Made by a program: the position numbers and the translations under genes. Below, piece by piece: positions 1 to 64,000 of a stretch of DNA of 64,000 nt. Every line of letters begins with the position of its first letter. The stretch's first letter is position 1. Source of the stretch: Lewinellaceae bacterium (lineage in GTDB: Bacteria; Bacteroidota; Bacteroidia; Chitinophagales; Saprospiraceae). The notes under the pieces are model-generated. The model was not told the DNA's origin, ran no database searches, and saw only the letters and a list, made by a program, of their open reading frames with translations. Location of the stretch: assembly GCA_024644235.1 (NCBI GenBank), contig JAHELJ010000003.1:1-64000 (forward strand). The letters are read 5' to 3'.

Positions 1-542
1 TTCATGAAGAACTCGCCCGATTCAGCAAATTGCAAATACGGTTTCCCTACATACTGCAGTCTTCCCTTTGCCCGCAGGTCCCGGCCCGTTTTGTCAGTAG
101 GTCCGATATTGAAAGAGCCGGTCATACCGTCCATATACCAGCCTGTGACTCCTGCAAGCGGTTGGTCAGAAATAGCCACATTTGAACCTTTTCTAAAAGA
201 AACATGATAAGTCCATTCACCCACTTCGTCTGCTGCAAAATGTACTCGCCATTTATTGCCCGACGAAGCTGATGATTCCCCGGCATTCCCATCCGCGGTA
301 AAATAGCCTGGTACTATATAGCTCTTGCTTCGATGAGTGAAAGTGACCTGAAGTCGGTAGTTGAGAAAGGGATTATTGGCATCTTGCTCATCAGCCTCCG
401 GACCATCAAAAGTCAGCGTGAGCTTATGCCACTTCTTGAGCTCCCCGGTAATTTCGACATCGGGATATGGCTGGTTGTTGACAAATTGGGCTGATAGGGC
501 ACAGTTCAGCAAGAGGGCTGTCAGGAGGGGAAAAGTTCTCAT
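1..542 (-). CDS. DUF5060-domain glycan-active secreted protein (3' truncated by window edge)
   Basis: The minus strand carries an open frame from an ATG at 542 that runs off the window at position 1, so only the first ~180 residues are seen. It begins with a signal peptide (MRTFPLLTALL...ALSAQ). The rest matches the DUF5060 beta-sandwich that precedes glycoside-hydrolase-like barrels: a WHKLTLTF strand near residue 38, a VPGYFTADG motif, GKWR/GEWTY-like strands, and the junction RAKGRLQYVGKPYLQFAESGE leading into the missing catalytic part. DUF5060 proteins are usually annotated as DUF4038/collagen-binding or GH-like enzymes of Bacteroidota acting on polysaccharides in the periplasm or outside the cell. 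The next gene (GH16) is divergent, with ~260 bp between them. Domain recognition is confident; the catalytic activity cannot be judged from this fragment. Confidence 0.8.
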   Translation of the reverse strand, partial: MRTFPLLTALLLNCALSAQFVNNQPYPDVEITGELKKWHKLTLTFDGPEADEQDANNPFLNYRLQVTFTHRSKSYIVPGYFTADGNAGESSASSGNKWRVHFAADEVGEWTYHVSFRKGSNVAISDQPLAGVTGWYMDGMTGSFNIGPTDKTGRDLRAKGRLQYVGKPYLQFAESGEFFM

Positions 543-803
543 TGGTATATAAAGGAATGATCTCGTTAAATCAAGGTAGCAGTAATTTCCTAATCTTCCA
601 TGTCGCTTGGTTTCGTGGAGGCCTCATTTCCTCTCAATATCATGTGCTGCATTGATTCTATGTTCGTATTCTAAGCAATGTAATTTGAGCATTGAGTGGA
701 TTAATTTGATCAGCAGAATTACATCATCTAATCAGGTCTTTCTTTGCAGAGAATGCTTGAATTGTGATATTTGGACTCACATTTTTCACTAATTGGTCCA
801 TTA

Positions 804-2615
804 ATGCGTCTTTACAACTTACTTCTAGCGATTCTAATCTCCTTCCCAATCCACGCTCAATGTCCACAGGTGATTTGGGAAGACAAATTTGATGAGGAAA
901 CATTAGATCTGTCCAAATGGACCCATCAGGTCGGAGATGGTTGCGATGTGAATCTCTGCGGATGGGGCAACAACGAACTTCAATACTACAAGGAAGCAAA
1001 TACCGAGGTGAGCAATGGAACATTGAAGATCACTGCCAAAAGGGAAAATGTGGAAAATAAAGTCTACACCTCTTCTCGTATTAACACGAAAGGTAAGGGT
1101 GACTGGACCTATGGCCGCTTTGAAGCACGGATTAAATTACCAACCGGTAAAGGGATGTGGCCGGCTTTTTGGATGCTCTCAACCAATGAACCATACGGCG
1201 GATGGCCGCAAAGTGGAGAGATCGATATCATGGAACTAATCGGTAGCGAGCCGGCAACGGCACATGGCACCATGCATTTCGGACAGTTGCCCAACAACCG
1301 GCAAGTGACAGAGAGCTACACATTGAATGATGGAATATTCAATGATGAATTTCACACTTTCGCGGTAGAATGGGAGGATAAAAACATCCGCTGGTATGTG
1401 GATGATTACCTCTATTCATCCAAGACCAATCTTTCGTTAGGTGGCTTTGCCTGGCCATTCGACCAGGACTTCCATATCCTTTTAAATTTGGCGGTAGGCG
1501 GCAATTGGCCCGGTGCACCAGATGGATCGACCGTCTTTCCTCAGATCATGGAAGTAGATTATGTAAGAGTTTATGACGGCTATATGCCTTCCATCACAGG
1601 GGCTCGAATGTTAGAAAATCAGCAAAAAGGAGTGACCTATGAAGTCAAGAACCTGAACGAATCTGCTACCATCACCTGGGATATTCCTGATGATGCAGTA
1701 CTTGTGGATGGCGAAGGCACCAACTCCATTACCGTGGATTTTGAGAAATCCGGAGGGGTTATTCAGGCTATCTACACGGATGACTGCCGCACCGATACAC
1801 TCAAGGTTGAAGTAAGGGTAGCTCCTGCCTTCGAAAGGGATATCTCACTGGAAAACTTTGACGATCCTGCTCAGATTAATTTTAATTTTTCCACCGGCAT
1901 GCTCACTGATGAAATCGATAATCCGGCTGTCGATGAAATAAATGGCTCTCCCCTCTGCGGCAGATATGTGCGTGACGCTGGAGAGACATTCGACGTGTTA
2001 ATTTATGATGTAGATGTCCTTGATGATGTGACCCCCTATTTGAACGACGAGAAGCGATTCTTCATTGATATCTATACGGATGCTCCGGTCGGCACATTGA
2101 TCCTGATGCAACTGGAAAATGATACCCGTTCCTCGCCAAACAATTTCCCTTCGGGTAGACATAGTCGCTGGGAGGCTCGTACTACTGCTCAAAATGCCTG
2201 GCAAAGGTTGCAACTGGAATTGCAAGATCAACCGGATATCAACACGCCAAATACTGCAGTCGATCAGATTGTATTTCTATTTGCCTCGAACACCAACTCC
2301 GGACACACGTTCTTCTTCGATAACTTTGATAGTTATGCCCCGGAGCAAACAGTGCCAACATCAGATCTCCTAAAAAAAAATATTAGAGTTTTCCCCAATC
2401 CCGTTTCCGACATACTTACATTAGAAAGTACTCTTGGGCAGTCTCTGGAAAAAGCGGTAATCCATCATACTAGTGGCCAGCTGATACTGCAGAGCAAAAT
2501 GGAGCAGTCCCGTCTAAATGACATTGATGTGTCCAGCCTGCCAGCCGGGATTTACTATGTTACGATATCCGGCTCAGGTGGCCTTAGACAAATCTCACGC
2601 TTTGTGAAGCAATAA
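804..2615 (+). CDS. Secreted GH16 endo-beta-glucanase (laminarinase-like) with T9SS tail
   Basis: 603-residue protein. I chose the ATG at 804 because it begins a clean signal peptide (MRLYNLLLAILISFPIHAQ); the frame is open further back to a TTG at 771. Residues ~22-265 form a GH16 jelly roll with catalytic signature GEIDIME: E139 nucleophile, D141, E144 acid/base. Upstream is the family's WP(A)FWMLS strand. Residues ~270-340 look like an Ig/PKD-type spacer, ~345-510 like a carbohydrate-binding beta-sandwich (begins ENFDD, ends FFFDNFDSY), and the end is a type A T9SS sorting domain (RVFPNPVSD). Expected role is hydrolysis of beta-1,3 or mixed-linkage glucans at or outside the cell surface. 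Substrate is inferred from family only. Confidence 0.9.
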   Translation: MRLYNLLLAILISFPIHAQCPQVIWEDKFDEETLDLSKWTHQVGDGCDVNLCGWGNNELQYYKEANTEVSNGTLKITAKRENVENKVYTSSRINTKGKGDWTYGRFEARIKLPTGKGMWPAFWMLSTNEPYGGWPQSGEIDIMELIGSEPATAHGTMHFGQLPNNRQVTESYTLNDGIFNDEFHTFAVEWEDKNIRWYVDDYLYSSKTNLSLGGFAWPFDQDFHILLNLAVGGNWPGAPDGSTVFPQIMEVDYVRVYDGYMPSITGARMLENQQKGVTYEVKNLNESATITWDIPDDAVLVDGEGTNSITVDFEKSGGVIQAIYTDDCRTDTLKVEVRVAPAFERDISLENFDDPAQINFNFSTGMLTDEIDNPAVDEINGSPLCGRYVRDAGETFDVLIYDVDVLDDVTPYLNDEKRFFIDIYTDAPVGTLILMQLENDTRSSPNNFPSGRHSRWEARTTAQNAWQRLQLELQDQPDINTPNTAVDQIVFLFASNTNSGHTFFFDNFDSYAPEQTVPTSDLLKKNIRVFPNPVSDILTLESTLGQSLEKAVIHHTSGQLILQSKMEQSRLNDIDVSSLPAGIYYVTISGSGGLRQISRFVKQ

Positions 2616-2788
2616 GGTAGCTACAGGCCGGAGTTACGTCTTGTATTCTCCTTTCCCGACCTAGTTCAGATGGTCACCTGACCGTCGTCATTGATTTATA
2701 GGAAATTTTCCAACATCTACCTGATAAAGAAAAGGAAATGGAAACCACAATCGGGTTTGTTTGCCTTTGTCAAATACAGGAATGAACG

Positions 2789-3778
2789 ATGGTTAGAAAA
2801 ATGGATGGTACTAAGGAAAGGGATCTGATCCGGTGGTTACTTGCCGGGGATATTGCGATTCAGTATCAAGTTAACCGGGATCTACTCAATAGGGATAAAC
2901 CTGATCTTCGAAAACGAATTGCAACGGAAGGCTGGGGAGCCCGTTATTTGTCGAAGCGCCGGGCCAACGGGCATTGGGGCAAGGGCTTCTATCAGCCCAA
3001 ATGGATCTCAACCCATTACACCTTACTGGATCTTCGTCATCTAAATGTAGATCCTGATCATCCTTTGGTCCAGGACACTATCAACATGATTATTGAAGAA
3101 AAAAAGGGAAGGGATGGAGGCATTAATCCATCCCAAACCATCCAGGTCAGCGATGTATGTGTAAATGGAATGTTCCTTAATTATGCCTCCTATTTCAATT
3201 CTGCTGAAGCCAAGATCGAGTCGGTCGTTGATCAGATCCTCGCGCAAAAAATGAATGACGGTGGATTTAACTGCCGTTCCAACCGGGAAGGCGCCAGGCA
3301 CAGTTCGCTCCATACCACGCTTTCGGTTCTCGAGGGTTTCACTGAGTACCAAAAAAACGGATATCGGTATCGAACAGATGAAGTAGAAAAAGCTATTGCA
3401 AGCTCAATCGAATTCATTTTACTGCACCAACTTTTTATATCGGATCGGACCGGAGAAATTATCAATAAAGCTTTCTTGCGCTTGTCTTATCCTGCCAGAT
3501 GGTTTTATAACATCCTCCGGGCACTGGATCATTTTCAATATGCCGGTTTGAAATGGGACGACCGGATGCAACCCGCCATCGATGTTTTGATCAAGAAAAG
3601 GAACAAAGATGGCTCCTGGAACCTGCAAGCAAACCATTCTGGGAAATTACATTTCGAAATGGAGAAGGTTGGCAAGCCCAGTCGTTGGAATACGCTACTC
3701 GCCTTGCGCACACTCAAACACTTTGGTAAATTGAAGAGTTCAGAATCATTTAGCACAAGGTCTTCAGTGGAAACTTAA
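2789..3778 (+). CDS. Alpha/alpha-toroid (squalene cyclase/prenyltransferase-fold) protein of unknown function
   Basis: 329 residues, no signal peptide or membrane segment, so cytoplasmic. It contains several helical repeats typical of the terpenoid cyclase/prenyltransferase toroid, with QW-like turns: GHWGKGF near residue 63, DGGINPSQ near 110, DGGFNCR near 155 followed by SSLHTTLSVLEG, and KDGSWNLQ near 275. I do not see the DXDD or DCTAE acid motifs of true squalene or oxidosqualene cyclases, so cyclase activity is doubtful. Similar stand-alone toroid proteins are usually annotated as hypothetical. It is followed within 11 bp by the GNAT gene and is probably co-transcribed with it. Function not recognised. 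Confidence 0.65.
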   Translation: MVRKMDGTKERDLIRWLLAGDIAIQYQVNRDLLNRDKPDLRKRIATEGWGARYLSKRRANGHWGKGFYQPKWISTHYTLLDLRHLNVDPDHPLVQDTINMIIEEKKGRDGGINPSQTIQVSDVCVNGMFLNYASYFNSAEAKIESVVDQILAQKMNDGGFNCRSNREGARHSSLHTTLSVLEGFTEYQKNGYRYRTDEVEKAIASSIEFILLHQLFISDRTGEIINKAFLRLSYPARWFYNILRALDHFQYAGLKWDDRMQPAIDVLIKKRNKDGSWNLQANHSGKLHFEMEKVGKPSRWNTLLALRTLKHFGKLKSSESFSTRSSVET

Positions 3779-3789
3779 AGTAGTCAGCT

Positions 3790-4563
3790 ATGAATAAAGT
3801 TGGTTTCAAAATCGAAGACATCACTCCCCAAAATGTTGAACATCAGACTTTGTTTTGCGCAAAGAACCCAAAGGATGCTGCCTTTCAAAACAAGCAAAAG
3901 TGGTTTACTAAAAGATACCAGGAAGGACTGAGAATGAAACTCCTCAAGTCAGATGCTGGTCGTGCGATTGGATTCATAGAATATATTCCTGCCGAGTATG
4001 CATGGAGGCCTGTGGAGGCTCCGGGTTTTATGTTTATTCACTGCCTCTATCTGTACGGCAAGCAAAATAAGGGCAGGGGAGGCGGATCTCTTTTGGTTCA
4101 ATCTTGCGAAACTGATGCCAGGAAAGCGAATATGAACGGCGTTTGTGTGATGACCAGCAGAGGACCATGGATTACAGATGGCAGATTGTTCGAAAAGTGT
4201 GGGTTTTCGTTGGTGGATGAACGAGGTCGCTTTCAGTTGCATGCCAAGAAATTAAAAGGAGGAGCACCTGACCCTCGCTTGAGAAACTGGGAAGAACGGC
4301 AAGCTGCATACCAGGGTTGGCATCTTCTCTATGCCGATCAGTGCCCCTGGCACGAGAAATCTGTAAATGCGATTAGAGGCATATCAGAAGCCCAGGGGAT
4401 AAATATGCAGGTCAGCAAGATCAAGACATCAAAGCAAGCTCAGAATGCTCCATCTGGATTCGGTGTTTTCAGTTTACTTAAGGATGGAATTCTGTTGGAA
4501 GATCACTATATCAGTGCCACCCGCTTTAGGAACATTCTCGATAATGAAATGAAGGCATCATGA
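3790..4563 (+). CDS. GNAT N-acetyltransferase with C-terminal YoaP-like domain
   Basis: 257 residues. The N-terminal half is a GNAT fold: beta strand GFIEYIPAEYAWRPV, the acetyl-CoA-binding turn around NKGRGGGSLLV (residues ~93-103, equivalent to the Q/RxxGxG/A motif), and a GVCVMTSRGPW strand. The C-terminal third resembles the thioredoxin-like YoaP domain, including CPWHEKSV near residue 188, where a Cys-Pro pair takes the place of a redox motif. It would acetylate a small molecule or protein amine; the substrate is unknown. It sits 11 bp after the toroid gene, and its stop overlaps the start of the HEAT-like gene (ATGA), so translation of the two is probably coupled. Confidence 0.75.
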   Translation: MNKVGFKIEDITPQNVEHQTLFCAKNPKDAAFQNKQKWFTKRYQEGLRMKLLKSDAGRAIGFIEYIPAEYAWRPVEAPGFMFIHCLYLYGKQNKGRGGGSLLVQSCETDARKANMNGVCVMTSRGPWITDGRLFEKCGFSLVDERGRFQLHAKKLKGGAPDPRLRNWEERQAAYQGWHLLYADQCPWHEKSVNAIRGISEAQGINMQVSKIKTSKQAQNAPSGFGVFSLLKDGILLEDHYISATRFRNILDNEMKAS

Positions 4564-5150
4564 AGAACACCTCCATAGATCTCAAGAAGTTGCATTCAGC
4601 TGATCCCAAAGTAAAATATGGTTTCTCCAAAGAGCTCTTGCAGATAGTCAGTGAAGCACCCAAGGTGCTCTATCCCCATGTGCAGGAATGGACTGATCTA
4701 CTGCAGCAAGACAATCAGATTCTCAAGTGGACAGCCATTGATATCATCGGCTATTTGTCATCCATAGATACTGAGGATAAGATAGATCCTGTGATCAGTC
4801 AACTTATCGAGATGCTTCATGGCGGTCACCTCATCACCATAAGTCATGCCATATCTTCCTTGTCCAGAATCGCTTCGAATAAGCCCAAGCATAGACCGAA
4901 AATTTGGTCTGAGCTGCTGAATATCCGGGCCAACACATTCAAAAGCGATACCTGCCGGGACATTGCAACCGGTAAAGTATTGGACGTACTAAAAAAAATT
5001 CCGCTTGAAGAAACTGATCTGGCAGAGCTTCCAAAATTCATTGAGAAGGCAGGGCAATGTGAATGGGATGCCACTCGTAAGAAAGCTGAAATCGTGAAGA
5101 AACGACTAGATAAAACGCTTGGCCAAAAAAGTATGGATCCTTCACAGTAG
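4560..5150 (+). CDS. HEAT-repeat-like cytoplasmic protein
   Basis: 196 residues, all-helical by composition, with paired amphipathic helices of the HEAT/ARM type: WTAIDIIGYLSSI near residue 60, LITISHAISSLSRIAS near 95, a CRDIATGKVLDVLKKI segment near 135. No signal peptide or catalytic motif is visible. It overlaps the GNAT gene by four bases (ATGA), which suggests a shared mRNA and perhaps a physical or functional link; HEAT proteins usually act as protein-binding scaffolds. Its partner cannot be told from sequence. The 105 bp downstream lead into the decayed DinB gene. Confidence 0.6.
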   Translation: MKNTSIDLKKLHSADPKVKYGFSKELLQIVSEAPKVLYPHVQEWTDLLQQDNQILKWTAIDIIGYLSSIDTEDKIDPVISQLIEMLHGGHLITISHAISSLSRIASNKPKHRPKIWSELLNIRANTFKSDTCRDIATGKVLDVLKKIPLEETDLAELPKFIEKAGQCEWDATRKKAEIVKKRLDKTLGQKSMDPSQ

Positions 5151-5255
5151 AGCTAAAGTATCCTGCGCTGGGCATTTGATAAACTTTCGGGCGGGATCGA
5201 AAAAGAGAAACTGGCTTAACTTGAATGTTGTAGTTCACCTCAGAAAAAAATAGAA

Positions 5256-5797
5256 ATGAGACCAATTCACACACTACTTACCTTTCTACCCCTTTTGTTT
5301 TTGGAGCCGCTCAGGACAATCACACAGGCCAGTATTCAGTGCATGTTTGATAGAAATCTCAATCAAATCATAAGTTTAGCCTAAGCCTTCACCGAAGATC
5401 AGTATGACTGGCGGCCGGAAGACGGTGTACGATCGGTTTGGCGAAGCCCTACTCTATGTGGCACAGGCCAATTATTTCTTCATGATGAAGCTTGGTCATG
5501 ATCTGCCCGAAGGTGTTGACATGATGACGTTACCCAGTATGAAGGGGAAAGATAACATTGTCAGTGTGGTGACGGAATCGTTTTCATTCGCGTCGGAAAA
5601 AATTACTTCGGTGCCCTTCGATTCCTTTGAAGAAATGATTGAAATGCCCTTTGGTGATTTTTCAACTCTGAGCGTCTTATTGATTCTTCTTGAGCACTCC
5701 GGGGAGCACAAAGGCCAACTCATTGATCTATGCCCGCACCAACGGTATTGTACCTCCATGGAGTGAGCACTTGCATTTAGCATCGTTCGATAAATAA
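5256..5797 (+). pseudogene. Decayed secreted DinB-family protein (stop plus frameshifts)
   Basis: Homology to a DinB-like four-helix protein is spread over all three plus-strand frames. An ATG at 5256 starts a hydrophobic leader. A signal-cleavage-like FGAAQD lies in another frame near 5307. DRNLNQIISLA then meets an in-frame TAA at 5382-5384, followed by AFTEDQYDWRPEDGVRS. Homology jumps frame near 5434 to FGEALLYVAQANYFFMMKLG and continues to EHSGEHKGQLI. It jumps again near 5725 to YARTNGIVPPWSEHLHLASFDK with a stop at 5795-5797. At least two frameshifts and one nonsense change mean no intact protein; an ATG-initiated 120-residue piece (5404-5766) is still open. DinB-family domains are metal-binding, often thiol-related helical bundles; this copy looks dead. 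Confidence 0.8.
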
Positions 5798-5918
5798 CAA
5801 ACAGTATTAGTTATCATCATTCGTTGACGCAAAATCTTTGTCTAATCTGTCTGGTTTTGTTCGCTCAATCAAAGCTCCAGGAATTCAAATTAATTGGTAT
5901 CTGATCTGGAACAACCAA

Positions 5919-7115
5919 TTAAATCAAAGCCTTATTATAATGTTTGCAACCGAAACGATTCATCCCTTCCAATAGTTTTTCCAACTCCAGATCGCCTGTT
6001 TTACCAAAAGTCTCATCGCAGAATGGACATTGCTGGATCTTCCCAAGCGAATTGATATATAGTAGCCGATCGCCAGCCAGACATCCAACCTTCCGGAACA
6101 CTGAGTCTGGATAATTAACTATCGGAAAATCCCGATATTCCCTGGCAGTATTGTATTCTTTGGCTAATCGCTCTAAGAGATCACGATCTTCTTTGGTCAA
6201 ATGTACGTTTTGCCCTTGATAGCGACCGGCTGCTTTGGGTTCTATGAATTGAACAAAAGCTGTTCCCAGCTGACGAGCTAAATCAAGGTATTGACGAATA
6301 TTAGATTCGGAGCAATATTTTTTTGTTACGCAGAGTGCCAGCCCAGTTACTAACTTTGAAGCTTTGGATGCTATCAGTCCTTTGATTGCCATATCATAAG
6401 CCCCAGAATATCCTCTAAATTGATCATGCTCACCGGCGAGGTGATGATCGAGACTCACCATGATTCCGGTTAATCCTTTGGACTTCAAAAACCTTGCTTT
6501 TTCTTCATCAAGTCGAAATCCTGAAGTATAAATCCAGAAATCACTGGATGGAAGGGCATTCTCCAGCAGCCTGCCCAGATCATGAACGCGTACCATTGGC
6601 TCTCCCCCTCCAAAGAAAATTTGACCAACACCAAACTCCTGGAATTTTCGAACGATGGAATTTAACTCATCTAAAGTAAGTGCTTCTTCTTTCCCCAAAT
6701 TGTCCCACTCATAGCAATGCTCGCACTCCAAAGGGCATTTGCGCGTAACTGCCATGATCAGAGTACGCAAATGAGGTCCACTGGAAGAGTTCAGACGGGC
6801 AATTTCACCACCTTGGACTCTTGTTAGAGCTTCGGAAGGATAACCAGGTGCACCAACCCGCCAGTAATAGCGGCCATCAATCTTCGCCATCTTATGGTAC
6901 ATGGATTCGTTGAAGAACTTGCTGTACTTTGCCTTTAAACGCTTTAAGGTTAGCATGCCTTTGCGAATACCACCAAGATGTCTACTGGCCAAAGAAAAAA
7001 GCTGAAAGTTGATCTGCCGACGTACAATTGTTCTTTCCAACCACCTGGACACGATTGGCGAGGGCTGGTCATTTTGCAAGATATTTTGCTGGTTTACTAT
7101 CAAAGCTTCTTCCAT
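5919..7115 (-). CDS. Radical SAM/SPASM-like enzyme
   Basis: 398 residues starting at ATG 7115. The radical SAM cluster motif is CPLECEHC (C127, C131, C134; CxxxCxxC) and the SAM-binding GGGEP motif is at residues 169-173. The C-terminus has a SPASM-like cysteine set (GCLAGDRLLYI...QQCPFC, then GCKHYN at the end) expected to hold an auxiliary Fe-S cluster. Such enzymes modify peptides or proteins or make cofactors through a 5'-deoxyadenosyl radical. The gene lies 20 bp downstream of the lipoprotein gene 7136-8755 and is surely co-transcribed with it. No small precursor peptide is obvious nearby, so the substrate is unknown; the partner lipoprotein itself is a possibility (inference). Confidence 0.85.
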   Translation of the reverse strand: MEEALIVNQQNILQNDQPSPIVSRWLERTIVRRQINFQLFSLASRHLGGIRKGMLTLKRLKAKYSKFFNESMYHKMAKIDGRYYWRVGAPGYPSEALTRVQGGEIARLNSSSGPHLRTLIMAVTRKCPLECEHCYEWDNLGKEEALTLDELNSIVRKFQEFGVGQIFFGGGEPMVRVHDLGRLLENALPSSDFWIYTSGFRLDEEKARFLKSKGLTGIMVSLDHHLAGEHDQFRGYSGAYDMAIKGLIASKASKLVTGLALCVTKKYCSESNIRQYLDLARQLGTAFVQFIEPKAAGRYQGQNVHLTKEDRDLLERLAKEYNTAREYRDFPIVNYPDSVFRKVGCLAGDRLLYINSLGKIQQCPFCDETFGKTGDLELEKLLEGMNRFGCKHYNKALI

Positions 7116-7135
7116 ATCTCAACCTCGTTTTTCTG

Positions 7136-8755
7136 CTATAAACCACCTACAGCAGAAACACCCTTTTGCATTAGTTTATCAAATTCATTTTTTGAAAATT
7201 CTGAAAAATAGCCAGGCTCGAGAAATCTGTGTAATTCGGTAACATCTGGCCTGCCACGGTAATGCCGGATATGTTCATAATAGCCTTTGCAGTGTAAAAA
7301 CACTGACTGTACCTGGCCAGGGGGCACTTGAATCTCCTGAAATGTCAAGTCTATCCGATCGCCCACATTTTTCTGAACACAATAATCGTCATCATCCATC
7401 AAGACATTCACCAAGGCATGTGATCTGATTCCACTTACCTGCAGCGGTTTCAACTTGTGGATTTTCAGTGGCATATCTTCTGAAAAATCCAAGATGGCGT
7501 AATCAAGCTCCCAGAACATAAAGCCAGTTTGAAGTTTAACTTCAACTAGATCGCCTCTGTGTCTGGATAGATCGATTGGCAATACGATTTCTCTCTCACC
7601 CAATGGGCCAACCATGTGCACATATCGAATTAGATTCCATCTATCTGATTCTTTGAGATAAACTGCCAATGGAAATTGACTTTTCCGAATTCGATTCATC
7701 CGTTCTTCCCGTGACATTTTCTTCTGGGTCCTCACCCACTTGTTGAAACGGTTACCCATCTTCTTGGCAAATTCACCATATATATAGTCACCCCATAGTG
7801 AGTTCTTCCCCTTCAGTAAAAGCTTTCCTTCCTTGGTGCCCTCGGGCTTCTTAAATGAGAGCTCAACATGATTTGCAGGACCAGCACTTTCATCAAATAA
7901 GAGACGTAAGCTATCTCGCTTTAAGATCTTGGATCGGAGATTATTTCCACGACTCGATATGGCTTCAACGGGTGACTGTTCTTTAATAATAGAGTGAAGA
8001 ACTCCGTCTTCATCGAACAGAACCTTAGTTCCTTCCGGATGGTTGACTACCATTAGCTCGGCAAGGTTGATGTATTGACATTCTTGTAACTCATTCGAGA
8101 TTCTTACTTGATAATGTCCCCTCAAGGGCTTGATCGATTTCAGGGGCAGGTAATCATGGCGCTCAAGATTATGCAGTACAGCGCCACTATAGATTTCGCC
8201 CTCAAATTGATAATCTCCACCGTTATGCACATAAACGTAGGGACAAGAGCTTTTCGTCAAGAGGACAATTATACCTACCAGAGCTGCAAGGCCAACTACT
8301 GATCCCAAAGCAGCCATAGTAGTCTTTGCCGCATCCCTTGAAATCAACTTGATTTCTTCCAACTCTTCTATGTTAATGGCTATTTGAAAGCCATCTCTCA
8401 TCTGAAGATCATCTTTGAGATAAAGATGTACTTCATCAAGAACGCCAAGATTACTCGCACTCAATCGCCTCTTCTTCTGCGACTCTTCGTAGTATATTAT
8501 TTTACCCTCGGCTGATCTTACCTCTCCTGTCAGAATCCCATTGCTGAATCTGAGGTCCACTAGAGTATAAATTGAAGTCGAACTGTGCAGATAGAATCTA
8601 TAGTCATTCGGATTAGAATATTGCTTTGATCTCTTAAATGTTGCAGCATCTCGGCTTTTTACCTGATAATATGCGCAGCTACTGGTATATATCAGAATCG
8701 CAAAAGCTAACAATATGACCAATGGCATCAAGAAGGGAGAATTCCTTAGATACAT
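7136..8755 (-). CDS. Large membrane-anchored lipoprotein of unknown function
   Basis: 539 residues from ATG 8755. The N-terminus is a long lipoprotein-type signal ending in the lipobox TSSC (Cys27), and a second hydrophobic segment (AALGSVVGLAALVGIIVLL) lies near residues 148-166, directly followed by SSCPYVYVHNGGDYQFEGE, a beta-rich motif seen at the start of domains in other Bacteroidota hypothetical proteins. The remainder is predicted beta-rich and basic. No catalytic motif was recognised. It is the first gene of a two-gene unit with the radical SAM enzyme. It could be a substrate, anchor or partner of that enzyme, but this is conjecture. Confidence 0.7.
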   Translation of the reverse strand: MYLRNSPFLMPLVILLAFAILIYTSSCAYYQVKSRDAATFKRSKQYSNPNDYRFYLHSSTSIYTLVDLRFSNGILTGEVRSAEGKIIYYEESQKKRRLSASNLGVLDEVHLYLKDDLQMRDGFQIAINIEELEEIKLISRDAAKTTMAALGSVVGLAALVGIIVLLTKSSCPYVYVHNGGDYQFEGEIYSGAVLHNLERHDYLPLKSIKPLRGHYQVRISNELQECQYINLAELMVVNHPEGTKVLFDEDGVLHSIIKEQSPVEAISSRGNNLRSKILKRDSLRLLFDESAGPANHVELSFKKPEGTKEGKLLLKGKNSLWGDYIYGEFAKKMGNRFNKWVRTQKKMSREERMNRIRKSQFPLAVYLKESDRWNLIRYVHMVGPLGEREIVLPIDLSRHRGDLVEVKLQTGFMFWELDYAILDFSEDMPLKIHKLKPLQVSGIRSHALVNVLMDDDDYCVQKNVGDRIDLTFQEIQVPPGQVQSVFLHCKGYYEHIRHYRGRPDVTELHRFLEPGYFSEFSKNEFDKLMQKGVSAVGGL

Positions 8756-9126
8756 ACTCTAGACTTTCATTAACAGTAGCTAAGGTCAATGCTGTCATGG
8801 TATTATTGTCTGTACAAATTTTGACTGATTAGAATCAAGAGACATCATGATGCTCATTAAGGTCAGTAGCGGATCAATTGGCAGGTGGCCGGATAATCAG
8901 AATTTCAATCCTGCGGTAAACCTCATTCGAACATGAGCTTTCTTATCCCTTCACTGAATACCCGGATATAAGATTTTTCGAAATTCCACGAAATCTCTGG
9001 CTTGCCAAATCAAAGTCCTGCCATGTGACTAATACCTGAAGAGGAAGGGGATCTGCGTAATATGACATGTGTCATTTAAATTCTTAAGTAAGATCATTGC
9101 TGAAAGCACGTCAAAACAATAACTAA
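8756..9126. other. Divergent intergenic region (371 bp)
   Basis: No gene-like frame. It separates the minus-strand lipoprotein gene from the plus-strand giant surface protein and should hold both promoters. The only clear structure I see is the palindrome at 9062-9075. Confidence 0.5.
9062..9075. promoter_or_regulatory. Palindrome ATGACA-TG-TGTCAT upstream of the giant surface protein
   Basis: Perfect 6-bp arms around a 2-bp centre, 52 bp before the start of the 2106-residue protein. It is a plausible dimeric-regulator operator; no regulator can be named. Confidence 0.35.
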
Positions 9127-12100
9127 TTGCATGTGAAATATGCACTACTAATTATTTTATTTCCCTTCATTTTATCCTCTCAGAATGTTCCGGAGATCGA
9201 GCCTATGGGTGGTGGAGAATTGAGCCGGAAAACGGGGCAATGTATCCCTGATGACGAACGGATTAACATTCTCAATATGCTCAATGAAAATGTAAAAATC
9301 CTACGTGAAGCAGGAAAGATACCATCCAATCAACTGTCAATACAAGCAATAAATCTGGAATGGCCCTTGCAGAAAGCAGATAGTCTGGACTTTCCGAGTT
9401 ACTATGCCACAAATAATTTTGTCGACCATGAGATTACCTTAGGGATATTAGATTACAACTGTAGCAACCGTACTTATAATGGACACAAAGGATCGGATTT
9501 CGATACCTGGCCATTTCCCTGGTATCTCTACCAAAATGATTTGGTCGAGGTAATCGCAGCGGCAGCAGGAATCATTTTAGCTAAGACGGATGGCAATGAA
9601 GACAATCATTGTTCTTGTTCAGGAGTGTCCAATACCATCATTATCCAACATGCTGATGGTTCAAAAGCTTGGTATGCGCACATGAAAAGGAATTCCCTGA
9701 CCGACAAATCAGTAGGAGAAGAAGTCGAGAAAGGTGAATATTTGGGGATTGTAGCCAGTTCAGGCTGTTCCACTCAGCCGCACCTTCACTTTGAAGTTTA
9801 TGACGCCCAGGACAGCTTAATTGACCCTTATGCTGGAGACTGCAACCAATTAAATTCTGCATCATGGTGGAATGATCAAAATTCCTATAGAGAACCAACC
9901 TTAAATGCCATTTTGACCCATGATTCGGTTCCAATTCATGGCTGCCCCGGATCCAGTGAAGATCCTCGCTTTTGTGACGTTTTTGTCCGAGGGGAACCAG
10001 TGTATATGGCTTTGTACTATCATGATGAAATTCAGGGAGATATTACAACGCTTCGAATCAGACGACCGAACGGAAGCATCTGGCGGACATGGACACATAC
10101 TTCCAATCAGACCTATACCAAGTCCTGGTGGTGGTGGTATTGGTTCTTTGGTTCAAACGAGCCCGCAGGCTCCTGGACATTTGAAGCCGACTATCGTGGA
10201 GACACTTTCATACGTGAATTTCAGTACTTAGATCCATGCCTGGAGGGAGACTACGTTTTTACCGGGCAGGCGCAAGTGGACAGTTTTCCGACAAAGCACG
10301 CAGGCACTTCCGACATATCAGGTGATGTTATCATTCAGCAATGCGAGTCTGACACAATCTACAACCTAGACAGTCTCTCGATAATCAAAACCATCGGTGG
10401 CAGCCTTATCATCAGGAATAATTCACTTCTGACAAACCTGGATGGCCTTCGTAATCTCACTCATGTGGAAGATGATCTGATTCTCGATAACAATGCACTA
10501 CTCAGTGATCTTGCCGGGGTCGATAGTCTGCGGTCACTAGGAGGAAGTCTTCAAATTGCGGCCAACACATCTCTAACCAGCTTCAATGCTTTACGTGCTC
10601 TTTCAAGCGTCGGGGGTGATATAGACATCGAATTCAACGAAAGTCTGCTAGCCCTAAATGGTCTGGAACTATTACCAGGCATTGGCGGGAAACTGAATAT
10701 TTCCGATAATACCAGCTTAAGTAAATTGAATGGTTTTACTTCGCTTTCAACTGTCGGAGGTGCCATGATCATCGAGGGCAATGATTCTCTCTCCTCCCTG
10801 ACTGACTTGGTCCCACTCAATTCTATCACTGGTGAACTGCTCATAATCGGCAATCATGCATTGACCAGTCTTGATGGCTTAGACAACCTGGATTACTCCA
10901 CCATATCTAATATTACGATTAGAAATAACCAGATGCTTTCGGTCTGCGAGGTGAACAGTATTTGTAATTATCTGAGTTTGAAAGCACTCCCAACTATCAA
11001 AATGAATGCCGCCGGTTGCAATGACGCATTGGAAGTCCTTGCTGCCTGTGGGATCTTTACCAATTGCCTGCCTGACGGTATTATGTTCTCCAGACAGGAA
11101 CAGATCGATAGCTTTCCGACAAACTATCCAGCATGTTCCAGGATCTGGGGCAGTGTGACAATTCAAGAAGCCGTTCCGGGCAATATCACTTCACTCGACA
11201 GCCTGGCTCAAATACGATATATTGGTGGAGATTTTAATATTGATGGCAACCTTAGCCTGGCCAGCCTAACCGGATTGAATTCACTCGATTCCATTGGAAG
11301 GAGTCTTTCGATCCATAGTAATTCTGCACTTAATAGTTTGGAAGGTCTGGAAGCTCTGAGTGCTATAGGATCTTACCTGCTCATTTCATCCAACCGGTCC
11401 CTTACCAACCTTGCGGGTTTAGGTCAAATAAAAAAAATAAAAAGTCGGCTGAATATATCTAACAATCCGGCCTTAAGTGACCTTAAGGGGCTGGACAGCC
11501 TATTCTACATTGCCGATGACCTTCATATTTCCCAAAATGACGCCCTGTTTGATTTGAGTGGCCTCGATCAGGTCCTTGTGGTTGAGGGAGACTGCCAAAT
11601 TCGATCTAATCAGTTTCTGACTGATCTTACCGGATTAGGCAAACTCCAAAGCATTGGGGGTTGGCTTGATATAGCAAATAATCAATCCCTCATCAGTCTG
11701 AATGGTCTGAATAGTCTAGAATCGGTTTCAGGCTTGTTGTCCATTCAATCAAATTTTGAACTGAACAATTTAGATGGATTAAGTGGCATATCTCTGATAG
11801 GTGGACTTGCAATTTCTGGCAATAGCGCACTCACAAGTTTAAGCACAATAGCAGGCCTAGATACATTAATGGGTGTACTGACTATAGCCAGCAACGCGTC
11901 CTTAGAATCCTTGAAAGGACTGGACAGTATCAAACACGTATCTAGATCCGTCACGATATGGAACAATAAACTACTTGAAAACCTTAAGGGATTGGACCAA
12001 CTCACTACTATAGGAGATAGATTAGAAATTTTTCACAATCAAACTCTGGAAACATTGGATGGACTAGGACGTCTAAAAACAATCCAAGGGCTAAACATTT

Positions 12101-15100
12101 CTAACAATCCGGTTCTCATTGATCTCACATCGTTGCTGTCCCTAACTACAGTGGAGCATGGAATCCAAATATCCGACAATCCTCAGTTGAAAAGCCTAAG
12201 CGGTTTGGACAGCGTCAACTATCTAAATTTGGGAAGTCTCTTTATAACGAATTGCCCTTTACTCAGCATTTGTGAACTTGAGAACATCTGTAAGTTTCTT
12301 AATGCAGGTGGTGAAGTCACCATTCTGGGAAACGCCAAAGGATGCGCTAGTGTCGCTGGTGTCCGGGCAGCATGCAATCAGAGTACTTGCCTAAACGAGG
12401 GCATTACATTTTCAAGGCAAGAACAAATCGATAGTTTCCCCCTTGACTATGCTGGGTGTACTCTTATCGAAGGTGATGTCATCATCCAAGAATCACAACC
12501 CGGTGAGATCATCAATCTCGATAGTTTAGTCCAAATTGAGTCTATAAACGGATCTCTTAGGATCAGAAACAATTCAGACCTCCAAAGTCTTAGTGGCATG
12601 GATAGATTAAGTCATATCCAAGACAGTCTGTGCGTGGAAAATAACGATCGTCTCAGTAGTCTGAGTGGTCTAGATACACTGCTGTATTTAGGCAGTCTAG
12701 ACATCCATCGCAATGACTCTCTGACCAATTTAAAGGGTCTGGAAAATGTCCAAACCATCAAAGGACCAATAGCCATTTTCTCAAATCGTCTCTTAAAGAA
12801 TCTCGTCGGTATTGGAAGTCAACACTCGATTATGGGTCTGACTTTAAAAGACAATCCGGATCTCTTGAACCTGCAGGGCCTCGAAAATGTATTTACTATT
12901 GGTGGAAATCTCACACTATCCGGAAATGCTTCGATCTCAACTCTGTCCGGACTGGACATGGTCAATTCGATCAGAGGAAACCTATTAATAGAAAATAACG
13001 ACCAACTTTGGAGTTTTCATGGTCTGGATAAGCTTGGTGCTATTGGTGGCGACCTCCAGCTCATTGATAATCCTTCTTTAACGAGTTTGACGGCATTGAG
13101 TAGCTTGAATTCGATCAGTGGATTGCTGGAGATCAACAACAACGATGCGCTCACTAGTCTTTTTGGTCTGGAGAATGTTCGATTTACCTCAATTACAGAT
13201 TTGATCATTAAAGACTCAGACAGCCTGACATTCTGTAATCTGCAGAACATCTGTGATTACCTCAGCGGTGGCGGCTTAGCGAATATTTCCGGTAATGCAC
13301 TAGGATGTGAAACCAGGACTGAAGTAGAAAAAATCTGCAATATGGCATCACCCTACTTTTATGAGCAAACCTGGATATGGCAGCATCCTTTACCGCAAGG
13401 TAATTCCCTCACCGGAATTAATTTTATCGACGAGAATACTGGCTGGGCATCCGGGGACCATGGGACAATTATCCACACAAAAGATGCCGGCCAGAGCTGG
13501 ACAACCCAGCCCAGGGTGACAAGTGACTGGATTACTGATGTTCGTTTTGCCGATCAGTCGAATGGTTGGGCCATAACTGATGGTGGAAAGATATTGGGAA
13601 CTCAGGATGCGGGAAATTCGTGGACCATCCAATACTCAAGGGAAAATACCAACTTATCGGATATATCTGTTATGGGCAATGACCTCGTTTTTGTACTTAA
13701 CTCGGGACCTTCAAACACTCTGCTCTCCACTAATGACCGGGGAGAGACCTGGATCGAAAAAAGCTTATCAAGTACGAGATCGCCTTCTAGCATGTCAATC
13801 GTAGATACTTCCCATATCTGGTTTTGCGGACGACATGGGCAAATCTACTTCAGTAGTGACCAGGGTGATAGCCTAGTCGCTCAGGTCAGTGGTACGGAGA
13901 GCCATCTTTATTCCATAGATTTTTTGAATACACTTACAGGATGGGTTGTCGGTAACAAGTTCATTGGAGGCCAAAGTGTTAGCACGCTGTTGAAGACAAG
14001 TGATGGCGGTGTCAACTGGAGAAAGCAGGCTCAGTTCTTCTCCACAGCCATAAATTGGGTAGACTTCTTGGATGACATGAATGGTGTGATGACAGGTTAT
14101 GATGAAGTCTTAAACCGCAGTGCGATTTGGTATTCAAGTGATGGAGGTGATAGCTGGATCAAACAAATACCCGCACCGGAAAATTTGAACTTTCTCGGAG
14201 CATTTTTCTCGGAACCCTGGAGAGGTTGGCTGGTAGGCAGTGATGGCCTAATCCAACAAACATCCAATGGCGGCGACAGCTGGAGCCCTTTGTCAACACA
14301 TCTTACCAATGGACCAATTTCAGATGTTCATTTTGCAGATGATCAAAATGGTTGGACCATTGGGGATGAAGTCCTTATCACCAATGATGGAGGAGAGACC
14401 TGGACAATACAGGAGACAGGATCTTCGAAATATTGGAGATCGGTGTTCTTCATTGATGACTTAACCGGATGGATAGTGGGTGATCCCTGGGAGGGAGACG
14501 AACTGGATCCATTTGTGCTTCACACAAGAAATGGAGGAACTGACTGGATCAAGCAGGAGATTTCCTCTGAGCAGAGATTGCAATCCATCTATTTTACAGA
14601 CCCGATGAATGGCTGGATCGCTGGTACCGGGGGTGCGATTTATCATACCGGCGATGGCGGCAATCGCTGGCTGAGGCAGGCAATGGATCTTACATTCAAC
14701 GAGCTCAAGACAATCTACTTCGTAGACTCGCTAACCGGCTGGGCTGCAGGTCGGAATGCGGTGCTGAAAACAACAGATGGCGGAACCACCTGGGAACCCA
14801 TAATCTTAAATCCCGGAAACAACTTCTACGACATCCGTTCAGTATTCTTTGTTGATACCAGTTTGGGCTATCTGGCGGGTCGTAAACAAGGAGAAGGATT
14901 TGTCCTCAAAACAGTGGATGGTGGTATCAGTTGGAATGAACTGTACATCAATGCACAATTTGGATTGCAGGACATCTTTTTCCATGATGCGGATGAAGGA
15001 TGGGCAATCGGTGGAGCGGGAGGCATATGGCACACTGAGGATGGAGGCAATACATGGTCGGGATCACCTTTTCCCGAAGCTATTAGTGAAGGACTGCTCG

Positions 15101-15447
15101 CCCTACATTTTCCGGATCGGGGAAATGGCTGGGCCGTAGGGATGCACGGCACGATCCTCCATTATTCAGGCGAGGTGATGACTCCAGCAATCGAAGTCGA
15201 ACCAACGAGGATCAAGCAACTTGTTCTATATCCCAATCCGAACACCGGCATGATCAGGATTAAAAATCAGATTCAGGACGAAGAATTTGAGATAAGTGTG
15301 TTTAGCTTGTCTGGCAATTATCTCCGTTATTTTCTAATCGACGGTAACCAGGCCATTGACCTTACCGATTTGCCATCAGGAATCTATTTTCTGCAGACCC
15401 GCAATCAGCGAATTTCAGAAACACATAAAGTGATCTTGATAAAATAA
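9127..15447 (+). CDS. Giant T9SS surface protein: M23 peptidase + three L-domain/LRR modules + YCF48-like propeller
   Basis: 2106 residues. The start is TTG 9127 or GTG 9133 (giving MKYALLIILFPFILSSQ); an ATG at 9131 is out of frame and stops at once. Residues ~90-238 are an M23/LytM metallopeptidase with zinc ligands H120 and D124 (HKGSD) and H221 in HLHFEV (H219-H221). A tryptophan-rich strand (W334-W337) ends this part. Residues ~374-1405 hold three receptor-L/leucine-rich modules, each opening with a DSFPT/DSFPL motif (near 380, 655, 1096) and closing with a C...IC.YL...GC cap. Residues ~1410-2020 are YCF48/BNR-like propeller repeats (GW..G..G.I..T.DGG..W). From ~2030 a T9SS domain (LYPNPNTG) follows. 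Probably a surface adhesin or cell-wall-acting protein. The module order is unusual. Confidence 0.85.
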   Translation: MHVKYALLIILFPFILSSQNVPEIEPMGGGELSRKTGQCIPDDERINILNMLNENVKILREAGKIPSNQLSIQAINLEWPLQKADSLDFPSYYATNNFVDHEITLGILDYNCSNRTYNGHKGSDFDTWPFPWYLYQNDLVEVIAAAAGIILAKTDGNEDNHCSCSGVSNTIIIQHADGSKAWYAHMKRNSLTDKSVGEEVEKGEYLGIVASSGCSTQPHLHFEVYDAQDSLIDPYAGDCNQLNSASWWNDQNSYREPTLNAILTHDSVPIHGCPGSSEDPRFCDVFVRGEPVYMALYYHDEIQGDITTLRIRRPNGSIWRTWTHTSNQTYTKSWWWWYWFFGSNEPAGSWTFEADYRGDTFIREFQYLDPCLEGDYVFTGQAQVDSFPTKHAGTSDISGDVIIQQCESDTIYNLDSLSIIKTIGGSLIIRNNSLLTNLDGLRNLTHVEDDLILDNNALLSDLAGVDSLRSLGGSLQIAANTSLTSFNALRALSSVGGDIDIEFNESLLALNGLELLPGIGGKLNISDNTSLSKLNGFTSLSTVGGAMIIEGNDSLSSLTDLVPLNSITGELLIIGNHALTSLDGLDNLDYSTISNITIRNNQMLSVCEVNSICNYLSLKALPTIKMNAAGCNDALEVLAACGIFTNCLPDGIMFSRQEQIDSFPTNYPACSRIWGSVTIQEAVPGNITSLDSLAQIRYIGGDFNIDGNLSLASLTGLNSLDSIGRSLSIHSNSALNSLEGLEALSAIGSYLLISSNRSLTNLAGLGQIKKIKSRLNISNNPALSDLKGLDSLFYIADDLHISQNDALFDLSGLDQVLVVEGDCQIRSNQFLTDLTGLGKLQSIGGWLDIANNQSLISLNGLNSLESVSGLLSIQSNFELNNLDGLSGISLIGGLAISGNSALTSLSTIAGLDTLMGVLTIASNASLESLKGLDSIKHVSRSVTIWNNKLLENLKGLDQLTTIGDRLEIFHNQTLETLDGLGRLKTIQGLNISNNPVLIDLTSLLSLTTVEHGIQISDNPQLKSLSGLDSVNYLNLGSLFITNCPLLSICELENICKFLNAGGEVTILGNAKGCASVAGVRAACNQSTCLNEGITFSRQEQIDSFPLDYAGCTLIEGDVIIQESQPGEIINLDSLVQIESINGSLRIRNNSDLQSLSGMDRLSHIQDSLCVENNDRLSSLSGLDTLLYLGSLDIHRNDSLTNLKGLENVQTIKGPIAIFSNRLLKNLVGIGSQHSIMGLTLKDNPDLLNLQGLENVFTIGGNLTLSGNASISTLSGLDMVNSIRGNLLIENNDQLWSFHGLDKLGAIGGDLQLIDNPSLTSLTALSSLNSISGLLEINNNDALTSLFGLENVRFTSITDLIIKDSDSLTFCNLQNICDYLSGGGLANISGNALGCETRTEVEKICNMASPYFYEQTWIWQHPLPQGNSLTGINFIDENTGWASGDHGTIIHTKDAGQSWTTQPRVTSDWITDVRFADQSNGWAITDGGKILGTQDAGNSWTIQYSRENTNLSDISVMGNDLVFVLNSGPSNTLLSTNDRGETWIEKSLSSTRSPSSMSIVDTSHIWFCGRHGQIYFSSDQGDSLVAQVSGTESHLYSIDFLNTLTGWVVGNKFIGGQSVSTLLKTSDGGVNWRKQAQFFSTAINWVDFLDDMNGVMTGYDEVLNRSAIWYSSDGGDSWIKQIPAPENLNFLGAFFSEPWRGWLVGSDGLIQQTSNGGDSWSPLSTHLTNGPISDVHFADDQNGWTIGDEVLITNDGGETWTIQETGSSKYWRSVFFIDDLTGWIVGDPWEGDELDPFVLHTRNGGTDWIKQEISSEQRLQSIYFTDPMNGWIAGTGGAIYHTGDGGNRWLRQAMDLTFNELKTIYFVDSLTGWAAGRNAVLKTTDGGTTWEPIILNPGNNFYDIRSVFFVDTSLGYLAGRKQGEGFVLKTVDGGISWNELYINAQFGLQDIFFHDADEGWAIGGAGGIWHTEDGGNTWSGSPFPEAISEGLLALHFPDRGNGWAVGMHGTILHYSGEVMTPAIEVEPTRIKQLVLYPNPNTGMIRIKNQIQDEEFEISVFSLSGNYLRYFLIDGNQAIDLTDLPSGIYFLQTRNQRISETHKVILIK

Positions 15448-15646
15448 ACAATCTGCTACTAAGGTAGATTACATCCTCAGCCATCTATTTGGGGGCCCGT
15501 CATTGTTAAAGATTTTCGACGCTCAAGGCCAGGAGATGATAGGCTGCATGATGACTTTCTGTCAAAAGGTGAACATCTGCTGAAGTGGATTGCCCAGGAT
15601 CGTCCAGCTAGCATGTACTATTATCATCTGCCGGTAGGAATACGCT

Positions 15647-16207
15647 TCATTTCCGGTAAGATTTTGAACGTGAGGTAAGCAGCTTTTCATGTACATAGGA
15701 AGCTGCCTGTCGAGCCACTTTTCTTGCCATCACCAACTGGTCTCCCAAACCACCGTACACTCTCCCGTGTTTGTAACCGGTGCATTCGATCATTGCAACC
15801 ACTTCCTGGTTCCTTTCATCGATAAAGTCCAGCTGCACCACAAGCCTGGCTTTTTCCGGGCCCACACCGATGGCAATGTGAGCTTCGATAGCGGAGCCCG
15901 GTTCGAAATGGGTGATTCTTGGTCGTAGTCGTAAGACCGCTTTGCCATCGCCACCTGCGTCGACAGATACGTTCAAATTTCTCTTTACCAATTCCTCCTG
16001 AATCGCCAACTGTAGTTCGATCGGTATCTGCTCCATAAGTTGATCAGCAGGGGTCGCTACTTTTGCAGCATCAATCACAAAAATTTCATAGGAATCAAGA
16101 GGAACACTAGCCGTCTTTAAAACGAGGTACTCTCCTGCAGTACAAGATGTCAGATAAAAGGCACTGCTCGCCAGTATGAACCCCAAAACCCAAGATAGAT
16201 TTGTCAC
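15647..16207 (-). CDS. DUF4410-like lipoprotein
   Basis: 186 residues from a GTG at 16207. Lipobox LTSC sits at residues ~19-22. The mature part has an alpha/beta pattern like DUF4410 outer-membrane lipoproteins: a FVIDAAKV strand, helix LQLAIQEELVKRNLNV, LRLRPRITHFEPGS, then GPEKARLVVQLDFID and a final basic helix MARKVARQAASYVHEKL. It is the third gene of the minus-strand run behind the metacaspase (106 bp gap) and may share its transcript. Function of the family is unknown. Its presence behind two caspase-fold proteases suggests envelope linkage for the system, but it may be independent. Confidence 0.65.
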   Translation of the reverse strand: MTNLSWVLGFILASSAFYLTSCTAGEYLVLKTASVPLDSYEIFVIDAAKVATPADQLMEQIPIELQLAIQEELVKRNLNVSVDAGGDGKAVLRLRPRITHFEPGSAIEAHIAIGVGPEKARLVVQLDFIDERNQEVVAMIECTGYKHGRVYGGLGDQLVMARKVARQAASYVHEKLLTSRSKSYRK

Positions 16208-16313
16208 GATAAAAAATGATCGTTGCCCAATTTATGGCAACTCGGGTCATATCCAATTGACTACCGTCATTAATCCATCAGATTTCTATCAGGAAGTAAA
16301 AAAATTGCCAGAT

Positions 16314-17147
16314 TCAAAGCTGAAAGGCTCTTTCGAACGAATTGTCTTTCGGTCCTCTCGCCAGATAAACAGGCACCTGGTTTTTCCCGTTCCACAGGGT
16401 TTTCCACCACATGCTTCTTTTTACCTTGCCATACAGGGATTTGTAACTACCTGAAAAATGTCCATCATCCCATGCCTCCAGCAAATGAGTGGTAAAGAAT
16501 CCATTCACTTTACCATCCGCTGCCAATTGATCATCATGACACGCGCAAATTGACTTTACTGCGGCCCTTGGCTCGGGAAGTTTTCTCGGCAGATTGGAGA
16601 TAATACTATCGTAGAACTCACGGTTTCTGGCATAGGTACTCTTAGAGGCACGGGGATGCTCGGTGCGGAAGCCAACCCCATCCGGACTTTCTTTTAACAA
16701 TGCGTCCAAATCATTGCCGGCACTCCTCACAATCGTACCACTGTGACAACTATCAGAGATCAGTAACACTCTCACACCTTCTCTAAATCCGGCGAAAGCC
16801 ACCGTTATTTCGTCGTCCAGCAATTGACCGTCATACAGGCACCAGGTCTCGTCTTTCCCATCTCTTTCTTCCCCGGAGGTATCAGGTACTCTGCCACCAT
16901 GTCCAGCATAGGTGATAAAATACATGTCGCCTGCGGTCAATTCTTTGGTCGCATTGTTTATGTGATTAAGCACCGCCTCACGCCGGGCATCGGTGGTGAG
17001 CAATAGGGTAGTATTAAATCCCTGATCAGCCGCAATCCGTTCCATGGATCTAGCATCGGCCTCACAGGCCTTCAGCTTACCCTCCTTGTTGTAATGGGCT
17101 GGATCATATTGGTTGACCCCAATATGCAACGAATATCCTGTGCTCAT
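16314..17147 (-). CDS. Caspase-family (C14) metacaspase-like protease
   Basis: 277 residues, ATG at 17147. The p20-type caspase fold is clear: GVNQY near residue 10, the catalytic histidine in YAGHGG (H83), then an acidic loop (DTSGEERDGKDETW), and the catalytic cysteine in SDSCHSG (C134). There is no signal peptide, so it acts in the cytoplasm; metacaspases cleave after Arg or Lys, here not tested. The gene starts 45 bp downstream of the CHAT-STAND gene on the same strand, so the two are likely one operon. In such pairs a STAND/CHAT sensor-protease is thought to activate or work with the small caspase as an effector in programmed-death or defence responses (family knowledge; inference here). 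Confidence 0.9.
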   Translation of the reverse strand: MSTGYSLHIGVNQYDPAHYNKEGKLKACEADARSMERIAADQGFNTTLLLTTDARREAVLNHINNATKELTAGDMYFITYAGHGGRVPDTSGEERDGKDETWCLYDGQLLDDEITVAFAGFREGVRVLLISDSCHSGTIVRSAGNDLDALLKESPDGVGFRTEHPRASKSTYARNREFYDSIISNLPRKLPEPRAAVKSICACHDDQLAADGKVNGFFTTHLLEAWDDGHFSGSYKSLYGKVKRSMWWKTLWNGKNQVPVYLARGPKDNSFERAFQL

Positions 17148-17192
17148 TTTGTGGTCCTTTAGGTTTAGAAATATGAAGTTAGAAATTCTAGT

Positions 17193-20100
17193 TCACTTTA
17201 GGAATCCTGCCTCAATCTGATTAGCCATAGCACTAACCAGGTTGGCCGATTTGTCATAGCTGTTACTAAGCATGATCAACATCGCATTCTCATCGGGATA
17301 CAGTCGCAATGTTGCATTCTGACCATAATCGTCCCTGGTGTCATAAATAATCGCAGAACCTCCCTTGGTCCGTGTAAAAAGAATGTTTTGCATCGCGAAC
17401 GATGTGACCAGTCCGGAAGCTTCTATGTGAAGCATCAACTTAACGAGATCATCCAGGTTGGAGAGCATCCCACCGGCACCAAGAATCGACCATGTCGCCT
17501 CCGGCCATTCGGAGGCCAGATCTCGACTTCTCCTCTCCACACCATATCCTCTAGAAACGACGTTCGCATCCCAAGAGCGCATCCCTCGCAGTCCTGTCTG
17601 CTCCAACCGGTAGATCTCAGAAGCCATGGTTTGAACATATTCAGCAAAACCTGTGGAAAGCTTCTCCTCCAGTAGGCTAGCCAGCAGGATATAATCGGCA
17701 TTCGACCCTGTGCTTTCCTGCCCCGGGCTGCTAGACATTTGCAGATTGAGAATTTGTTTGATGGCAGATGTTCGATCCATCTTACGGAAACCTCGTCCTC
17801 CATCAGGGAAATCAGATAGGCCCGAACTGTTTTGAAGCAGATGCCCAATGGTAATATCAGCCTTGTCAGATGGTACATCCTCAAAATGAAAGCTAATTTG
17901 ATCATTAAGATTGACACCATGTAGGTGAGCTTCTTGCAGAAATGAGGCGGCAGTGAAAACTTTAGCTATTCCGCCTATGTCAAATACCGTTGATGGACTA
18001 AAGAACTTGCGAGCCTCTTGCTGTGCCAAACCGAATCCATCATGAATGATGGGTATTCCGTCTTTTTCAAAATGGATAGCGCCCGAGAATCCCCTTTCCA
18101 CACTCTCATTTATCAAGATCAGAATCTGATTCCGGAGATCGACCAACTCTTTCTCGTTACTTAAAGCCGAGAAGTTCTCTGTAATTTCCTCGTTTTGTAT
18201 CTGAGCCACCTCAAGGCCGACTGAGAGGCTATCTGTGGTAAGCCGCAGGCGCTGACTCTCCAGGGTAAATTTAGTCAGTTCGGCTTCCTGTTCGGCTAAC
18301 TGTATCTCTTGTTCTGCTACCGCCAACCTTTGCTCCGATAGCTCGGCGGCCTGTTCCGCTGCAAGCGCTCTTTGCCTCGCTGTATTGATCGACAGACCAG
18401 CAATAACCAGCAAGGCCGAAGCAAGTATGGACCATTGTGCAATCCGGATGGCTTTCTTCTTTCGATTCCTTTTTCTACTGGCTTCAATAAACTTCAATTC
18501 ATTGCTGGTCAGTACACCCATGCCCTGCTGCCCGGCAAGCACTAAATTGAGGTCGATCTGCGAGAGTAGAAATCCGGATCCTTCATTCAGCCACTCTTCA
18601 ATACGATGATTCAAAATGCGCCGGGCTCGTTGACCATCGTAATCCGATTCTTCGTAGGTGTGTCGAATCAAGGGTGCTAATACATCGTGTGCTAACATAG
18701 AGTGACGATCACCGTTTGATGACTGCAAGGTCACAAGGAGGTATTGATTCTCCAGTTCATCTATAATTGGCTGAATTCTGGATCCTACATGCTCATAACG
18801 TGCCAACAGTTCGTCGACCAACCGGCTCTGGGAAGCCCCTTTCGAGTCGACATGAAACATCAAAATATCGTAGACTAGACCAGAATTAACCTCATCCGAA
18901 TATATTGCACGAACGTTTTCAATGCGTTCTTTCAAAAAATCATCTAAGAGGATGCCTTCGTTCCGCAACCGCTGGTAAGTCTCCAAGGAAAAAAACGGTC
19001 CCTTCTCCCCGTTTCTTACCTCATCCCACATTTTGGAAAGTAGTACCTGCAAAACCGGTGCGATCAAAAGATTTTCTCCCCGCTGCAAATCGTAAGCGAT
19101 GCGATCCGAGAGCCCGTTCTCCACGGTCAAATGATATTTCTTGGCCGTGGCAGGATCGTTGGAGATCCCCGATATGGCTTCGTGAATGCCTAGCCAGTCC
19201 AGCTCATCCAGAAATTGCTTCTGATATTCGACTTTTGCTGTAATGAAGCGATCTTCAATTTCGGCGAGATATTCCTTGCGATACGAGAGAACTAACTTCC
19301 CTTCAGGTCTTCCTTCGGTGGTACTTAATTCCTGCGTAAATATGATAAAAGGGTCATTCAGATCATTTGATCCTTGTAGTTTACTGGAATGTTCCTCGTG
19401 AGTCAGCGATGTATCATGACTTATAACAGACCGCTCAAATTGATCGAGAATGACGGTGATTGGTCGTCCAGATTCTTTCTCTGCTTCCTTCCAATTATCG
19501 ATAATTGAAGCGGAATCAGGAGAGCAATTAAATAATGAAGCCAAGGCATCAAGCCCAGAAGTATTAGTGTCTGCACGGCTATAATAGACCTGCTGCACCG
19601 CCTTCAAACGAGGGAGTAAACCTGCTGCCAATAGTGAGGATTTGCCCACCCCAGACCGGCCAAAGAGATGAATCACTGCAGGTCCTGGCTGGTCAACGAT
19701 CTTGTCGTACAATTGACGTATTTCTCTACCGCGACCGTGAAAGATGGCGGCATCTTCTTCCCTAAACCATTGAAAATACCGGAAGGGTGTATCAGGCAAG
19801 GGGCCTTCCGGAACATCAGGCAGCCCAAAAAGAGGATTTCCGGCAGCCTCGGGGATGTTCCACTCCTTCACGATCTCGCTACCCGGCCGGATATGGAGCT
19901 GCCATGGCAACTGATCAGATTCTGCTACTTCCTTCTTGTAGTACTTCGAGCGCTCATCACCATATCGCATGCGCACCGCAGCTGTCGCTTCTTTGAAAGC
20001 TTTCAGGATGCCTTTTCCTGCACCCAGGCTACGATAGAAACAAAGGCTAAGAAATGCGGCTATGTTCTCATCAATCTGACGGGATGTAGCAACCACCGCA

Positions 20101-20483
20101 CTTACATTGGCATTAATCAGATCTTCTACTTGCGGCTCTGTCGAGCATGCATTTAGAAATACCAACTGCAGGCCTTTCTGAAATTTCAGAAACTCGGCAA
20201 ATCCTCTGCCATTGGCCACTTCTTTTTGTCCTTCTACGGTTTCCAGATGAAGCTCAAAACTCTCCGCATGCCCAGCGTAGTGAAAGATCGCCACCCTGTC
20301 TTTGTAACGTTGGAATGCATCAAGGATCTTTTGGGTATCTGCTTGCAGAATGATTTCCAACTCGCACAGATCCTGTTCGACCAAGGGTGCCAGCTGTTTC
20401 TTAATTGCCGCTTCTTCCGCATATAAGGTGAGCAGCGGATCATCATCATTGTTGGCAAATGCGACCAGTATGACCGGTTTCAT
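17193..20483 (-). CDS. CHAT protease - STAND NTPase - TM - coiled coil - pseudo-beta-lactamase fusion
   Basis: 1096 residues from ATG 20483. Residues 1-200 are a CHAT caspase-like protease with the dyad H72 (FHYAGHAE) and C113 (LNACSTE). Residues ~245-620 are a STAND/nSTAND1-type NTPase: Walker A GRSGVGKSS at 275-283, Walker B TVILDQFE at ~343-350, and a helical winged-helix-like region ending near MLAHDVLAPLIR. A transmembrane helix spans ~678-698 after a basic patch (KRNRKKKA). A glutamate/alanine-rich coiled coil runs ~700-765. Residues ~797-1094 have the serine beta-lactamase/PBP-like fold, but the SxxK serine is Gly838 (FDIGGIAK), the YxN tyrosine is Gly926 (TGSN), and no KTG/HxG box is visible. 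It looks like a binding-only pseudoenzyme, probably outside the membrane, linked to an internal NTPase-protease. It heads the operon with the metacaspase. Confidence 0.88.
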   Translation of the reverse strand: MKPVILVAFANNDDDPLLTLYAEEAAIKKQLAPLVEQDLCELEIILQADTQKILDAFQRYKDRVAIFHYAGHAESFELHLETVEGQKEVANGRGFAEFLKFQKGLQLVFLNACSTEPQVEDLINANVSAVVATSRQIDENIAAFLSLCFYRSLGAGKGILKAFKEATAAVRMRYGDERSKYYKKEVAESDQLPWQLHIRPGSEIVKEWNIPEAAGNPLFGLPDVPEGPLPDTPFRYFQWFREEDAAIFHGRGREIRQLYDKIVDQPGPAVIHLFGRSGVGKSSLLAAGLLPRLKAVQQVYYSRADTNTSGLDALASLFNCSPDSASIIDNWKEAEKESGRPITVILDQFERSVISHDTSLTHEEHSSKLQGSNDLNDPFIIFTQELSTTEGRPEGKLVLSYRKEYLAEIEDRFITAKVEYQKQFLDELDWLGIHEAISGISNDPATAKKYHLTVENGLSDRIAYDLQRGENLLIAPVLQVLLSKMWDEVRNGEKGPFFSLETYQRLRNEGILLDDFLKERIENVRAIYSDEVNSGLVYDILMFHVDSKGASQSRLVDELLARYEHVGSRIQPIIDELENQYLLVTLQSSNGDRHSMLAHDVLAPLIRHTYEESDYDGQRARRILNHRIEEWLNEGSGFLLSQIDLNLVLAGQQGMGVLTSNELKFIEASRKRNRKKKAIRIAQWSILASALLVIAGLSINTARQRALAAEQAAELSEQRLAVAEQEIQLAEQEAELTKFTLESQRLRLTTDSLSVGLEVAQIQNEEITENFSALSNEKELVDLRNQILILINESVERGFSGAIHFEKDGIPIIHDGFGLAQQEARKFFSPSTVFDIGGIAKVFTAASFLQEAHLHGVNLNDQISFHFEDVPSDKADITIGHLLQNSSGLSDFPDGGRGFRKMDRTSAIKQILNLQMSSSPGQESTGSNADYILLASLLEEKLSTGFAEYVQTMASEIYRLEQTGLRGMRSWDANVVSRGYGVERRSRDLASEWPEATWSILGAGGMLSNLDDLVKLMLHIEASGLVTSFAMQNILFTRTKGGSAIIYDTRDDYGQNATLRLYPDENAMLIMLSNSYDKSANLVSAMANQIEAGFLK

Positions 20484-20713
20484 AAATCAGTAATAGGAAT
20501 ACTTGAAACAAGGCTCTACAAAGTAAGAACTTCTACATAGGATTTGCCCAGTATTGAAGTTCTGTACTGATTATGTAAGCAAGGTTACAATGAAATCGCT
20601 AAATTGAGTGGCAGCCCCAGACCTCGTATGTATGACCAAATGCATTGGAATCGCCAGATTCATTGTATAAACCAATTGAAAACCAATTAATCACCATTTA
20701 ATTTCCGTTAATC

Positions 20714-21430
20714 ATGAAAAGAATTCTTGTTTTCACCCTTGCCTTCCTCTTCGCTTGTGTTGGCATTGCTCAGGATATGTACTGGGCTGTTTATCATTTC
20801 GAGGTCAAGCCTGGTCACGATGCTGAGGTTTCCGCGGCTTTCGATAAGTTCTTCACCTCAGAAACCGGCAAGAAGATGCCTTATGCTGCTTTGAGTTCCA
20901 ATATGTTCTCCAGCTCTTCCGACAAGTGGACCCATGAGATTCTCTTTGCCACTCCGAGTACAGAGCAGTTTGGCCAGATGTATTCGGGTATGCTGCAGCA
21001 GAGCCTGGATTATGCCCTCTTGAGTCAGTCAATGGATAAATCCATCAAAGGAGTAGCGTCGTACCTCGGTAAGATGTTGATTGGCGAGCCAATCCCCGGT
21101 AACAACTACGCCACGGTGTACGAATTATCCGTTTCCGATCCTGCTACCTACGCTGCCGCTTTCACAAAAATGCGTGACGGTCTGATGGCCAAAACCGGAG
21201 GGAAAATGGGCCTCGATTTGCATCAGTTCATTTCTGGCAACGAAGTGGGTGCGACTCATGTGGCCGTGGCCACAGCTCCTTCCTTTAAAGACCTGCTTGA
21301 CTTCACCGACACGGTATTTAGCAGTGAAGAATTTGCCACTTTTGCCAAAGAAGTTAAGGACATCCGAAAGGTTATGAGGGTGTTTACAACCTTTACAATG
21401 AAAGAGTGGAATATCCCTACGGGCATGTAG
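20714..21430 (+). CDS. Secreted protein, dimeric alpha/beta-barrel-like, function unknown
   Basis: 238 residues with a signal peptide (MKRILVFTLAFLFACVGIAQ). The mature protein seems to hold two ferredoxin-like alpha+beta units: the first opens with MYWAVYHFEVKPGHDAEV, the second with NYATVYELSVSDPATYAAAF. This pattern is like tandem ABM/dimeric alpha-beta barrel domains. No active-site motif is evident. It resembles in size and layout the minus-strand gene at 23827-24555, so they may be distant paralogues. A rho-independent terminator follows at 21451, so it is probably a single-gene unit. Confidence 0.65.
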   Translation: MKRILVFTLAFLFACVGIAQDMYWAVYHFEVKPGHDAEVSAAFDKFFTSETGKKMPYAALSSNMFSSSSDKWTHEILFATPSTEQFGQMYSGMLQQSLDYALLSQSMDKSIKGVASYLGKMLIGEPIPGNNYATVYELSVSDPATYAAAFTKMRDGLMAKTGGKMGLDLHQFISGNEVGATHVAVATAPSFKDLLDFTDTVFSSEEFATFAKEVKDIRKVMRVFTTFTMKEWNIPTGM

Positions 21431-21450
21431 GATTATCTAAAGAAATCTAG

Positions 21451-21480
21451 AAAAGGGACTGCGGTAGTGGTCCCTTTTTT
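21451..21480 (+). terminator. Rho-independent terminator after 20714-21430
   Basis: AAAAGGGAC pairs with GTCCCTTTTTT across a 10-nt loop and ends in a T run, 21 bp after the stop codon. Confidence 0.85.
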
Positions 21481-21622
21481 GATCTTGGGTCATTATATGC
21501 ACCAAGTCTCCTTCAAATATCCAGGGAAGGGTTGAGCTCACTCATCTTTCATCAAAACCCGAGTCATTGACTCTTGTTGTCACACAAATTAACTGGGTGA
21601 CAAATGCTCAATCCAATTAGGT

Positions 21623-22126
21623 ATGTACGCCGGAAAAAGTTGGTGGAAGATCTTTAGCCTTTACTGGTTTATGCCCTTGCTAGTTAGCCCCGGCATGGAA
21701 ATACTTGCCCAGGAAATCACTGTAGGAACAGATCTGCAATGGTTCGTGATGGGGGATCGATTCTACCTCAACGGGGAAAAGATTTCCAAGAAGCAGGTGA
21801 CAAAATTGATCTCACATGTTCCCAAGGCAAAACAAGATTGGATCTTAGCCAAGAAACATGCTGCCACCGGATGGATCATCGCCGGTGGAGCTTTGGTCGG
21901 AATCATCACGGTGACTATTGCTGATCCCTTTCCCCATAGCAAATCACTAACCACGTTTGTCGCATCAGGCCTCGGCAGCATTGGGTATTTTGCCAGAAAC
22001 CTGTATCGCATAAAAGCACGGGAATATCGACGAGTAGCGATATCCACCTTTAACCAGGATCAGGATGTGACGCTGGGCTCTATCGGGTTGAGCGGAATTG
22101 GATTTGGAATTAAAATCAATCTGTAA
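21623..22126 (+). CDS. Small membrane/secreted hypothetical protein
   Basis: 167 residues. The N-terminus has a signal-like hydrophobic stretch after WWK (IFSLYWFMPLLV...ILAQ). Two further hydrophobic segments follow: GWIIAGGALVGIITVTIA near residue 82 and a glycine-rich one near 112 (FVASGLGSIGYFA). The C-terminus is short and beta-like (LGSIGLSGIGFGIKINL), as in the last strand of small outer-membrane proteins. A segment near residue 47 (DRFYLNGEKISKKQV) recurs in Bacteroidota hypothetical proteins that describe a cellular display of a value plus a hydrophobic helix. I do not recognise a function. It stands alone, with the SDR gene 201 bp downstream. Confidence 0.5.
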   Translation: MYAGKSWWKIFSLYWFMPLLVSPGMEILAQEITVGTDLQWFVMGDRFYLNGEKISKKQVTKLISHVPKAKQDWILAKKHAATGWIIAGGALVGIITVTIADPFPHSKSLTTFVASGLGSIGYFARNLYRIKAREYRRVAISTFNQDQDVTLGSIGLSGIGFGIKINL

Positions 22127-22237
22127 GGCTGGTGGCAGTTCAACAACAACTGTCCGAACAGTACTTCCCGCTCAATCACCGCTCCACATTTCACACTCTA
22201 ATCACAATGATCCCTTGGGAATCGGATCATAAAAGTC

Positions 22238-22255
22238 TGACATAAATCAATGTCA
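22238..22255. promoter_or_regulatory. Palindrome TGACAT-N6-ATGTCA upstream of the SDR gene
   Basis: Perfect 6-bp arms with a 6-bp spacer (AAATCA), 72 bp before the SDR start. The form is typical of CRP/FNR-superfamily operators, but no regulator is encoded nearby. Confidence 0.45.
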
Positions 22256-22327
22256 CCTATTGATTCGGATCAGTCCATTTCTGAATTAACTTTCACAAGT
22301 TCGTAAAACGTCATTTTAAGAAGTGAG

Positions 22328-23167
22328 TTGTATTCATTTAAAGGTAAGGTTGTCTGGATAACGGGTGCCTCCTCGGGTATTGGGGAGCAACTGTGTTATC
22401 AATTCGCTCAAGCTGGAGCTTCCATCATCCTGTCAGCCCGTAGCTACACAAATCTTGAACGCGTCCAATCCAAATTGTCAGGTTTTGGAGCTAAGAGTCG
22501 AATCATACTCATCGATCTGGAACTCTTGAATCAACTCCCTGATAAGGTAGATGATGCGTTGGCTTGCTTTGGGAGAATCGATATATTGGTAAACAATGCT
22601 GGTATAGGATTAAGGGACTTTGCCCTTGCAACTTCATTGATGACGGATAAAAAAATCATGAACGTCAATTATTTTGGGCCAATGGTTTTGACAAAAGAAT
22701 TACTTCCCCATATGATAGAGCGCCAATCCGGACAAGTGGTGGTGACCAGTAGTCTTTCCGGGAAATACGGAGTACCGCGCACCTCTGCCTATGCTGCCTC
22801 CAAACATGCTTTACATGGATTTTTTGAGTCGCTTCGAAGTGAACTGGTCGGTTCCGGAGTATTCATCACTATCATTGTGCCTGGCATTATCCAAACAGAT
22901 ATTACTGCCCACGCCTTAAAGGGCGATGGAACGCTCTTTGATAGAGTAGAAGCAACGTATCAAAGTGCTTATTCTACTGAGAAAGCTGCCAAAAAAATAC
23001 TTCAGGCAATTATCAAGAAAAAAGAGGAGGTTTTTATTGGAGGAAATGAGGGCATCACCCTGCTTCTTCAGCGATTATCTCCCTGGCTGATGAGACGCTT
23101 CATAAGAAATCATCCCATCAAAAGGTGGCGAAAGCTAAAACGTCGGCTTAACTTTTGGAAAAAGTGA
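22328..23167 (+). CDS. Short-chain dehydrogenase/reductase (DHRS7-like)
   Basis: 279 residues. No ATG lies in a suitable place; TTG at 22328 gives the right SDR N-terminus (MYSFKGKVVWITG). Motifs are classical: TGASSGIG at residues 12-19 for NAD(P) binding, NNAG near 90, the catalytic serine in VVTSSLSG near 141, and YAASK near 156-160. The C-terminus (FIGGNEGITLLLQRLSPWLMRRFI) resembles the membrane-associated tail of DHRS7B-type enzymes. Oxidoreduction of a lipid or small alcohol/ketone is expected; the substrate is unknown. A palindrome lies upstream at 22238. Confidence 0.88.
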   Translation: MYSFKGKVVWITGASSGIGEQLCYQFAQAGASIILSARSYTNLERVQSKLSGFGAKSRIILIDLELLNQLPDKVDDALACFGRIDILVNNAGIGLRDFALATSLMTDKKIMNVNYFGPMVLTKELLPHMIERQSGQVVVTSSLSGKYGVPRTSAYAASKHALHGFFESLRSELVGSGVFITIIVPGIIQTDITAHALKGDGTLFDRVEATYQSAYSTEKAAKKILQAIIKKKEEVFIGGNEGITLLLQRLSPWLMRRFIRNHPIKRWRKLKRRLNFWKK

Positions 23168-23354
23168 AACGTCAGGAACCGGGTCTTAACTCGAAATTTG
23201 TTCCCGTGCTCTAGGAGAGTATCAGATTTATTTTACCATATCTGATTTCTTCCAATGAGAAATAGAAGGGGAGCTTGCGAAGAGTTCGTTAGGTTTTTGA
23301 TCTTCTAATCAGAAGTCTAATCAACCGAACCATTGCAAACTGAAATAGGTCACC

Positions 23355-23756
23355 ATGCTCAGCGATTTTCACTTCAGAACTTTTGCCAGACTAGCCGTCG
23401 TACCCTATGCCGGGGGTACTGTAGCACATACTTTACGGCTTATTTACAAGTTCCCTTTGACCGAAGCACCATTCTGGATTCACTGGATCATAGTTATCAT
23501 TGGAGGGTACGTGTGCACAGGTTTTATTTTTTATATAAAACGAATCCCGCTTAAAGGCACTATCGATAAATTATTTTACGGATTGGTGATATTTCACCTT
23601 GGTGGGTCTGTTATTATGCATGCCTATTCGCTGCTGATGCAAAATAATGATTGGATGGCTGTATTTCCCCTGAATTACAGCTATTTCGCTTTGATCTATT
23701 TTATCGCTTTAGGTTTGTATTGCAAATCCTTGAACCATCGCATTGCTCTGCATTGA
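23355..23756 (+). CDS. Small four-helix integral membrane protein
   Basis: 133 residues, ATG at 23355. Four hydrophobic helices are visible: FARLAVVPYAGGTVAHTL, WIHWIIVIIGGYVCTGFIFYI, LFYGLVIFHLGGSVIMHAY and YFALIYFIALGLYC. No conserved catalytic or transport signature was recognised. It faces the minus-strand gene 23827-24555, with a terminator hairpin between them. Confidence 0.6.
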   Translation: MLSDFHFRTFARLAVVPYAGGTVAHTLRLIYKFPLTEAPFWIHWIIVIIGGYVCTGFIFYIKRIPLKGTIDKLFYGLVIFHLGGSVIMHAYSLLMQNNDWMAVFPLNYSYFALIYFIALGLYCKSLNHRIALH

Positions 23757-23777
23757 AAAGATCGCTCCAGCATTGCA

Positions 23778-23808
23778 GTGATCTTCGGCCATGTCCTCCG
23801 AAGATCAC
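23778..23808. terminator. Hairpin between convergent genes
   Basis: An 11-bp perfect inverted repeat, GTGATCTTCGG / CCGAAGATCAC, around a 9-nt loop, lies between convergent stop codons at 23756 and 23827. It probably ends transcription from both sides, although T runs are short. Confidence 0.7.
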
Positions 23809-23826
23809 TTGCAAACGTAAAAAATG

Positions 23827-24555
23827 TCACTCCACCAGCACCCGCACTTCATCATAGAAGCCGTCGCTGTTTTCCTGAATGGGATCAGTTACCAGCCTCC
23901 GCCAACTGCCCAGCCCATTGATTTCTTCAAAAGCCTGTTGAAAACCCGGAGGCAATCCAGTTGATGTTTCAAACATTTTGAAACTTTCAAACGGATAGAT
24001 CAAAGCCACCTCCTCATTGTCTTTTTTATTGAAGACACTCGTATACACCCGGCGGGCTTGCGGGTACTTCTTTGCTCGGAAAACTTTTGCTATCTCCCCA
24101 AGCGCATCAAGGACTGCTGCCCGATTGCCGGTGACTGTAAAAATCTTGGCAATAATCTTTGGAGCTGTTACCTGATTTTCCGGATTATAACTGAGTTCAT
24201 CGTCTCTCAACATATAGTTAAAATTGCCGATACTCTTACAATGCGCCGAAACATTCATTTCCCAGTCTGCTGCGTGATCTTCACTCAAGCCGGCATCCAT
24301 GCCTTCCCACAACATAGGTCCCTGGCCCCAGACGTACTTGCCAGCGCGAGGTCCGCTCAGTACGCTCCACAGGTAGCCCTTGGTATTTCCCTCTTTGTGA
24401 TACTTTTCATTATGGGCCTTCACGCCTTTCTCCAGATCCAGGGCTTTCCCAGGAGCGGGATCCAAATCGATGGTCATAAACAAGGTGTAGTCTTGCGACA
24501 TCGCCATCGAAAAGGACAGCAGCAAGATGATCAGGATAGAAGTAGATTTTCCCAT
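23827..24555 (-). CDS. Secreted hypothetical protein
   Basis: 242 residues, ATG at 24555, signal peptide MGKSTSILIILLLSFSMAMSQ. The mature protein has the same two-unit layout as the product of 20714-21430 (first unit opens YTLFMTIDLDPAPGKALDLE, second near PKIIAKIFTVTGNRAAVLDAL), which suggests a distant paralogue with tandem alpha/beta-barrel-like folds. Motif WRRLVTDPI near the C-terminus is unassigned. No enzyme signature. The upstream 361 bp should hold its promoter. Confidence 0.6.
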   Translation of the reverse strand: MGKSTSILIILLLSFSMAMSQDYTLFMTIDLDPAPGKALDLEKGVKAHNEKYHKEGNTKGYLWSVLSGPRAGKYVWGQGPMLWEGMDAGLSEDHAADWEMNVSAHCKSIGNFNYMLRDDELSYNPENQVTAPKIIAKIFTVTGNRAAVLDALGEIAKVFRAKKYPQARRVYTSVFNKKDNEEVALIYPFESFKMFETSTGLPPGFQQAFEEINGLGSWRRLVTDPIQENSDGFYDEVRVLVE

Positions 24556-24916
24556 GGTGTTTAATTTAAGTTAATGAGGCCAGAAGATAGCTAAATAAAG
24601 TCGGGTGAGATCCAAAAACTCGCTGGGACGACGTCAAGCGTGGCGGCCATTCTCTTCCTGGGGTTCTACCGGTGTGATCTACCAGAAATCATATTATCGT
24701 CTGGCAAAGATCAAAACCTTTCTGGTGAGCCCCTGCCTGTAGCCTGTTTCACATAGCAACATGAGAGTATCGAAGAGTAGCGACATCAACTGATAATCGG
24801 GAACAGGATGTTCTGGTACGATCTATCTGACTGAAAAGAGATGGACTCGGTCTTCAGACTGTCTTAAAGTATCATTCAAATCTGATCGAGCGAAGTGCAA
24901 GAATTTCGAATATCGG
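24556..24916. other. Intergenic region (361 bp)
   Basis: Lies between the nrdJ stop (24917) and the start of the secreted-protein gene (24555), both on the minus strand. I see no gene, RNA or strong hairpin; it should carry the promoter of 23827-24555. Confidence 0.4.
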
Positions 24917-27508
24917 CTATCCACATTCTGTATAACCGCAGCTTCTACAAAGCAGGCAACCTTCTTCGTAGATCAGGCCATCAGGATCCGTACATCCGGG
25001 GCATGCCTTTTTCACTACCCGGGTGCCGTCGGGTATAAACTTTTTCAATGCCCTGACAATACCCTTTTTCCAGGTATTGATGTTCTGTTCATCCGGACTC
25101 ATTCCATTGACCAGGTTGACCACATAATTCAAAGGCATCCCGTGACGCATTACCCCCGAGATAAGCTTGGCATAGTTCCAGTACTCCTTGTCAAATGAAC
25201 GTGAAAGACCTTCGATCGTGACACGATAGCCACCTCTGTCTAAAAACTGAAAGTCGTATCGATTACGGTTATTCACATCGTCAAAATTCTTAATAATCCA
25301 TCCGTGTGTCACGTAGTCAGGTAGCTTAAAGGTATCTTCGGCTCTACCGCTAAAGATTTCGTAGGGCTTATTATTCAATGTTCCAATCACGGCGATCCAA
25401 TCCTCTCGATTGTTTTTAAATCGCAGCACAGCCGCTTCCAGCTTTTTCGGTCGCTTTGGTGGAACTGAGTCTTTAAGCTCAAAGACGGTGCCGCCCAGAT
25501 TTTGTTCATTGTGCTCTTCCTTTGACACCAGCACGCCGGTACGCGAACCATCTCGGTAAATGGTGCATCCTTTGCAGCCCGACTCCCAGGCGGTTCGATA
25601 AATCTCCCGCACCAACTCGACCGAAGTCTCATTCGGTACATTGACTGTCACACTGATCGAATGATCTATCCATTTCTGAATGGCGCCCTGCATTTTCACT
25701 TTTGCCACCCAGTCAATGTCATTGGCGGTGGCCTGGTAGTAAGGGGATTCCTGAATGATTTCCTGCAAGGAATCTTCGTCCAGTTCCATCACTTTTTCAA
25801 CCGTATAGCCGTTGCTGACAAGCCAGTCTTTGAACTTATGGTGAAATACAAAGTATTCTTCCCAAGCATCGCCTACTTCGTCAACAAAACTAATGGTCAC
25901 GTTTGAATCATTAGGATTCACTTTGCGCCGACGTTTGTAGCTGATCAAGAACACTGGCTCAATACCCGAACTGGTCTGCGTCATCAAGCTGGTTGTGCCG
26001 GTTGGTGCGATGGTCAGCATAGCGATGTTTCGCCGTCCATGTTTGATCATATCCTGATAGAGGGCTGGATCAGCATCTGCTATGCGTTGAATGAAGGGAT
26101 TTGATGATTCTCTTTCCCCGTCATAGATGGGAAAAGCCCCTCTTTCCTTCGCCAATACAACGGAACTTCGATATACGTTCAATGCCAGGCACTTGTGGAC
26201 CTCCACGGCAAATTCTGTGGCGTCCGGGCTGCCGTATTGCAGTCCTAAAGCAGCTAACATATCTCCTTCCGCGGTGATCCCAATCCCAGTACGACGACCT
26301 TCCCCACAGGTCTTTTTGATTTTCAACCAGAGTTCCTTTTCGGTTGATTTGATTGAGACTGGTTCCGGGTCGGACTCTATTTTCGCCAGTATTCGATCTA
26401 TCTTTTCCAGTTCAAGGTCAATAATGTCATCCATCAATCTATGCGCATCTTGCACATACCTGTTGAACTTCTCGAAATTGAAAGTGGCATTAGGCGTAAA
26501 AGGATCTTCGACAAAACTATAGAGATTTAGCGCCAACAGCCGACAAGAATCATAGGGGCACAAGGGTATTTCGCCGCATGGGTTTGTAGAAATCGTCTTA
26601 TAGCCCAGGTCTGCGTAGCAATCGGGTATAGATTCCCTGATGATAGTATCCCAAAATAGCACACCGGGTTCTGCCGATTTCCAGGCGTTGTACGTGATCT
26701 TATGCCACAGTTGCTCAGCATCAATCTGATCAGTTACCACTGGTTTGTCGGTCTCTACCGGCCACTGCTGGGTATAAGTCTGACCACCAATCACCGCTTT
26801 CATAAATGCATCGTTAATCTTGACAGACACATTCGCTCCCGTAACCTTGCCTTCCTCTACCTTGGCATCGATAAAGTCCTCTACATCGGGATGCAGGATC
26901 GATACTGTCAGCATGAGGGCACCCCTGCGACCATCTTGCGCTACCTCTCTGGTGCAGTTGGAGAACCTTTCCATAAAGGGTACTAGTCCGGTTGATGTCA
27001 GTGCACTGTTAAGTACCTGGCTTCCCTTTGGTCTGATATGAGAAAGGTCATGTCCCACTCCCCCGCGACGTTTCATCAGGTGGGCTTGCTCCTCATCTGT
27101 TCTAATGATCCCTGAGTAGGAGTCACAGTTGTTTCCGATCACAAAACAATTTGACAGAGATGATAACTGAAAATCATTTCCTATGCCGGACATAGGGCCA
27201 CCTTGTGGGACGAGATATTTGAACCGGTCGAGTAGATTAAAAATCTCATGCTCGGTCATTGGATTAGGATATTGGGCTTCGACTCTGGCCAACTCTTTTG
27301 CCAGGCGCCGGTGCATCTGAGCCGGAGAAGACTCGTAGATATTTCCGTCGGGATCCTTCAACGCATATTTGTTCAGCCACACCGTGGCAGCGAGCTCGTC
27401 GCCCTCAAAATAGTCTGTTGCCGCTCGTAAAACCTCATCAGATGTGTAACTGCCTATCGGTTTTTCCTGATGGGTGTTCTGTGTCTTGGTGTGTACTTTG
27501 ACCTCCAT
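24917..27508 (-). CDS. nrdJ: Class II (adenosylcobalamin-dependent) ribonucleotide reductase
   Basis: 863 residues from ATG 27508. It makes deoxyribonucleotides from ribonucleotides using adenosylcobalamin as radical source, oxygen-independent. Signatures: SNCFVIG near residue 123 (first redox cysteine), MKRRGGVGHDLSHIRPKG, the active-site loop NPCGEIPLCPYDSC near 310-325, and TIAPTGTTSLM near 500. The C-terminus carries CPGC...GCLLCRSCGYTECG, a zinc-ribbon-like or swinging-cysteine tail as usual in this family. No N-terminal ATP cone is visible. Length is normal and there is no intein. I see no cobalamin riboswitch upstream; a short palindrome at 27533-27548 may be regulatory. Confidence 0.93.
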   Translation of the reverse strand: MEVKVHTKTQNTHQEKPIGSYTSDEVLRAATDYFEGDELAATVWLNKYALKDPDGNIYESSPAQMHRRLAKELARVEAQYPNPMTEHEIFNLLDRFKYLVPQGGPMSGIGNDFQLSSLSNCFVIGNNCDSYSGIIRTDEEQAHLMKRRGGVGHDLSHIRPKGSQVLNSALTSTGLVPFMERFSNCTREVAQDGRRGALMLTVSILHPDVEDFIDAKVEEGKVTGANVSVKINDAFMKAVIGGQTYTQQWPVETDKPVVTDQIDAEQLWHKITYNAWKSAEPGVLFWDTIIRESIPDCYADLGYKTISTNPCGEIPLCPYDSCRLLALNLYSFVEDPFTPNATFNFEKFNRYVQDAHRLMDDIIDLELEKIDRILAKIESDPEPVSIKSTEKELWLKIKKTCGEGRRTGIGITAEGDMLAALGLQYGSPDATEFAVEVHKCLALNVYRSSVVLAKERGAFPIYDGERESSNPFIQRIADADPALYQDMIKHGRRNIAMLTIAPTGTTSLMTQTSSGIEPVFLISYKRRRKVNPNDSNVTISFVDEVGDAWEEYFVFHHKFKDWLVSNGYTVEKVMELDEDSLQEIIQESPYYQATANDIDWVAKVKMQGAIQKWIDHSISVTVNVPNETSVELVREIYRTAWESGCKGCTIYRDGSRTGVLVSKEEHNEQNLGGTVFELKDSVPPKRPKKLEAAVLRFKNNREDWIAVIGTLNNKPYEIFSGRAEDTFKLPDYVTHGWIIKNFDDVNNRNRYDFQFLDRGGYRVTIEGLSRSFDKEYWNYAKLISGVMRHGMPLNYVVNLVNGMSPDEQNINTWKKGIVRALKKFIPDGTRVVKKACPGCTDPDGLIYEEGCLLCRSCGYTECG

Positions 27509-27831
27509 TTAGTTAAAATCTTTTGTTTCAGTAATGTTCCGCAACATTATATAATAATTTTCTCGTATATGAATATTTCCCATGATCTTTTTGCACGAGG
27601 TGTGGAAAAGAATTCCAAAAAGTTGGAAAAGAAGGTCCCAACGCAGATCAGAAAATATCAAGTCCAGCAATAGGACAGCCGCAAAATATCACTCACCAAA
27701 CCTGCTATGCAGATCTAAATAATCCTATCAGATCATCGGTTCAGAGTAAGACGCTCAAAATGCAGGACCAGTTCTTGAGCAATACCGGTGAGATAAGTTT
27801 TATAGATTTAAGATGATTTAAGACTGCTTCC
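27509..27831. other. Divergent intergenic region between nrdJ and GH10 gene (323 bp)
   Basis: Holds the promoters for two divergent genes. I see AT-rich stretches and one palindrome (27533-27548), but no open frame that looks real and no riboswitch core such as a B12 box. Confidence 0.45.
27533..27548. promoter_or_regulatory. Palindrome AATGTT-N4-AACATT just upstream of nrdJ
   Basis: Perfect 6-bp arms, 25 bp before the nrdJ start and next to an AT-rich tract. It does not match the NrdR-box consensus I know, so its regulator is unknown. Confidence 0.35.
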
Positions 27832-28992
27832 ATGAAAATCCAAGTGCAATTGCTGGTAGTCACGTTTATCAGTTTCCTCATGGATACTGGCTATGCTCAG
27901 AACACTCAACCATCCACACTTAAAAAAGAATACGAAAGTGCCTTCAAGATGGGTGCTGCGCTAAATCCATGGGTGGTGTCTGGTCGTGATACCCTCGGGC
28001 AGAAAATTGTGCTGACCCATTTCAATTCCATCACTGCTGAGAATGTAATGAAGGCGGGACCGATCAATCCTGAACCAGGCATTTATAATTTCGCACCAGC
28101 CGATGAACTGGTAGCTTTTGGAAAAGAACATGACATGTTTATCGTAGGACATACACTAGTCTGGCATAATCAGACCCCGGATTGGTTTTTTAAGGATACA
28201 GAAGGGAATCCCAAAACACCCAAAGCACTTGCTGAGCGACTTCGTCAGCACATCGAAGTTGTCGCCGGCCGTTATGCCGGCAAAGTAGATGCCTGGGATG
28301 TAGTAAATGAAGTGATCGACAATGACGGGTCCTACCGGCCCACGAAATGGGTTAACGGCATTGGCAAGGGCGAGGAACTGGTTAAACTGGCATTTAGGTA
28401 TGCCAGTGCGTATTCTCCAAACAGCGAGCTGTATTACAATGATTTTAACGCATGGCGACCAGCGAAAAGAGACGGAATTGCCAGGATGGTGCGGATGCTG
28501 CAAAAGGAGGGTATTCGCATTGATGGTATTGGAATTCAGGCTCATTGGGGACTGAATTATCCCAGGAATGAATACATAGAGGCTGCCATCGATACATTTG
28601 CTTCCTTGGGTGTCAAAGTCATGATCACAGAATTAGACATTGATGTTCTTCCCCTCACAAAAGAGGGCCAGGTTATCGGAGGTGTACTGAGAGATCCTCA
28701 GTTCCAACTGGAGGAATTTGAAGCTTTTCTCGATCCTTATCAAGACGGATTACCCGATACTGTACAAAAGCAGCTAACCGTTCGATATGAAGAGGTCTTC
28801 CGCATTTTTTACGAAAAGCGAGATAAGATTGATCGCGTCACCTTCTGGGGTGTGCATGACGCGTTTACCTGGAAAAATGGATATCCCATTCCGGGTCGCA
28901 CCAATCATCCCCTACTTTTCGACCGCGAGAGAAAGCCCAAACCCTCCTTTGATGTAGTGCTCAATCTGCCTGCTAAACTGAGTAAGACGTGA
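27832..28992 (+). CDS. Secreted GH10 endo-1,4-beta-xylanase
   Basis: 386 residues with a signal peptide (cleavage after YAQ near residue 23). It is a single GH10 TIM barrel: FNSITAENVMK strand near 64, the HTLVWHNQTP motif near 105, catalytic acid/base E160 in WDVVNEVID, and nucleophile E267 in MITELDID. The final barrel strand VTFWGVHDAFTW is intact. It should hydrolyse xylan backbones in the periplasm or outside. There is no carbohydrate-binding module and no T9SS tail, unlike the GH16 protein at 804. It is the only gene of its unit; 457 bp follow before the propeller operon. Confidence 0.93.
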   Translation: MKIQVQLLVVTFISFLMDTGYAQNTQPSTLKKEYESAFKMGAALNPWVVSGRDTLGQKIVLTHFNSITAENVMKAGPINPEPGIYNFAPADELVAFGKEHDMFIVGHTLVWHNQTPDWFFKDTEGNPKTPKALAERLRQHIEVVAGRYAGKVDAWDVVNEVIDNDGSYRPTKWVNGIGKGEELVKLAFRYASAYSPNSELYYNDFNAWRPAKRDGIARMVRMLQKEGIRIDGIGIQAHWGLNYPRNEYIEAAIDTFASLGVKVMITELDIDVLPLTKEGQVIGGVLRDPQFQLEEFEAFLDPYQDGLPDTVQKQLTVRYEEVFRIFYEKRDKIDRVTFWGVHDAFTWKNGYPIPGRTNHPLLFDRERKPKPSFDVVLNLPAKLSKT

Positions 28993-29449
28993 GGATCCGT
29001 TGGGCGAGATAAAGACCTAGCAAGAGGCTTTTTCAGCACAATTATTGGGAAAGTTTATATGAGGTACACTAGCTACTTCTTCGACCAAAAAATAAGTTCT
29101 TGTGGTCAAGTAGGTCAGCTCAACTGAGCCAAGCCACTCAAAGATTCCCATCGACTCCTAACCGTTTGCTTTGATACAAAGCTATTCGGGGATATCAAGT
29201 ATGGGAAATTTCAGCGGCTCCTCTCATTTGAGCCATAAAGAAAAATCCGTAACCAATCGCTTTCTGGTCCGATCCCTGAACTTGTAGTCGGCAATCAAAA
29301 TTCGATCCTTTCACTTTCAGAGGTACATGCTCGTCACAACCAGAGTTGATAAATGTCATTGTTCAGGCTGATGAAAAATCATAACCTAGTTCATTGACAT
29401 TCATGAGAATGTGATAGTGCGTTTTGTAAGATAAATCAAAAATTCATCC
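28993..29449. other. Promoter region of the propeller/redox operon (457 bp)
   Basis: No credible gene. It contains the palindrome at 29395-29414 and, near 29350, a lone half-site-like AAATGTCA. The rest shows nothing I can name. Confidence 0.45.
29395..29414. promoter_or_regulatory. Near-perfect palindrome upstream of the 14-gene operon
   Basis: TGACATTC-ATGA-GAATGTGA: 8-bp arms with one mismatch, ending 35 bp before the first ATG. Its shape would fit a CRP/FNR-type dimer, which would suit a redox operon, but the regulator is inferred only. Confidence 0.5.
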
Positions 29450-30667
29450 ATGAAATCTCGATGTTGGTTCCTTTTTCTAGCATGTAGTATTATGGTTCTT
29501 CCAAGTTTCGGTCAAAGTTTGACGACCTCTTGGAGGGGACCTGATGGAAATGGCATTTATCCTGGAAAACAGCTTCTAAAGAAATGGCCGGAAGCAGGGC
29601 CTCAACTCAGCTGGACATTCGATAATCTGGGAATTGGTTATTCTTCACCAGCCATTGTTGGGAATCAGATTTTTTTGACAGGGATGGAAGGTAAGACGGG
29701 TTATGTTTACGCGCTCAGCAAGGATGGCAAACTGCTCTGGAAATCCCCTTACGGTGAAGAGTTTAGCACCAGTTATCCTGGATCGCGATCATCTCCCAGC
29801 GTCACCGAAGAGTTGCTGTATATATTATCGGGGCAAGGACGATTGGTCTGCATGCATACGGTTAGTGGAAAGATCCGCTGGAGCAGGGATCTCTTCCGGG
29901 ATTTCGATGGTAGAAACATTCAGTGGGGTATCACTGAAACCGTAGTCGTCGATGGCGACAGAGTATACTGTACCCCTGGAGGTAAACAAAATAACCTGAT
30001 TGCCTTGAATCGGTTTGAAGGAACACTGATCTGGTCATCCCCTGGCAAGGGAGATATATCTGCCCATTGTACCCCTGCCCTGATCCAACTGCCCACCCGG
30101 AAACTGCTGGTGACGATGACTGCCAACAATATCCTGGGTGTGGATGCAGATAACGGAAAACTACTCTGGTCCCACCCGCAAACCAATCGCTACTCGATCC
30201 ATGCCAACACGCCTATTTATCACCAGGGTGCTGTCTACTGCTTTAGCGGGTATGGAAAGGGAGGGGTGAAACTTGATCTAAATGCAGATGGTAGCAAAAT
30301 CACGAAAGCGTGGTACAATAAGACCCTCAACAGCCGGATCGGAGGCGCTGTACTAGTTGATGGATATATCTACGGATCGGGTGATAGCAACCGGGAATGG
30401 CAGTGCATCGATTGGAAAACCGGAGATCAAAAATATACTACCAGGGAGATTGGTAATGGCGTAATCATTTATGCCGATGGCTTGCAATACTGGTATAGCG
30501 ACAGGGGTGAATTAGCATTGGTAAAAGCCCACCCAGACAGATTTGAAATCATCAGCCAAACGAGGGTTACTTTAGGTAGTGGACAGCACTGGGCTCACCC
30601 GGTTATCGGAGACGGCCACCTGTATGTTCGTCACGGTAATACCTTGATCGCTTACAAAATTTCTTAA
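29450..30667 (+). CDS. Secreted PQQ-like beta-propeller protein (operon gene 1)
   Basis: 405 residues with a signal peptide (ending PSFGQS). The mature part opens with the typical WRGPDGNGIYPG motif and WP..GPQLSW, followed by seven or eight blades of the PQQ-like/BamB type (G.VYAL...G.LLWK repeats). Such proteins are often named PQQ-binding, but I cannot see that the PQQ/calcium ligands of real quinoprotein dehydrogenases are present. It is closely similar in layout to the next gene (GTGM/TGMEG blades, LGSGQHWAHPVI near the end against LGSGPHWAHPTI), which points to a tandem duplication. The product should be periplasmic. The gene starts the operon; the next ATG is 14 bp downstream. Confidence 0.85.
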   Translation: MKSRCWFLFLACSIMVLPSFGQSLTTSWRGPDGNGIYPGKQLLKKWPEAGPQLSWTFDNLGIGYSSPAIVGNQIFLTGMEGKTGYVYALSKDGKLLWKSPYGEEFSTSYPGSRSSPSVTEELLYILSGQGRLVCMHTVSGKIRWSRDLFRDFDGRNIQWGITETVVVDGDRVYCTPGGKQNNLIALNRFEGTLIWSSPGKGDISAHCTPALIQLPTRKLLVTMTANNILGVDADNGKLLWSHPQTNRYSIHANTPIYHQGAVYCFSGYGKGGVKLDLNADGSKITKAWYNKTLNSRIGGAVLVDGYIYGSGDSNREWQCIDWKTGDQKYTTREIGNGVIIYADGLQYWYSDRGELALVKAHPDRFEIISQTRVTLGSGQHWAHPVIGDGHLYVRHGNTLIAYKIS

Positions 30668-30681
30668 TCAACCTTAGAACG

Positions 30682-31932
30682 ATGCCTCAGAGAAATATCT
30701 CTCTCATCATTTTTATCAGTCTCTTTACACTCTGCCTGAGTGCTCAGGATGCGCAGTGGCGGGGGGAAAACAGAGATGGCCACTATCAAGAACAAGGCCT
30801 GTTGAAAATGTGGCCTGAACAGGGTCCTGAAAGAATCCTGACCGTGGAAGGCATAGGTAGGGGTTTTTCCTCGGTGATTGTGGCCAACAATACCATTTAT
30901 GTAACTGGTATGATGGGTACGACGGATCATCTTTCTGCCATAGACTTTGCGGGAAATATCAAGTGGCAAATACCTTATGGTCAGTCCTGGCCTAATTCTT
31001 ATCCCGACACCCGGAGTACGCCCACCATCGATGGCGACCGGATTTATCTGGTGAGTGGTACGGGAGAACTCGTATGCATCGATGCCGGTGATGGAGCTCA
31101 AATCTGGTCCGTTAACGTAGACCAAGATTTTGAAGGAGAATGGGGTCGGTGGGGAGTTGCGGAATCTCCGTTGATCGTTGACGACAAAGTCATATGCTCA
31201 CCAGGGGGAAATCAGACAACTGTTGTCGCCTTCAATAAGCACACGGGAGAGTTGGCCTGGAAAACCAAGAGTCTGAGTGCTGAGCGTTCTTATGTATCAC
31301 CGGTATTATTTGAACATCAAGGTCACCGCTTTATTCTGGCCATGACGGGTGAAGACCTGGTTGCCGTTGACCCGGAGACCGGAGACCTGTCCTGGGTCTA
31401 TAAATATTTTAACCCGGAATGGTCTGAACGCAGATCATTAATTCTGGTCAATACGCCCATCTTTAAGGAAGACGAGATCTTTATTTCAAAGGGATACGAC
31501 TATCCTTCCGTGATGTTGAAATTGGATCCAGCTGGTACATCCGTCCAGGAAAAATGGGTTAATCGCACGCTGGACACACACCACGGAGGTTTCGTGCATG
31601 TGGAAGGCTATATCTACGGTTCGAACTGGACCAACAATCGACTTGGAAACTGGGTATGCCTTGATTGGGAGACGGGAGAAGTTCAATATGAAGTAGAGTG
31701 GCATAACAAAGGCTCGGTGATCTTCGCTGACGGAATGCTTTATTGTTATGAAGAAAAATCGGGAAATATCGCTTTGGTAAAACCCAATCCCAAGACGTTT
31801 GAAGTGGTAAGCTCTTTTAAAGTTGATCTTGGCAGTGGTCCGCATTGGGCCCATCCCACCATTTACAATGGAAAGTTGTACGTCCGACATGGTGATGTGC
31901 TGATGGTTTACAACATTCTGCAATCAGAATAA
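30682..31932 (+). CDS. Secreted PQQ-like beta-propeller protein (operon gene 2)
   Basis: 416 residues, signal peptide ending LSAQ. It repeats the plan of gene 1: WRGENRDGHY start, Y(V/I)TGMMGTTDHL blade, SYPDTRSTPTIDGDRIYL, PGGNQTTVVAFNKHTGELAW, and LGSGPHWAHP near the end. The similarity at matching positions marks it as a tandem paralogue of 29450-30667, diverged well below identity. No heme or Fe-S motif. A periplasmic partner for the redox proteins is likely but not shown. The next gene begins 4 bp after its stop. Confidence 0.85.
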   Translation: MPQRNISLIIFISLFTLCLSAQDAQWRGENRDGHYQEQGLLKMWPEQGPERILTVEGIGRGFSSVIVANNTIYVTGMMGTTDHLSAIDFAGNIKWQIPYGQSWPNSYPDTRSTPTIDGDRIYLVSGTGELVCIDAGDGAQIWSVNVDQDFEGEWGRWGVAESPLIVDDKVICSPGGNQTTVVAFNKHTGELAWKTKSLSAERSYVSPVLFEHQGHRFILAMTGEDLVAVDPETGDLSWVYKYFNPEWSERRSLILVNTPIFKEDEIFISKGYDYPSVMLKLDPAGTSVQEKWVNRTLDTHHGGFVHVEGYIYGSNWTNNRLGNWVCLDWETGEVQYEVEWHNKGSVIFADGMLYCYEEKSGNIALVKPNPKTFEVVSSFKVDLGSGPHWAHPTIYNGKLYVRHGDVLMVYNILQSE

Positions 31933-31936
31933 GCCC

Positions 31937-33361
31937 ATGCCTGCCAGAAACAAATATGTCCTTCTTTTCATGTTACCCTTGATAGCGATCACCTCGCTGA
32001 GCTTTTGGTGGCTGATCCGCGATCCCACCCAACAATTTGAATTAAGACAGCCGGACATGGATGGACGGAAAAATTCCGGGATTGTTCGGGAGAAGATAAA
32101 CATCGGGGAATTCTTTGAACGGTTTTCAGATAAAACAGTCTCATCAACAGAGAATTGGCCACGATTTAGGGGAATAGATTTCGATAACATCTGTAAATCA
32201 GAAATAAAACTGATCGACCGGTTTGGGCCTTCAGGTCCGAAGATTGTCTGGACTAAGGATCTGGGAGAAGGACACGCCGGGCCTGCTATCTATCAAGGAG
32301 CTGTTTACGTGCTGGACTATGATGAAGAGGAAAAAGCAGAGATGCTCCGTTGTTTCGAATTAAAGACAGGAAACGAGTTGTGGAGAAGATGGTATGGCCT
32401 AAACCTAAAACGCAACCATGGGATGTCCCGAACCATTCCTGCCGTTGATGAGAAATATATTTTAACATTGGGACCAACCAGCCAGGTAATGTGCCTGGAC
32501 CGGGTCAGCGGCAACCTCCTCTGGAGCCTCGATTTCACAACTGAATACGGGACAGAAATACCATTTTGGTACACCGGTCAGTGCCCGTTGCTAGACGGCG
32601 AGGAAGCGGTACTGGCTCCCGGAGGCAAAGCACTTCTAATAGGTGTAGATGCTCAGAGCGGGGAGGTGATTTGGGAGACCCCGAATGAAATGGGATGGAA
32701 AATGTCGCATTCCTCAATCATGCCCTTTGTATTTGCCGGTATAAAAATGTATGTGTACAGCGCTATCGGTGGCGTGGTAGGCGTACGAGCAGAAGGAACT
32801 CGGAAAGGGGAAATTCTGTGGCAGACCAACGAGTGGAAGCACCAGGTAGTGGCCCCTTCTCCGGTCTGCCTGCCTGACGGCAAAATTTTCCTCGCCGCTG
32901 GTTACGGGGCAGGAAGCATGGTCATCCAATTGAACGAAAATAATGGGTCATTCAGCGTCGACATTTTAGCGGAATATGAAACCAAAGATGGTCTTTCCAG
33001 CGAGCAGCAGACACCCATTTACCACGATGGATACATTTACAGCGTCCTACCCAAAGATGCCGGTCCACTGCGCAACCAATTTGTCTGCGTAGATCCCCAG
33101 AACTTTAACCAGTTTGTATGGTCTAGTGGACAAGCTGACCGGTTCGGCTTAGGACCATATATTTTGGCTGATGATAAGTTTTTTATCCTCGACGACCAAG
33201 CGGTTTTGACGATAGCCCAGGTGAGTAACAACCGGTATATCCCTTTGGATCAGTACAAATTATTTGACGGCCACGATTCCTGGGGCCCCTTTGCCCTGGC
33301 CGATGGTTTATTGATTCTTCGAGATTCTAAAAAAATGATGTGTATCGATTTACGGACGTAA
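31937..33361 (+). CDS. Membrane-anchored PQQ-like beta-propeller protein (operon gene 3)
   Basis: 474 residues. The N-terminus has one hydrophobic helix (YVLLFMLPLIAITSLSFWWLI) that lacks a clear cleavage site, so the protein is probably anchored with its propeller in the periplasm. The propeller starts WPRFRGIDFDN and carries blades ending in (L/R)(C/V)(F/L)..(K/R)(T/V)G..LW. It is a third, more divergent member of the family in a row. The last blade is truncated-looking (MMCIDLRT). Gaps to both neighbours are under 10 bp. Confidence 0.85.
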   Translation: MPARNKYVLLFMLPLIAITSLSFWWLIRDPTQQFELRQPDMDGRKNSGIVREKINIGEFFERFSDKTVSSTENWPRFRGIDFDNICKSEIKLIDRFGPSGPKIVWTKDLGEGHAGPAIYQGAVYVLDYDEEEKAEMLRCFELKTGNELWRRWYGLNLKRNHGMSRTIPAVDEKYILTLGPTSQVMCLDRVSGNLLWSLDFTTEYGTEIPFWYTGQCPLLDGEEAVLAPGGKALLIGVDAQSGEVIWETPNEMGWKMSHSSIMPFVFAGIKMYVYSAIGGVVGVRAEGTRKGEILWQTNEWKHQVVAPSPVCLPDGKIFLAAGYGAGSMVIQLNENNGSFSVDILAEYETKDGLSSEQQTPIYHDGYIYSVLPKDAGPLRNQFVCVDPQNFNQFVWSSGQADRFGLGPYILADDKFFILDDQAVLTIAQVSNNRYIPLDQYKLFDGHDSWGPFALADGLLILRDSKKMMCIDLRT

Positions 33362-33368
33362 AACTGTC

Positions 33369-34343
33369 ATGAAACAAAAGGCCATATACATCTTTCTGTC
33401 CTTCCTGGCGCTCGCTATTGGCGTGATGATAGTTATCGACTTTAATTCCACGCGCAACAAAAAGGGTAAAGGTAATCCGTATGCCTTGGATCTGGAACCA
33501 TTCCGCACGGTAGATCCAGCTTTGATCCATTACAAAGAGACCCGCAACATCCTGTTAAAATGCGATCAACCCAGAGCGATTTTTTATGATAACAACAGAT
33601 TGTACATCGGAGCTGATCAGTATTTCCAAATAGTGGATCTCGATGGCAATCAGCTGCTAAAAGTCGACTTGCCGGATGCTCCCCAGTGCATTTACTCTGC
33701 TCCTGGTGGCTCGATCTTCATCGCATTCCGACGCCATATTGCCGTATTCGATCAGCAGGGGCAACACACAGAAACCTGGGAACCACTCGGGGATAGTGCA
33801 GTCATCACGGGATTGGCCATGAGAGATTCCACTCTATTTGTCGCCGATGCAGGAAACCGATGCATCATGCGATACTCCGCTGCAGACGGTAAGATTCAGG
33901 GAATCATTGAAGGGAAGACGAGTGCAGCTGACCTGCATGGCTTCATTGTGCCCAGTCCCGAATTTGATCTGGCTGTAAACACAGATGGGGAGCTATGGGT
34001 AGTGAATCCCGGCAAACATTCCTTTGAAAATTATACCGATGATGGAAAATTGCGCACCTATTGGGAGACATCCTCTCCTTACATCGAAGGTTTTACCGGA
34101 TGCTGTAATCCAGCTCACCTGGCCATTCTATCAGATGGATCCTTTGTAACCAGTGAGCAAAAACTGGTCAGAATAAAAATTCATAAGCCGTCAGGTGAAC
34201 TGGTAAGTGTCGTGGCACCACCGGCGAAATTTGTCAGGGATGGAAAGGCTCCCGATATCACCGTATCACCTGAGGGAATCATTTACGCATTGGATATTGA
34301 CCAAAAAAAGGTCAGAATTTTTGAAAAAAAATCAGGCACATGA
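33369..34343 (+). CDS. Membrane-anchored NHL-like six-bladed propeller protein (operon gene 4)
   Basis: 324 residues with an N-terminal anchor helix (IYIFLSFLALAIGVMIVI). The rest resembles NHL/SMP-30-type six-bladed propellers: YIGADQYFQIVDLDGNQL, GLAMRDSTLFVADAGNRCIMRYS, and ITVSPEGIIYALDIDQKKVRIF near the end. It lacks the WRG/GxLLW signature of the PQQ-like neighbours and so is a different propeller type. The stretch GFTGCCNPAHLAILSDGSFVTSEQ is distinctive; I have seen similar wording in NHL proteins next to Fe-S proteins. Its stop overlaps the start of the next gene (ATGA). Role unknown. Confidence 0.8.
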   Translation: MKQKAIYIFLSFLALAIGVMIVIDFNSTRNKKGKGNPYALDLEPFRTVDPALIHYKETRNILLKCDQPRAIFYDNNRLYIGADQYFQIVDLDGNQLLKVDLPDAPQCIYSAPGGSIFIAFRRHIAVFDQQGQHTETWEPLGDSAVITGLAMRDSTLFVADAGNRCIMRYSAADGKIQGIIEGKTSAADLHGFIVPSPEFDLAVNTDGELWVVNPGKHSFENYTDDGKLRTYWETSSPYIEGFTGCCNPAHLAILSDGSFVTSEQKLVRIKIHKPSGELVSVVAPPAKFVRDGKAPDITVSPEGIIYALDIDQKKVRIFEKKSGT

Positions 34344-34552
34344 ACCGCAGAAATTTTTTCGAAACCTCCGGAAGATGGTTTTCAACGATCCTCCTGAGCA
34401 GCCTGGCAGGATATTTACTTCTCCAAAGAACAACCTCACCTGCGACAACATGCCAGGTACAATCCTTTTGCGAGGATTGTCTGAAATTCAAAGGCTGCTC
34501 TAAAACCCAGGCAACGGCTTTCCGAGAAAAGTATCCGAAACGAAATAAATAA
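34340..34552 (+). CDS. Tiny Tat-like cysteine-rich protein (operon gene 5)
   Basis: 70 residues. The N-terminus has a twin-arginine-like motif (NRRNFFETSG) followed by a hydrophobic helix (WFSTILLSSLAGYLLL), so it is exported or anchored. The short exported part has four cysteines in C-x5-C-x2-C-x5-C (residues ~38-53), which could hold an Fe-S cluster or another metal. It overlaps the preceding gene by four bases and the polyferredoxin begins 3 bp after its stop, so it clearly belongs to the operon. I know no named family. Confidence 0.7.
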   Translation: MNRRNFFETSGRWFSTILLSSLAGYLLLQRTTSPATTCQVQSFCEDCLKFKGCSKTQATAFREKYPKRNK

Positions 34553-34555
34553 CCG

Positions 34556-35140
34556 ATGGAAAGGACGAAACCATATAATCGGAGAGATTTTCTTGATGGA
34601 GGGATGCGGATGTCACTAGCTCTAGGACTGGGTGGTGTTGGAGGGCTACTACTCAGTAATTCAACTGGTGAAGACTGGGTTTGGCAGATCGATCCGTTCA
34701 AATGTACCCAATGTGGCCGCTGTGCAGATGAATGTGTATTAACCCCATCAGCCGTTAAGTGTGTACACGCTTTTGATTTGTGTGGTTACTGTGATCTCTG
34801 CGGGGGATTTTTCTTACCGGATGCTAATGATCTGAATACCGGAGCGGAGAACCAGCTGTGTCCGACCTCAGCGATTGAAAGAAAATATATTGAAGAACCT
34901 TATTTCGAATATGTAGTCAACGAAGAACTCTGTATCGGATGCTCAAAATGTGTAAAAGGTTGCTCCTCTTTTGGGAACGGTTCTCTACACTTGCAAATCA
35001 AACACGACTTGTGCAAGAACTGCAACGTATGTGCTATCGCCCGGCTTTGTCCTTCTGATGCGATCGCACGCCTACCTGCATCTGAGCCCTATCTCGTCAA
35101 AGGAGATTTTATTGAATCTGAATCGACGCGATCTGAATGA
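34556..35140 (+). CDS. Tat-type periplasmic polyferredoxin (operon gene 6)
   Basis: 194 residues. A Tat motif (YNRRDFLDGG) and short hydrophobic region suggest export of a folded, cofactor-loaded protein. At least three 4Fe-4S sites are expected: CTQCGRCADEC near residue 50, CGYCDLCGG near 78, CIGCSKCVKGC near 127, and CKNCNVCAIARLCP near 152. The third cluster motif is followed by a CP-less loop, so one set may pair across motifs. It is likely an electron carrier between the membrane ferredoxin encoded next and periplasmic partners. It overlaps the next gene by four bases (ATGA). Confidence 0.88.
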   Translation: MERTKPYNRRDFLDGGMRMSLALGLGGVGGLLLSNSTGEDWVWQIDPFKCTQCGRCADECVLTPSAVKCVHAFDLCGYCDLCGGFFLPDANDLNTGAENQLCPTSAIERKYIEEPYFEYVVNEELCIGCSKCVKGCSSFGNGSLHLQIKHDLCKNCNVCAIARLCPSDAIARLPASEPYLVKGDFIESESTRSE

Positions 35141-36432
35141 GCACCATAAAAAACCGGCTAAATCTATGGGGTAATCTCATCCTTGTTCTGTGCTTAACGG
35201 CATGGAATGCCACAAGCTTTGCCCAGCAACGCTTTCCCAAACCGGATTTTGAGTCGGGATATGTTCAACCGCATCCCACTACTCCTGAACCACGGGCCCT
35301 GTGGTTGGAATATTCAGATGTTTTGGTATTGATCATAGTCCTCGCCCTCGCTGCCTGGTTCGTTTTTAAGAGACGATCCCGGCGGGGCATCCTTTGGGTT
35401 TCAGTATTTGCCTTAGCTTACTTTGGATTCTACCGGGAAGGCTGCATCTGTCCGATCGGATCTGTACAAAATGTAGCCTTATCATTATTTCAACCCGAAT
35501 ATGTAATCTCCCTGACCGTATTGGCTTTTTTTATCATCCCGTTAATTGTCAGTTTGTTTTTTGGCCGGATTTTCTGTGCAGCCGCCTGCCCTTTGGGGGC
35601 GGTACAAGATCTACTCGTTTACAATCCGATAACTCTGGCTCCATGGGTCAACAAATCACTGGGGTTGATCCCTTACCTGTATCTGGGACTTGCGGTGTTG
35701 TTTGCTGCAACCGGAACAGATTTTCTGATTTGCCGGTATGATCCATTCGTGGGTTTTTTTCGTATGGATGCCAGCTTTCTCATGATTGTCCTGGGTGTCA
35801 GTTTTTTGTTGATCGGGCTGTTTATTGCCCGGCCTTATTGCCGATTTCTCTGCCCTTATGGGGTCCTCCTCAACTGGACTTCCAGATTTTCCAAGTGGCA
35901 CCTCACCATTACCCCGGCTGAATGCATTGATTGTAAATTGTGTGAAAACTCCTGCCCTTTTGATGTGATTGAACAACCGACCACCTCTCAATCGATCAGA
36001 AAGACAAAGGCAGATACCAGACGGTTTGTTACTTATGCCCTAATGATTCCACTATTAGTTGGCACAGGCGCTTATCTGGGAGGTAAATCCCATGTCTTTA
36101 TGTCGGGAGCACATCCTGATGTAGAATTGGCCGAATTGCTGATCACCCAACCCGAAGTGGAAAACGATCCTGACAATATCGATGTTCAAACCTTCCTGGC
36201 ATCAGGCAAAACTATGCCGGAATTGGTGGAAGCGGCAGTAAATATCCGCAGGGAATTCTACACCGGATCAGCGATATTAGGAGGATTTCTTGGACTGGTA
36301 CTAGGTTTTTTTCTGATCAACCAGGTCATTTTCAGCACGAGGGAGATATATGAACCAAATAAAGGTAATTGTTTCAGCTGCGGACGCTGTATGGACTATT
36401 GCCCAGTAGGAAAGGAACCTTTTCTCACATGA
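35137..36432 (+). CDS. NapH/NosR-like polytopic membrane ferredoxin (operon gene 7)
   Basis: 431 residues, beginning with a signal-like helix. Several transmembrane helices alternate with cysteine motifs typical of the NapH/NosR/RdxA group: EGCICPIG near residue 103, FCAAACPLG near 148, and YCRFLCPYG near 237. Two cytoplasmic-type 4Fe-4S ferredoxin motifs follow: CIDCKLCENSCP near 267 and CFSCGRCMDYCP at the C-terminus. There is no FMN domain as in full NosR. Such proteins carry electrons across the inner membrane, often from quinol or ferredoxin to a periplasmic acceptor. Placed beside a Tat polyferredoxin it makes a NapG/NapH-like pair, but no nitrate or nitrous-oxide reductase is present. 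Confidence 0.88.
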   Translation: MSTIKNRLNLWGNLILVLCLTAWNATSFAQQRFPKPDFESGYVQPHPTTPEPRALWLEYSDVLVLIIVLALAAWFVFKRRSRRGILWVSVFALAYFGFYREGCICPIGSVQNVALSLFQPEYVISLTVLAFFIIPLIVSLFFGRIFCAAACPLGAVQDLLVYNPITLAPWVNKSLGLIPYLYLGLAVLFAATGTDFLICRYDPFVGFFRMDASFLMIVLGVSFLLIGLFIARPYCRFLCPYGVLLNWTSRFSKWHLTITPAECIDCKLCENSCPFDVIEQPTTSQSIRKTKADTRRFVTYALMIPLLVGTGAYLGGKSHVFMSGAHPDVELAELLITQPEVENDPDNIDVQTFLASGKTMPELVEAAVNIRREFYTGSAILGGFLGLVLGFFLINQVIFSTREIYEPNKGNCFSCGRCMDYCPVGKEPFLT

Positions 36433-38273
36433 GTACAGAAGAAAAAATACGACTATGTTCTTACCTGATCACCGGATCGGCTATCCTGTGTTTAAGTATT
36501 TCCTTTTTATTGCTGATAAACTATTTGCAGATCAGTGGGAGCGATCCCTTGGAAAGTGTGGCGATGACCACTTTGCTGGAGCGCCTGGAGGAGGAACCCA
36601 ACAATGATGCATTGAAAACTGAAATCAGAAACCTGGATCTCTTGGCTCGAAAAGCATTTTTTAATAATCAGTGGCAAATAAATACCGGAGCGTTGCTATT
36701 GCTTATCAGTGCGATCATATTTGGAATAGCCTTAAACGTAAGACAAAAGTTAGTTTTCCAGATAGAAATCCCTCAGGTTATTGAAAAAAACGACTTCCAC
36801 CTGCGATCGCTGGTACAACGAGGCATTCTGATCGTGGGAGCTATTGTATTATTCCTGGCACTGGGTGCATCTTTTTACACAAAAGACTATTTGCAAAGTT
36901 TCAACATCGCTGAATCTCAAGCAGGGCTAGCCGAAGTAGCGGTTGAACAAATTGAGATCGTAGAAGTCAATACGGGGACGGAAGGAATGCGTCCATTTGA
37001 ACAGCCTGCAGTCACTGAGCTTGCTTCAGAAGATATCGAACCTTCTCCACTCCCCGAGATGGTTGATGAAGCAGGGCAGGTAGCAGTACGGCCCGAAGGG
37101 ACTTTCCCGGATCTGGAATCTATATTGAAACAACATGGAACTTTCCGGGGCCCTCTGGCAAGAGGAGTTTCTTTTCACAAAAATATTCCGGTAGTCTGGA
37201 AGCCTGCTGACGGCACTAACATCATCTGGAAAACTCCACTGCCCAAGAACGGTAATAATTCGCCCGTTATTTGGGGCGATCGTTTGTTTTTGGCAGGGGC
37301 CGATGGTGGAGGGAAAATCATCTACTGCTATAATCGACATAGTGGAACCTTACTTTGGCAAAAGGTGGTGAACAATATACCCGGATCACCGGCTCAATCT
37401 CCCAAGGTAACTGATGATACCGGATTGTCGGCACCAACCCTGACCACCGATGGCTTAAGTGTGTACGCTATTTTCGCGACAGGCGATATTATCAGTTTGG
37501 ACCTGTCAGGTAAAGAGGTATGGTCGAGAAATCTGGGAGTACCTGATAATCACTACGGGCATTCATCATCATTGGTTTCGTGGAAGGAAAAATTATTCGT
37601 TCAATACGACACCAACCTTGGAGGAAAAGTGATGGCGCTGGACTGCCGCACCGGTCAAACCATCTGGGAGACCGAAAGGGAAGTTAAGATATCCTGGTCT
37701 TCGCCAATTCTAGCTTCGGTGGGAGATAAACTTCAACTGGTCCTGGCCTCTGACCCTCTCGTGGCGGCCTATGATCTTGATTCTGGTAAGGAACTGTGGA
37801 GTGTTGATTGTATGATGGGAGAAGTCGGTCCGGCTCCAGCTTGGGGATCCGGACTAGTATTTGCTGCCAACGAATATGCCAAACTGGTAGCTATTCGCCC
37901 TGGCACCAATGCTGCCGCCATTGTATGGGAAAGCAACGAATATTTGCCCGAAGTAGCCAGCCCTGTGGTGGCAGACGGTTTATTATTTATTGGCACGAGC
38001 TATGGTGTCCTGGCTGCCTATGATGCCCAATCCGGAGAAAAACACTGGGAACACGAATGTTCAGGTGGATTTTATGCTTCTCCCATGGTGGCAGATGGGA
38101 AATTATATGCACTGGATATGGAAGGGGTCATGCATATCTTCAAGGTCGATAAGGAAAAAACCCTGATCGGAGAACCCGAATTGGGTGAAGAAACAGTAGC
38201 TACCCCTGCATTTGCACCAGGCAAGATATATATCCGAGGCGAAAAGAATCTATACTGCATTGGAAACGAATAG
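36429..38273 (+). CDS. Membrane protein with PQQ-like beta-propeller domain (operon gene 8)
   Basis: 614 residues. I chose the ATG at 36429 because it overlaps the stop of gene 7 (ATGA); the frame is open further back. Residues ~1-150 contain three hydrophobic helices (near 8-32, 80-102 and 135-155). An acidic, proline-rich linker follows (~165-230). Residues ~250-614 form a PQQ-like propeller with VVWKPADGTNIIWKTPLP, YCYNRHSGTLLWQKV, GKELWSVDCMMGE and AYDAQSGEKHWEHE blades. The propeller should face the periplasm. No heme or Fe-S motif. Confidence 0.85.
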   Translation: MSTEEKIRLCSYLITGSAILCLSISFLLLINYLQISGSDPLESVAMTTLLERLEEEPNNDALKTEIRNLDLLARKAFFNNQWQINTGALLLLISAIIFGIALNVRQKLVFQIEIPQVIEKNDFHLRSLVQRGILIVGAIVLFLALGASFYTKDYLQSFNIAESQAGLAEVAVEQIEIVEVNTGTEGMRPFEQPAVTELASEDIEPSPLPEMVDEAGQVAVRPEGTFPDLESILKQHGTFRGPLARGVSFHKNIPVVWKPADGTNIIWKTPLPKNGNNSPVIWGDRLFLAGADGGGKIIYCYNRHSGTLLWQKVVNNIPGSPAQSPKVTDDTGLSAPTLTTDGLSVYAIFATGDIISLDLSGKEVWSRNLGVPDNHYGHSSSLVSWKEKLFVQYDTNLGGKVMALDCRTGQTIWETEREVKISWSSPILASVGDKLQLVLASDPLVAAYDLDSGKELWSVDCMMGEVGPAPAWGSGLVFAANEYAKLVAIRPGTNAAAIVWESNEYLPEVASPVVADGLLFIGTSYGVLAAYDAQSGEKHWEHECSGGFYASPMVADGKLYALDMEGVMHIFKVDKEKTLIGEPELGEETVATPAFAPGKIYIRGEKNLYCIGNE

Positions 38274-38279
38274 AGAAAT

Positions 38280-40619
38280 TTGAATATCGATTACCTGGAT
38301 ATTGATCAGATACTTGAAGAAAAGGGTAGAGAGAAAAAGTCACTCATACCAATTCTTCAGGCTATTCAGAAGAAATACAATTATCTGCCGGAAGAGGCAC
38401 TTAGGAAAGTCTGTGATTTCACCCAAATCACACCGGAGCAAATCATCAGTGTAGCCAGTTTTTATTCTCAGTTCCGTCTGCATGAAGTTGGTAAACATAT
38501 TATCAAAGTATGTTGCGGAACTGCTTGTCATGTGAAAGGGTCTCTACTGGTTTACGATGCCTTGCACCGGAAACTAGCCCTGGAAGCAGACAGACACACC
38601 GATTCCACGGGGACCTATACGTTGGAAAAAGTTCATTGTGTGGGCTGCTGTGCCTTAGCTCCCGTCGCGCAGGTCGATCAGGTGACCTTCAGCCATCTAA
38701 GTTCTGGTAAAGCGGAAAGTATTCTTTTGGAATTCGAGAAGCAATTGTTGGACGAGCCTTCTCGTTCCAGCCCCAAAGCAGAGGGAATATTTGATGGAGA
38801 AATAAAAATCACCCTGGATTCTTGCTGTGTTGCCAGTGGCAGTTCGGCTGTAAAGGAAGCGGTAGATCAGGTGCTTGAAGAAAATAATCTCCAGGTCAGG
38901 TTCAAACCAGTTAGTTGTGTCGGATTGTGTGCTCAGGTACCTATGGTGGAAATCAGTCCCCGGGATAAAAAATCATCCTTATATACCGAGGTAAAAGCCG
39001 AAGACGTACGCCACATTATTGAGAATCATTTTAGGCCGCATCGTTTCGTCGATAAAATCAAGCTAAGATTAGATCGGGTTGTTTCAACGATTCAAGGTGA
39101 CCATGCATTGAATGGTATAGAATGGCACAGTCAGGGAGTCAGGGACAAACAACTTCATGCCTTTCTGGGGCCACAGATACCTATCGCTACGCAATTCCGG
39201 GGAAGCATAAATCCATTGGATCTTGACGAATATCTGGAGATGGGTGGGTTTCAGGCTCTCAAGAAATGTCTTGAGAAAATGACACCTGAAGCCGTGATCA
39301 AAGAAGTACAGATCAGTGGCATTCGTGGCCGGGGAGGGGCTGGTTTTCCAACCGGGGTTAAATGGGAATTATTTTCGACCCAGGCTATACATCCCAAGTA
39401 TGTTATATGTAATGGAGACGAGGGCGATCCGGGAGCGTTTATGGATCGGATGTTACTGGAATCATATCCCTACCGGGTGATTGAAGGAGTGCTCATAGCC
39501 GCCTATGCCGGTGGAGCGGAACAAGGATATTTTTATATCCGGGCGGAATATCCGGATGCAGTGAGCAGGATTCGGGAGGCGATTTCGATATGTGCCGATG
39601 CCGGATGGGTGGGAACCAACATTCAGGGTACGGGTTTCAGCTGCCAACTGCAGGTGTATGAAGGGGCCGGTGCATTTGTCTGTGGGGAAGAAACAGCACT
39701 TATTAACTCCATCGAAGGAGACAGAGGATTCCCCCGGATCAGGCCACCCTATCCCGTGGAGGAAGGGCTCTGGGGCAAACCAACCCTGGTAAATAATACA
39801 GAAACCCTCGCTCAGATACCCTTTATTTTGAAAAATGGGGCTTCAAAGTTCAATGTGATCGGTACCGATACCAGCAAAGGCACGAAAGTATTTTCGCTAA
39901 CTGGTAAAATTAAAAACGGAGGCTTAATCGAGGTGCCGATGGGCACCACTATCAGGCAGATTGTAGAAGACATCGGTGGAGGAATTCCCAATGGTAGAAA
40001 ATTCAAAGCGGTTCAGATCGGGGGACCTTCCGGAGGCTGTATCCCGGCCAGCATGGCAGATATTCCGGTAGATTACGAATCCCTGAAAAAAGCAGGAGCC
40101 ATGATGGGGTCAGGTGGTTTGGTCATCCTGGATGATACGGATTGTATGGTAGATATGGCAAAGTATTTTCTTTCCTTTTCTCAGAATGAATCCTGCGGAA
40201 AATGTACTTTCTGTCGTATCGGTACAAAAAGAATGTTGGAGATATTGAACAAAATCTGTTCCGGTCAGGGGAAGGCGAAAGATATGGAGCAGTTGACCAC
40301 TCTCGCCGATTGGACGGTCAAAGGGAGTCTCTGTGGGCTGGGGAAAACTGCCCCCAATCCGGTGACCTCGACCCTGACTCATTTCAGATCAGAATACGAA
40401 GCCCATATTCAGGGGAGCTGTCCCACGGGGAAATGCAAAGAGCTGATAAAATATCAGATCACGGAGGATTGCATCGGTTGCACGATCTGTGTACAACATT
40501 GTCCAACGGAAGCTATTGCTTTCACTCCCCATGTGAAACACGAAATTGATATGGAAAAATGTATTAGATGTGATAATTGCAGAGAAGTATGTCCCTATGA
40601 AGCAGTCGAAGTAAACTAA
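38280..40619 (+). CDS. NuoE-NuoF-ferredoxin fusion, NADH-oxidising flavoprotein (operon gene 9)
   Basis: 779 residues, TTG start at 38280 (7 bp after gene 8). Residues ~1-150 are a NuoE-type thioredoxin-fold 2Fe-2S domain (C78, C83, C120, C124). Residues ~175-250 hold a second, shorter 2Fe-2S thioredoxin-like domain (SCCVASG...SCVGLC). Residues ~300-700 are NuoF: GRGGAGFPTGVKWE, CNGDEGDPGAFMDR for FMN/NAD(H), an SLBB-like part, and ESCGKCTFCRIGTKRM for a 4Fe-4S cluster. The C-terminus has two more 4Fe-4S motifs (CIGCTICVQHCP, CIRCDNCREVCP). The layout resembles HydB/HndC of NAD(P)-linked and bifurcating enzymes, but no hydrogenase or formate dehydrogenase partner is present. It is a cytoplasmic entry point for NADH electrons. 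Confidence 0.92.
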   Translation: MNIDYLDIDQILEEKGREKKSLIPILQAIQKKYNYLPEEALRKVCDFTQITPEQIISVASFYSQFRLHEVGKHIIKVCCGTACHVKGSLLVYDALHRKLALEADRHTDSTGTYTLEKVHCVGCCALAPVAQVDQVTFSHLSSGKAESILLEFEKQLLDEPSRSSPKAEGIFDGEIKITLDSCCVASGSSAVKEAVDQVLEENNLQVRFKPVSCVGLCAQVPMVEISPRDKKSSLYTEVKAEDVRHIIENHFRPHRFVDKIKLRLDRVVSTIQGDHALNGIEWHSQGVRDKQLHAFLGPQIPIATQFRGSINPLDLDEYLEMGGFQALKKCLEKMTPEAVIKEVQISGIRGRGGAGFPTGVKWELFSTQAIHPKYVICNGDEGDPGAFMDRMLLESYPYRVIEGVLIAAYAGGAEQGYFYIRAEYPDAVSRIREAISICADAGWVGTNIQGTGFSCQLQVYEGAGAFVCGEETALINSIEGDRGFPRIRPPYPVEEGLWGKPTLVNNTETLAQIPFILKNGASKFNVIGTDTSKGTKVFSLTGKIKNGGLIEVPMGTTIRQIVEDIGGGIPNGRKFKAVQIGGPSGGCIPASMADIPVDYESLKKAGAMMGSGGLVILDDTDCMVDMAKYFLSFSQNESCGKCTFCRIGTKRMLEILNKICSGQGKAKDMEQLTTLADWTVKGSLCGLGKTAPNPVTSTLTHFRSEYEAHIQGSCPTGKCKELIKYQITEDCIGCTICVQHCPTEAIAFTPHVKHEIDMEKCIRCDNCREVCPYEAVEVN

Positions 40620-42205
40620 TGATAATGCTGCCATTTAAAGTAGACAACCAGGAAGTAAAATATACGGAAGGAAGCTCTCTGCTGAAAGCTCTGCAGGAGC
40701 TGGGATATGAAATTCCCCACTTATGCTATTATGAAGGCCTCGATCATTATACCTCCTGCATGTTGTGTGTGGTAAAGGACGCAAAAACCGGACAACTAAT
40801 TCCTTCATGCTCTCTGAAAGTTCAACCCGGTATGGAGATCATCACGATTGATGATGAAATCGTGGAAGCTCGAAAAATGGGACTGGATCTTTTGTTGAGT
40901 GATCATGTAGGGGACTGCGAAGCACCGTGTACGAAAGCCTGCCCTGCCCATATGAATATTCCTGAAATGATCCGGTTTCTTCAGGCGGGTAAGATTGACG
41001 AAGCATTAGCAATTGTTAAGAAAGACATTGCCCTTCCCTCTGTATTGGGCAGGATCTGTTCAGCTCCTTGTGAAAAAATCTGCCGCCGGAAAGATATAGA
41101 CGAACCCGTGGCTATTTGTCTGTTAAAACGATATTCTGGAGATCTGGGCACCTCCAATGATATCTCCTGGATAGATCCCGATCCCGCACTTGAAGGCAAG
41201 CACATAGCTGTCATTGGTGCCGGACCGGCTGGCTTGGCCGCTGCATATCATTCTCGTTTAAGAGGACTCCAGTGCACGGTATTCGACCGGGAAGCCATAG
41301 CCGGCGGACAGATGCGGGCCATCGATGAGGAGATCTTACCGAAGGAGGTACTAGATGCTGAAATCGAATCCATCAGGAATATCGGTGTGGAGTTTAAACT
41401 GGGTGAAGAAGTGACCAAAGATTCTTTTCTCCAAATAGCCTCTGATTTTGACGCGGTCATTATCGCCACCGGTGCCATGGATACTCAAATAGAGAACTGG
41501 GGCCTGGAAACCTATAAACAGGGTATTATCGTGAGCAGAACGACTTACGAAACGAACATCCCCGGGGTGTTTGCCATCGGAGCTGCTCTCAAACCGATGA
41601 AAATGGCAGTCAAATCCCTGGCGCATGGAAAGGAAGCTTCCTTCTGCATCATCCAGTATCTAAAAGGAGAGGAAGTGACAGGAGAGCCGGGAATCTTCAA
41701 TTCCCGTTTCGGACGGATCCTGCCGGAAGAGGTAAAGGAATTCTTAAAAGAATCGACCGATCAACATAGAATTGAACCGATCTACGGAAGGGCTAAAGGC
41801 ATGAGCCTGGAAGAGGTAGTCGCAGAATCATCCCGATGTCTTCATTGCGACTGCCGCAAGATTGAGACCTGTAAGCTGAGGGTCTATGCCGACACTTATC
41901 AAGCCGATCAAAAAAGATTTGGAAGTGAAGACCGCCAACAGGTGAAAAAACTTTATGAGCACGGTAAAGCTCTTTACGAACCCGCAAAATGCGTCAAATG
42001 TGGAATTTGCGTGCGGTTGACGGCGCAGCATAGTGAAGAGTACGGAATGACATTCATTGGTAGGGGATTTGACATACAGATCGGTATCCCTTTCGACGAT
42101 GAATTGAGAGAAGGCCTAGAGAATATAGCGGAAGAGGTGATCAAAGCCTGTCCCACAGGAGCTCTTTCCTTAAGCAATATTAGCAAGAATGATCCGCAAG
42201 ATTAA
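40619..42205 (+). CDS. NuoG N-terminal ferredoxin fused to GltD-like FAD/NAD(P) oxidoreductase (operon gene 10)
   Basis: 528 residues, starting in a TAATG overlap with gene 9. Residues ~5-75 are a plant-type 2Fe-2S domain as in NuoG (PHLCYYEGLDHYTSCMLC and a later Cys). Residues ~95-165 bring cysteine-rich loops like the GltD/NfnB N-terminal 4Fe-4S region (CEAPCTKACP, ICSAPCEKICRR). From ~190 there is an FAD-binding Rossmann motif (IAVIGAGPAGLAAAYHS), though the NAD(P) half looks shortened. CLHCDCRKIETC near 405 and CVKCGICVR near 460 follow. It could pass electrons between NAD(P)H, flavin and ferredoxin, with gene 9 as partner. Whether it can split electrons between two acceptors is unknown. 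Confidence 0.88.
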   Translation: MIMLPFKVDNQEVKYTEGSSLLKALQELGYEIPHLCYYEGLDHYTSCMLCVVKDAKTGQLIPSCSLKVQPGMEIITIDDEIVEARKMGLDLLLSDHVGDCEAPCTKACPAHMNIPEMIRFLQAGKIDEALAIVKKDIALPSVLGRICSAPCEKICRRKDIDEPVAICLLKRYSGDLGTSNDISWIDPDPALEGKHIAVIGAGPAGLAAAYHSRLRGLQCTVFDREAIAGGQMRAIDEEILPKEVLDAEIESIRNIGVEFKLGEEVTKDSFLQIASDFDAVIIATGAMDTQIENWGLETYKQGIIVSRTTYETNIPGVFAIGAALKPMKMAVKSLAHGKEASFCIIQYLKGEEVTGEPGIFNSRFGRILPEEVKEFLKESTDQHRIEPIYGRAKGMSLEEVVAESSRCLHCDCRKIETCKLRVYADTYQADQKRFGSEDRQQVKKLYEHGKALYEPAKCVKCGICVRLTAQHSEEYGMTFIGRGFDIQIGIPFDDELREGLENIAEEVIKACPTGALSLSNISKNDPQD

Positions 42206-43301
42206 CATTAGTCTAATTCTTCTATTTCTGACATTCAACATACTTGCACAGGACCAGAATTGCTGGCCCATATTCAGAGGAAATCAGGAGTTGCAAGGGA
42301 TCAGCGATCTGGAGGTACCTGACTCACCTTCGCTAAGGTGGTCATTTGCATTAGAAGATCAGATCAAAGCTTCTCCCGTCATTTGTCGGAATATTTTGGT
42401 GGTGGGATCTGTGGATGGTTGCCTGTGGGCTTTAGATCACCAGGGAAATGAACTCTGGAGCTTACAGACAGATAATGCAATCGAAGCCCCGGTTACCATA
42501 GTTGGAGAAACCATATTTGCCGGTAATCTGGATGGGACCCTCCTAGCCATAAATCTACTCAATGGCAGTGAGAAGTGGAGATTTGAGGCGGACAACCAGA
42601 TCTCAGGATCAGCAAATTGGTGGAACAAGGGGGAGGAAATCCGGATAGTAGTAGGCAGCTATGACTATTTCTTATACTGCCTGGACGCACAGACCGGCGG
42701 GCTACATTGGAAATATGAAACTGATAATTTTGTCAATGGGGCGGTAGGTATCTATAGGAACGAAGCTATTTTTGGTGGGTGCGACGGGTTTTTGCACATC
42801 ATCGACGTGATCACCGGAAAACCCAGAAATAAAGTAGATATAGCCACCTATATAGCTGGTTCACCAGCAATCGAAAGGAATAAAGCTTTTATCGGAGATT
42901 ACGACGGACGGGTGACATGTGTTGACCTGGATAAAGGCAAAATTGTCTGGCAATTTGAACACCCTGAGTATCATTTACCCTTTCTCTCCTCCCCGGCAAT
43001 AGACCGCAACAAGCTAATTATCGGTGGCCGGGATAAAAACATTTATTGTCTGAATAAAAGAACGGGAAAACTCCTATGGGATCATCATTCAGGCGCAAGA
43101 GTGGATGCTTCTCCCGTGATTGCTGACGGGAAGATCATTACCGCTAATATGCGAGGAGACGTGCAGATATTAGATGTAAAAGATGGTGACGTATTGTGGT
43201 CTTATGAAATAGGGTCAGCTATCGAGGCTACCCCAGCTTGTGCTAACGAAAAATTCTTTATCGCAGCACATGATGGCAAGGTCTATTGCTTCGGTAAATA
43301 A
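42189..43301 (+). CDS. Secreted PQQ-like beta-propeller protein (operon gene 11)
   Basis: 370 residues, signal peptide ending NILAQ. It overlaps the end of gene 10 by 17 bp in another frame, which supports tight co-translation. The mature part has very regular PQQ-like blades, each of about 40 residues with SPVI / GS.DG.L.AL / G...W pattern (for example VVGSVDGCLWALDHQGNELW, IGDYDGRVTCVDLDKGKIVW), of the BamB sort. Fifth PQQ-like propeller of the operon. Periplasmic; no redox cofactor motif seen. Confidence 0.85.
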   Translation: MIRKINISLILLFLTFNILAQDQNCWPIFRGNQELQGISDLEVPDSPSLRWSFALEDQIKASPVICRNILVVGSVDGCLWALDHQGNELWSLQTDNAIEAPVTIVGETIFAGNLDGTLLAINLLNGSEKWRFEADNQISGSANWWNKGEEIRIVVGSYDYFLYCLDAQTGGLHWKYETDNFVNGAVGIYRNEAIFGGCDGFLHIIDVITGKPRNKVDIATYIAGSPAIERNKAFIGDYDGRVTCVDLDKGKIVWQFEHPEYHLPFLSSPAIDRNKLIIGGRDKNIYCLNKRTGKLLWDHHSGARVDASPVIADGKIITANMRGDVQILDVKDGDVLWSYEIGSAIEATPACANEKFFIAAHDGKVYCFGK

Positions 43302-43337
43302 AGGAATCATCCATTAGCTTAGAAAAGTATTTTACTC

Positions 43338-44645
43338 ATGCAAATAATCCACATTATACCAGGTTCGGGAGGGAGTTTTTACTGTGGCAATTGTCTACGG
43401 GATGTTAATTACTTGCATGAACTCCGGATGTTGGGTCACGAGGTTATCAAGGTTCCCATGTACCTGCCTTTATTTAAAGATGAACATGATCTGGAAGATG
43501 TTCCTGTGTTTTATGGAGCCATCAGTCTCTATCTCAAACAAAAATGGCCTTCATTCCAAGTATTGCCGAATTGGATTGACAAAATATTAAATTCAAAGCC
43601 AGCCTTGAAATTTGCTTCAAGCATGGCCGGCACTACCCGGGCTAAAGGTCTGGAAGAATTAACCATGTCAATGCTCTTGGGAGAATCTGGTCAACAAGCC
43701 GAAGAACTGGATAAGATGGTAACCTGGATTAGTGAGCATTGTCATCCTGATGTTATCCATCTTTCCAACGCACTACTACTTGGGCTGGCTCACCAGTTGA
43801 CCGAAAGATTAAATGTACCGGTGATATGTTCTTTACAGGATGAGGATGTCTGGGTAGACAATATGCACCCTGAGTTCAGCAAAAGAGTCTGGGCATTGAT
43901 AAACGAAAAAGCCACTCAGGTAGATGCATTTATTTCCGTCAGCGACTATTACACCGGGGTGATGCAGGAAAAATTAAGCCTCTCTGAGGAGGCTCTGCAT
44001 CGACTGCATCTGGGCATTAATCCGGAAGAATATAGTTTTCAACCAGCTTCAGAAAAGCCAGGAAATATTGGATTTATTTCCCAAATGTCCCATGGAAATG
44101 GTCTCGATATTTTAGTAGACGCGTTCATTGAATTGAGCAAGCATCCCGAGAGCAGTGAAATAAAATTGATATTGACGGGTGGTCATACCCATGACGATGC
44201 CCGATTTATCCGGGAGCAAAGAAGAAAATTACGAGAAGCAGGCATACTAGACAGGGTGGAATTCCACGAGAATTTTACCGGTAAAGGAAGAGAGGAGTTT
44301 TTTGAGAAAGTGGCGGTTGTCTCCGTTCCTGTACGCAACGGTGAGGCATTCGGCTTATATCTACTTGAGGCCCTGGCTTCAGGATCGCCGGTGGTGCAAC
44401 CCCATCTGGGGGCATTCCCGGAAATTATCAGCATTAGCGGAGGCGGAATAACTTACAAACCTAATCATCCGGGAAAGCTGGCAACGGCCTTAAAGAATTT
44501 ATTGTATGACCAGGATCGATTGTTTCAATTGAGTAAGTCAGGAAGAGAAGCAGTAATTGAACATTTCCATATTAAAGAACAAGCCTCAAAAATGCTTGAT
44601 ATTTACGAAGAGGTGATCAACAAACATTGTCATTCCCCCGGATAA
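43338..44645 (+). CDS. Family 4 glycosyltransferase (operon gene 12)
   Basis: 435 residues with GT-B fold: an N-terminal Rossmann start with a glycine-rich loop (IIPGSGGSFYCGNCLRD) and a C-terminal GT4 domain with FISQMSHGNGLDILVDAF, LILTGG, and the sugar-nucleotide motif EAFGLYLLEALASGSPVV (E-x7-E). It should transfer a sugar from a nucleotide donor to a glycan or lipid acceptor in the cytoplasm. It lies 36 bp after gene 11. How it relates to the electron-transfer genes is unclear: it may modify an exported component or a lipid carrier. Confidence 0.88.
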   Translation: MQIIHIIPGSGGSFYCGNCLRDVNYLHELRMLGHEVIKVPMYLPLFKDEHDLEDVPVFYGAISLYLKQKWPSFQVLPNWIDKILNSKPALKFASSMAGTTRAKGLEELTMSMLLGESGQQAEELDKMVTWISEHCHPDVIHLSNALLLGLAHQLTERLNVPVICSLQDEDVWVDNMHPEFSKRVWALINEKATQVDAFISVSDYYTGVMQEKLSLSEEALHRLHLGINPEEYSFQPASEKPGNIGFISQMSHGNGLDILVDAFIELSKHPESSEIKLILTGGHTHDDARFIREQRRKLREAGILDRVEFHENFTGKGREEFFEKVAVVSVPVRNGEAFGLYLLEALASGSPVVQPHLGAFPEIISISGGGITYKPNHPGKLATALKNLLYDQDRLFQLSKSGREAVIEHFHIKEQASKMLDIYEEVINKHCHSPG

Positions 44646-44755
44646 AGCACAAGCTGGAGAACGTTGAATATGACATGGTGTGTATTAAGTCAATTTGAGT
44701 CTTTTTGATTCACCGGAAATCTTCCAGGTTATGTCAGGTGAATGAAAACTAATTT

Positions 44756-45457
44756 ATGTTCTTACGCCTTAAACAAATCAGTAAAAGTTTTTTCTCAAAG
44801 GGAGTCCTCATTCGGGAAGTCCTTTCAAAATTATCTCTGGAAGTTGAAGAAGGTGAGAGCGTTTCTATCGTAGGTCCCTCCGGTTCTGGGAAAACCACTT
44901 TACTTAATATTATTGGAACCCTGGATCAACCCAATGAGGGTCAGGTCTTGTACAAAGAAAAAGATGTAAGTCTTTTCAATAACCAACAACTGGCCTCTTT
45001 TCGGAGCCGGCAAATTGGCTTCGTTTTTCAACAGCACTACTTATTGCCCCAGTGCACATTGTGGGAAAATATTTTGGTTCCAACTTTGCCATTGAAAGAT
45101 CGAGGTTGGAAAAATCAATGTATCCAGCGAGGGCAGGAACTGCTTAAAAGAACCGGAATCTGGGAACAACGCCATCAAAAACCTGGGGAACTGTCAGGGG
45201 GTGAATGCCAACGAGCGGCGGTGGTGCGTGCCCTGATAAACGCTCCCAGCCTTTTATTAGCTGACGAACCCACCGGTGCTCTTGACCAGAAAAATTCCGA
45301 TAATCTGGCTGAATTACTTTTCGAAATCAACCAGTCAGACCGGGTTACACTGATCATGGTCACTCACAATACTTCTTTGGCAGCAAGGGCAAACAAGATC
45401 TTTTTGCTGGAAGAAGGGCAGCTGAAACCTCACCGGGGAAATTCACCGTTATCATGA
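44756..45457 (+). CDS. ABC transporter ATP-binding protein, LolD/MacB type (operon gene 13)
   Basis: 233 residues with all NBD motifs: Walker A GPSGSGKTT near residue 42, Q-loop in GFVFQQHYLLPQ near 88, signature LSGGECQRAA near 142, Walker B LLLADEPTGALD near 165, and H-switch VTHNT near 202. It pairs with the FtsX-like permease that overlaps its stop (ATGA). Systems of this type work on the envelope by mechanotransmission rather than import. It comes 110 bp after the glycosyltransferase; this is the largest gap in the operon, so an internal promoter is possible. Confidence 0.93.
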   Translation: MFLRLKQISKSFFSKGVLIREVLSKLSLEVEEGESVSIVGPSGSGKTTLLNIIGTLDQPNEGQVLYKEKDVSLFNNQQLASFRSRQIGFVFQQHYLLPQCTLWENILVPTLPLKDRGWKNQCIQRGQELLKRTGIWEQRHQKPGELSGGECQRAAVVRALINAPSLLLADEPTGALDQKNSDNLAELLFEINQSDRVTLIMVTHNTSLAARANKIFLLEEGQLKPHRGNSPLS

Positions 45458-48400
45458 CCAGTCGCCAGCTAATTATTCAAACTATTAAACATTACTGGAG
45501 ACAAAATCTTATGCTCGCCCTGGGGGTAGCAGTGAGTACCGCTGTACTCACTGGTGCGCTAATCGTTGGTGATTCGGTTCGGCATTCCTTGGAAAGAATT
45601 GTCCATTTGAGACTGGGTGAGATTACCCATGTAATATCAGCTGTTGACAGGTATTTTTCTGCTGGCCTCGCCCTCCGCCTCGAAAAGAAAATCAATGCGC
45701 CGGTAGCCCCTCTGCTTTTGTTGGAAGGCATGGCAAGCAGTGACGGTGGAAAGTATCAAATACCGCGGGTGCAGGTGTTGGGAATCGATGAAAAATTTCC
45801 GGTGGTAACCGGTTCCACAATTTTAGCGATGCAGCATTCGGAAGCGCTTATCAGCAGGAACCTGGCTGAACGTTTAAACGTGGACCTAAACGATCAATTG
45901 CTTATCCGTATCAAGAAACTTAGCGTCATTCCCCTCAATACACCCTTTGTTTCGGATGCTAATCTGATCACGCCGGTCACGCTCACGGTAACCGGTATTC
46001 TTGCGGATGAAAATATGGGAAGATTTGATCTAAAAAATATCCAGACCGCCCCCTACAATATTTTTCTCTCTTTGGAATTTCTGAATGAGATCATGGATGC
46101 TCATGGAAAAATAAATCATTTGCTGATCGCCTCAAAGGCATCATCTGAAATAGAACCAGCACTTGCTCAGGTGGTTTCCCCGGAAGACATGAATCTAAAG
46201 ATAGAATTTAACGAAGTGCAGAGCAGCTGGGAAATTACCTCTGACCGGGTTTTTATCGATCGAGTGATTCAGCAAACCTTAGAATCAGAACCGATTTCAG
46301 CGGAGTCCATCCTTACTTATTTTGTGAATACGATTTCCTTTGCCGAGCGGGAAACGCCGTATTCCTTTGTTTCATCGACCGCCGGTGCTGCCCTTCAATC
46401 CAATGAAATTGTGATAAATGACTGGCTGGCAGAAGATCTCGCAGCTAGCCAGGGTGATACGGTCAACCTGGATTATTTCACCATAGGTCCTTTACGGCAG
46501 TTGGAAGAAAGATCGCACCCTTTTGTGATAAAAGAGATTGTGCCCATGTCCGAGAAATGGGCTGACAAAGCCTTAATGCCTCAGCTGCCGGGTTTATCAG
46601 ATGTATCAAATTGCCGTGATTGGGAAACAGGCATACCGATAAATTTGGAAAAGATTCGTGCGAAAGACGAACAATATTGGGATGCATACCAGGGAGTTCC
46701 CAAAGCATTTATTCCCTATGGCACTGCCCGAAATTTATGGACCAACCGGTTTGGGGAAAGCACTACATTGAGGATCTCTGATCCGGATCTCAGCCTGACG
46801 GAACTGGAGGAATGGATTTCCAGTCATATCGATCCGATGCAATTAGGATTTAGGTTGAATGATATTCGGGATCAGGCTGATCTGGCAGCAAAGAATGGGG
46901 TGGATTTTAGTCAATTATTTCTGGGATTGAGTTTTTTCCTATTACTGTCCAGTATATTTTTAACCGTTTTGCTCTTCACCCTGAATACCAGGACCAGAAT
47001 GAGTCAGGTGGGCACCCTCTCCTTCCTGGGACTTACGCATCGAAAAATCAAATTCCTGTGGCTGACAGAAGGTATGTTAATATCCCTGGTCGGAGCCATT
47101 GCGGGTTTATTACTGGCTATCGGCTACAATCACGTAATATTTAACGCGCTAAACTCCATCTGGTCGGATATTGTAAGAACCCCTACGCTGGAAACAGAAA
47201 TTACCCTGGCCACCCTGGCTATTGGCGGTGGTATCAGTATCGTGCTTTCCTCACTGGCTATCATGGTCTCCCTAAACCGACTATTAAAGCAGTCATCCCA
47301 CCATCTGCAAACCCGCACGATCACCCAATCAAAAAGATGGGGAAACGCTGCGAAAAATGCATTAATATTCCTGAGCGGCTTCATCGCTCTTGCCCTGGTT
47401 GTATGGAATTATCTCCAGACATCCTTTCAAAATGCTTCCCTGCTTTTTATCAGCGGCGCCTTATTATTAATTTCCCTCTTATTATTTGTGCATCAGACAT
47501 TCCAGCCGGTACAAGACAGACAGGACTTATCGTCCTTTCGACCTCAAATCTTCATCCTGCGAAATCTAACTCACAACTCCCGGCAAAGTTTTCTGGTCGT
47601 AAGCATGTTTGCAATCGCAACCTTTATCATCATATCTACCGGGGCCCACCGGAAAGACCTTTTTTCCCAGGCCCATGAGAAAAACAGTGGTACCGGTGGG
47701 TTTCTTTATTACGGGGAGGCAACTATACCTGTTCTAATTGATCTGAATGAACCCGAGATTAGGTTCCTGTCAGGATTGGAAGAGGAGTACCGTATCGTGC
47801 AGATTAGAGAATATCCGGGCGATGACGCCAGCTGCCTGAATCTAAACAGAATAAGATCACCGGGGATATTGGGAATTGATCCGGATGATTTCTCCGGGCG
47901 CTTTCGATTCATCTCCAAAATCCGGGATTTAGCAGGGGAAAACCCATGGAGTTATTTGCAATCTGACCTGGGGAAAGATGTTATTCCGGCCATAGCAGAT
48001 CAATCCGTCATTCAATGGGGATTGGGTTTGAAGGTTGGGGATACGTTGCAATATCTTGACGAGCAAGGAGAGATCTTGAATTTAAAACTGGTTGGAGGAC
48101 TGGCCAATTCTATATTTCAGGGAGACGTGCTGATAGATGCTCAACACTTTTTGAGGCACTTTCCCAGTAGCAGCGGATCCAATATATTACTGGTGGATGG
48201 TGATCCAAATGCCCAGCAAAGCATTGGGGAGGAACTGAAGGGCAGTCTGAGGAATCATGGCTTAGATTTGCAATCAGCACCAGAACGCCTGGCAACTTTC
48301 AATTCAGTTGAGAATACCTACCTATCTATTTTCCTGATACTGGGGGGATTAGGATTAATCATTGGCACCCTGGGTCTGGCGGCTGTGTTAGCCAGAAATT

Positions 48401-48699
48401 TGCTAAACCGCCGGAAAGAATTGGGAATCATGCAAGCCACCGGATTTACCCGTGCTTTCATCCTAAACCTGATCACCCGGGAGCACTTTTATTTATTATT
48501 AATAGGGGTTGGTATTGGTCTGATCAGTTCTATCGTGGCCACCTTGCCTTCTTGGCTAAATCCAAGCCTGGAAGTATCACCCTTGACCATTTTGATCCTG
48601 ATCACTTTGATTATCGGGAATGGTATGCTATGGATCACCTGGATCACGAACCGCTTCTTAAAAGGAGAGCAGGTGGTTGGTGCATTGAGAAGTGATTAG
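45454..48699 (+). CDS. FtsX/MacB-type ABC permease, large (operon gene 14)
   Basis: 1081 residues, starting within the stop of gene 13. It has an N-terminal helix (LMLALGVAVSTAVLTGALIV) and a long extracytoplasmic domain. A helix group follows near 485-610 with the FtsX motif region, then two helices near 635-690, a second periplasmic domain, and three C-terminal helices (near 950-1075, with LARNLLNRRKELGIMQATGFT, the classical FtsX coupling segment). It is a two-FtsX-domain permease as found in lipoprotein- or macrolide-type exporters. With gene 13 it probably moves or extracts an envelope component (lipoprotein, glycolipid or peptide). The substrate is unknown. Confidence 0.88.
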   Translation: MTSRQLIIQTIKHYWRQNLMLALGVAVSTAVLTGALIVGDSVRHSLERIVHLRLGEITHVISAVDRYFSAGLALRLEKKINAPVAPLLLLEGMASSDGGKYQIPRVQVLGIDEKFPVVTGSTILAMQHSEALISRNLAERLNVDLNDQLLIRIKKLSVIPLNTPFVSDANLITPVTLTVTGILADENMGRFDLKNIQTAPYNIFLSLEFLNEIMDAHGKINHLLIASKASSEIEPALAQVVSPEDMNLKIEFNEVQSSWEITSDRVFIDRVIQQTLESEPISAESILTYFVNTISFAERETPYSFVSSTAGAALQSNEIVINDWLAEDLAASQGDTVNLDYFTIGPLRQLEERSHPFVIKEIVPMSEKWADKALMPQLPGLSDVSNCRDWETGIPINLEKIRAKDEQYWDAYQGVPKAFIPYGTARNLWTNRFGESTTLRISDPDLSLTELEEWISSHIDPMQLGFRLNDIRDQADLAAKNGVDFSQLFLGLSFFLLLSSIFLTVLLFTLNTRTRMSQVGTLSFLGLTHRKIKFLWLTEGMLISLVGAIAGLLLAIGYNHVIFNALNSIWSDIVRTPTLETEITLATLAIGGGISIVLSSLAIMVSLNRLLKQSSHHLQTRTITQSKRWGNAAKNALIFLSGFIALALVVWNYLQTSFQNASLLFISGALLLISLLLFVHQTFQPVQDRQDLSSFRPQIFILRNLTHNSRQSFLVVSMFAIATFIIISTGAHRKDLFSQAHEKNSGTGGFLYYGEATIPVLIDLNEPEIRFLSGLEEEYRIVQIREYPGDDASCLNLNRIRSPGILGIDPDDFSGRFRFISKIRDLAGENPWSYLQSDLGKDVIPAIADQSVIQWGLGLKVGDTLQYLDEQGEILNLKLVGGLANSIFQGDVLIDAQHFLRHFPSSSGSNILLVDGDPNAQQSIGEELKGSLRNHGLDLQSAPERLATFNSVENTYLSIFLILGGLGLIIGTLGLAAVLARNLLNRRKELGIMQATGFTRAFILNLITREHFYLLLIGVGIGLISSIVATLPSWLNPSLEVSPLTILILITLIIGNGMLWITWITNRFLKGEQVVGALRSD

Positions 48700-48939
48700 G
48701 AATTATATGTATTATTTATGGCACAGCCCTATTTGCAACAAATATTATCCATTTTGGACTCAATCTTGGCCCGGCAATATTTAAGAATATTAATTCTTGA
48801 TTAAACGATTTCAAATTCTGATCTACTTTTTACCTACCAAGTTGTCTATGGTGTACAAATCCACAGATCCTGATTTAAAAGAGGTCGTTGTTAAATGGCG
48901 CTGTTCAGTTAACAGTCTGTTATTCCTTTCTTTGACCAA

Positions 48940-51186
48940 TCAAAAATAGGCCCTGATAAGTCTGCGGTATCGATCCTCTCCTTGTAACACTTGTATATCA
49001 GGGTGGAGTTTTATCCATACCAGGTCCCGATAACCACTTTCGAGTGCTTTTTCCAAGTGGTCAAGAGCTTCATCTTTCTTATTCTGTGCTGCCAGGAATT
49101 GAGCAAATTGAAAATGAATCGTTGAATCCAATCTTAGTGCTTGTTTTCCTGCTTCCCTACCGGCATCCTTTTCACCAAGATGCGTAAGTATTATTCCATA
49201 AGAAATAAGTGATTTGGGGTCATCAGGAAAATTATCCAGCCACTTTTCAGAGATTGTTTTAAATGCAAGAAAATGACTCCTAGCATTTTCTTGCTTTCCC
49301 ATTAAATTGTAATTAACACCCAAATCATAGTGGGCCGACGATTCCCCTGGATTCTTATGGAGGATGTCTTCCAACAAGTCAACGGCATTATCATATTTCT
49401 CCTGAAGCCGGTACACATGGGCTAACCGGTATTGATTCATCAATAAATTCGGATCAAGATCCCGGGCCTTAAGATAAGCTACCTCAGCCTTCTCAAACTC
49501 ATCAAGGCCAACATATGATGATCCCAGATAAAAATACCCCCATGGGTTATTTGGTCCATGCTTTATCATACGATTGGACCAGGTCAGAGCGGAATCTATT
49601 TGTCCCAAATGCTCGAGATAAATCCAGATGATTCCACCATACGTGAGCATCATATACGGATCAATCCGAAGCGCAACTTTATATTCCTCAACAGCCTTTT
49701 CATAATAGCCCTGGTTTTGTAAATACCAACCCAAGTTATTATGTGCGACCGGATCATCAGGATATAATCCAATCCGAGCTTTTGTATAATCAATGCCTTT
49801 ATCCAGGTCATTCTCAACATTCACGGCATAAAAGGCAAGAATTCCATATTTTTCCTTATCGGTGAGATTATCAATATCCAAAATGGCCTGATCCAACCAT
49901 TTACGTCCCTTCTCCCGATCAAATCTTTCAAATAGTAAATTTCCTAGTGAGGCCTTTGCCGCAGTAAAATTACTATCGAAGCGAACAGCATTCTCATAAT
50001 GAATAATTGCTTTTTCAAATTCCTGGTTGATATGACTTTCAATACCACTAGAATATTCTTTAAGCGCATCTAAGGAGGAAGTAGTGACTTTTGATAAAGG
50101 TTTGCTTTGGCCTGCAATCCGATATCTGGACTCACCTAAATTTCTCCTTACCTTCTTGCTTAGCTGATCTAATTTTTCAATGATCTCATCCTCACCTTTT
50201 GCATAGAGGACATTTGATCTTAATATATTTCCTGTTTTAGCCTCCTGAATTTTTGCAGTAAGAATGTAACGGGTTCCTACCTTACTTATCGTTGGCACAA
50301 CACAAATTTTTACCCCTTCACGCATGGCTATTTCCTGACCAGCTTCCTCATCAACATACAAAATACTCTCTTTCTCCATACGCCTTAATGTCTGCCTCAT
50401 TCTCTGCATGGTAACTACATTTAAATGTCGCGATTGATTTATACTCAGAGTGAAGGCTGTGTTTAGTGAATTATCTAAGATCTTTTCACCCGTAAGGTTT
50501 TCAAAATCGGAGATCACAATCCAATCCCGCTCAGTAAAAGGAACTGATGTTCCACCATAAAACAGAAAAACAATTAACACAACAGCAGTGGCAATGATCA
50601 CAGGACTAAATAATTTAAATGTTCGAGAAGTAATAAGCTTACTTTTCTCATGTCTGTTTTTCAATTCCTTTTCTCTTACTTCTCTCACCGGCAGGGATTT
50701 ACAACTGACTTGATATACCTTGACCGGATCCTCAACATTCTTAAAAGATCGCTCCTCAAGAAATTGAGTTCTGATATCCGCCTTATTCTTAACATCCCTG
50801 TAGACTGATTCCGAAATGGCTATGCACCCCTCCCCAGCAGATTCCTGCAACCGGGAGGCAATGTTCACTCCATCGCCAAATACATCGGATCCTGCAAATA
50901 CCATCTCCCCTTCATGGATGCCTATTTTCAATGTAATATTCTTTTCCCGACAGGCTATTTGAATTTCAATGGCACTGCGGACTGCATCTGAGGCAAGATT
51001 AAAACTGATCAGCATACCATCTCCCATCTCCTTGATGATGGTCCCATCATATTGACTAATGATATTGCTATGTATATCCCGATTATCCCGTAACACCTGA
51101 AATGCACGACTCTCATCTGAACCCATCAGGGCCGTATACCCTGCGATGTCAGTAAACATGATGGCCGCTAGTCGATGTTCTTGCAC
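48940..51186 (-). CDS. Class III nucleotide cyclase with TM helix, FlgO/TolB-like domain and TPRs
   Basis: 748 residues from a GTG at 51186. Residues ~4-165 are a class III adenylate/guanylate cyclase domain: metal-binding D13 (FTDIAGYT) and D56 (MGDGML), and the GDGVNIASRLQ segment near 120. One transmembrane helix follows (~195-212). Residues ~222-355 resemble the FlgO/TolB N-terminal-like domain (WIVISDFENLTGE) that is common in such cyclases. The rest is TPR repeats (~370-748), which probably bind partners in the periplasm. It should make cAMP or cGMP in response to an outside signal. It is convergent with the ABC permease gene; 240 bp between them show no clear terminator. Confidence 0.88.
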   Translation of the reverse strand: MQEHRLAAIMFTDIAGYTALMGSDESRAFQVLRDNRDIHSNIISQYDGTIIKEMGDGMLISFNLASDAVRSAIEIQIACREKNITLKIGIHEGEMVFAGSDVFGDGVNIASRLQESAGEGCIAISESVYRDVKNKADIRTQFLEERSFKNVEDPVKVYQVSCKSLPVREVREKELKNRHEKSKLITSRTFKLFSPVIIATAVVLIVFLFYGGTSVPFTERDWIVISDFENLTGEKILDNSLNTAFTLSINQSRHLNVVTMQRMRQTLRRMEKESILYVDEEAGQEIAMREGVKICVVPTISKVGTRYILTAKIQEAKTGNILRSNVLYAKGEDEIIEKLDQLSKKVRRNLGESRYRIAGQSKPLSKVTTSSLDALKEYSSGIESHINQEFEKAIIHYENAVRFDSNFTAAKASLGNLLFERFDREKGRKWLDQAILDIDNLTDKEKYGILAFYAVNVENDLDKGIDYTKARIGLYPDDPVAHNNLGWYLQNQGYYEKAVEEYKVALRIDPYMMLTYGGIIWIYLEHLGQIDSALTWSNRMIKHGPNNPWGYFYLGSSYVGLDEFEKAEVAYLKARDLDPNLLMNQYRLAHVYRLQEKYDNAVDLLEDILHKNPGESSAHYDLGVNYNLMGKQENARSHFLAFKTISEKWLDNFPDDPKSLISYGIILTHLGEKDAGREAGKQALRLDSTIHFQFAQFLAAQNKKDEALDHLEKALESGYRDLVWIKLHPDIQVLQGEDRYRRLIRAYF

Positions 51187-51684
51187 GCCTATATGCTGTT
51201 AAACTAATAGATTGAACTTGAATACCATTTCGCCGTATTTTAGCCTTGGTTACTCAGAGTAGCAATGATCTGGATCAGACATTGGTATGAATTCCACTAG
51301 ATTGGCGATAAAGCAATTAGGAATTCTATGTGGGTTCAGGGATGGCTGTCACCATTGAACGATGACACACAGGAGAAAAGGACTGTTTATTTCAATATCT
51401 ATTTTGGCTTCGGCCATTCCGACAGGAGTTTTTTGCTAGTGCCCTGTCAGGCTGAAATTTATTGTTGATTCCAGGCATTCCGTTTAGATTTTTCATTGCA
51501 TAGACACACCGTAAGTATGATTTTGCTGGGTCTTTAACTCCTGGCTTATGACCAAGATGATTTCAAAATTATTCAACATCACTGAAATGGCAGATCACTG
51601 GTATCATCCCAGCCCTGATCCCAAAATATTCAATAGATTTGAAAATGATCTGATACCCTTCTAGGCTCCTGAAAAAATAAAACC
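51187..51684. other. Intergenic region (498 bp)
   Basis: Lies upstream of the cyclase gene and downstream of the ArsG-like gene, both minus strand. A 38-codon ATG frame (51548-51664, plus) has no recognisable product. A weak GACAGG/CCTGTC inverted repeat lies at 51421-51448. Nothing else seen. Confidence 0.4.
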
Positions 51685-52356
51685 CTATCCAACGAGATAG
51701 ATATTCCTGATAGTCATATAGATCCCAATTAAAATCAGAGTCCAGCCGGCGAATACCGGAATCTGAGCCTGCCAGCGTTCATTCAAGAGCTTTGTTCCTC
51801 CCCGTCTGATCAATATAGAAAGGCCGATGAGTGGCAGGGAAACCCCCAACGCATAAAGTATAGGAAACAAAACCACCTCTCCCTGCTGTATGGCCAGCGG
51901 AATCAAGAGCCCAAAAAAAATGGCAGCTGTTGCTGGGCAGAAACTCAAAGCCAGTAAAGCACCCATGGGGAAAGCTTGAAATCCCTGACTCCCCCGCCCC
52001 TCCACCCATTTGAGCATGCGACCCCGGTATTGTATGCTCCTGCCAATGAGATCTGCCAGTAACATACCAACCAGGATCAAGAGAGGTCCCAAAAGAGTGG
52101 TAATGATTTTTTGAAAGGCAAAACTAAGGGTGGGAATATTCAACAAACCCGTACTAAGGACGATGCCAATGAGCAAATAGGAGCTCAGATAGCCGCCAAT
52201 AAATAAAAAAGTTATCACGAAGAGACTTCGCTTCTTCTGAAACCAACCATTTAATAGAGATATCGCAGCCAGGTTAGTCGCCACGGGGCAGGGATGTAAG
52301 GTGGTCATCATGCCCAGACCAAAACAACTTGCTGCAGCTATAATCCATTCGTTCAT
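51685..52356 (-). CDS. ArsG/CcdA-like six-helix membrane protein
   Basis: 223 residues, about six transmembrane helices, no large soluble domain. It belongs to the CcdA/DsbD transmembrane (LysE-type) superfamily: TLHPCPVATNLAAIS near residue 20 and LSFCPATAAIFFGLLIPLA near 135 carry the paired Cys-Pro motifs expected to cycle thiol electrons or bind thiophilic metals. The same motifs mark the group annotated as ArsG-family efflux permeases, which occur beside ArsF-type thioredoxin-like proteins. Here the ArsF-like gene lies upstream, 224 bp away. It could transfer reducing power to the ArsF domain, or export an arsenical. Confidence 0.8.
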   Translation of the reverse strand: MNEWIIAAASCFGLGMMTTLHPCPVATNLAAISLLNGWFQKKRSLFVITFLFIGGYLSSYLLIGIVLSTGLLNIPTLSFAFQKIITTLLGPLLILVGMLLADLIGRSIQYRGRMLKWVEGRGSQGFQAFPMGALLALSFCPATAAIFFGLLIPLAIQQGEVVLFPILYALGVSLPLIGLSILIRRGGTKLLNERWQAQIPVFAGWTLILIGIYMTIRNIYLVG

Positions 52357-52580
52357 CTTTCGATAATCATATATTTAGCCGCCTCATCAGAATCGGCTAC
52401 CCGTAAGAATCTGAAATTTTACTGGAATAACCCAGTCTCTGAAAACCAGGAGTTCATGCAAACTAGCAGGAAATCACGATATCTGGTAATACAACATAGC
52501 GATCTAAATGATGGCTTATGCATAGAGTGTTTTATTGTCCGCTCTACTGTCCCATTCTCCGGATAAAAGGATTAAACAAT

Positions 52581-54140
52581 TCATCGGTCCAACAAAGTAT
52601 TGACTTCCCGGATCAGCATTTTTTTGAAAGCCTCATCATCCAGGTATAGATTCCAGGCCTCTTCAAGAATTTCCGTTTGCTTCAACTCCCCTTGCTCATA
52701 GCTCAGCAAGAACATGGTCGCAGCAAATAATCCCGATTCTCGGGTGAGGTCCCGGTAATCGATCCGGTCCATATTGATCATGTCAAACTTTATCATATTC
52801 CGGTCAACGGCATCACCGAAATGATCCTGCAAAACGGATTGGGTCAAGAATTCCATCCGGGTGCATTGCGGGCAACGCTTCTCATAGTGAAAAAGCAACA
52901 CCAAAAGCTGATCGTCCTGAGTGGGAGAAATTTGGGAAAATAAGCTGTCCAGATTCTGCTGGTTCGCCGTATCTATAAAATTCCTGTACGCAAATAGTAA
53001 ACTGACCACCACAAAAGAAAGTAGGACCCACCGGATGATTTTTTTAGACACAGAGCCGGTTCTCGAACGCAGGATCGCATTTACCGATGTTCTGATATCC
53101 GCATTCGATATAAACTCCAAATCATCTGCCGTAGCAAATATTTCATCTTTAAAAGCATATATAGTAACCGGGCATTCATGAGGTCCGGTGTCTTGTCGAC
53201 AAGCGCTGAGCACGTTTGCTCCCACCAACTGATTGGCTGCGCCGACTTCTTCCGATGGGCAACAGCCTAAGGTATCCAGGGGATCGGATCCAGTAAGAAT
53301 GAAGTATTTCTTTTGTTTTTCAATGACTTCCGTCAGTCGTTTTTTCAATTTGGGATGGACCTTGCGTAGGCTGGAAAAATCCGGGTCCTCCGCTCCGGCA
53401 TCAATTTTTACCGGTTGAAAATTGGAGACAAGCCATTTGGAACCTTGACTGGTATAGAGTTCCTGAAAAAACTCAGGATCTGTAGTCGCAGGACTGGTCG
53501 CGTTTTGCAATCCGTCCATTTTAATCAATCGGCTGGCTTCCACTTGCGGAACTGCACTCACCTGACCGCGCCGTACTACAGTGCCATCGGCAAGAATTAG
53601 CAATCTGAAAGGGCCGGGATAGAATAGCGGGGAGCGATTGGCTATATCCGCTCCGGGAGATACCAGCTGATATAATGTCTCCTGATCATTTTCAAAGGAA
53701 TCATTTTGAAAATGTATCGGTCTTTCCGTCAAGCTGGCTTTCCTTGAGGATGAAGACTCCTTGACCGAAATTAAATTTCTAAAAGGCGACAGCTGGTAGA
53801 TGGTGGCCGTTTTTTCACAGACCGCCCTTTCTTTTCCCGCGATCAACAAGTGATTATCATCGTCCAGAGCGGCAAGTGCTGCTCCCCTGTAAGTGGCCAT
53901 TCGTCCGGTATCAAAACAGGGACCATGCTTACCTTTATATGCTCTGATCACAGACCTTGCCCCTAGCGGTAAATCCGTCCTGATCTCCATCGCTATGTAG
54001 CCAATGGTCTCGAGGTCATGTAACGTCTGCGTCAATACTGACCGATCCACCGTGATCTCAATCATTCCCCCATTGGGTAGACCTCGATATAGGTCATCCA
54101 GTTGTAACCCATCCGGGTTATATAATTGCGTTTTTTCCAA
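52581..54140 (-). CDS. Fusion: ArsM-type C-terminal domain + novel middle domain + TM + ArsF-like thioredoxin domain
   Basis: 519 residues. Residues ~50-128 resemble the C-terminal domain of ArsM-type arsenite methyltransferases (YKGKHGPCFD, MATYRGAALAALDDDNHLL, AVCEKTATIYQ), but there is no methyltransferase Rossmann fold in front of it. Residues ~140-345 are an unknown domain with a cysteine pair (GCCPSEE near 300) and Cys residues near 321 and 330. A transmembrane helix (~373-393, WVLLSFVVVSLLFAY) comes next. The C-terminus is a thioredoxin-like domain with the motif RCPQC (~437-441), like ArsF-family proteins. It follows the cysteine desulfurase by 5 bp. Together this suggests arsenical or other thiophilic-element chemistry. 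Domain calls rest on motif recognition by eye. Confidence 0.65.
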   Translation of the reverse strand: MEKTQLYNPDGLQLDDLYRGLPNGGMIEITVDRSVLTQTLHDLETIGYIAMEIRTDLPLGARSVIRAYKGKHGPCFDTGRMATYRGAALAALDDDNHLLIAGKERAVCEKTATIYQLSPFRNLISVKESSSSRKASLTERPIHFQNDSFENDQETLYQLVSPGADIANRSPLFYPGPFRLLILADGTVVRRGQVSAVPQVEASRLIKMDGLQNATSPATTDPEFFQELYTSQGSKWLVSNFQPVKIDAGAEDPDFSSLRKVHPKLKKRLTEVIEKQKKYFILTGSDPLDTLGCCPSEEVGAANQLVGANVLSACRQDTGPHECPVTIYAFKDEIFATADDLEFISNADIRTSVNAILRSRTGSVSKKIIRWVLLSFVVVSLLFAYRNFIDTANQQNLDSLFSQISPTQDDQLLVLLFHYEKRCPQCTRMEFLTQSVLQDHFGDAVDRNMIKFDMINMDRIDYRDLTRESGLFAATMFLLSYEQGELKQTEILEEAWNLYLDDEAFKKMLIREVNTLLDR

Positions 54141-54145
54141 TTTCT

Positions 54146-55261
54146 TTAAAGCAGAAATTCGATCAAAGCCTTTGTTAAACTCTGTACCGACAAACTTGTC
54201 GTGCCCCGACCCATACTGATGCGAATGGTTCCCCGGGCTTCTTCCGCACTTCGACCCAGGGCCATAATCACTCTGGATGGGGTGATTTGATTTTCATGAC
54301 AAGCAGAGCCAGTCGATAAAGCATGACCGGACAAAGATAAGGCAGCAACTATTTCGGCACCGGAAAATCCGGGCAAACTCAGAGAGACGAATCCCGGCAA
54401 ACGCTCATCCGGACTATTGATCAATACTTCTGGTATGTGAGCCTTTAACTCCTTTAGAAAATGATGCACTAACTCATTCAGCCGGTCCCTTTCCGTCTCC
54501 ATAGATGTCAAACACTGCCCGAATGCGGTGACTGTGGTGACGAGTCCAGCCAGATTTTCCGTACTTGCCCGCAATTCCCATTCCTGGCTTCCGCCGTGCA
54601 ATAAAGGCTCAAAGTCACTATCCCGGATAAAGATGCCACCCACCGACCGGGGACCCCCAAATTTGTGGGCTGAAAAAGTATAATAGGTGGCTGCAATTTG
54701 TCCCAGATCCACCGGAATGTGACCCATTGCCTGCGCCCCATCAACCAGGAGTCTAATGCCTCGCGCTGCGCAAATGTCAGCAATGTCCGCTACCGGATGT
54801 ATGGTCCCCAGCTCATTGCACACATGATTGATGCAAACCAAAGTGGTCGTCGGTCTCATGGCCTCAATGAACTGATTCGGGTCAATTTGGCCCGACCGGT
54901 CAATGTCCAGGACATCGGTATGATCCGGGTATTTCTCCCGCGCATACCAGATACAATCATGGGCATCTTCTGCGATGAGCAACCTTCCTTCGAGAAATCG
55001 GAGTCGATGGCCTTCAATAATGGTATTGTTGGCTTCCGTCCCAGACGCGCACAGCAGTAGCCTGCCATCGGAAAAATGGAGCAAGTCACAGAAGCTCTTT
55101 TTTACTTCTAGAAACCTTTTCCTGGCTTCTTTTCCCGCTTGGTGAAGTGACGAAGGGTTGGCAAAAAACCGCATGGATATGTCCCGGAATTTTTCCAAGG
55201 CCTCCGGAAAAGGAGGGGTAGAGGCGGAATAATCAAAATATAGCGGATCAGGATAACTCAA
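54146..55261 (-). CDS. Cysteine desulfurase (class V aminotransferase family)
   Basis: 371 residues, TTG at 55261. It has the NifS/IscS fold: the N-terminal YFDYSASTP, PSSLHQAG near 37, ASGTEANN for PLP phosphate near 92, the aspartate in LVDGAQAMGH near 177, PLP lysine in SAHKFGGPRSVG near 203, and the catalytic cysteine in STGSACHENQ near 324. It would take sulfur from cysteine to give alanine and a protein-bound persulfide. A dedicated desulfurase 5 bp before the ArsM/ArsF fusion suggests that sulfur is delivered to that protein or to its substrate. It is not beside isc/suf scaffold genes. Confidence 0.88.
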   Translation of the reverse strand: MSYPDPLYFDYSASTPPFPEALEKFRDISMRFFANPSSLHQAGKEARKRFLEVKKSFCDLLHFSDGRLLLCASGTEANNTIIEGHRLRFLEGRLLIAEDAHDCIWYAREKYPDHTDVLDIDRSGQIDPNQFIEAMRPTTTLVCINHVCNELGTIHPVADIADICAARGIRLLVDGAQAMGHIPVDLGQIAATYYTFSAHKFGGPRSVGGIFIRDSDFEPLLHGGSQEWELRASTENLAGLVTTVTAFGQCLTSMETERDRLNELVHHFLKELKAHIPEVLINSPDERLPGFVSLSLPGFSGAEIVAALSLSGHALSTGSACHENQITPSRVIMALGRSAEEARGTIRISMGRGTTSLSVQSLTKALIEFLL

Positions 55262-55654
55262 TTCCAGCTCGTCTGAGTTTTTTTTGCTCGATAAAATTAG
55301 AACTTTCTCTTTGAGTCAAAATTCACAGGGTGAGGTTCGGAGTCAAATATCAAGAATTAACCCTTACTCCCGGAAACCACCTGCACAGTTGGGGGTCCTA
55401 AAAAAATACATGGAATCTCCTGAAGTCGTTTTCGCCAAACTTTGGTGACTAGAACGGTCGAGCTTGTGCACTCCGTTTGGGCCCCTACGGTTATCTACGA
55501 GTGTTCACCTGCTCAAACGCTTCGACGCTTTTTCTCAACAGTCCTTCAGGAATTAAAGTAAGTACAGAACTACCCATAAAAGAAGCTCTAATGATTGAAG
55601 TCATTGAGCCTTAGGGTGAGATCGTCTAAATTCATTTGATTCAGGAGCAGAAAA
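55262..55654. other. Divergent intergenic region (393 bp)
   Basis: Between the desulfurase (minus) and the M1 peptidase (plus). One plus-strand frame stays open for about 55 codons but resembles nothing I know. No RNA or strong hairpin was recognised. It should hold both promoters. Confidence 0.4.
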
Positions 55655-57622
55655 ATGAGTATGATTAAATGCTGTCTTTTATTCCTGATGTGGTTGGCAA
55701 CTCACACTGTCCTCCTATCTCAGAGTTTGGCAGTCTGTAAGGGTGTAGATCGAGTGTCCGAAATAGAACAGCTGTACCAAAGTCGTCACTTGGCCTTTTC
55801 AGCTAGTCTATTCACTCAAGACTATGATCTGAAGTATCATCGGCTGGAGTGGGAGGTGGATCCGGCAATCCATCACATCTCCGGAAAAATCACTTCCTAC
55901 TTTGAACCGATCCAGGAGAATTTTAAACAAATCAACTTTGATCTGGCGAAGAATATGACGGTCAATGCGATAATCTTCCATGACACACTGGTCTCTTTTG
56001 TGCAAGCTGATGAAGATAGGTTACAAATTGATCTGCCCAGGGTAATTGATCAAGGAGTGTTGGACAGTATTTCAGTGGAATACGAGGGAAGCCCAATGAC
56101 TTCAGACTTTGGATCATTTGTCACCAGTACGCATAATGATGTACCAGTTCTCTGGACCTTGAGTGAGCCCTATGGCGCTAAATCATGGTGGCCATGCAAA
56201 CAGGATCTGACTGACAAGATCGATTCAGTAGATATTAAAGTGACCACCCCGAGGCAATACCGGGTGGGATCCAATGGCCTTTTGGTTGACGAGATCGAGA
56301 TAGCCAATGGCAAAACCACTTATCACTGGAGACATCGATACCCGATTCCGGCCTATCTTATTTCTCTTGCAGTCACGAATTATGTCGAATTCAGCGACTA
56401 TGTATACCTGGAAAATGGCGATTCGATCCTTATTCTCAATTATGTATATCCCGAATCATTTGAAGTCGCTCAATCGCTGCTTAAAAGCACGATCGTGCAA
56501 ATGGAATTATTCTGTGAATTGGTAGGTATGTATCCTTTTGCCAGGGAGAAATACGGGCATGCCCAATTTGGTTTCTTCGGTGGGATGGAACATCAGACCA
56601 TGAGTAGCATGGGCTTTTTCTTCCCACAGTTGCAAGCCCATGAACTAGCCCATCAGTGGTTTGGAGATAAAGTGACATGCGCTTCCTGGCAAGATATTTG
56701 GCTTAACGAGGGTTTTGCCACCTACCTGGAGGCGCTGACCTTGGAATTTCTATCTGCGAATCCAGAGGAATGGATCAATTGGAAAGACTTCACGATGCAA
56801 CTTGTCACAAACGAACCTGGCGGATCTACATGGGTTGATGATACTACTGACGTGGCCAGAATCTTTAACTACAGACTCACATATCAGAAAGGAGCAGTCA
56901 TTCTTCACATGCTGCGTTGGATTCTCGGTGATGATCAGTTTTTCCAGGCACTACGTAATTACCTGGAGGATCCGCATCTAGCATATGGCTATGCGACAAC
57001 CACGGACCTTCAGCAGCATTTTGAGACCGTGGGAGGAATTGACCTGAAGGAGTTTTTTGCAGATTGGTATTACGGGCAGGGTTATCCCAGCTATACAATC
57101 CGGTTTAGTACGCACACAAATGCTATCACGATTAGCATTGAGCAAGTGACCAGTCACAATAACGTTGATTTCTTTGAGATGCCCTTACCTATAAGGGTTA
57201 TGGGTCAAATGCAAGATACCCTGCTCCGGCTGGATCACACCTTTTCTGGTCAGACTTTTGAGATAGATTTAGACTTTACTCCTTCCTCAATCGAATTTGA
57301 TCCCCAAAGATGGATCCTATCCAGATCAAACTCGGTTGAACAAATTGTTACACACACTCAAGATCTCAGCAAAGTAGAATCGGCAGTTAAGGTAGTCCCA
57401 AACCCTGCCAAAGACATTATTCAGATTCTTTTTGAAAATGCGGAATCCTTCAAGGCCATAAGATCGATTGCAATAATGGATCTGAACGGCAAAGTGATAG
57501 ACAGAACTGAGGACATCCATAGGAAAGTCTCTTATGACGTATCCTCCTGGCCATCGGGAGAATACCTGATTGCCTTTCAGTATGAATATGGTCATTTTAC
57601 CAAACCGATTATTATTCAGTAG
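55655..57622 (+). CDS. Secreted M1-family metallo-aminopeptidase with T9SS tail
   Basis: 655 residues with a signal peptide (MSMIKCCLLFLMWLATHTVLLSQ). The N-terminal beta domain leads to the exopeptidase motif GGMEHQTM (GAMEN-like) and the zinc site HELAH (H329, E330, H333) with E352 in NEGFATYLE, i.e. HExxH-x18-E. Y of the catalytic pair is probably in the RIFNYRLTYQKGA segment. The C-terminus is a T9SS sorting domain (VVPNPAKDIIQI). It should trim N-terminal amino acids from peptides outside the cell. Length is typical for the secreted Bacteroidota type. Confidence 0.93.
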   Translation: MSMIKCCLLFLMWLATHTVLLSQSLAVCKGVDRVSEIEQLYQSRHLAFSASLFTQDYDLKYHRLEWEVDPAIHHISGKITSYFEPIQENFKQINFDLAKNMTVNAIIFHDTLVSFVQADEDRLQIDLPRVIDQGVLDSISVEYEGSPMTSDFGSFVTSTHNDVPVLWTLSEPYGAKSWWPCKQDLTDKIDSVDIKVTTPRQYRVGSNGLLVDEIEIANGKTTYHWRHRYPIPAYLISLAVTNYVEFSDYVYLENGDSILILNYVYPESFEVAQSLLKSTIVQMELFCELVGMYPFAREKYGHAQFGFFGGMEHQTMSSMGFFFPQLQAHELAHQWFGDKVTCASWQDIWLNEGFATYLEALTLEFLSANPEEWINWKDFTMQLVTNEPGGSTWVDDTTDVARIFNYRLTYQKGAVILHMLRWILGDDQFFQALRNYLEDPHLAYGYATTTDLQQHFETVGGIDLKEFFADWYYGQGYPSYTIRFSTHTNAITISIEQVTSHNNVDFFEMPLPIRVMGQMQDTLLRLDHTFSGQTFEIDLDFTPSSIEFDPQRWILSRSNSVEQIVTHTQDLSKVESAVKVVPNPAKDIIQILFENAESFKAIRSIAIMDLNGKVIDRTEDIHRKVSYDVSSWPSGEYLIAFQYEYGHFTKPIIIQ

Positions 57623-57753
57623 AATTTGATCCATCTCATGGTCTCTACTTCTTTTGTGCTCCTGATTTTCAAAAAACACCAATTGGTAAGAAGCCTTTTC
57701 TAAGACCGGCTGGAGAAAATGGAATTTGACTAAATATAATATTTCAATTCAAA

Positions 57754-58161
57754 TCACTCAGTCCCTCTTCCAAACACCCATCCAATCAAACCACCAGCTA
57801 CTGCAAACCTGATAGCAAAGGTCAGAGCATACCACCAGATGACGCCTCCCTCCATCAAGGTGGTGGTGGAGAAAACCCATAAACTGGTGCAAAGGCCTAG
57901 AAGTAATCCCACTACAGCACCGATTTTTAACCCTTCTCCAAAGGATTTGATACCGGCCCAATGCCCAACGATGAGAGTGGTCAGCAGCGCATAGAGGATT
58001 TCAAAAGTGATGATGCCGGGAAAATATTCCCTTAGCAGGCCATCATTACCTTCCGCAGCAAAATTTAAATCCGGGGCTATGAGTACGTAAATGATCAGTC
58101 CAAGACCAAACAATCCTACAAAGCCGACAACTGTACCTAATAATACTTTCTGAATGTTCAT
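57754..58161 (-). CDS. Small four-helix membrane protein, function unknown
   Basis: 135 residues if begun at the ATG at 58161 (MNIQKVLLGTVVGFVG); the frame is open further upstream, but that part is not membrane-like and is probably not translated. Four hydrophobic helices: LLGTVVGFVGLFGLGLIIYVL, ITFEILYALLTTLIVGHW, AVVGLLLGLCTSLWVF and YALTFAIRFAVAGGLIGWVF. It looks like a DUF-type small integral protein seen beside many unrelated genes. It is convergent with the M1 gene. Confidence 0.65.
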   Translation of the reverse strand: MNIQKVLLGTVVGFVGLFGLGLIIYVLIAPDLNFAAEGNDGLLREYFPGIITFEILYALLTTLIVGHWAGIKSFGEGLKIGAVVGLLLGLCTSLWVFSTTTLMEGGVIWWYALTFAIRFAVAGGLIGWVFGRGTE

Positions 58162-58362
58162 AAAGACATTTTTTTGATTGATTGACAAATGTTGGATGGC
58201 AGGAGTGCCAATCGATCCGGGAAGGGAACCAGTGGTCAAACGTCAATAATGACCGTTCATCAATTTACGAAAAAGTCCAATCGTGTGAGGCTTCAGTTCG
58301 TAGAATGGCTTTTAATAATCCTAGGGGGATATTGGTCCTAAATTGGATCGAATGCAAGTCTC

Positions 58363-61300
58363 TCACCACTTGATCCATTTTTCAGACATGACACCTCTCT
58401 CAGTCCTGATCTGAAATACATAGACGCCGGATCCGATTGCACTTGCATCAAAATCTATCTGGTAAGACCCAGCTGGTTTTTCACCCTTAGTTAATACAGA
58501 TAAGAGTTGACCAGAAGTTGTCCCAATTGAAATCTGTATATCCTCTTTCCGCTTTAGATGATATCGTAAGTGGATGTGGTCACTAGTGGGATTTGGAAAG
58601 ACAACCACATCCAGTTCCGGTTCTTTGTTAATTGCTATGCTTGTTGGATTTTCCTGAATACGCAAATTATCAACCATCCATCCCCAACCTTCTACAAACA
58701 AATCAGATTGCAATCGAAACCGAAGGAAAATGGTATCCCCCGGATCAAATGTCGATGCCAGATCCAACTCGTGCGTCTCTACGAGCTGCGGATCCACTTG
58801 CTTAGCATCCGGTTCGAAATTGCTCTGCCAGTTTTGGGACCATCTCGCATCATAAGCTTCAATCACTCGCCAGGTCTTCCCTTTGTCGCTTGTTCCTTCG
58901 ATAGCCACATAATCAAAGAAATCCCGATCACCTAGGACAGTCCCTTGATGGCCAGGTTCCACCATGGCGATTTCATCGAAAGTCATGGTAGCGTCAGAAG
59001 ACGAGATGATGATCGGTACGGTGAGCACTGCCAGATACGTCTGATCGAAACCTTTGTAGGGATGAAGCGTATGGAGCGCCTTGCTTTCAAATCCCTCTTC
59101 CTGGTATATATGAAAATCAAGCCGGGCAACTTCTCCGAGATCCTGATTGAAATCGTTTTCATAAGTGTATCTCGGCTCGCTCTCTACTCCATAGACCTGA
59201 ACGAATTCTACATCTCGAAAAATCTCTCCGGCCTTATAACACTCCAGGCTAATCTTTGCTTCTACTATGGTATCACGTGATAGTCCTTCAATAGCTATGA
59301 TGCTACTATCTCTGGTGAGATTAGGTTCGATAGGAAATCGTATTAAAATGGGCTGTACTAAGCCTTGTGCCTCCACCTTCATAAAAGCAGAATCATAGTC
59401 TGATCTCAAGGAGTATGAAGTACTTACCACGCCGCCAAGTGCGTTTTCCCTAACTTCCAAAATAGGAAGTAGGGCAATGGCCGCTGGAGGCTCATAGCCT
59501 TCCAGCTCTGCAAACGACGCAGTCCACACTCCTCTACCGTGGGTGGCTAGTACGATTTCGTCATTGACAATCTTCATCTCCCATATGGCAACCGGAGGTA
59601 ATCCATTGTCACTGTAGTGCCAGGAGATCCCTCCATTCAGGCTTTCGAATAATCCAATCTCGGTACCAGCCCAGATCCTGTTTGTATCAAATGGCATAAC
59701 GAGGAGAGAGTAGGTTGCCACATTAGGAAAGCCATTATTGCTTTCCTGTGTATTGGCTTCGAATCCTGAAATATCCATCCAGCTTCCGCCTAGATCGGTG
59801 GTTCGCAGGATCTTGGGCGCATTCGCGGCTGAGAACAAAGCATAGGCAGTGTTTTTGTTAGTAGGATGTGTGCCTAATCCGGACAATATTCCCAGCTCGG
59901 CTTGATCATAAATGTTCGCTGCCACAAAGGAAGATCCACCGTCATCACTAACAAAAAGACGATCTTCTTCCGACAACCCAGTTCCTGTCCAGACGATCCG
60001 CTGAGAAGCAACTGAAGATCGAATGATATTTGCGAATTCGCTGAATTTCCATCCAGCAGGCAGTCTGATCACTTCCCAATTTTCTGCGAAGTCGAGGGAT
60101 CTGAGAACTCCTGATTTTGATACTGTATATACTAAATCAGGCTCGATCTTCGAGCCGGCGATAAGGGAGAAAAATGAGCAAGTTGGCACTCCAAAGAAGC
60201 ATCCTGGTCCAGCCGGACTGACATTGCTCCAGCTCACACCTCCATCATCAGATCGATGAATCTGTGAGTAGTGGGTAGTTGTTATAAGTTTATTCGGATC
60301 GGAGTAATGCCAGATGGTTTCAAATCCATCACCGTCAGGACCCAGAAGCCAATGGCTACTTGAGTCCGGATCAAGTGGCGAGATCCAGTTGCTATTGTCC
60401 TGGGTGCCGCCCACGTATCGGTCTGCACCATTCATTTTATCCACACCGTAAAACTGGGTGACGTTGTATCCTGAGAAAGACGGATGATTACCCTCTCGAT
60501 TATTGGTGTCGCCCGTCTGAGTGAAGGAATTTCCCCCATCCCTTGAGAAGGCGATTCCTCCATCGTTAGCGTTGATCATATAAAATAGATCGATATCGAT
60601 TGGAATCAATGTAAGATTATGATGATCGACATGTACATTCCGTGATGGACCCTCCCAAACATTTGCAATCACTTCTGTTGTTGCTTCAAATGGCTCGTTG
60701 TTAACCCCGCCACTTGTGTGATCTATCGTGATCTTAAGAATAGAAACTTGTCCTCCCACAAAAAGGACATAATCTTCAAAAGGATGCACAGCCACAGCAT
60801 TATTCCAAAATCCCTGACCACCTAACTGGCTGAAAGTGTGTAAGGGATTTATTGGTTTGACCTCCCTCCAATTGTTTCCAGAATCGCTGGACAGGAAAAT
60901 CCGCCATCTCCATTCACTACTCACCGCATAGACTAAGTTGGGATTAGTCGGTGAAATCGCGAGCTCAAGGCGTTGCAGTAGGGTATCAGCTTGCCAGTCT
61001 GTCACATATCTCCAGGTGACGCCCTTGTCAGACGAACGTAGAACACCTCCTGAATTAACGGCCGCAAAAAGGGTATCGAAATTGCCTGGATGGGATATCA
61101 CCTGCTGCACAAATAAGGTGTCATGCCAGGTCTCTGCCCAGGTCAGTCCACCGTCAGTACTCCTGTGTAAAAACGAACGCGGAGTTCCCTCTGCCAAATC
61201 TCTGATCCGACCAACGCGAGAAGCAACGACCAATTCATTTTCATTGTCTTGATTAACCGCAATTCGCATGATGTGAGCGAACTTGGGATTATTCACGGTG

Positions 61301-61941
61301 CTCTCAAGAGGAAACCAATTATTACCCTTGTCGATACTCTTCCAAATTCCATTTCCCGTTATCCCAGTAATGGAATTCGAATATCCCTCACCGGTTCCGA
61401 TATATAATATATCTGCATTTGACCGGGATCCGGCGATCACTGAGGTCGCCAGATTTGTCAGGTCTTCAGTCAGATGACTCCAGTTATTACCTCCGTTCTC
61501 CGTCTTCCAGACGCCTCCACTTACTGAACCCACGAACCAGGTCAGATGAGTGGAATCCGATGGGTCTATCCAGATGCTTCGGGTTCGACCTCCTGCGTTA
61601 CTTGGACCTCTCTCGATCCAGTCAAGTTTTTCGCTGGCAATCGATCGATTTTGGCTCGACATACTCTTGCGGAACTCCTTAAACCTGTAGCCTACTGGAT
61701 AGTCGGGCCCCCGTTCACCTGACTTAGTCCGGATGAGGCGATGATATGCGTCAAACCATTCAGGACCAGCATAACCAGGACTGGGGTCTTCAATTGGACC
61801 TTTCCTGTCTGCTGCCTTGTTCACATGCGATTGGTGCGAAGCCTGCTCCTGCTCATAGGAATTGATAAGGATGAACAGGGCTAGCATGATAACGCCAATC
61901 ATCACTGTGACCTTGAGTTTAGCAAATCTTGTCCAGCTCAT
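58363..61941 (-). CDS. Secreted VPS10/BNR-like propeller protein with T9SS tail
   Basis: 1192 residues; ATG 61941 followed by a signal-like helix (VTVMIGVIMLALFILI). Residues ~105-850 hold two sortilin/VPS10-type or BNR-type propellers, recognised by repeats with a S.DGG..W core (for example VWKTENGGNNWSH, FLHRSTDGGLTWAE, IHRSDDGGVSWSN, LFESLNGGISWHYS). Residues ~900-1100 form beta domains, one with the adhesin-like FRLQSDLFVEGWGWMVDNLRI. The end is a T9SS sorting domain (VVFPNPTSD). Such proteins are surface-attached and often of unknown role, possibly carbohydrate- or peptide-binding. No catalytic residues were identified. Confidence 0.85.
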   Translation of the reverse strand: MSWTRFAKLKVTVMIGVIMLALFILINSYEQEQASHQSHVNKAADRKGPIEDPSPGYAGPEWFDAYHRLIRTKSGERGPDYPVGYRFKEFRKSMSSQNRSIASEKLDWIERGPSNAGGRTRSIWIDPSDSTHLTWFVGSVSGGVWKTENGGNNWSHLTEDLTNLATSVIAGSRSNADILYIGTGEGYSNSITGITGNGIWKSIDKGNNWFPLESTVNNPKFAHIMRIAVNQDNENELVVASRVGRIRDLAEGTPRSFLHRSTDGGLTWAETWHDTLFVQQVISHPGNFDTLFAAVNSGGVLRSSDKGVTWRYVTDWQADTLLQRLELAISPTNPNLVYAVSSEWRWRIFLSSDSGNNWREVKPINPLHTFSQLGGQGFWNNAVAVHPFEDYVLFVGGQVSILKITIDHTSGGVNNEPFEATTEVIANVWEGPSRNVHVDHHNLTLIPIDIDLFYMINANDGGIAFSRDGGNSFTQTGDTNNREGNHPSFSGYNVTQFYGVDKMNGADRYVGGTQDNSNWISPLDPDSSSHWLLGPDGDGFETIWHYSDPNKLITTTHYSQIHRSDDGGVSWSNVSPAGPGCFFGVPTCSFFSLIAGSKIEPDLVYTVSKSGVLRSLDFAENWEVIRLPAGWKFSEFANIIRSSVASQRIVWTGTGLSEEDRLFVSDDGGSSFVAANIYDQAELGILSGLGTHPTNKNTAYALFSAANAPKILRTTDLGGSWMDISGFEANTQESNNGFPNVATYSLLVMPFDTNRIWAGTEIGLFESLNGGISWHYSDNGLPPVAIWEMKIVNDEIVLATHGRGVWTASFAELEGYEPPAAIALLPILEVRENALGGVVSTSYSLRSDYDSAFMKVEAQGLVQPILIRFPIEPNLTRDSSIIAIEGLSRDTIVEAKISLECYKAGEIFRDVEFVQVYGVESEPRYTYENDFNQDLGEVARLDFHIYQEEGFESKALHTLHPYKGFDQTYLAVLTVPIIISSSDATMTFDEIAMVEPGHQGTVLGDRDFFDYVAIEGTSDKGKTWRVIEAYDARWSQNWQSNFEPDAKQVDPQLVETHELDLASTFDPGDTIFLRFRLQSDLFVEGWGWMVDNLRIQENPTSIAINKEPELDVVVFPNPTSDHIHLRYHLKRKEDIQISIGTTSGQLLSVLTKGEKPAGSYQIDFDASAIGSGVYVFQIRTERGVMSEKWIKW

Positions 61942-62518
61942 GACAATTTTTCAGAATAGGAGACTAATTCAAAGGCACCTGAAGGGAAGGAGGAGAAAAA
62001 AAGACTAAGTGAGCTCACATTGGTTCTTTGTGGCTAAAGCAATACTTACAAGAATGGTCAAGTTAGATTTCGATTAGGAAAATTTCAAGTGTAATCCGAT
62101 TTACCTTGAACTTGAAGTATCAGCACTGGTCAACAGAAATGACCCACTCAAATTCATTTTGGGGTGAGGACTAAAGTTATATCCATGCATCTTTATCGAA
62201 TTAGGAAATTGTTTGAAGCGGGTTGAATTAGAGCATTGGAATTTCTGACGAAATGTACATTGTTCACGAAAAACAAAATCATGAAACTTCTTCCTAGTGA
62301 CCACGGTCATCCTAGCATAACAAACGGGTCTGGAGCCTGGGGAAATCCCCATAATTTGGAGTTGTACCTGTGGAGCCAGATTTGCCGATACTGTGGCCGG
62401 GTGAGCCTCCAGCGATCCCCATGGCGCTGAGCCTGTCGTGATGTAGGCGCTGGTGTTAGTAGTCAAGATCAAAACCAAAATCGGTAATCCACTCAGGAAT
62501 TTATTAAACAGCTGGAAG
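61942..62518. other. Intergenic region with a doubtful open frame (577 bp)
   Basis: Upstream of the BNR-like gene and downstream of the GIY-YIG gene, both minus strand. A 125-codon minus-strand frame (62101-62478) begins with a signal-like hydrophobic run but has no ATG or clear start, and its second half looks non-coding. It may be a relic of a surface-protein gene. I see no RNA or terminator. Confidence 0.4.
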
Positions 62519-62773
62519 TTATACCAGCCGCTTCTTCATAAACGCTTTACCAGATCCCGATTTAAGATATTTTTCGAATTTGAAGGCCAGATACTTGTCT
62601 GTGAAAACAATATGAGTAACTAATGCAACAGGTAATCTTGTTTTAGTATAATGGATGGAGCCCTGCTCGTGACTTTTCAGACGTGCAGGAAGATTACTTG
62701 TACATCCCGAATAATATGTCTGGTCATTACAGCTCAGAATGTAGACAGTCCAAGTGGGTTGTTTAGTGCTCAA
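62519..62773 (-). CDS. Small GIY-YIG nuclease-fold protein
   Basis: 84 residues from a TTG at 62773; an in-frame stop just upstream leaves no ATG option. The GIY-YIG core is VYILSC...YYSGCTSNLPARLKSHEQG, with Y-Y-S-G replacing the YIG part, and the conserved late motif AFKFEKYLKSGSGKAF. Stand-alone proteins of this size are common in Bacteroidota (UPF0213 relatives) and of uncertain role; nuclease activity is only inferred. It lies a few hundred bases downstream of tmRNA on the same strand. Confidence 0.85.
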   Translation of the reverse strand: MSTKQPTWTVYILSCNDQTYYSGCTSNLPARLKSHEQGSIHYTKTRLPVALVTHIVFTDKYLAFKFEKYLKSGSGKAFMKKRLV

Positions 62774-63059
62774 TTGATCACTTTTTCATGAATCTACATC
62801 AAAAATGAGAAGGTCAGCTCGTATAGTAGTACGCGGGATAAACCCTGCTTTACGAAAGCTTCGATGCATCAATGTGCAGTTACTCCACGCGCTGGTGCTG
62901 GAGCTATTGCGCTAAAGCCTAGTTCAACGAAGCGCATGCGATTAAAAAAAAGGTGGAGTTTCTCCACCGAAGCCCGGTTGAAGAAATATAGCTTTACTGG
63001 TGAATATCACATACTTTTAAATAGTTAGCCCTGCTTCGCATAAAGCTACGCAGGGCGAA
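62774..63059. repeat. Hairpin-rich intergenic sequence downstream of tmRNA
   Basis: Several short inverted repeats resemble those on the other side of tmRNA: GCGCT/AGCGC (62909-62935), GGTGGAG-TTT-CTCCACC (62952-62968), and GCCCTGC/GCAGGGC (63028-63056), the last directly after the tmRNA 3' end on the minus strand and possibly its terminator. Words of the type CGAAGCTTTAGCGAAGG recur. Confidence 0.6.
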
Positions 63060-63435
63060 GGTGGAGCTGCCGGGAGTCGAACCCGGGTCCAGCGAAAGTA
63101 CTCATTGGCCTTCTACATGCTTAGTCATTGTTTTTGTTTTCCGGATCAAGCCTGCTCAATGACCAGCCAACTTGATCCGTAGCCTCGAAGAGCTTCACTC
63201 GCCGGCCCGAGGCCTGCCATTGAGCTAACCTGCAGTTTGTTGATGTGCCTTTCCGCTGTGTAGCAGGTGTCAAGCGAAAGGCACAAAGGCTTTCTAATTC
63301 CTAGAATTAGGCAGCCAAGGCAAAGTTAGATTTGCCAATTAAATGGTTCATATCCATTTATTAACGGAGTGAGATATGATCCTCCGGCATGCTTACCAAC
63401 CAGTTCCCTTTCCTGTCGATTCCAATGTCAGCCCC
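63060..63435 (-). ncRNA. ssrA: tmRNA (transfer-messenger RNA)
   Basis: Rescues stalled ribosomes and tags their products for proteolysis. The 5' end GGGGCTGAC at 63435 and the 3' end GGGTTCGACTCCCGG...CAGCTCC pair as a seven-base-pair acceptor stem (with one G-U); the T-arm is canonical. The tag frame at 63336-63307 reads GGC AAA TCT AAC TTT GCC TTG GCT GCC TAA, so the tag is (A)GKSNFALAA. The CCA end is not fully encoded (ACC then T), so it must be completed after transcription. Length about 376 nt is normal. One-piece form. It is flanked on both sides by repeats, and its 5' end is partly duplicated upstream. Confidence 0.95.
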
Positions 63436-63841
63436 TGGTTGTTAGTTGAACAGTTTAAAAGTTTAAGAGGTGTGAGAATTTGCGGTTAATGGGTATCGTG
63501 AGTGCGCGTAATTGGTATGACTCTGTTCTCTCCTGGAGGATCTCGTCCGCCGATGCTTTAGCGAAGGTGGATACTTAGTTCAAAAGTACATAAGGTTAAA
63601 AGCGAAAGAGGGAGTGTGAGTGTGTATTCTCTTTTGAATGACTCGTCCACCGAAGCTTTAGCAAAGGTGGATCGATTCCAATGTCAGCCCCTCTTATCCG
63701 CCGAAGCTTTAGCGAAGGCGGATTCGTTGTTAGTTGAACAGTTTAAAAGTTTAAGAGGTGTGAGATTTTGCCGTTAATGGGTATCGGTCATGCGTGAGTG
63801 CGCGTAATTGGTATTACTCTGTTCTCTCCTGGAGGATCTCG
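63416..63841. repeat. Direct duplication of tmRNA 5' end and upstream flank, with REP-like hairpins
   Basis: Copy 1 is at 63416-63545 (including the real tmRNA 5' end); copy 2 at 63672-63841. Both share the 21 bp around the tmRNA start (63416-63436 and 63672-63692) and then ~110 bp of flank with only a few differences. In copy 2 a hairpin element (63697-63723) is inserted right after the shared tmRNA part. Related elements lie at 63546-63572 and 63646-63672. Each is TCCRCC-GAAGCTTTAGCGAA-GGYGGA-like, with 6-bp inverted ends. Copy 2 may carry a second tmRNA-type promoter. Confidence 0.8.
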
Positions 63842-63843
63842 AA

Positions 63844-63950
63844 AACCCTTAACCTTTGACCTTTGGCCCTTTAACCTTTAACCTTTGACCTTTGACCTTT
63901 GACCTTTGACCTTTAGCCCTTGACCTTTAGCCCTTTTAAGCTCTTTAACC
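63844..63950. repeat. Degenerate tandem repeat of a 6-7 bp unit
   Basis: About 13-15 copies of ACCTTTG / CCTTTRR variants (ACCTTTGACCTTTG, AGCCCTTG, AACCTTTA) in a row, C- and T-rich on this strand. Such purine/pyrimidine-biased arrays occur between genes in some Bacteroidota. The window ends 50 bp later without a gene. Confidence 0.75.
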
Positions 63951-64000
63951 TCTTTTGCCAGCCCTTTCAATGAACTTCCAAAGAACAAACGTACGAAAGA

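Follow-up and report, generated by a model that had tools for sequence, protein, structure and literature searches.

A conserved three-gene cluster of a cysteine desulfurase, a putative ArsM-tail/ArsF fusion protein and an ArsG-like membrane protein in Saprospiraceae: a candidate arsenic redox module

The gene cluster and its cysteine desulfurase

The window analysed here is a stretch of 64,000 nucleotides from a Lewinellaceae bacterium (GenBank assembly GCA_024644235.1, contig JAHELJ010000003.1). It contains a cluster of three genes coding for a cysteine desulfurase, a fusion protein and an ArsG-like membrane protein (Table 1). The stop codon of the desulfurase gene and the TTG start of the fusion gene are separated by 5 bp (54141-54145), and 224 bp lie between the fusion gene and the ArsG-like gene. 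The order of the genes and the 5 bp spacing had been described in an initial annotation of this DNA and were found to be correct; all three genes lie on one strand. The same three genes in the same order were found in one further genome, a Saprospiraceae MAG (G524, contig JABDMH010000125.1), the only homologous cluster detected. Inspection of the ORFs of the cluster revealed no gene for ArsR, Acr3 or ArsP, none for ArsE (MTH895 thioredoxin), no Fe-S scaffold gene beside the desulfurase and no recognisable selenium or mercury gene. A foreign origin of the module found no support in its GC content (0.473 versus 0.452, sd 0.021).

Table 1. Genes of the cluster and predicted parts of the fusion protein, with positions in the window.
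Feature	Position	Strand	Remarks
Cysteine desulfurase gene	54146..55261	minus	371 aa; first gene of the cluster
Fusion gene	52581..54140	minus	519 aa; TTG start; second in transcription order
ArsM C-terminal-like domain	53757..53960	minus	residues about 61-128; core match 67-116; Cys75 and Cys108
Orphan domain (predicted cytosolic)	53106..53756	minus	residues about 129-345; Cys293, Cys294, Cys314, Cys323
Single transmembrane helix	52986..53042	minus	residues 367-385; best 19-residue hydrophobic window
ArsF-type thioredoxin domain	52584..52955	minus	residues about 396-519; RCPQC (Cys423, Cys426)
ArsG-like membrane protein gene	51685..52356	minus	223 aa; last of the three genes

The product of the first gene matched Pfam Aminotran_5 (6.2e-49) and the NifS profile TIGR03402 (6.2e-69), yet its score was far below the cut-off of the latter and below every curated equivalog cut-off listed. 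It could be aligned to an IscS2 structure at 4e-52 with the catalytic residues kept; the PLP lysine, the active-site histidine and Cys321 in the GSAC loop are present. These results support the assignment to the IscS/NifS-like cysteine desulfurases of group I, and the identity proposed earlier was thereby confirmed. With these enzymes it has in common the fold, the PLP lysine and the catalytic cysteine loop, whereas it differs in that neither a scaffold nor an Fe-S gene adjoins it. A housekeeping SufS is encoded in both the host genome and the second genome, separate from the cluster, and the desulfurase of the cluster is therefore an additional one. Papers that mention both a cysteine desulfurase and an ars operon did so, to judge from their titles and abstracts, only incidentally.

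IscS/NifS enzymes can act on selenocysteine. Among the PDB matches of the desulfurase were selenocysteine lyases, although these were weaker than the matches to desulfurases. The cluster could accordingly serve selenium, tellurium or mercury, with the desulfurase as a selenocysteine lyase or Se/S donor and the fusion protein reducing or trapping the chalcogen or metal across the membrane; many thiophiles are handled by thiol relays. However, the cluster contains no recognisable selenium or mercury gene, and the ArsM-like and ArsF-like parts of the fusion protein, described below, both point to arsenic. We regard this explanation as quite improbable.

The fusion protein and its ArsG-like neighbour

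Residues 70-116 of the fusion protein matched positions 253-299 of the 321 positions of the arsenosugar ArsM profile NF038099 (NCBIfam, E=6.9e-5), a match restricted to the C-terminal part of ArsM. By hhalign, residues 1-140 were aligned to residues 172-322 of a set of 12 ArsM proteins with 96.7% probability. A profile made from the 12 ArsM tails gave 27.5 bits for the window fusion and 23.3 bits for its homologue, compared to 7.5 bits for the best of 2000 shuffled fusion sequences. A joint alignment of ArsM tails, ArsF proteins and the fusion was discarded because the tails were misplaced. Cys75 and Cys108 correspond to the two cysteines that are invariant in ArsM tails (10 ArsM). The assignment of this domain as an ArsM tail of the arsenosugar/arsinothricin type is thus supported. 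The pattern GPC...TG...Y.G...DD..H...C.KTA and the two invariant cysteines are shared with the arsenosugar ArsM (NF038099) and the arsinothricin-type ArsM (NF040538). Unlike these, the fusion protein lacks the methyltransferase fold and, at the homologous position, their final GGGCC tail. No SAM-binding methyltransferase domain was matched by Pfam in the fusion. The absence of ArsR, Acr3 and such a domain, reported in the initial annotation, held for the local ORFs and for the fusion protein. An AlphaFold model of residues 1-370, calculated with 12 aligned sequences, reached a mean pLDDT of 41, which is too low for a comparison of folds; the domain is thus assigned on sequence grounds.

The orphan domain that follows gave only chance-level matches in Pfam, NCBIfam, the PDB and 395 class genomes; the three genomic loci that were inspected proved to be repeats or unrelated genes. 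That it might be a further relative of ArsM was rejected (hhalign probability 0.1%). It is 57% identical in the homologue, where 4/4 cysteines are kept, and its AlphaFold model, with two aligned sequences, had a pLDDT of 31, likewise too low for use.

The predicted helix is flanked by a net charge of +3 on the N side and -1 on the C side. Under the positive-inside rule, the ArsM-like half is predicted to face the cytosol and the ArsF half the periplasm. Signal-peptide-like leaders were seen at the start of the family's standalone ArsF proteins, which fits a periplasmic ArsF domain. In the C-terminal part, residues 414-515 matched positions 3-105 of the 106-position NCBIfam ArsF profile NF040494 (E=2e-15), with a score of 57.1 bits against the curated cut-off of 60; the ArsF of one family locus (L018) scored 108. 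The domain aligned with ArsF proteins that stand alone elsewhere in the family, and its RCPQC motif agrees with an active site of the HRCxxC type. The homologous fusion also starts with TTG, and its open frame of 523 codons for a protein of 521 aa reaches no more than a few codons upstream of this TTG, which leaves the start nearly fixed. The architecture that had been read from the translation, an ArsM C-terminal domain, a cysteine-bearing orphan domain, a membrane helix and an RCPQC-containing ArsF domain in one protein, was recovered with NF038099, NF040494, hhalign and hydropathy.

The product of the third gene matched the ArsG profile NF040495 with E=6.4e-46 and 156.5 bits, which is below the equivalog cut-off of 200. 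The window protein itself had no Pfam match; Pfam DsbD_2 was matched by its 72% identical orthologue (6e-10) and by an ArsG of the family (1e-18). Cys23 and Cys140, in PCP and FCP motifs, were invariant in 11 ArsG sequences. The assignment as an ArsG-like protein of the DsbD/CcdA superfamily is thus supported, as had been suggested, and both the DsbD_2 match and the two membrane cysteines are typical of electron carriers of the CcdA type. Genes for desulfurases often adjoin those of Fe-S clients. The ArsG family is named aromatic arsenical efflux permease, and the four conserved cysteines of the orphan domain could ligate an Fe-S cluster. ArsG might then be an efflux permease for organoarsenicals, the fusion a membrane-bound reductase or chaperone that hands over the trivalent product, and the desulfurase the sulfur source for a cluster in the four-Cys domain. 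We consider this unlikely, since ArsG keeps the two membrane cysteines typical of electron carriers and no Fe-S scaffold gene adjoins the desulfurase.

Conservation and distribution

The proteins of the second genome were 74% (desulfurase), 59% (fusion) and 72% (ArsG-like protein) identical to those of the window. None of the eight cysteines in the window fusion is replaced in the homologue, and ArsG is the gene next to the ArsF-bearing fusion in 2/2 genomes; in the second genome the ArsG-like gene starts before the fusion gene has ended, where the window has a gap instead. Between the two genomes pN/pS was lowest for the desulfurase and ArsG, at about 0.21. Within the fusion it lay at about 0.29-0.38 over the ArsM-like, orphan and ArsF parts (0.38 in the orphan region) and at 0.49 in the transmembrane segment. 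Because synonymous sites were near saturation, absolute dN/dS values are rough. Purifying selection acts on every domain of the cluster. We concluded from this selection and from the conservation in a second genome that the arrangement is not due to chance.

On the cluster's other side, six genes are collinear between the two genomes and the site is syntenic, so both loci go back to one ancestral locus and do not count as independent cases. The expectation that the three genes would co-occur elsewhere was borne out in order in one further genome, and with two related genomes at a syntenic site (n=2) this co-occurrence is weak evidence. No further member of the cluster was found in 395 genomes of the phylum, 398 of the family, 398 of the order (overlapping draws) and 6 of the homologue's genus. 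An orthologue of the desulfurase at E<1e-60 was present in the same two genomes only, of 298 family genomes. Scans of genome and viral contig collections returned the known homologue or nothing; they relied on weak peptide patterns, and their negative outcome carries little weight.

Outside the fusions, the ArsM tail was detected only in full-length ArsM proteins, at 12 loci in Bacteroidota, in an arsM on a cyanobacterial plasmid and in an arsR-permease-arsM operon on a Staphylococcus plasmid. One Cupriavidus match was unannotated. Weak matches in two nitrogenase-like loci (L013 and L014) lay outside any ArsM gene and were taken as chance. About 20 standalone ArsF genes were found in Saprospiraceae, nearly all of them with ArsG inside the retrieved 3 kb. 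Many of these ArsF-ArsG loci are near an ArsP-type permease, and some are near an ArsE/MTH895 protein, an ArsR-like regulator, a rhodanese or an FmdE gene.

The cluster could also be an ordinary CcdA/thioredoxin system supplying periplasmic reductant for cytochrome c, methionine sulfoxide or disulfide repair, in which the ArsM tail would be a borrowed scaffold binding thiols or metal. ArsG belongs to the DsbD/CcdA superfamily, the ArsF and ArsG matches stay under the curated cut-offs, the cluster has neither an ars regulator nor an arsenic pump, and the conserved neighbours beyond it code for electron-transfer and ABC/FtsX proteins rather than for ars functions. On the other hand, the families closest to the ArsF and ArsG parts are the ones linked to ars and not CcmG, ResA or DsbD, and the ArsM C-terminal domain is otherwise found in ArsM only. 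Overall this explanation appears somewhat unlikely to us.

Elsewhere in the host genome there is a separate arsR-arsM operon with a canonical ArsM (NF008823, 321 bits, above cut-off), and the second genome likewise holds one. Trivalent methylarsenicals are therefore a likely internal substrate in both. Neither an arsenosugar ArsM above cut-off nor ArsP was found in the host genome or the second genome; a clear Acr3 was found in the second genome only.

Possible function and relation to known arsenic modules

ArsEFG was reportedly described by Chen, Zhang and Rosen in 2019 as a module for the detoxification of roxarsone and nitarsone. The window cluster shares with it an ArsF-type thioredoxin domain and, behind this and in the same orientation, a gene for ArsG. 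It differs in that the cluster itself has no ArsE gene and a cysteine desulfurase is added, and ArsF is not a short exported protein but is fused, via a transmembrane helix, behind the ArsM tail and the orphan domain; both the ArsF and the ArsG parts score below the curated cut-offs. A trio of a CcdA-like membrane protein, a thioredoxin and an MTH895/ArsE-family protein is also known. The first two kinds of protein occur in the window cluster, whereas the third, arsC and an arsenic pump do not. NCBIfam equates the MTH895 protein with the ArsE family, and the literatures on ArsEFG and on the CcdA-like/thioredoxin/MTH895 trio appear to describe the same three proteins. The three-gene cluster thus resembles an arsenic redox module of known kind in a new arrangement.

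Since ArsG lies in the DsbD/CcdA superfamily, the most likely interpretation of the cluster is an ArsE-F-G thiol-electron module that has been rewired and that probably serves an arsenical. We tentatively favour a transmembrane thiol relay acting on an arsenical or on a closely similar thiophilic compound. The main reason to prefer arsenic is that, for two of the fusion's three parts, the relatives that bear a name are linked to it by family annotation. In such a relay ArsG would take electrons from thiols in the cytosol and deliver them to the ArsF domain in the periplasm, which would reduce its substrate there, and the cytosolic half of the fusion would replace the free cytosolic carrier ArsE. 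The ArsM-like part, with Cys75 and Cys108, and the four-Cys domain may bind the arsenical. Persulfide from the desulfurase could be passed to the cysteines of the cytosolic half, where it would either thiolate the arsenical or regenerate thiols; sulfur transfer is the link between desulfurase and fusion that we infer beyond their co-location. That persulfide or thiol electrons act on an arsenical near the membrane, as first suggested for this locus, is plausible. ArsG is an organoarsenical efflux transporter according to experimental work referred to in a passage of PMC9144182, and if this applies here the relay would be wrong or incomplete.

We have also considered a dedicated thiolation system, in which the desulfurase would load persulfide on the membrane-bound protein with the ArsM tail and the four-Cys domain, thereby making or unmaking a cytosolic thioarsenical, and ArsG and the ArsF domain would settle the periplasmic redox balance. 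We find this quite improbable. Thioarsenicals are widespread in the environment and few genes have been assigned to them; if true, the cluster would be a dedicated genetic system for the enzymatic formation of thioarsenicals.

Returning to the thiol relay, if arsenic is indeed the substrate, the cluster would join the ArsM C-terminal domain, the ArsEFG redox module and cysteine-derived sulfur, which are not known to be joined. It bears on the role of ArsG, either as electron carrier or as pump, and the fusion offers a single protein in which to ask what the ArsM tail may do without a methyltransferase.

Genes beside the cluster

Six collinear genes adjoin the cluster both in the window and in L040, the homologous locus of a Saprospiraceae MAG with the same three genes in order, and show 65-82% identity between the two. 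From reading their sequences we named them NuoF-like, GltD-like, PQQ-repeat-like, glycosyltransferase, ABC ATPase and FtsX-type. In the window the cyclase/TPR gene is located between the FtsX-type gene and the cluster; no counterpart of its protein was found in L040.

The homologue lacks the gap that separates the fusion gene from ArsG in the window. Two 28-nt copies, 71% alike, were detected at 52362 and 52611 of the window; they may have arisen when part of the 3' end of the fusion gene was duplicated, or they may be due to chance.

Features in the window and related loci
Feature	Location	Strand	Details
Six collinear genes adjoining cluster	window 38280-48699	+
Same genes, homologous locus	L040 11976-20672
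Adenylate/guanylate cyclase domain and TPR repeats	window 48940-51186	-	748 aa
Non-coding fusion-ArsG gap	window 52357-52580		224 bp, GC 0.39
tmRNA gene	window 63060-63435	-	tag peptide GKSNFALAA
arsR-permease-arsM operon	L066 4012-6381		Staphylococcus plasmid pSA159

Related arsenic and redox loci

The ArsM encoded on pSA159 carries the same ArsM-type C-terminal domain that occurs in the fusion, and matched the arsinothricin-type ArsM model with a score under the model cut-off. Since proteins with FmdE domains and rhodanese proteins repeatedly adjoin ArsF-ArsG pairs in Saprospiraceae (L024, L025, L027 and L030), a larger redox module around these pairs is suggested.
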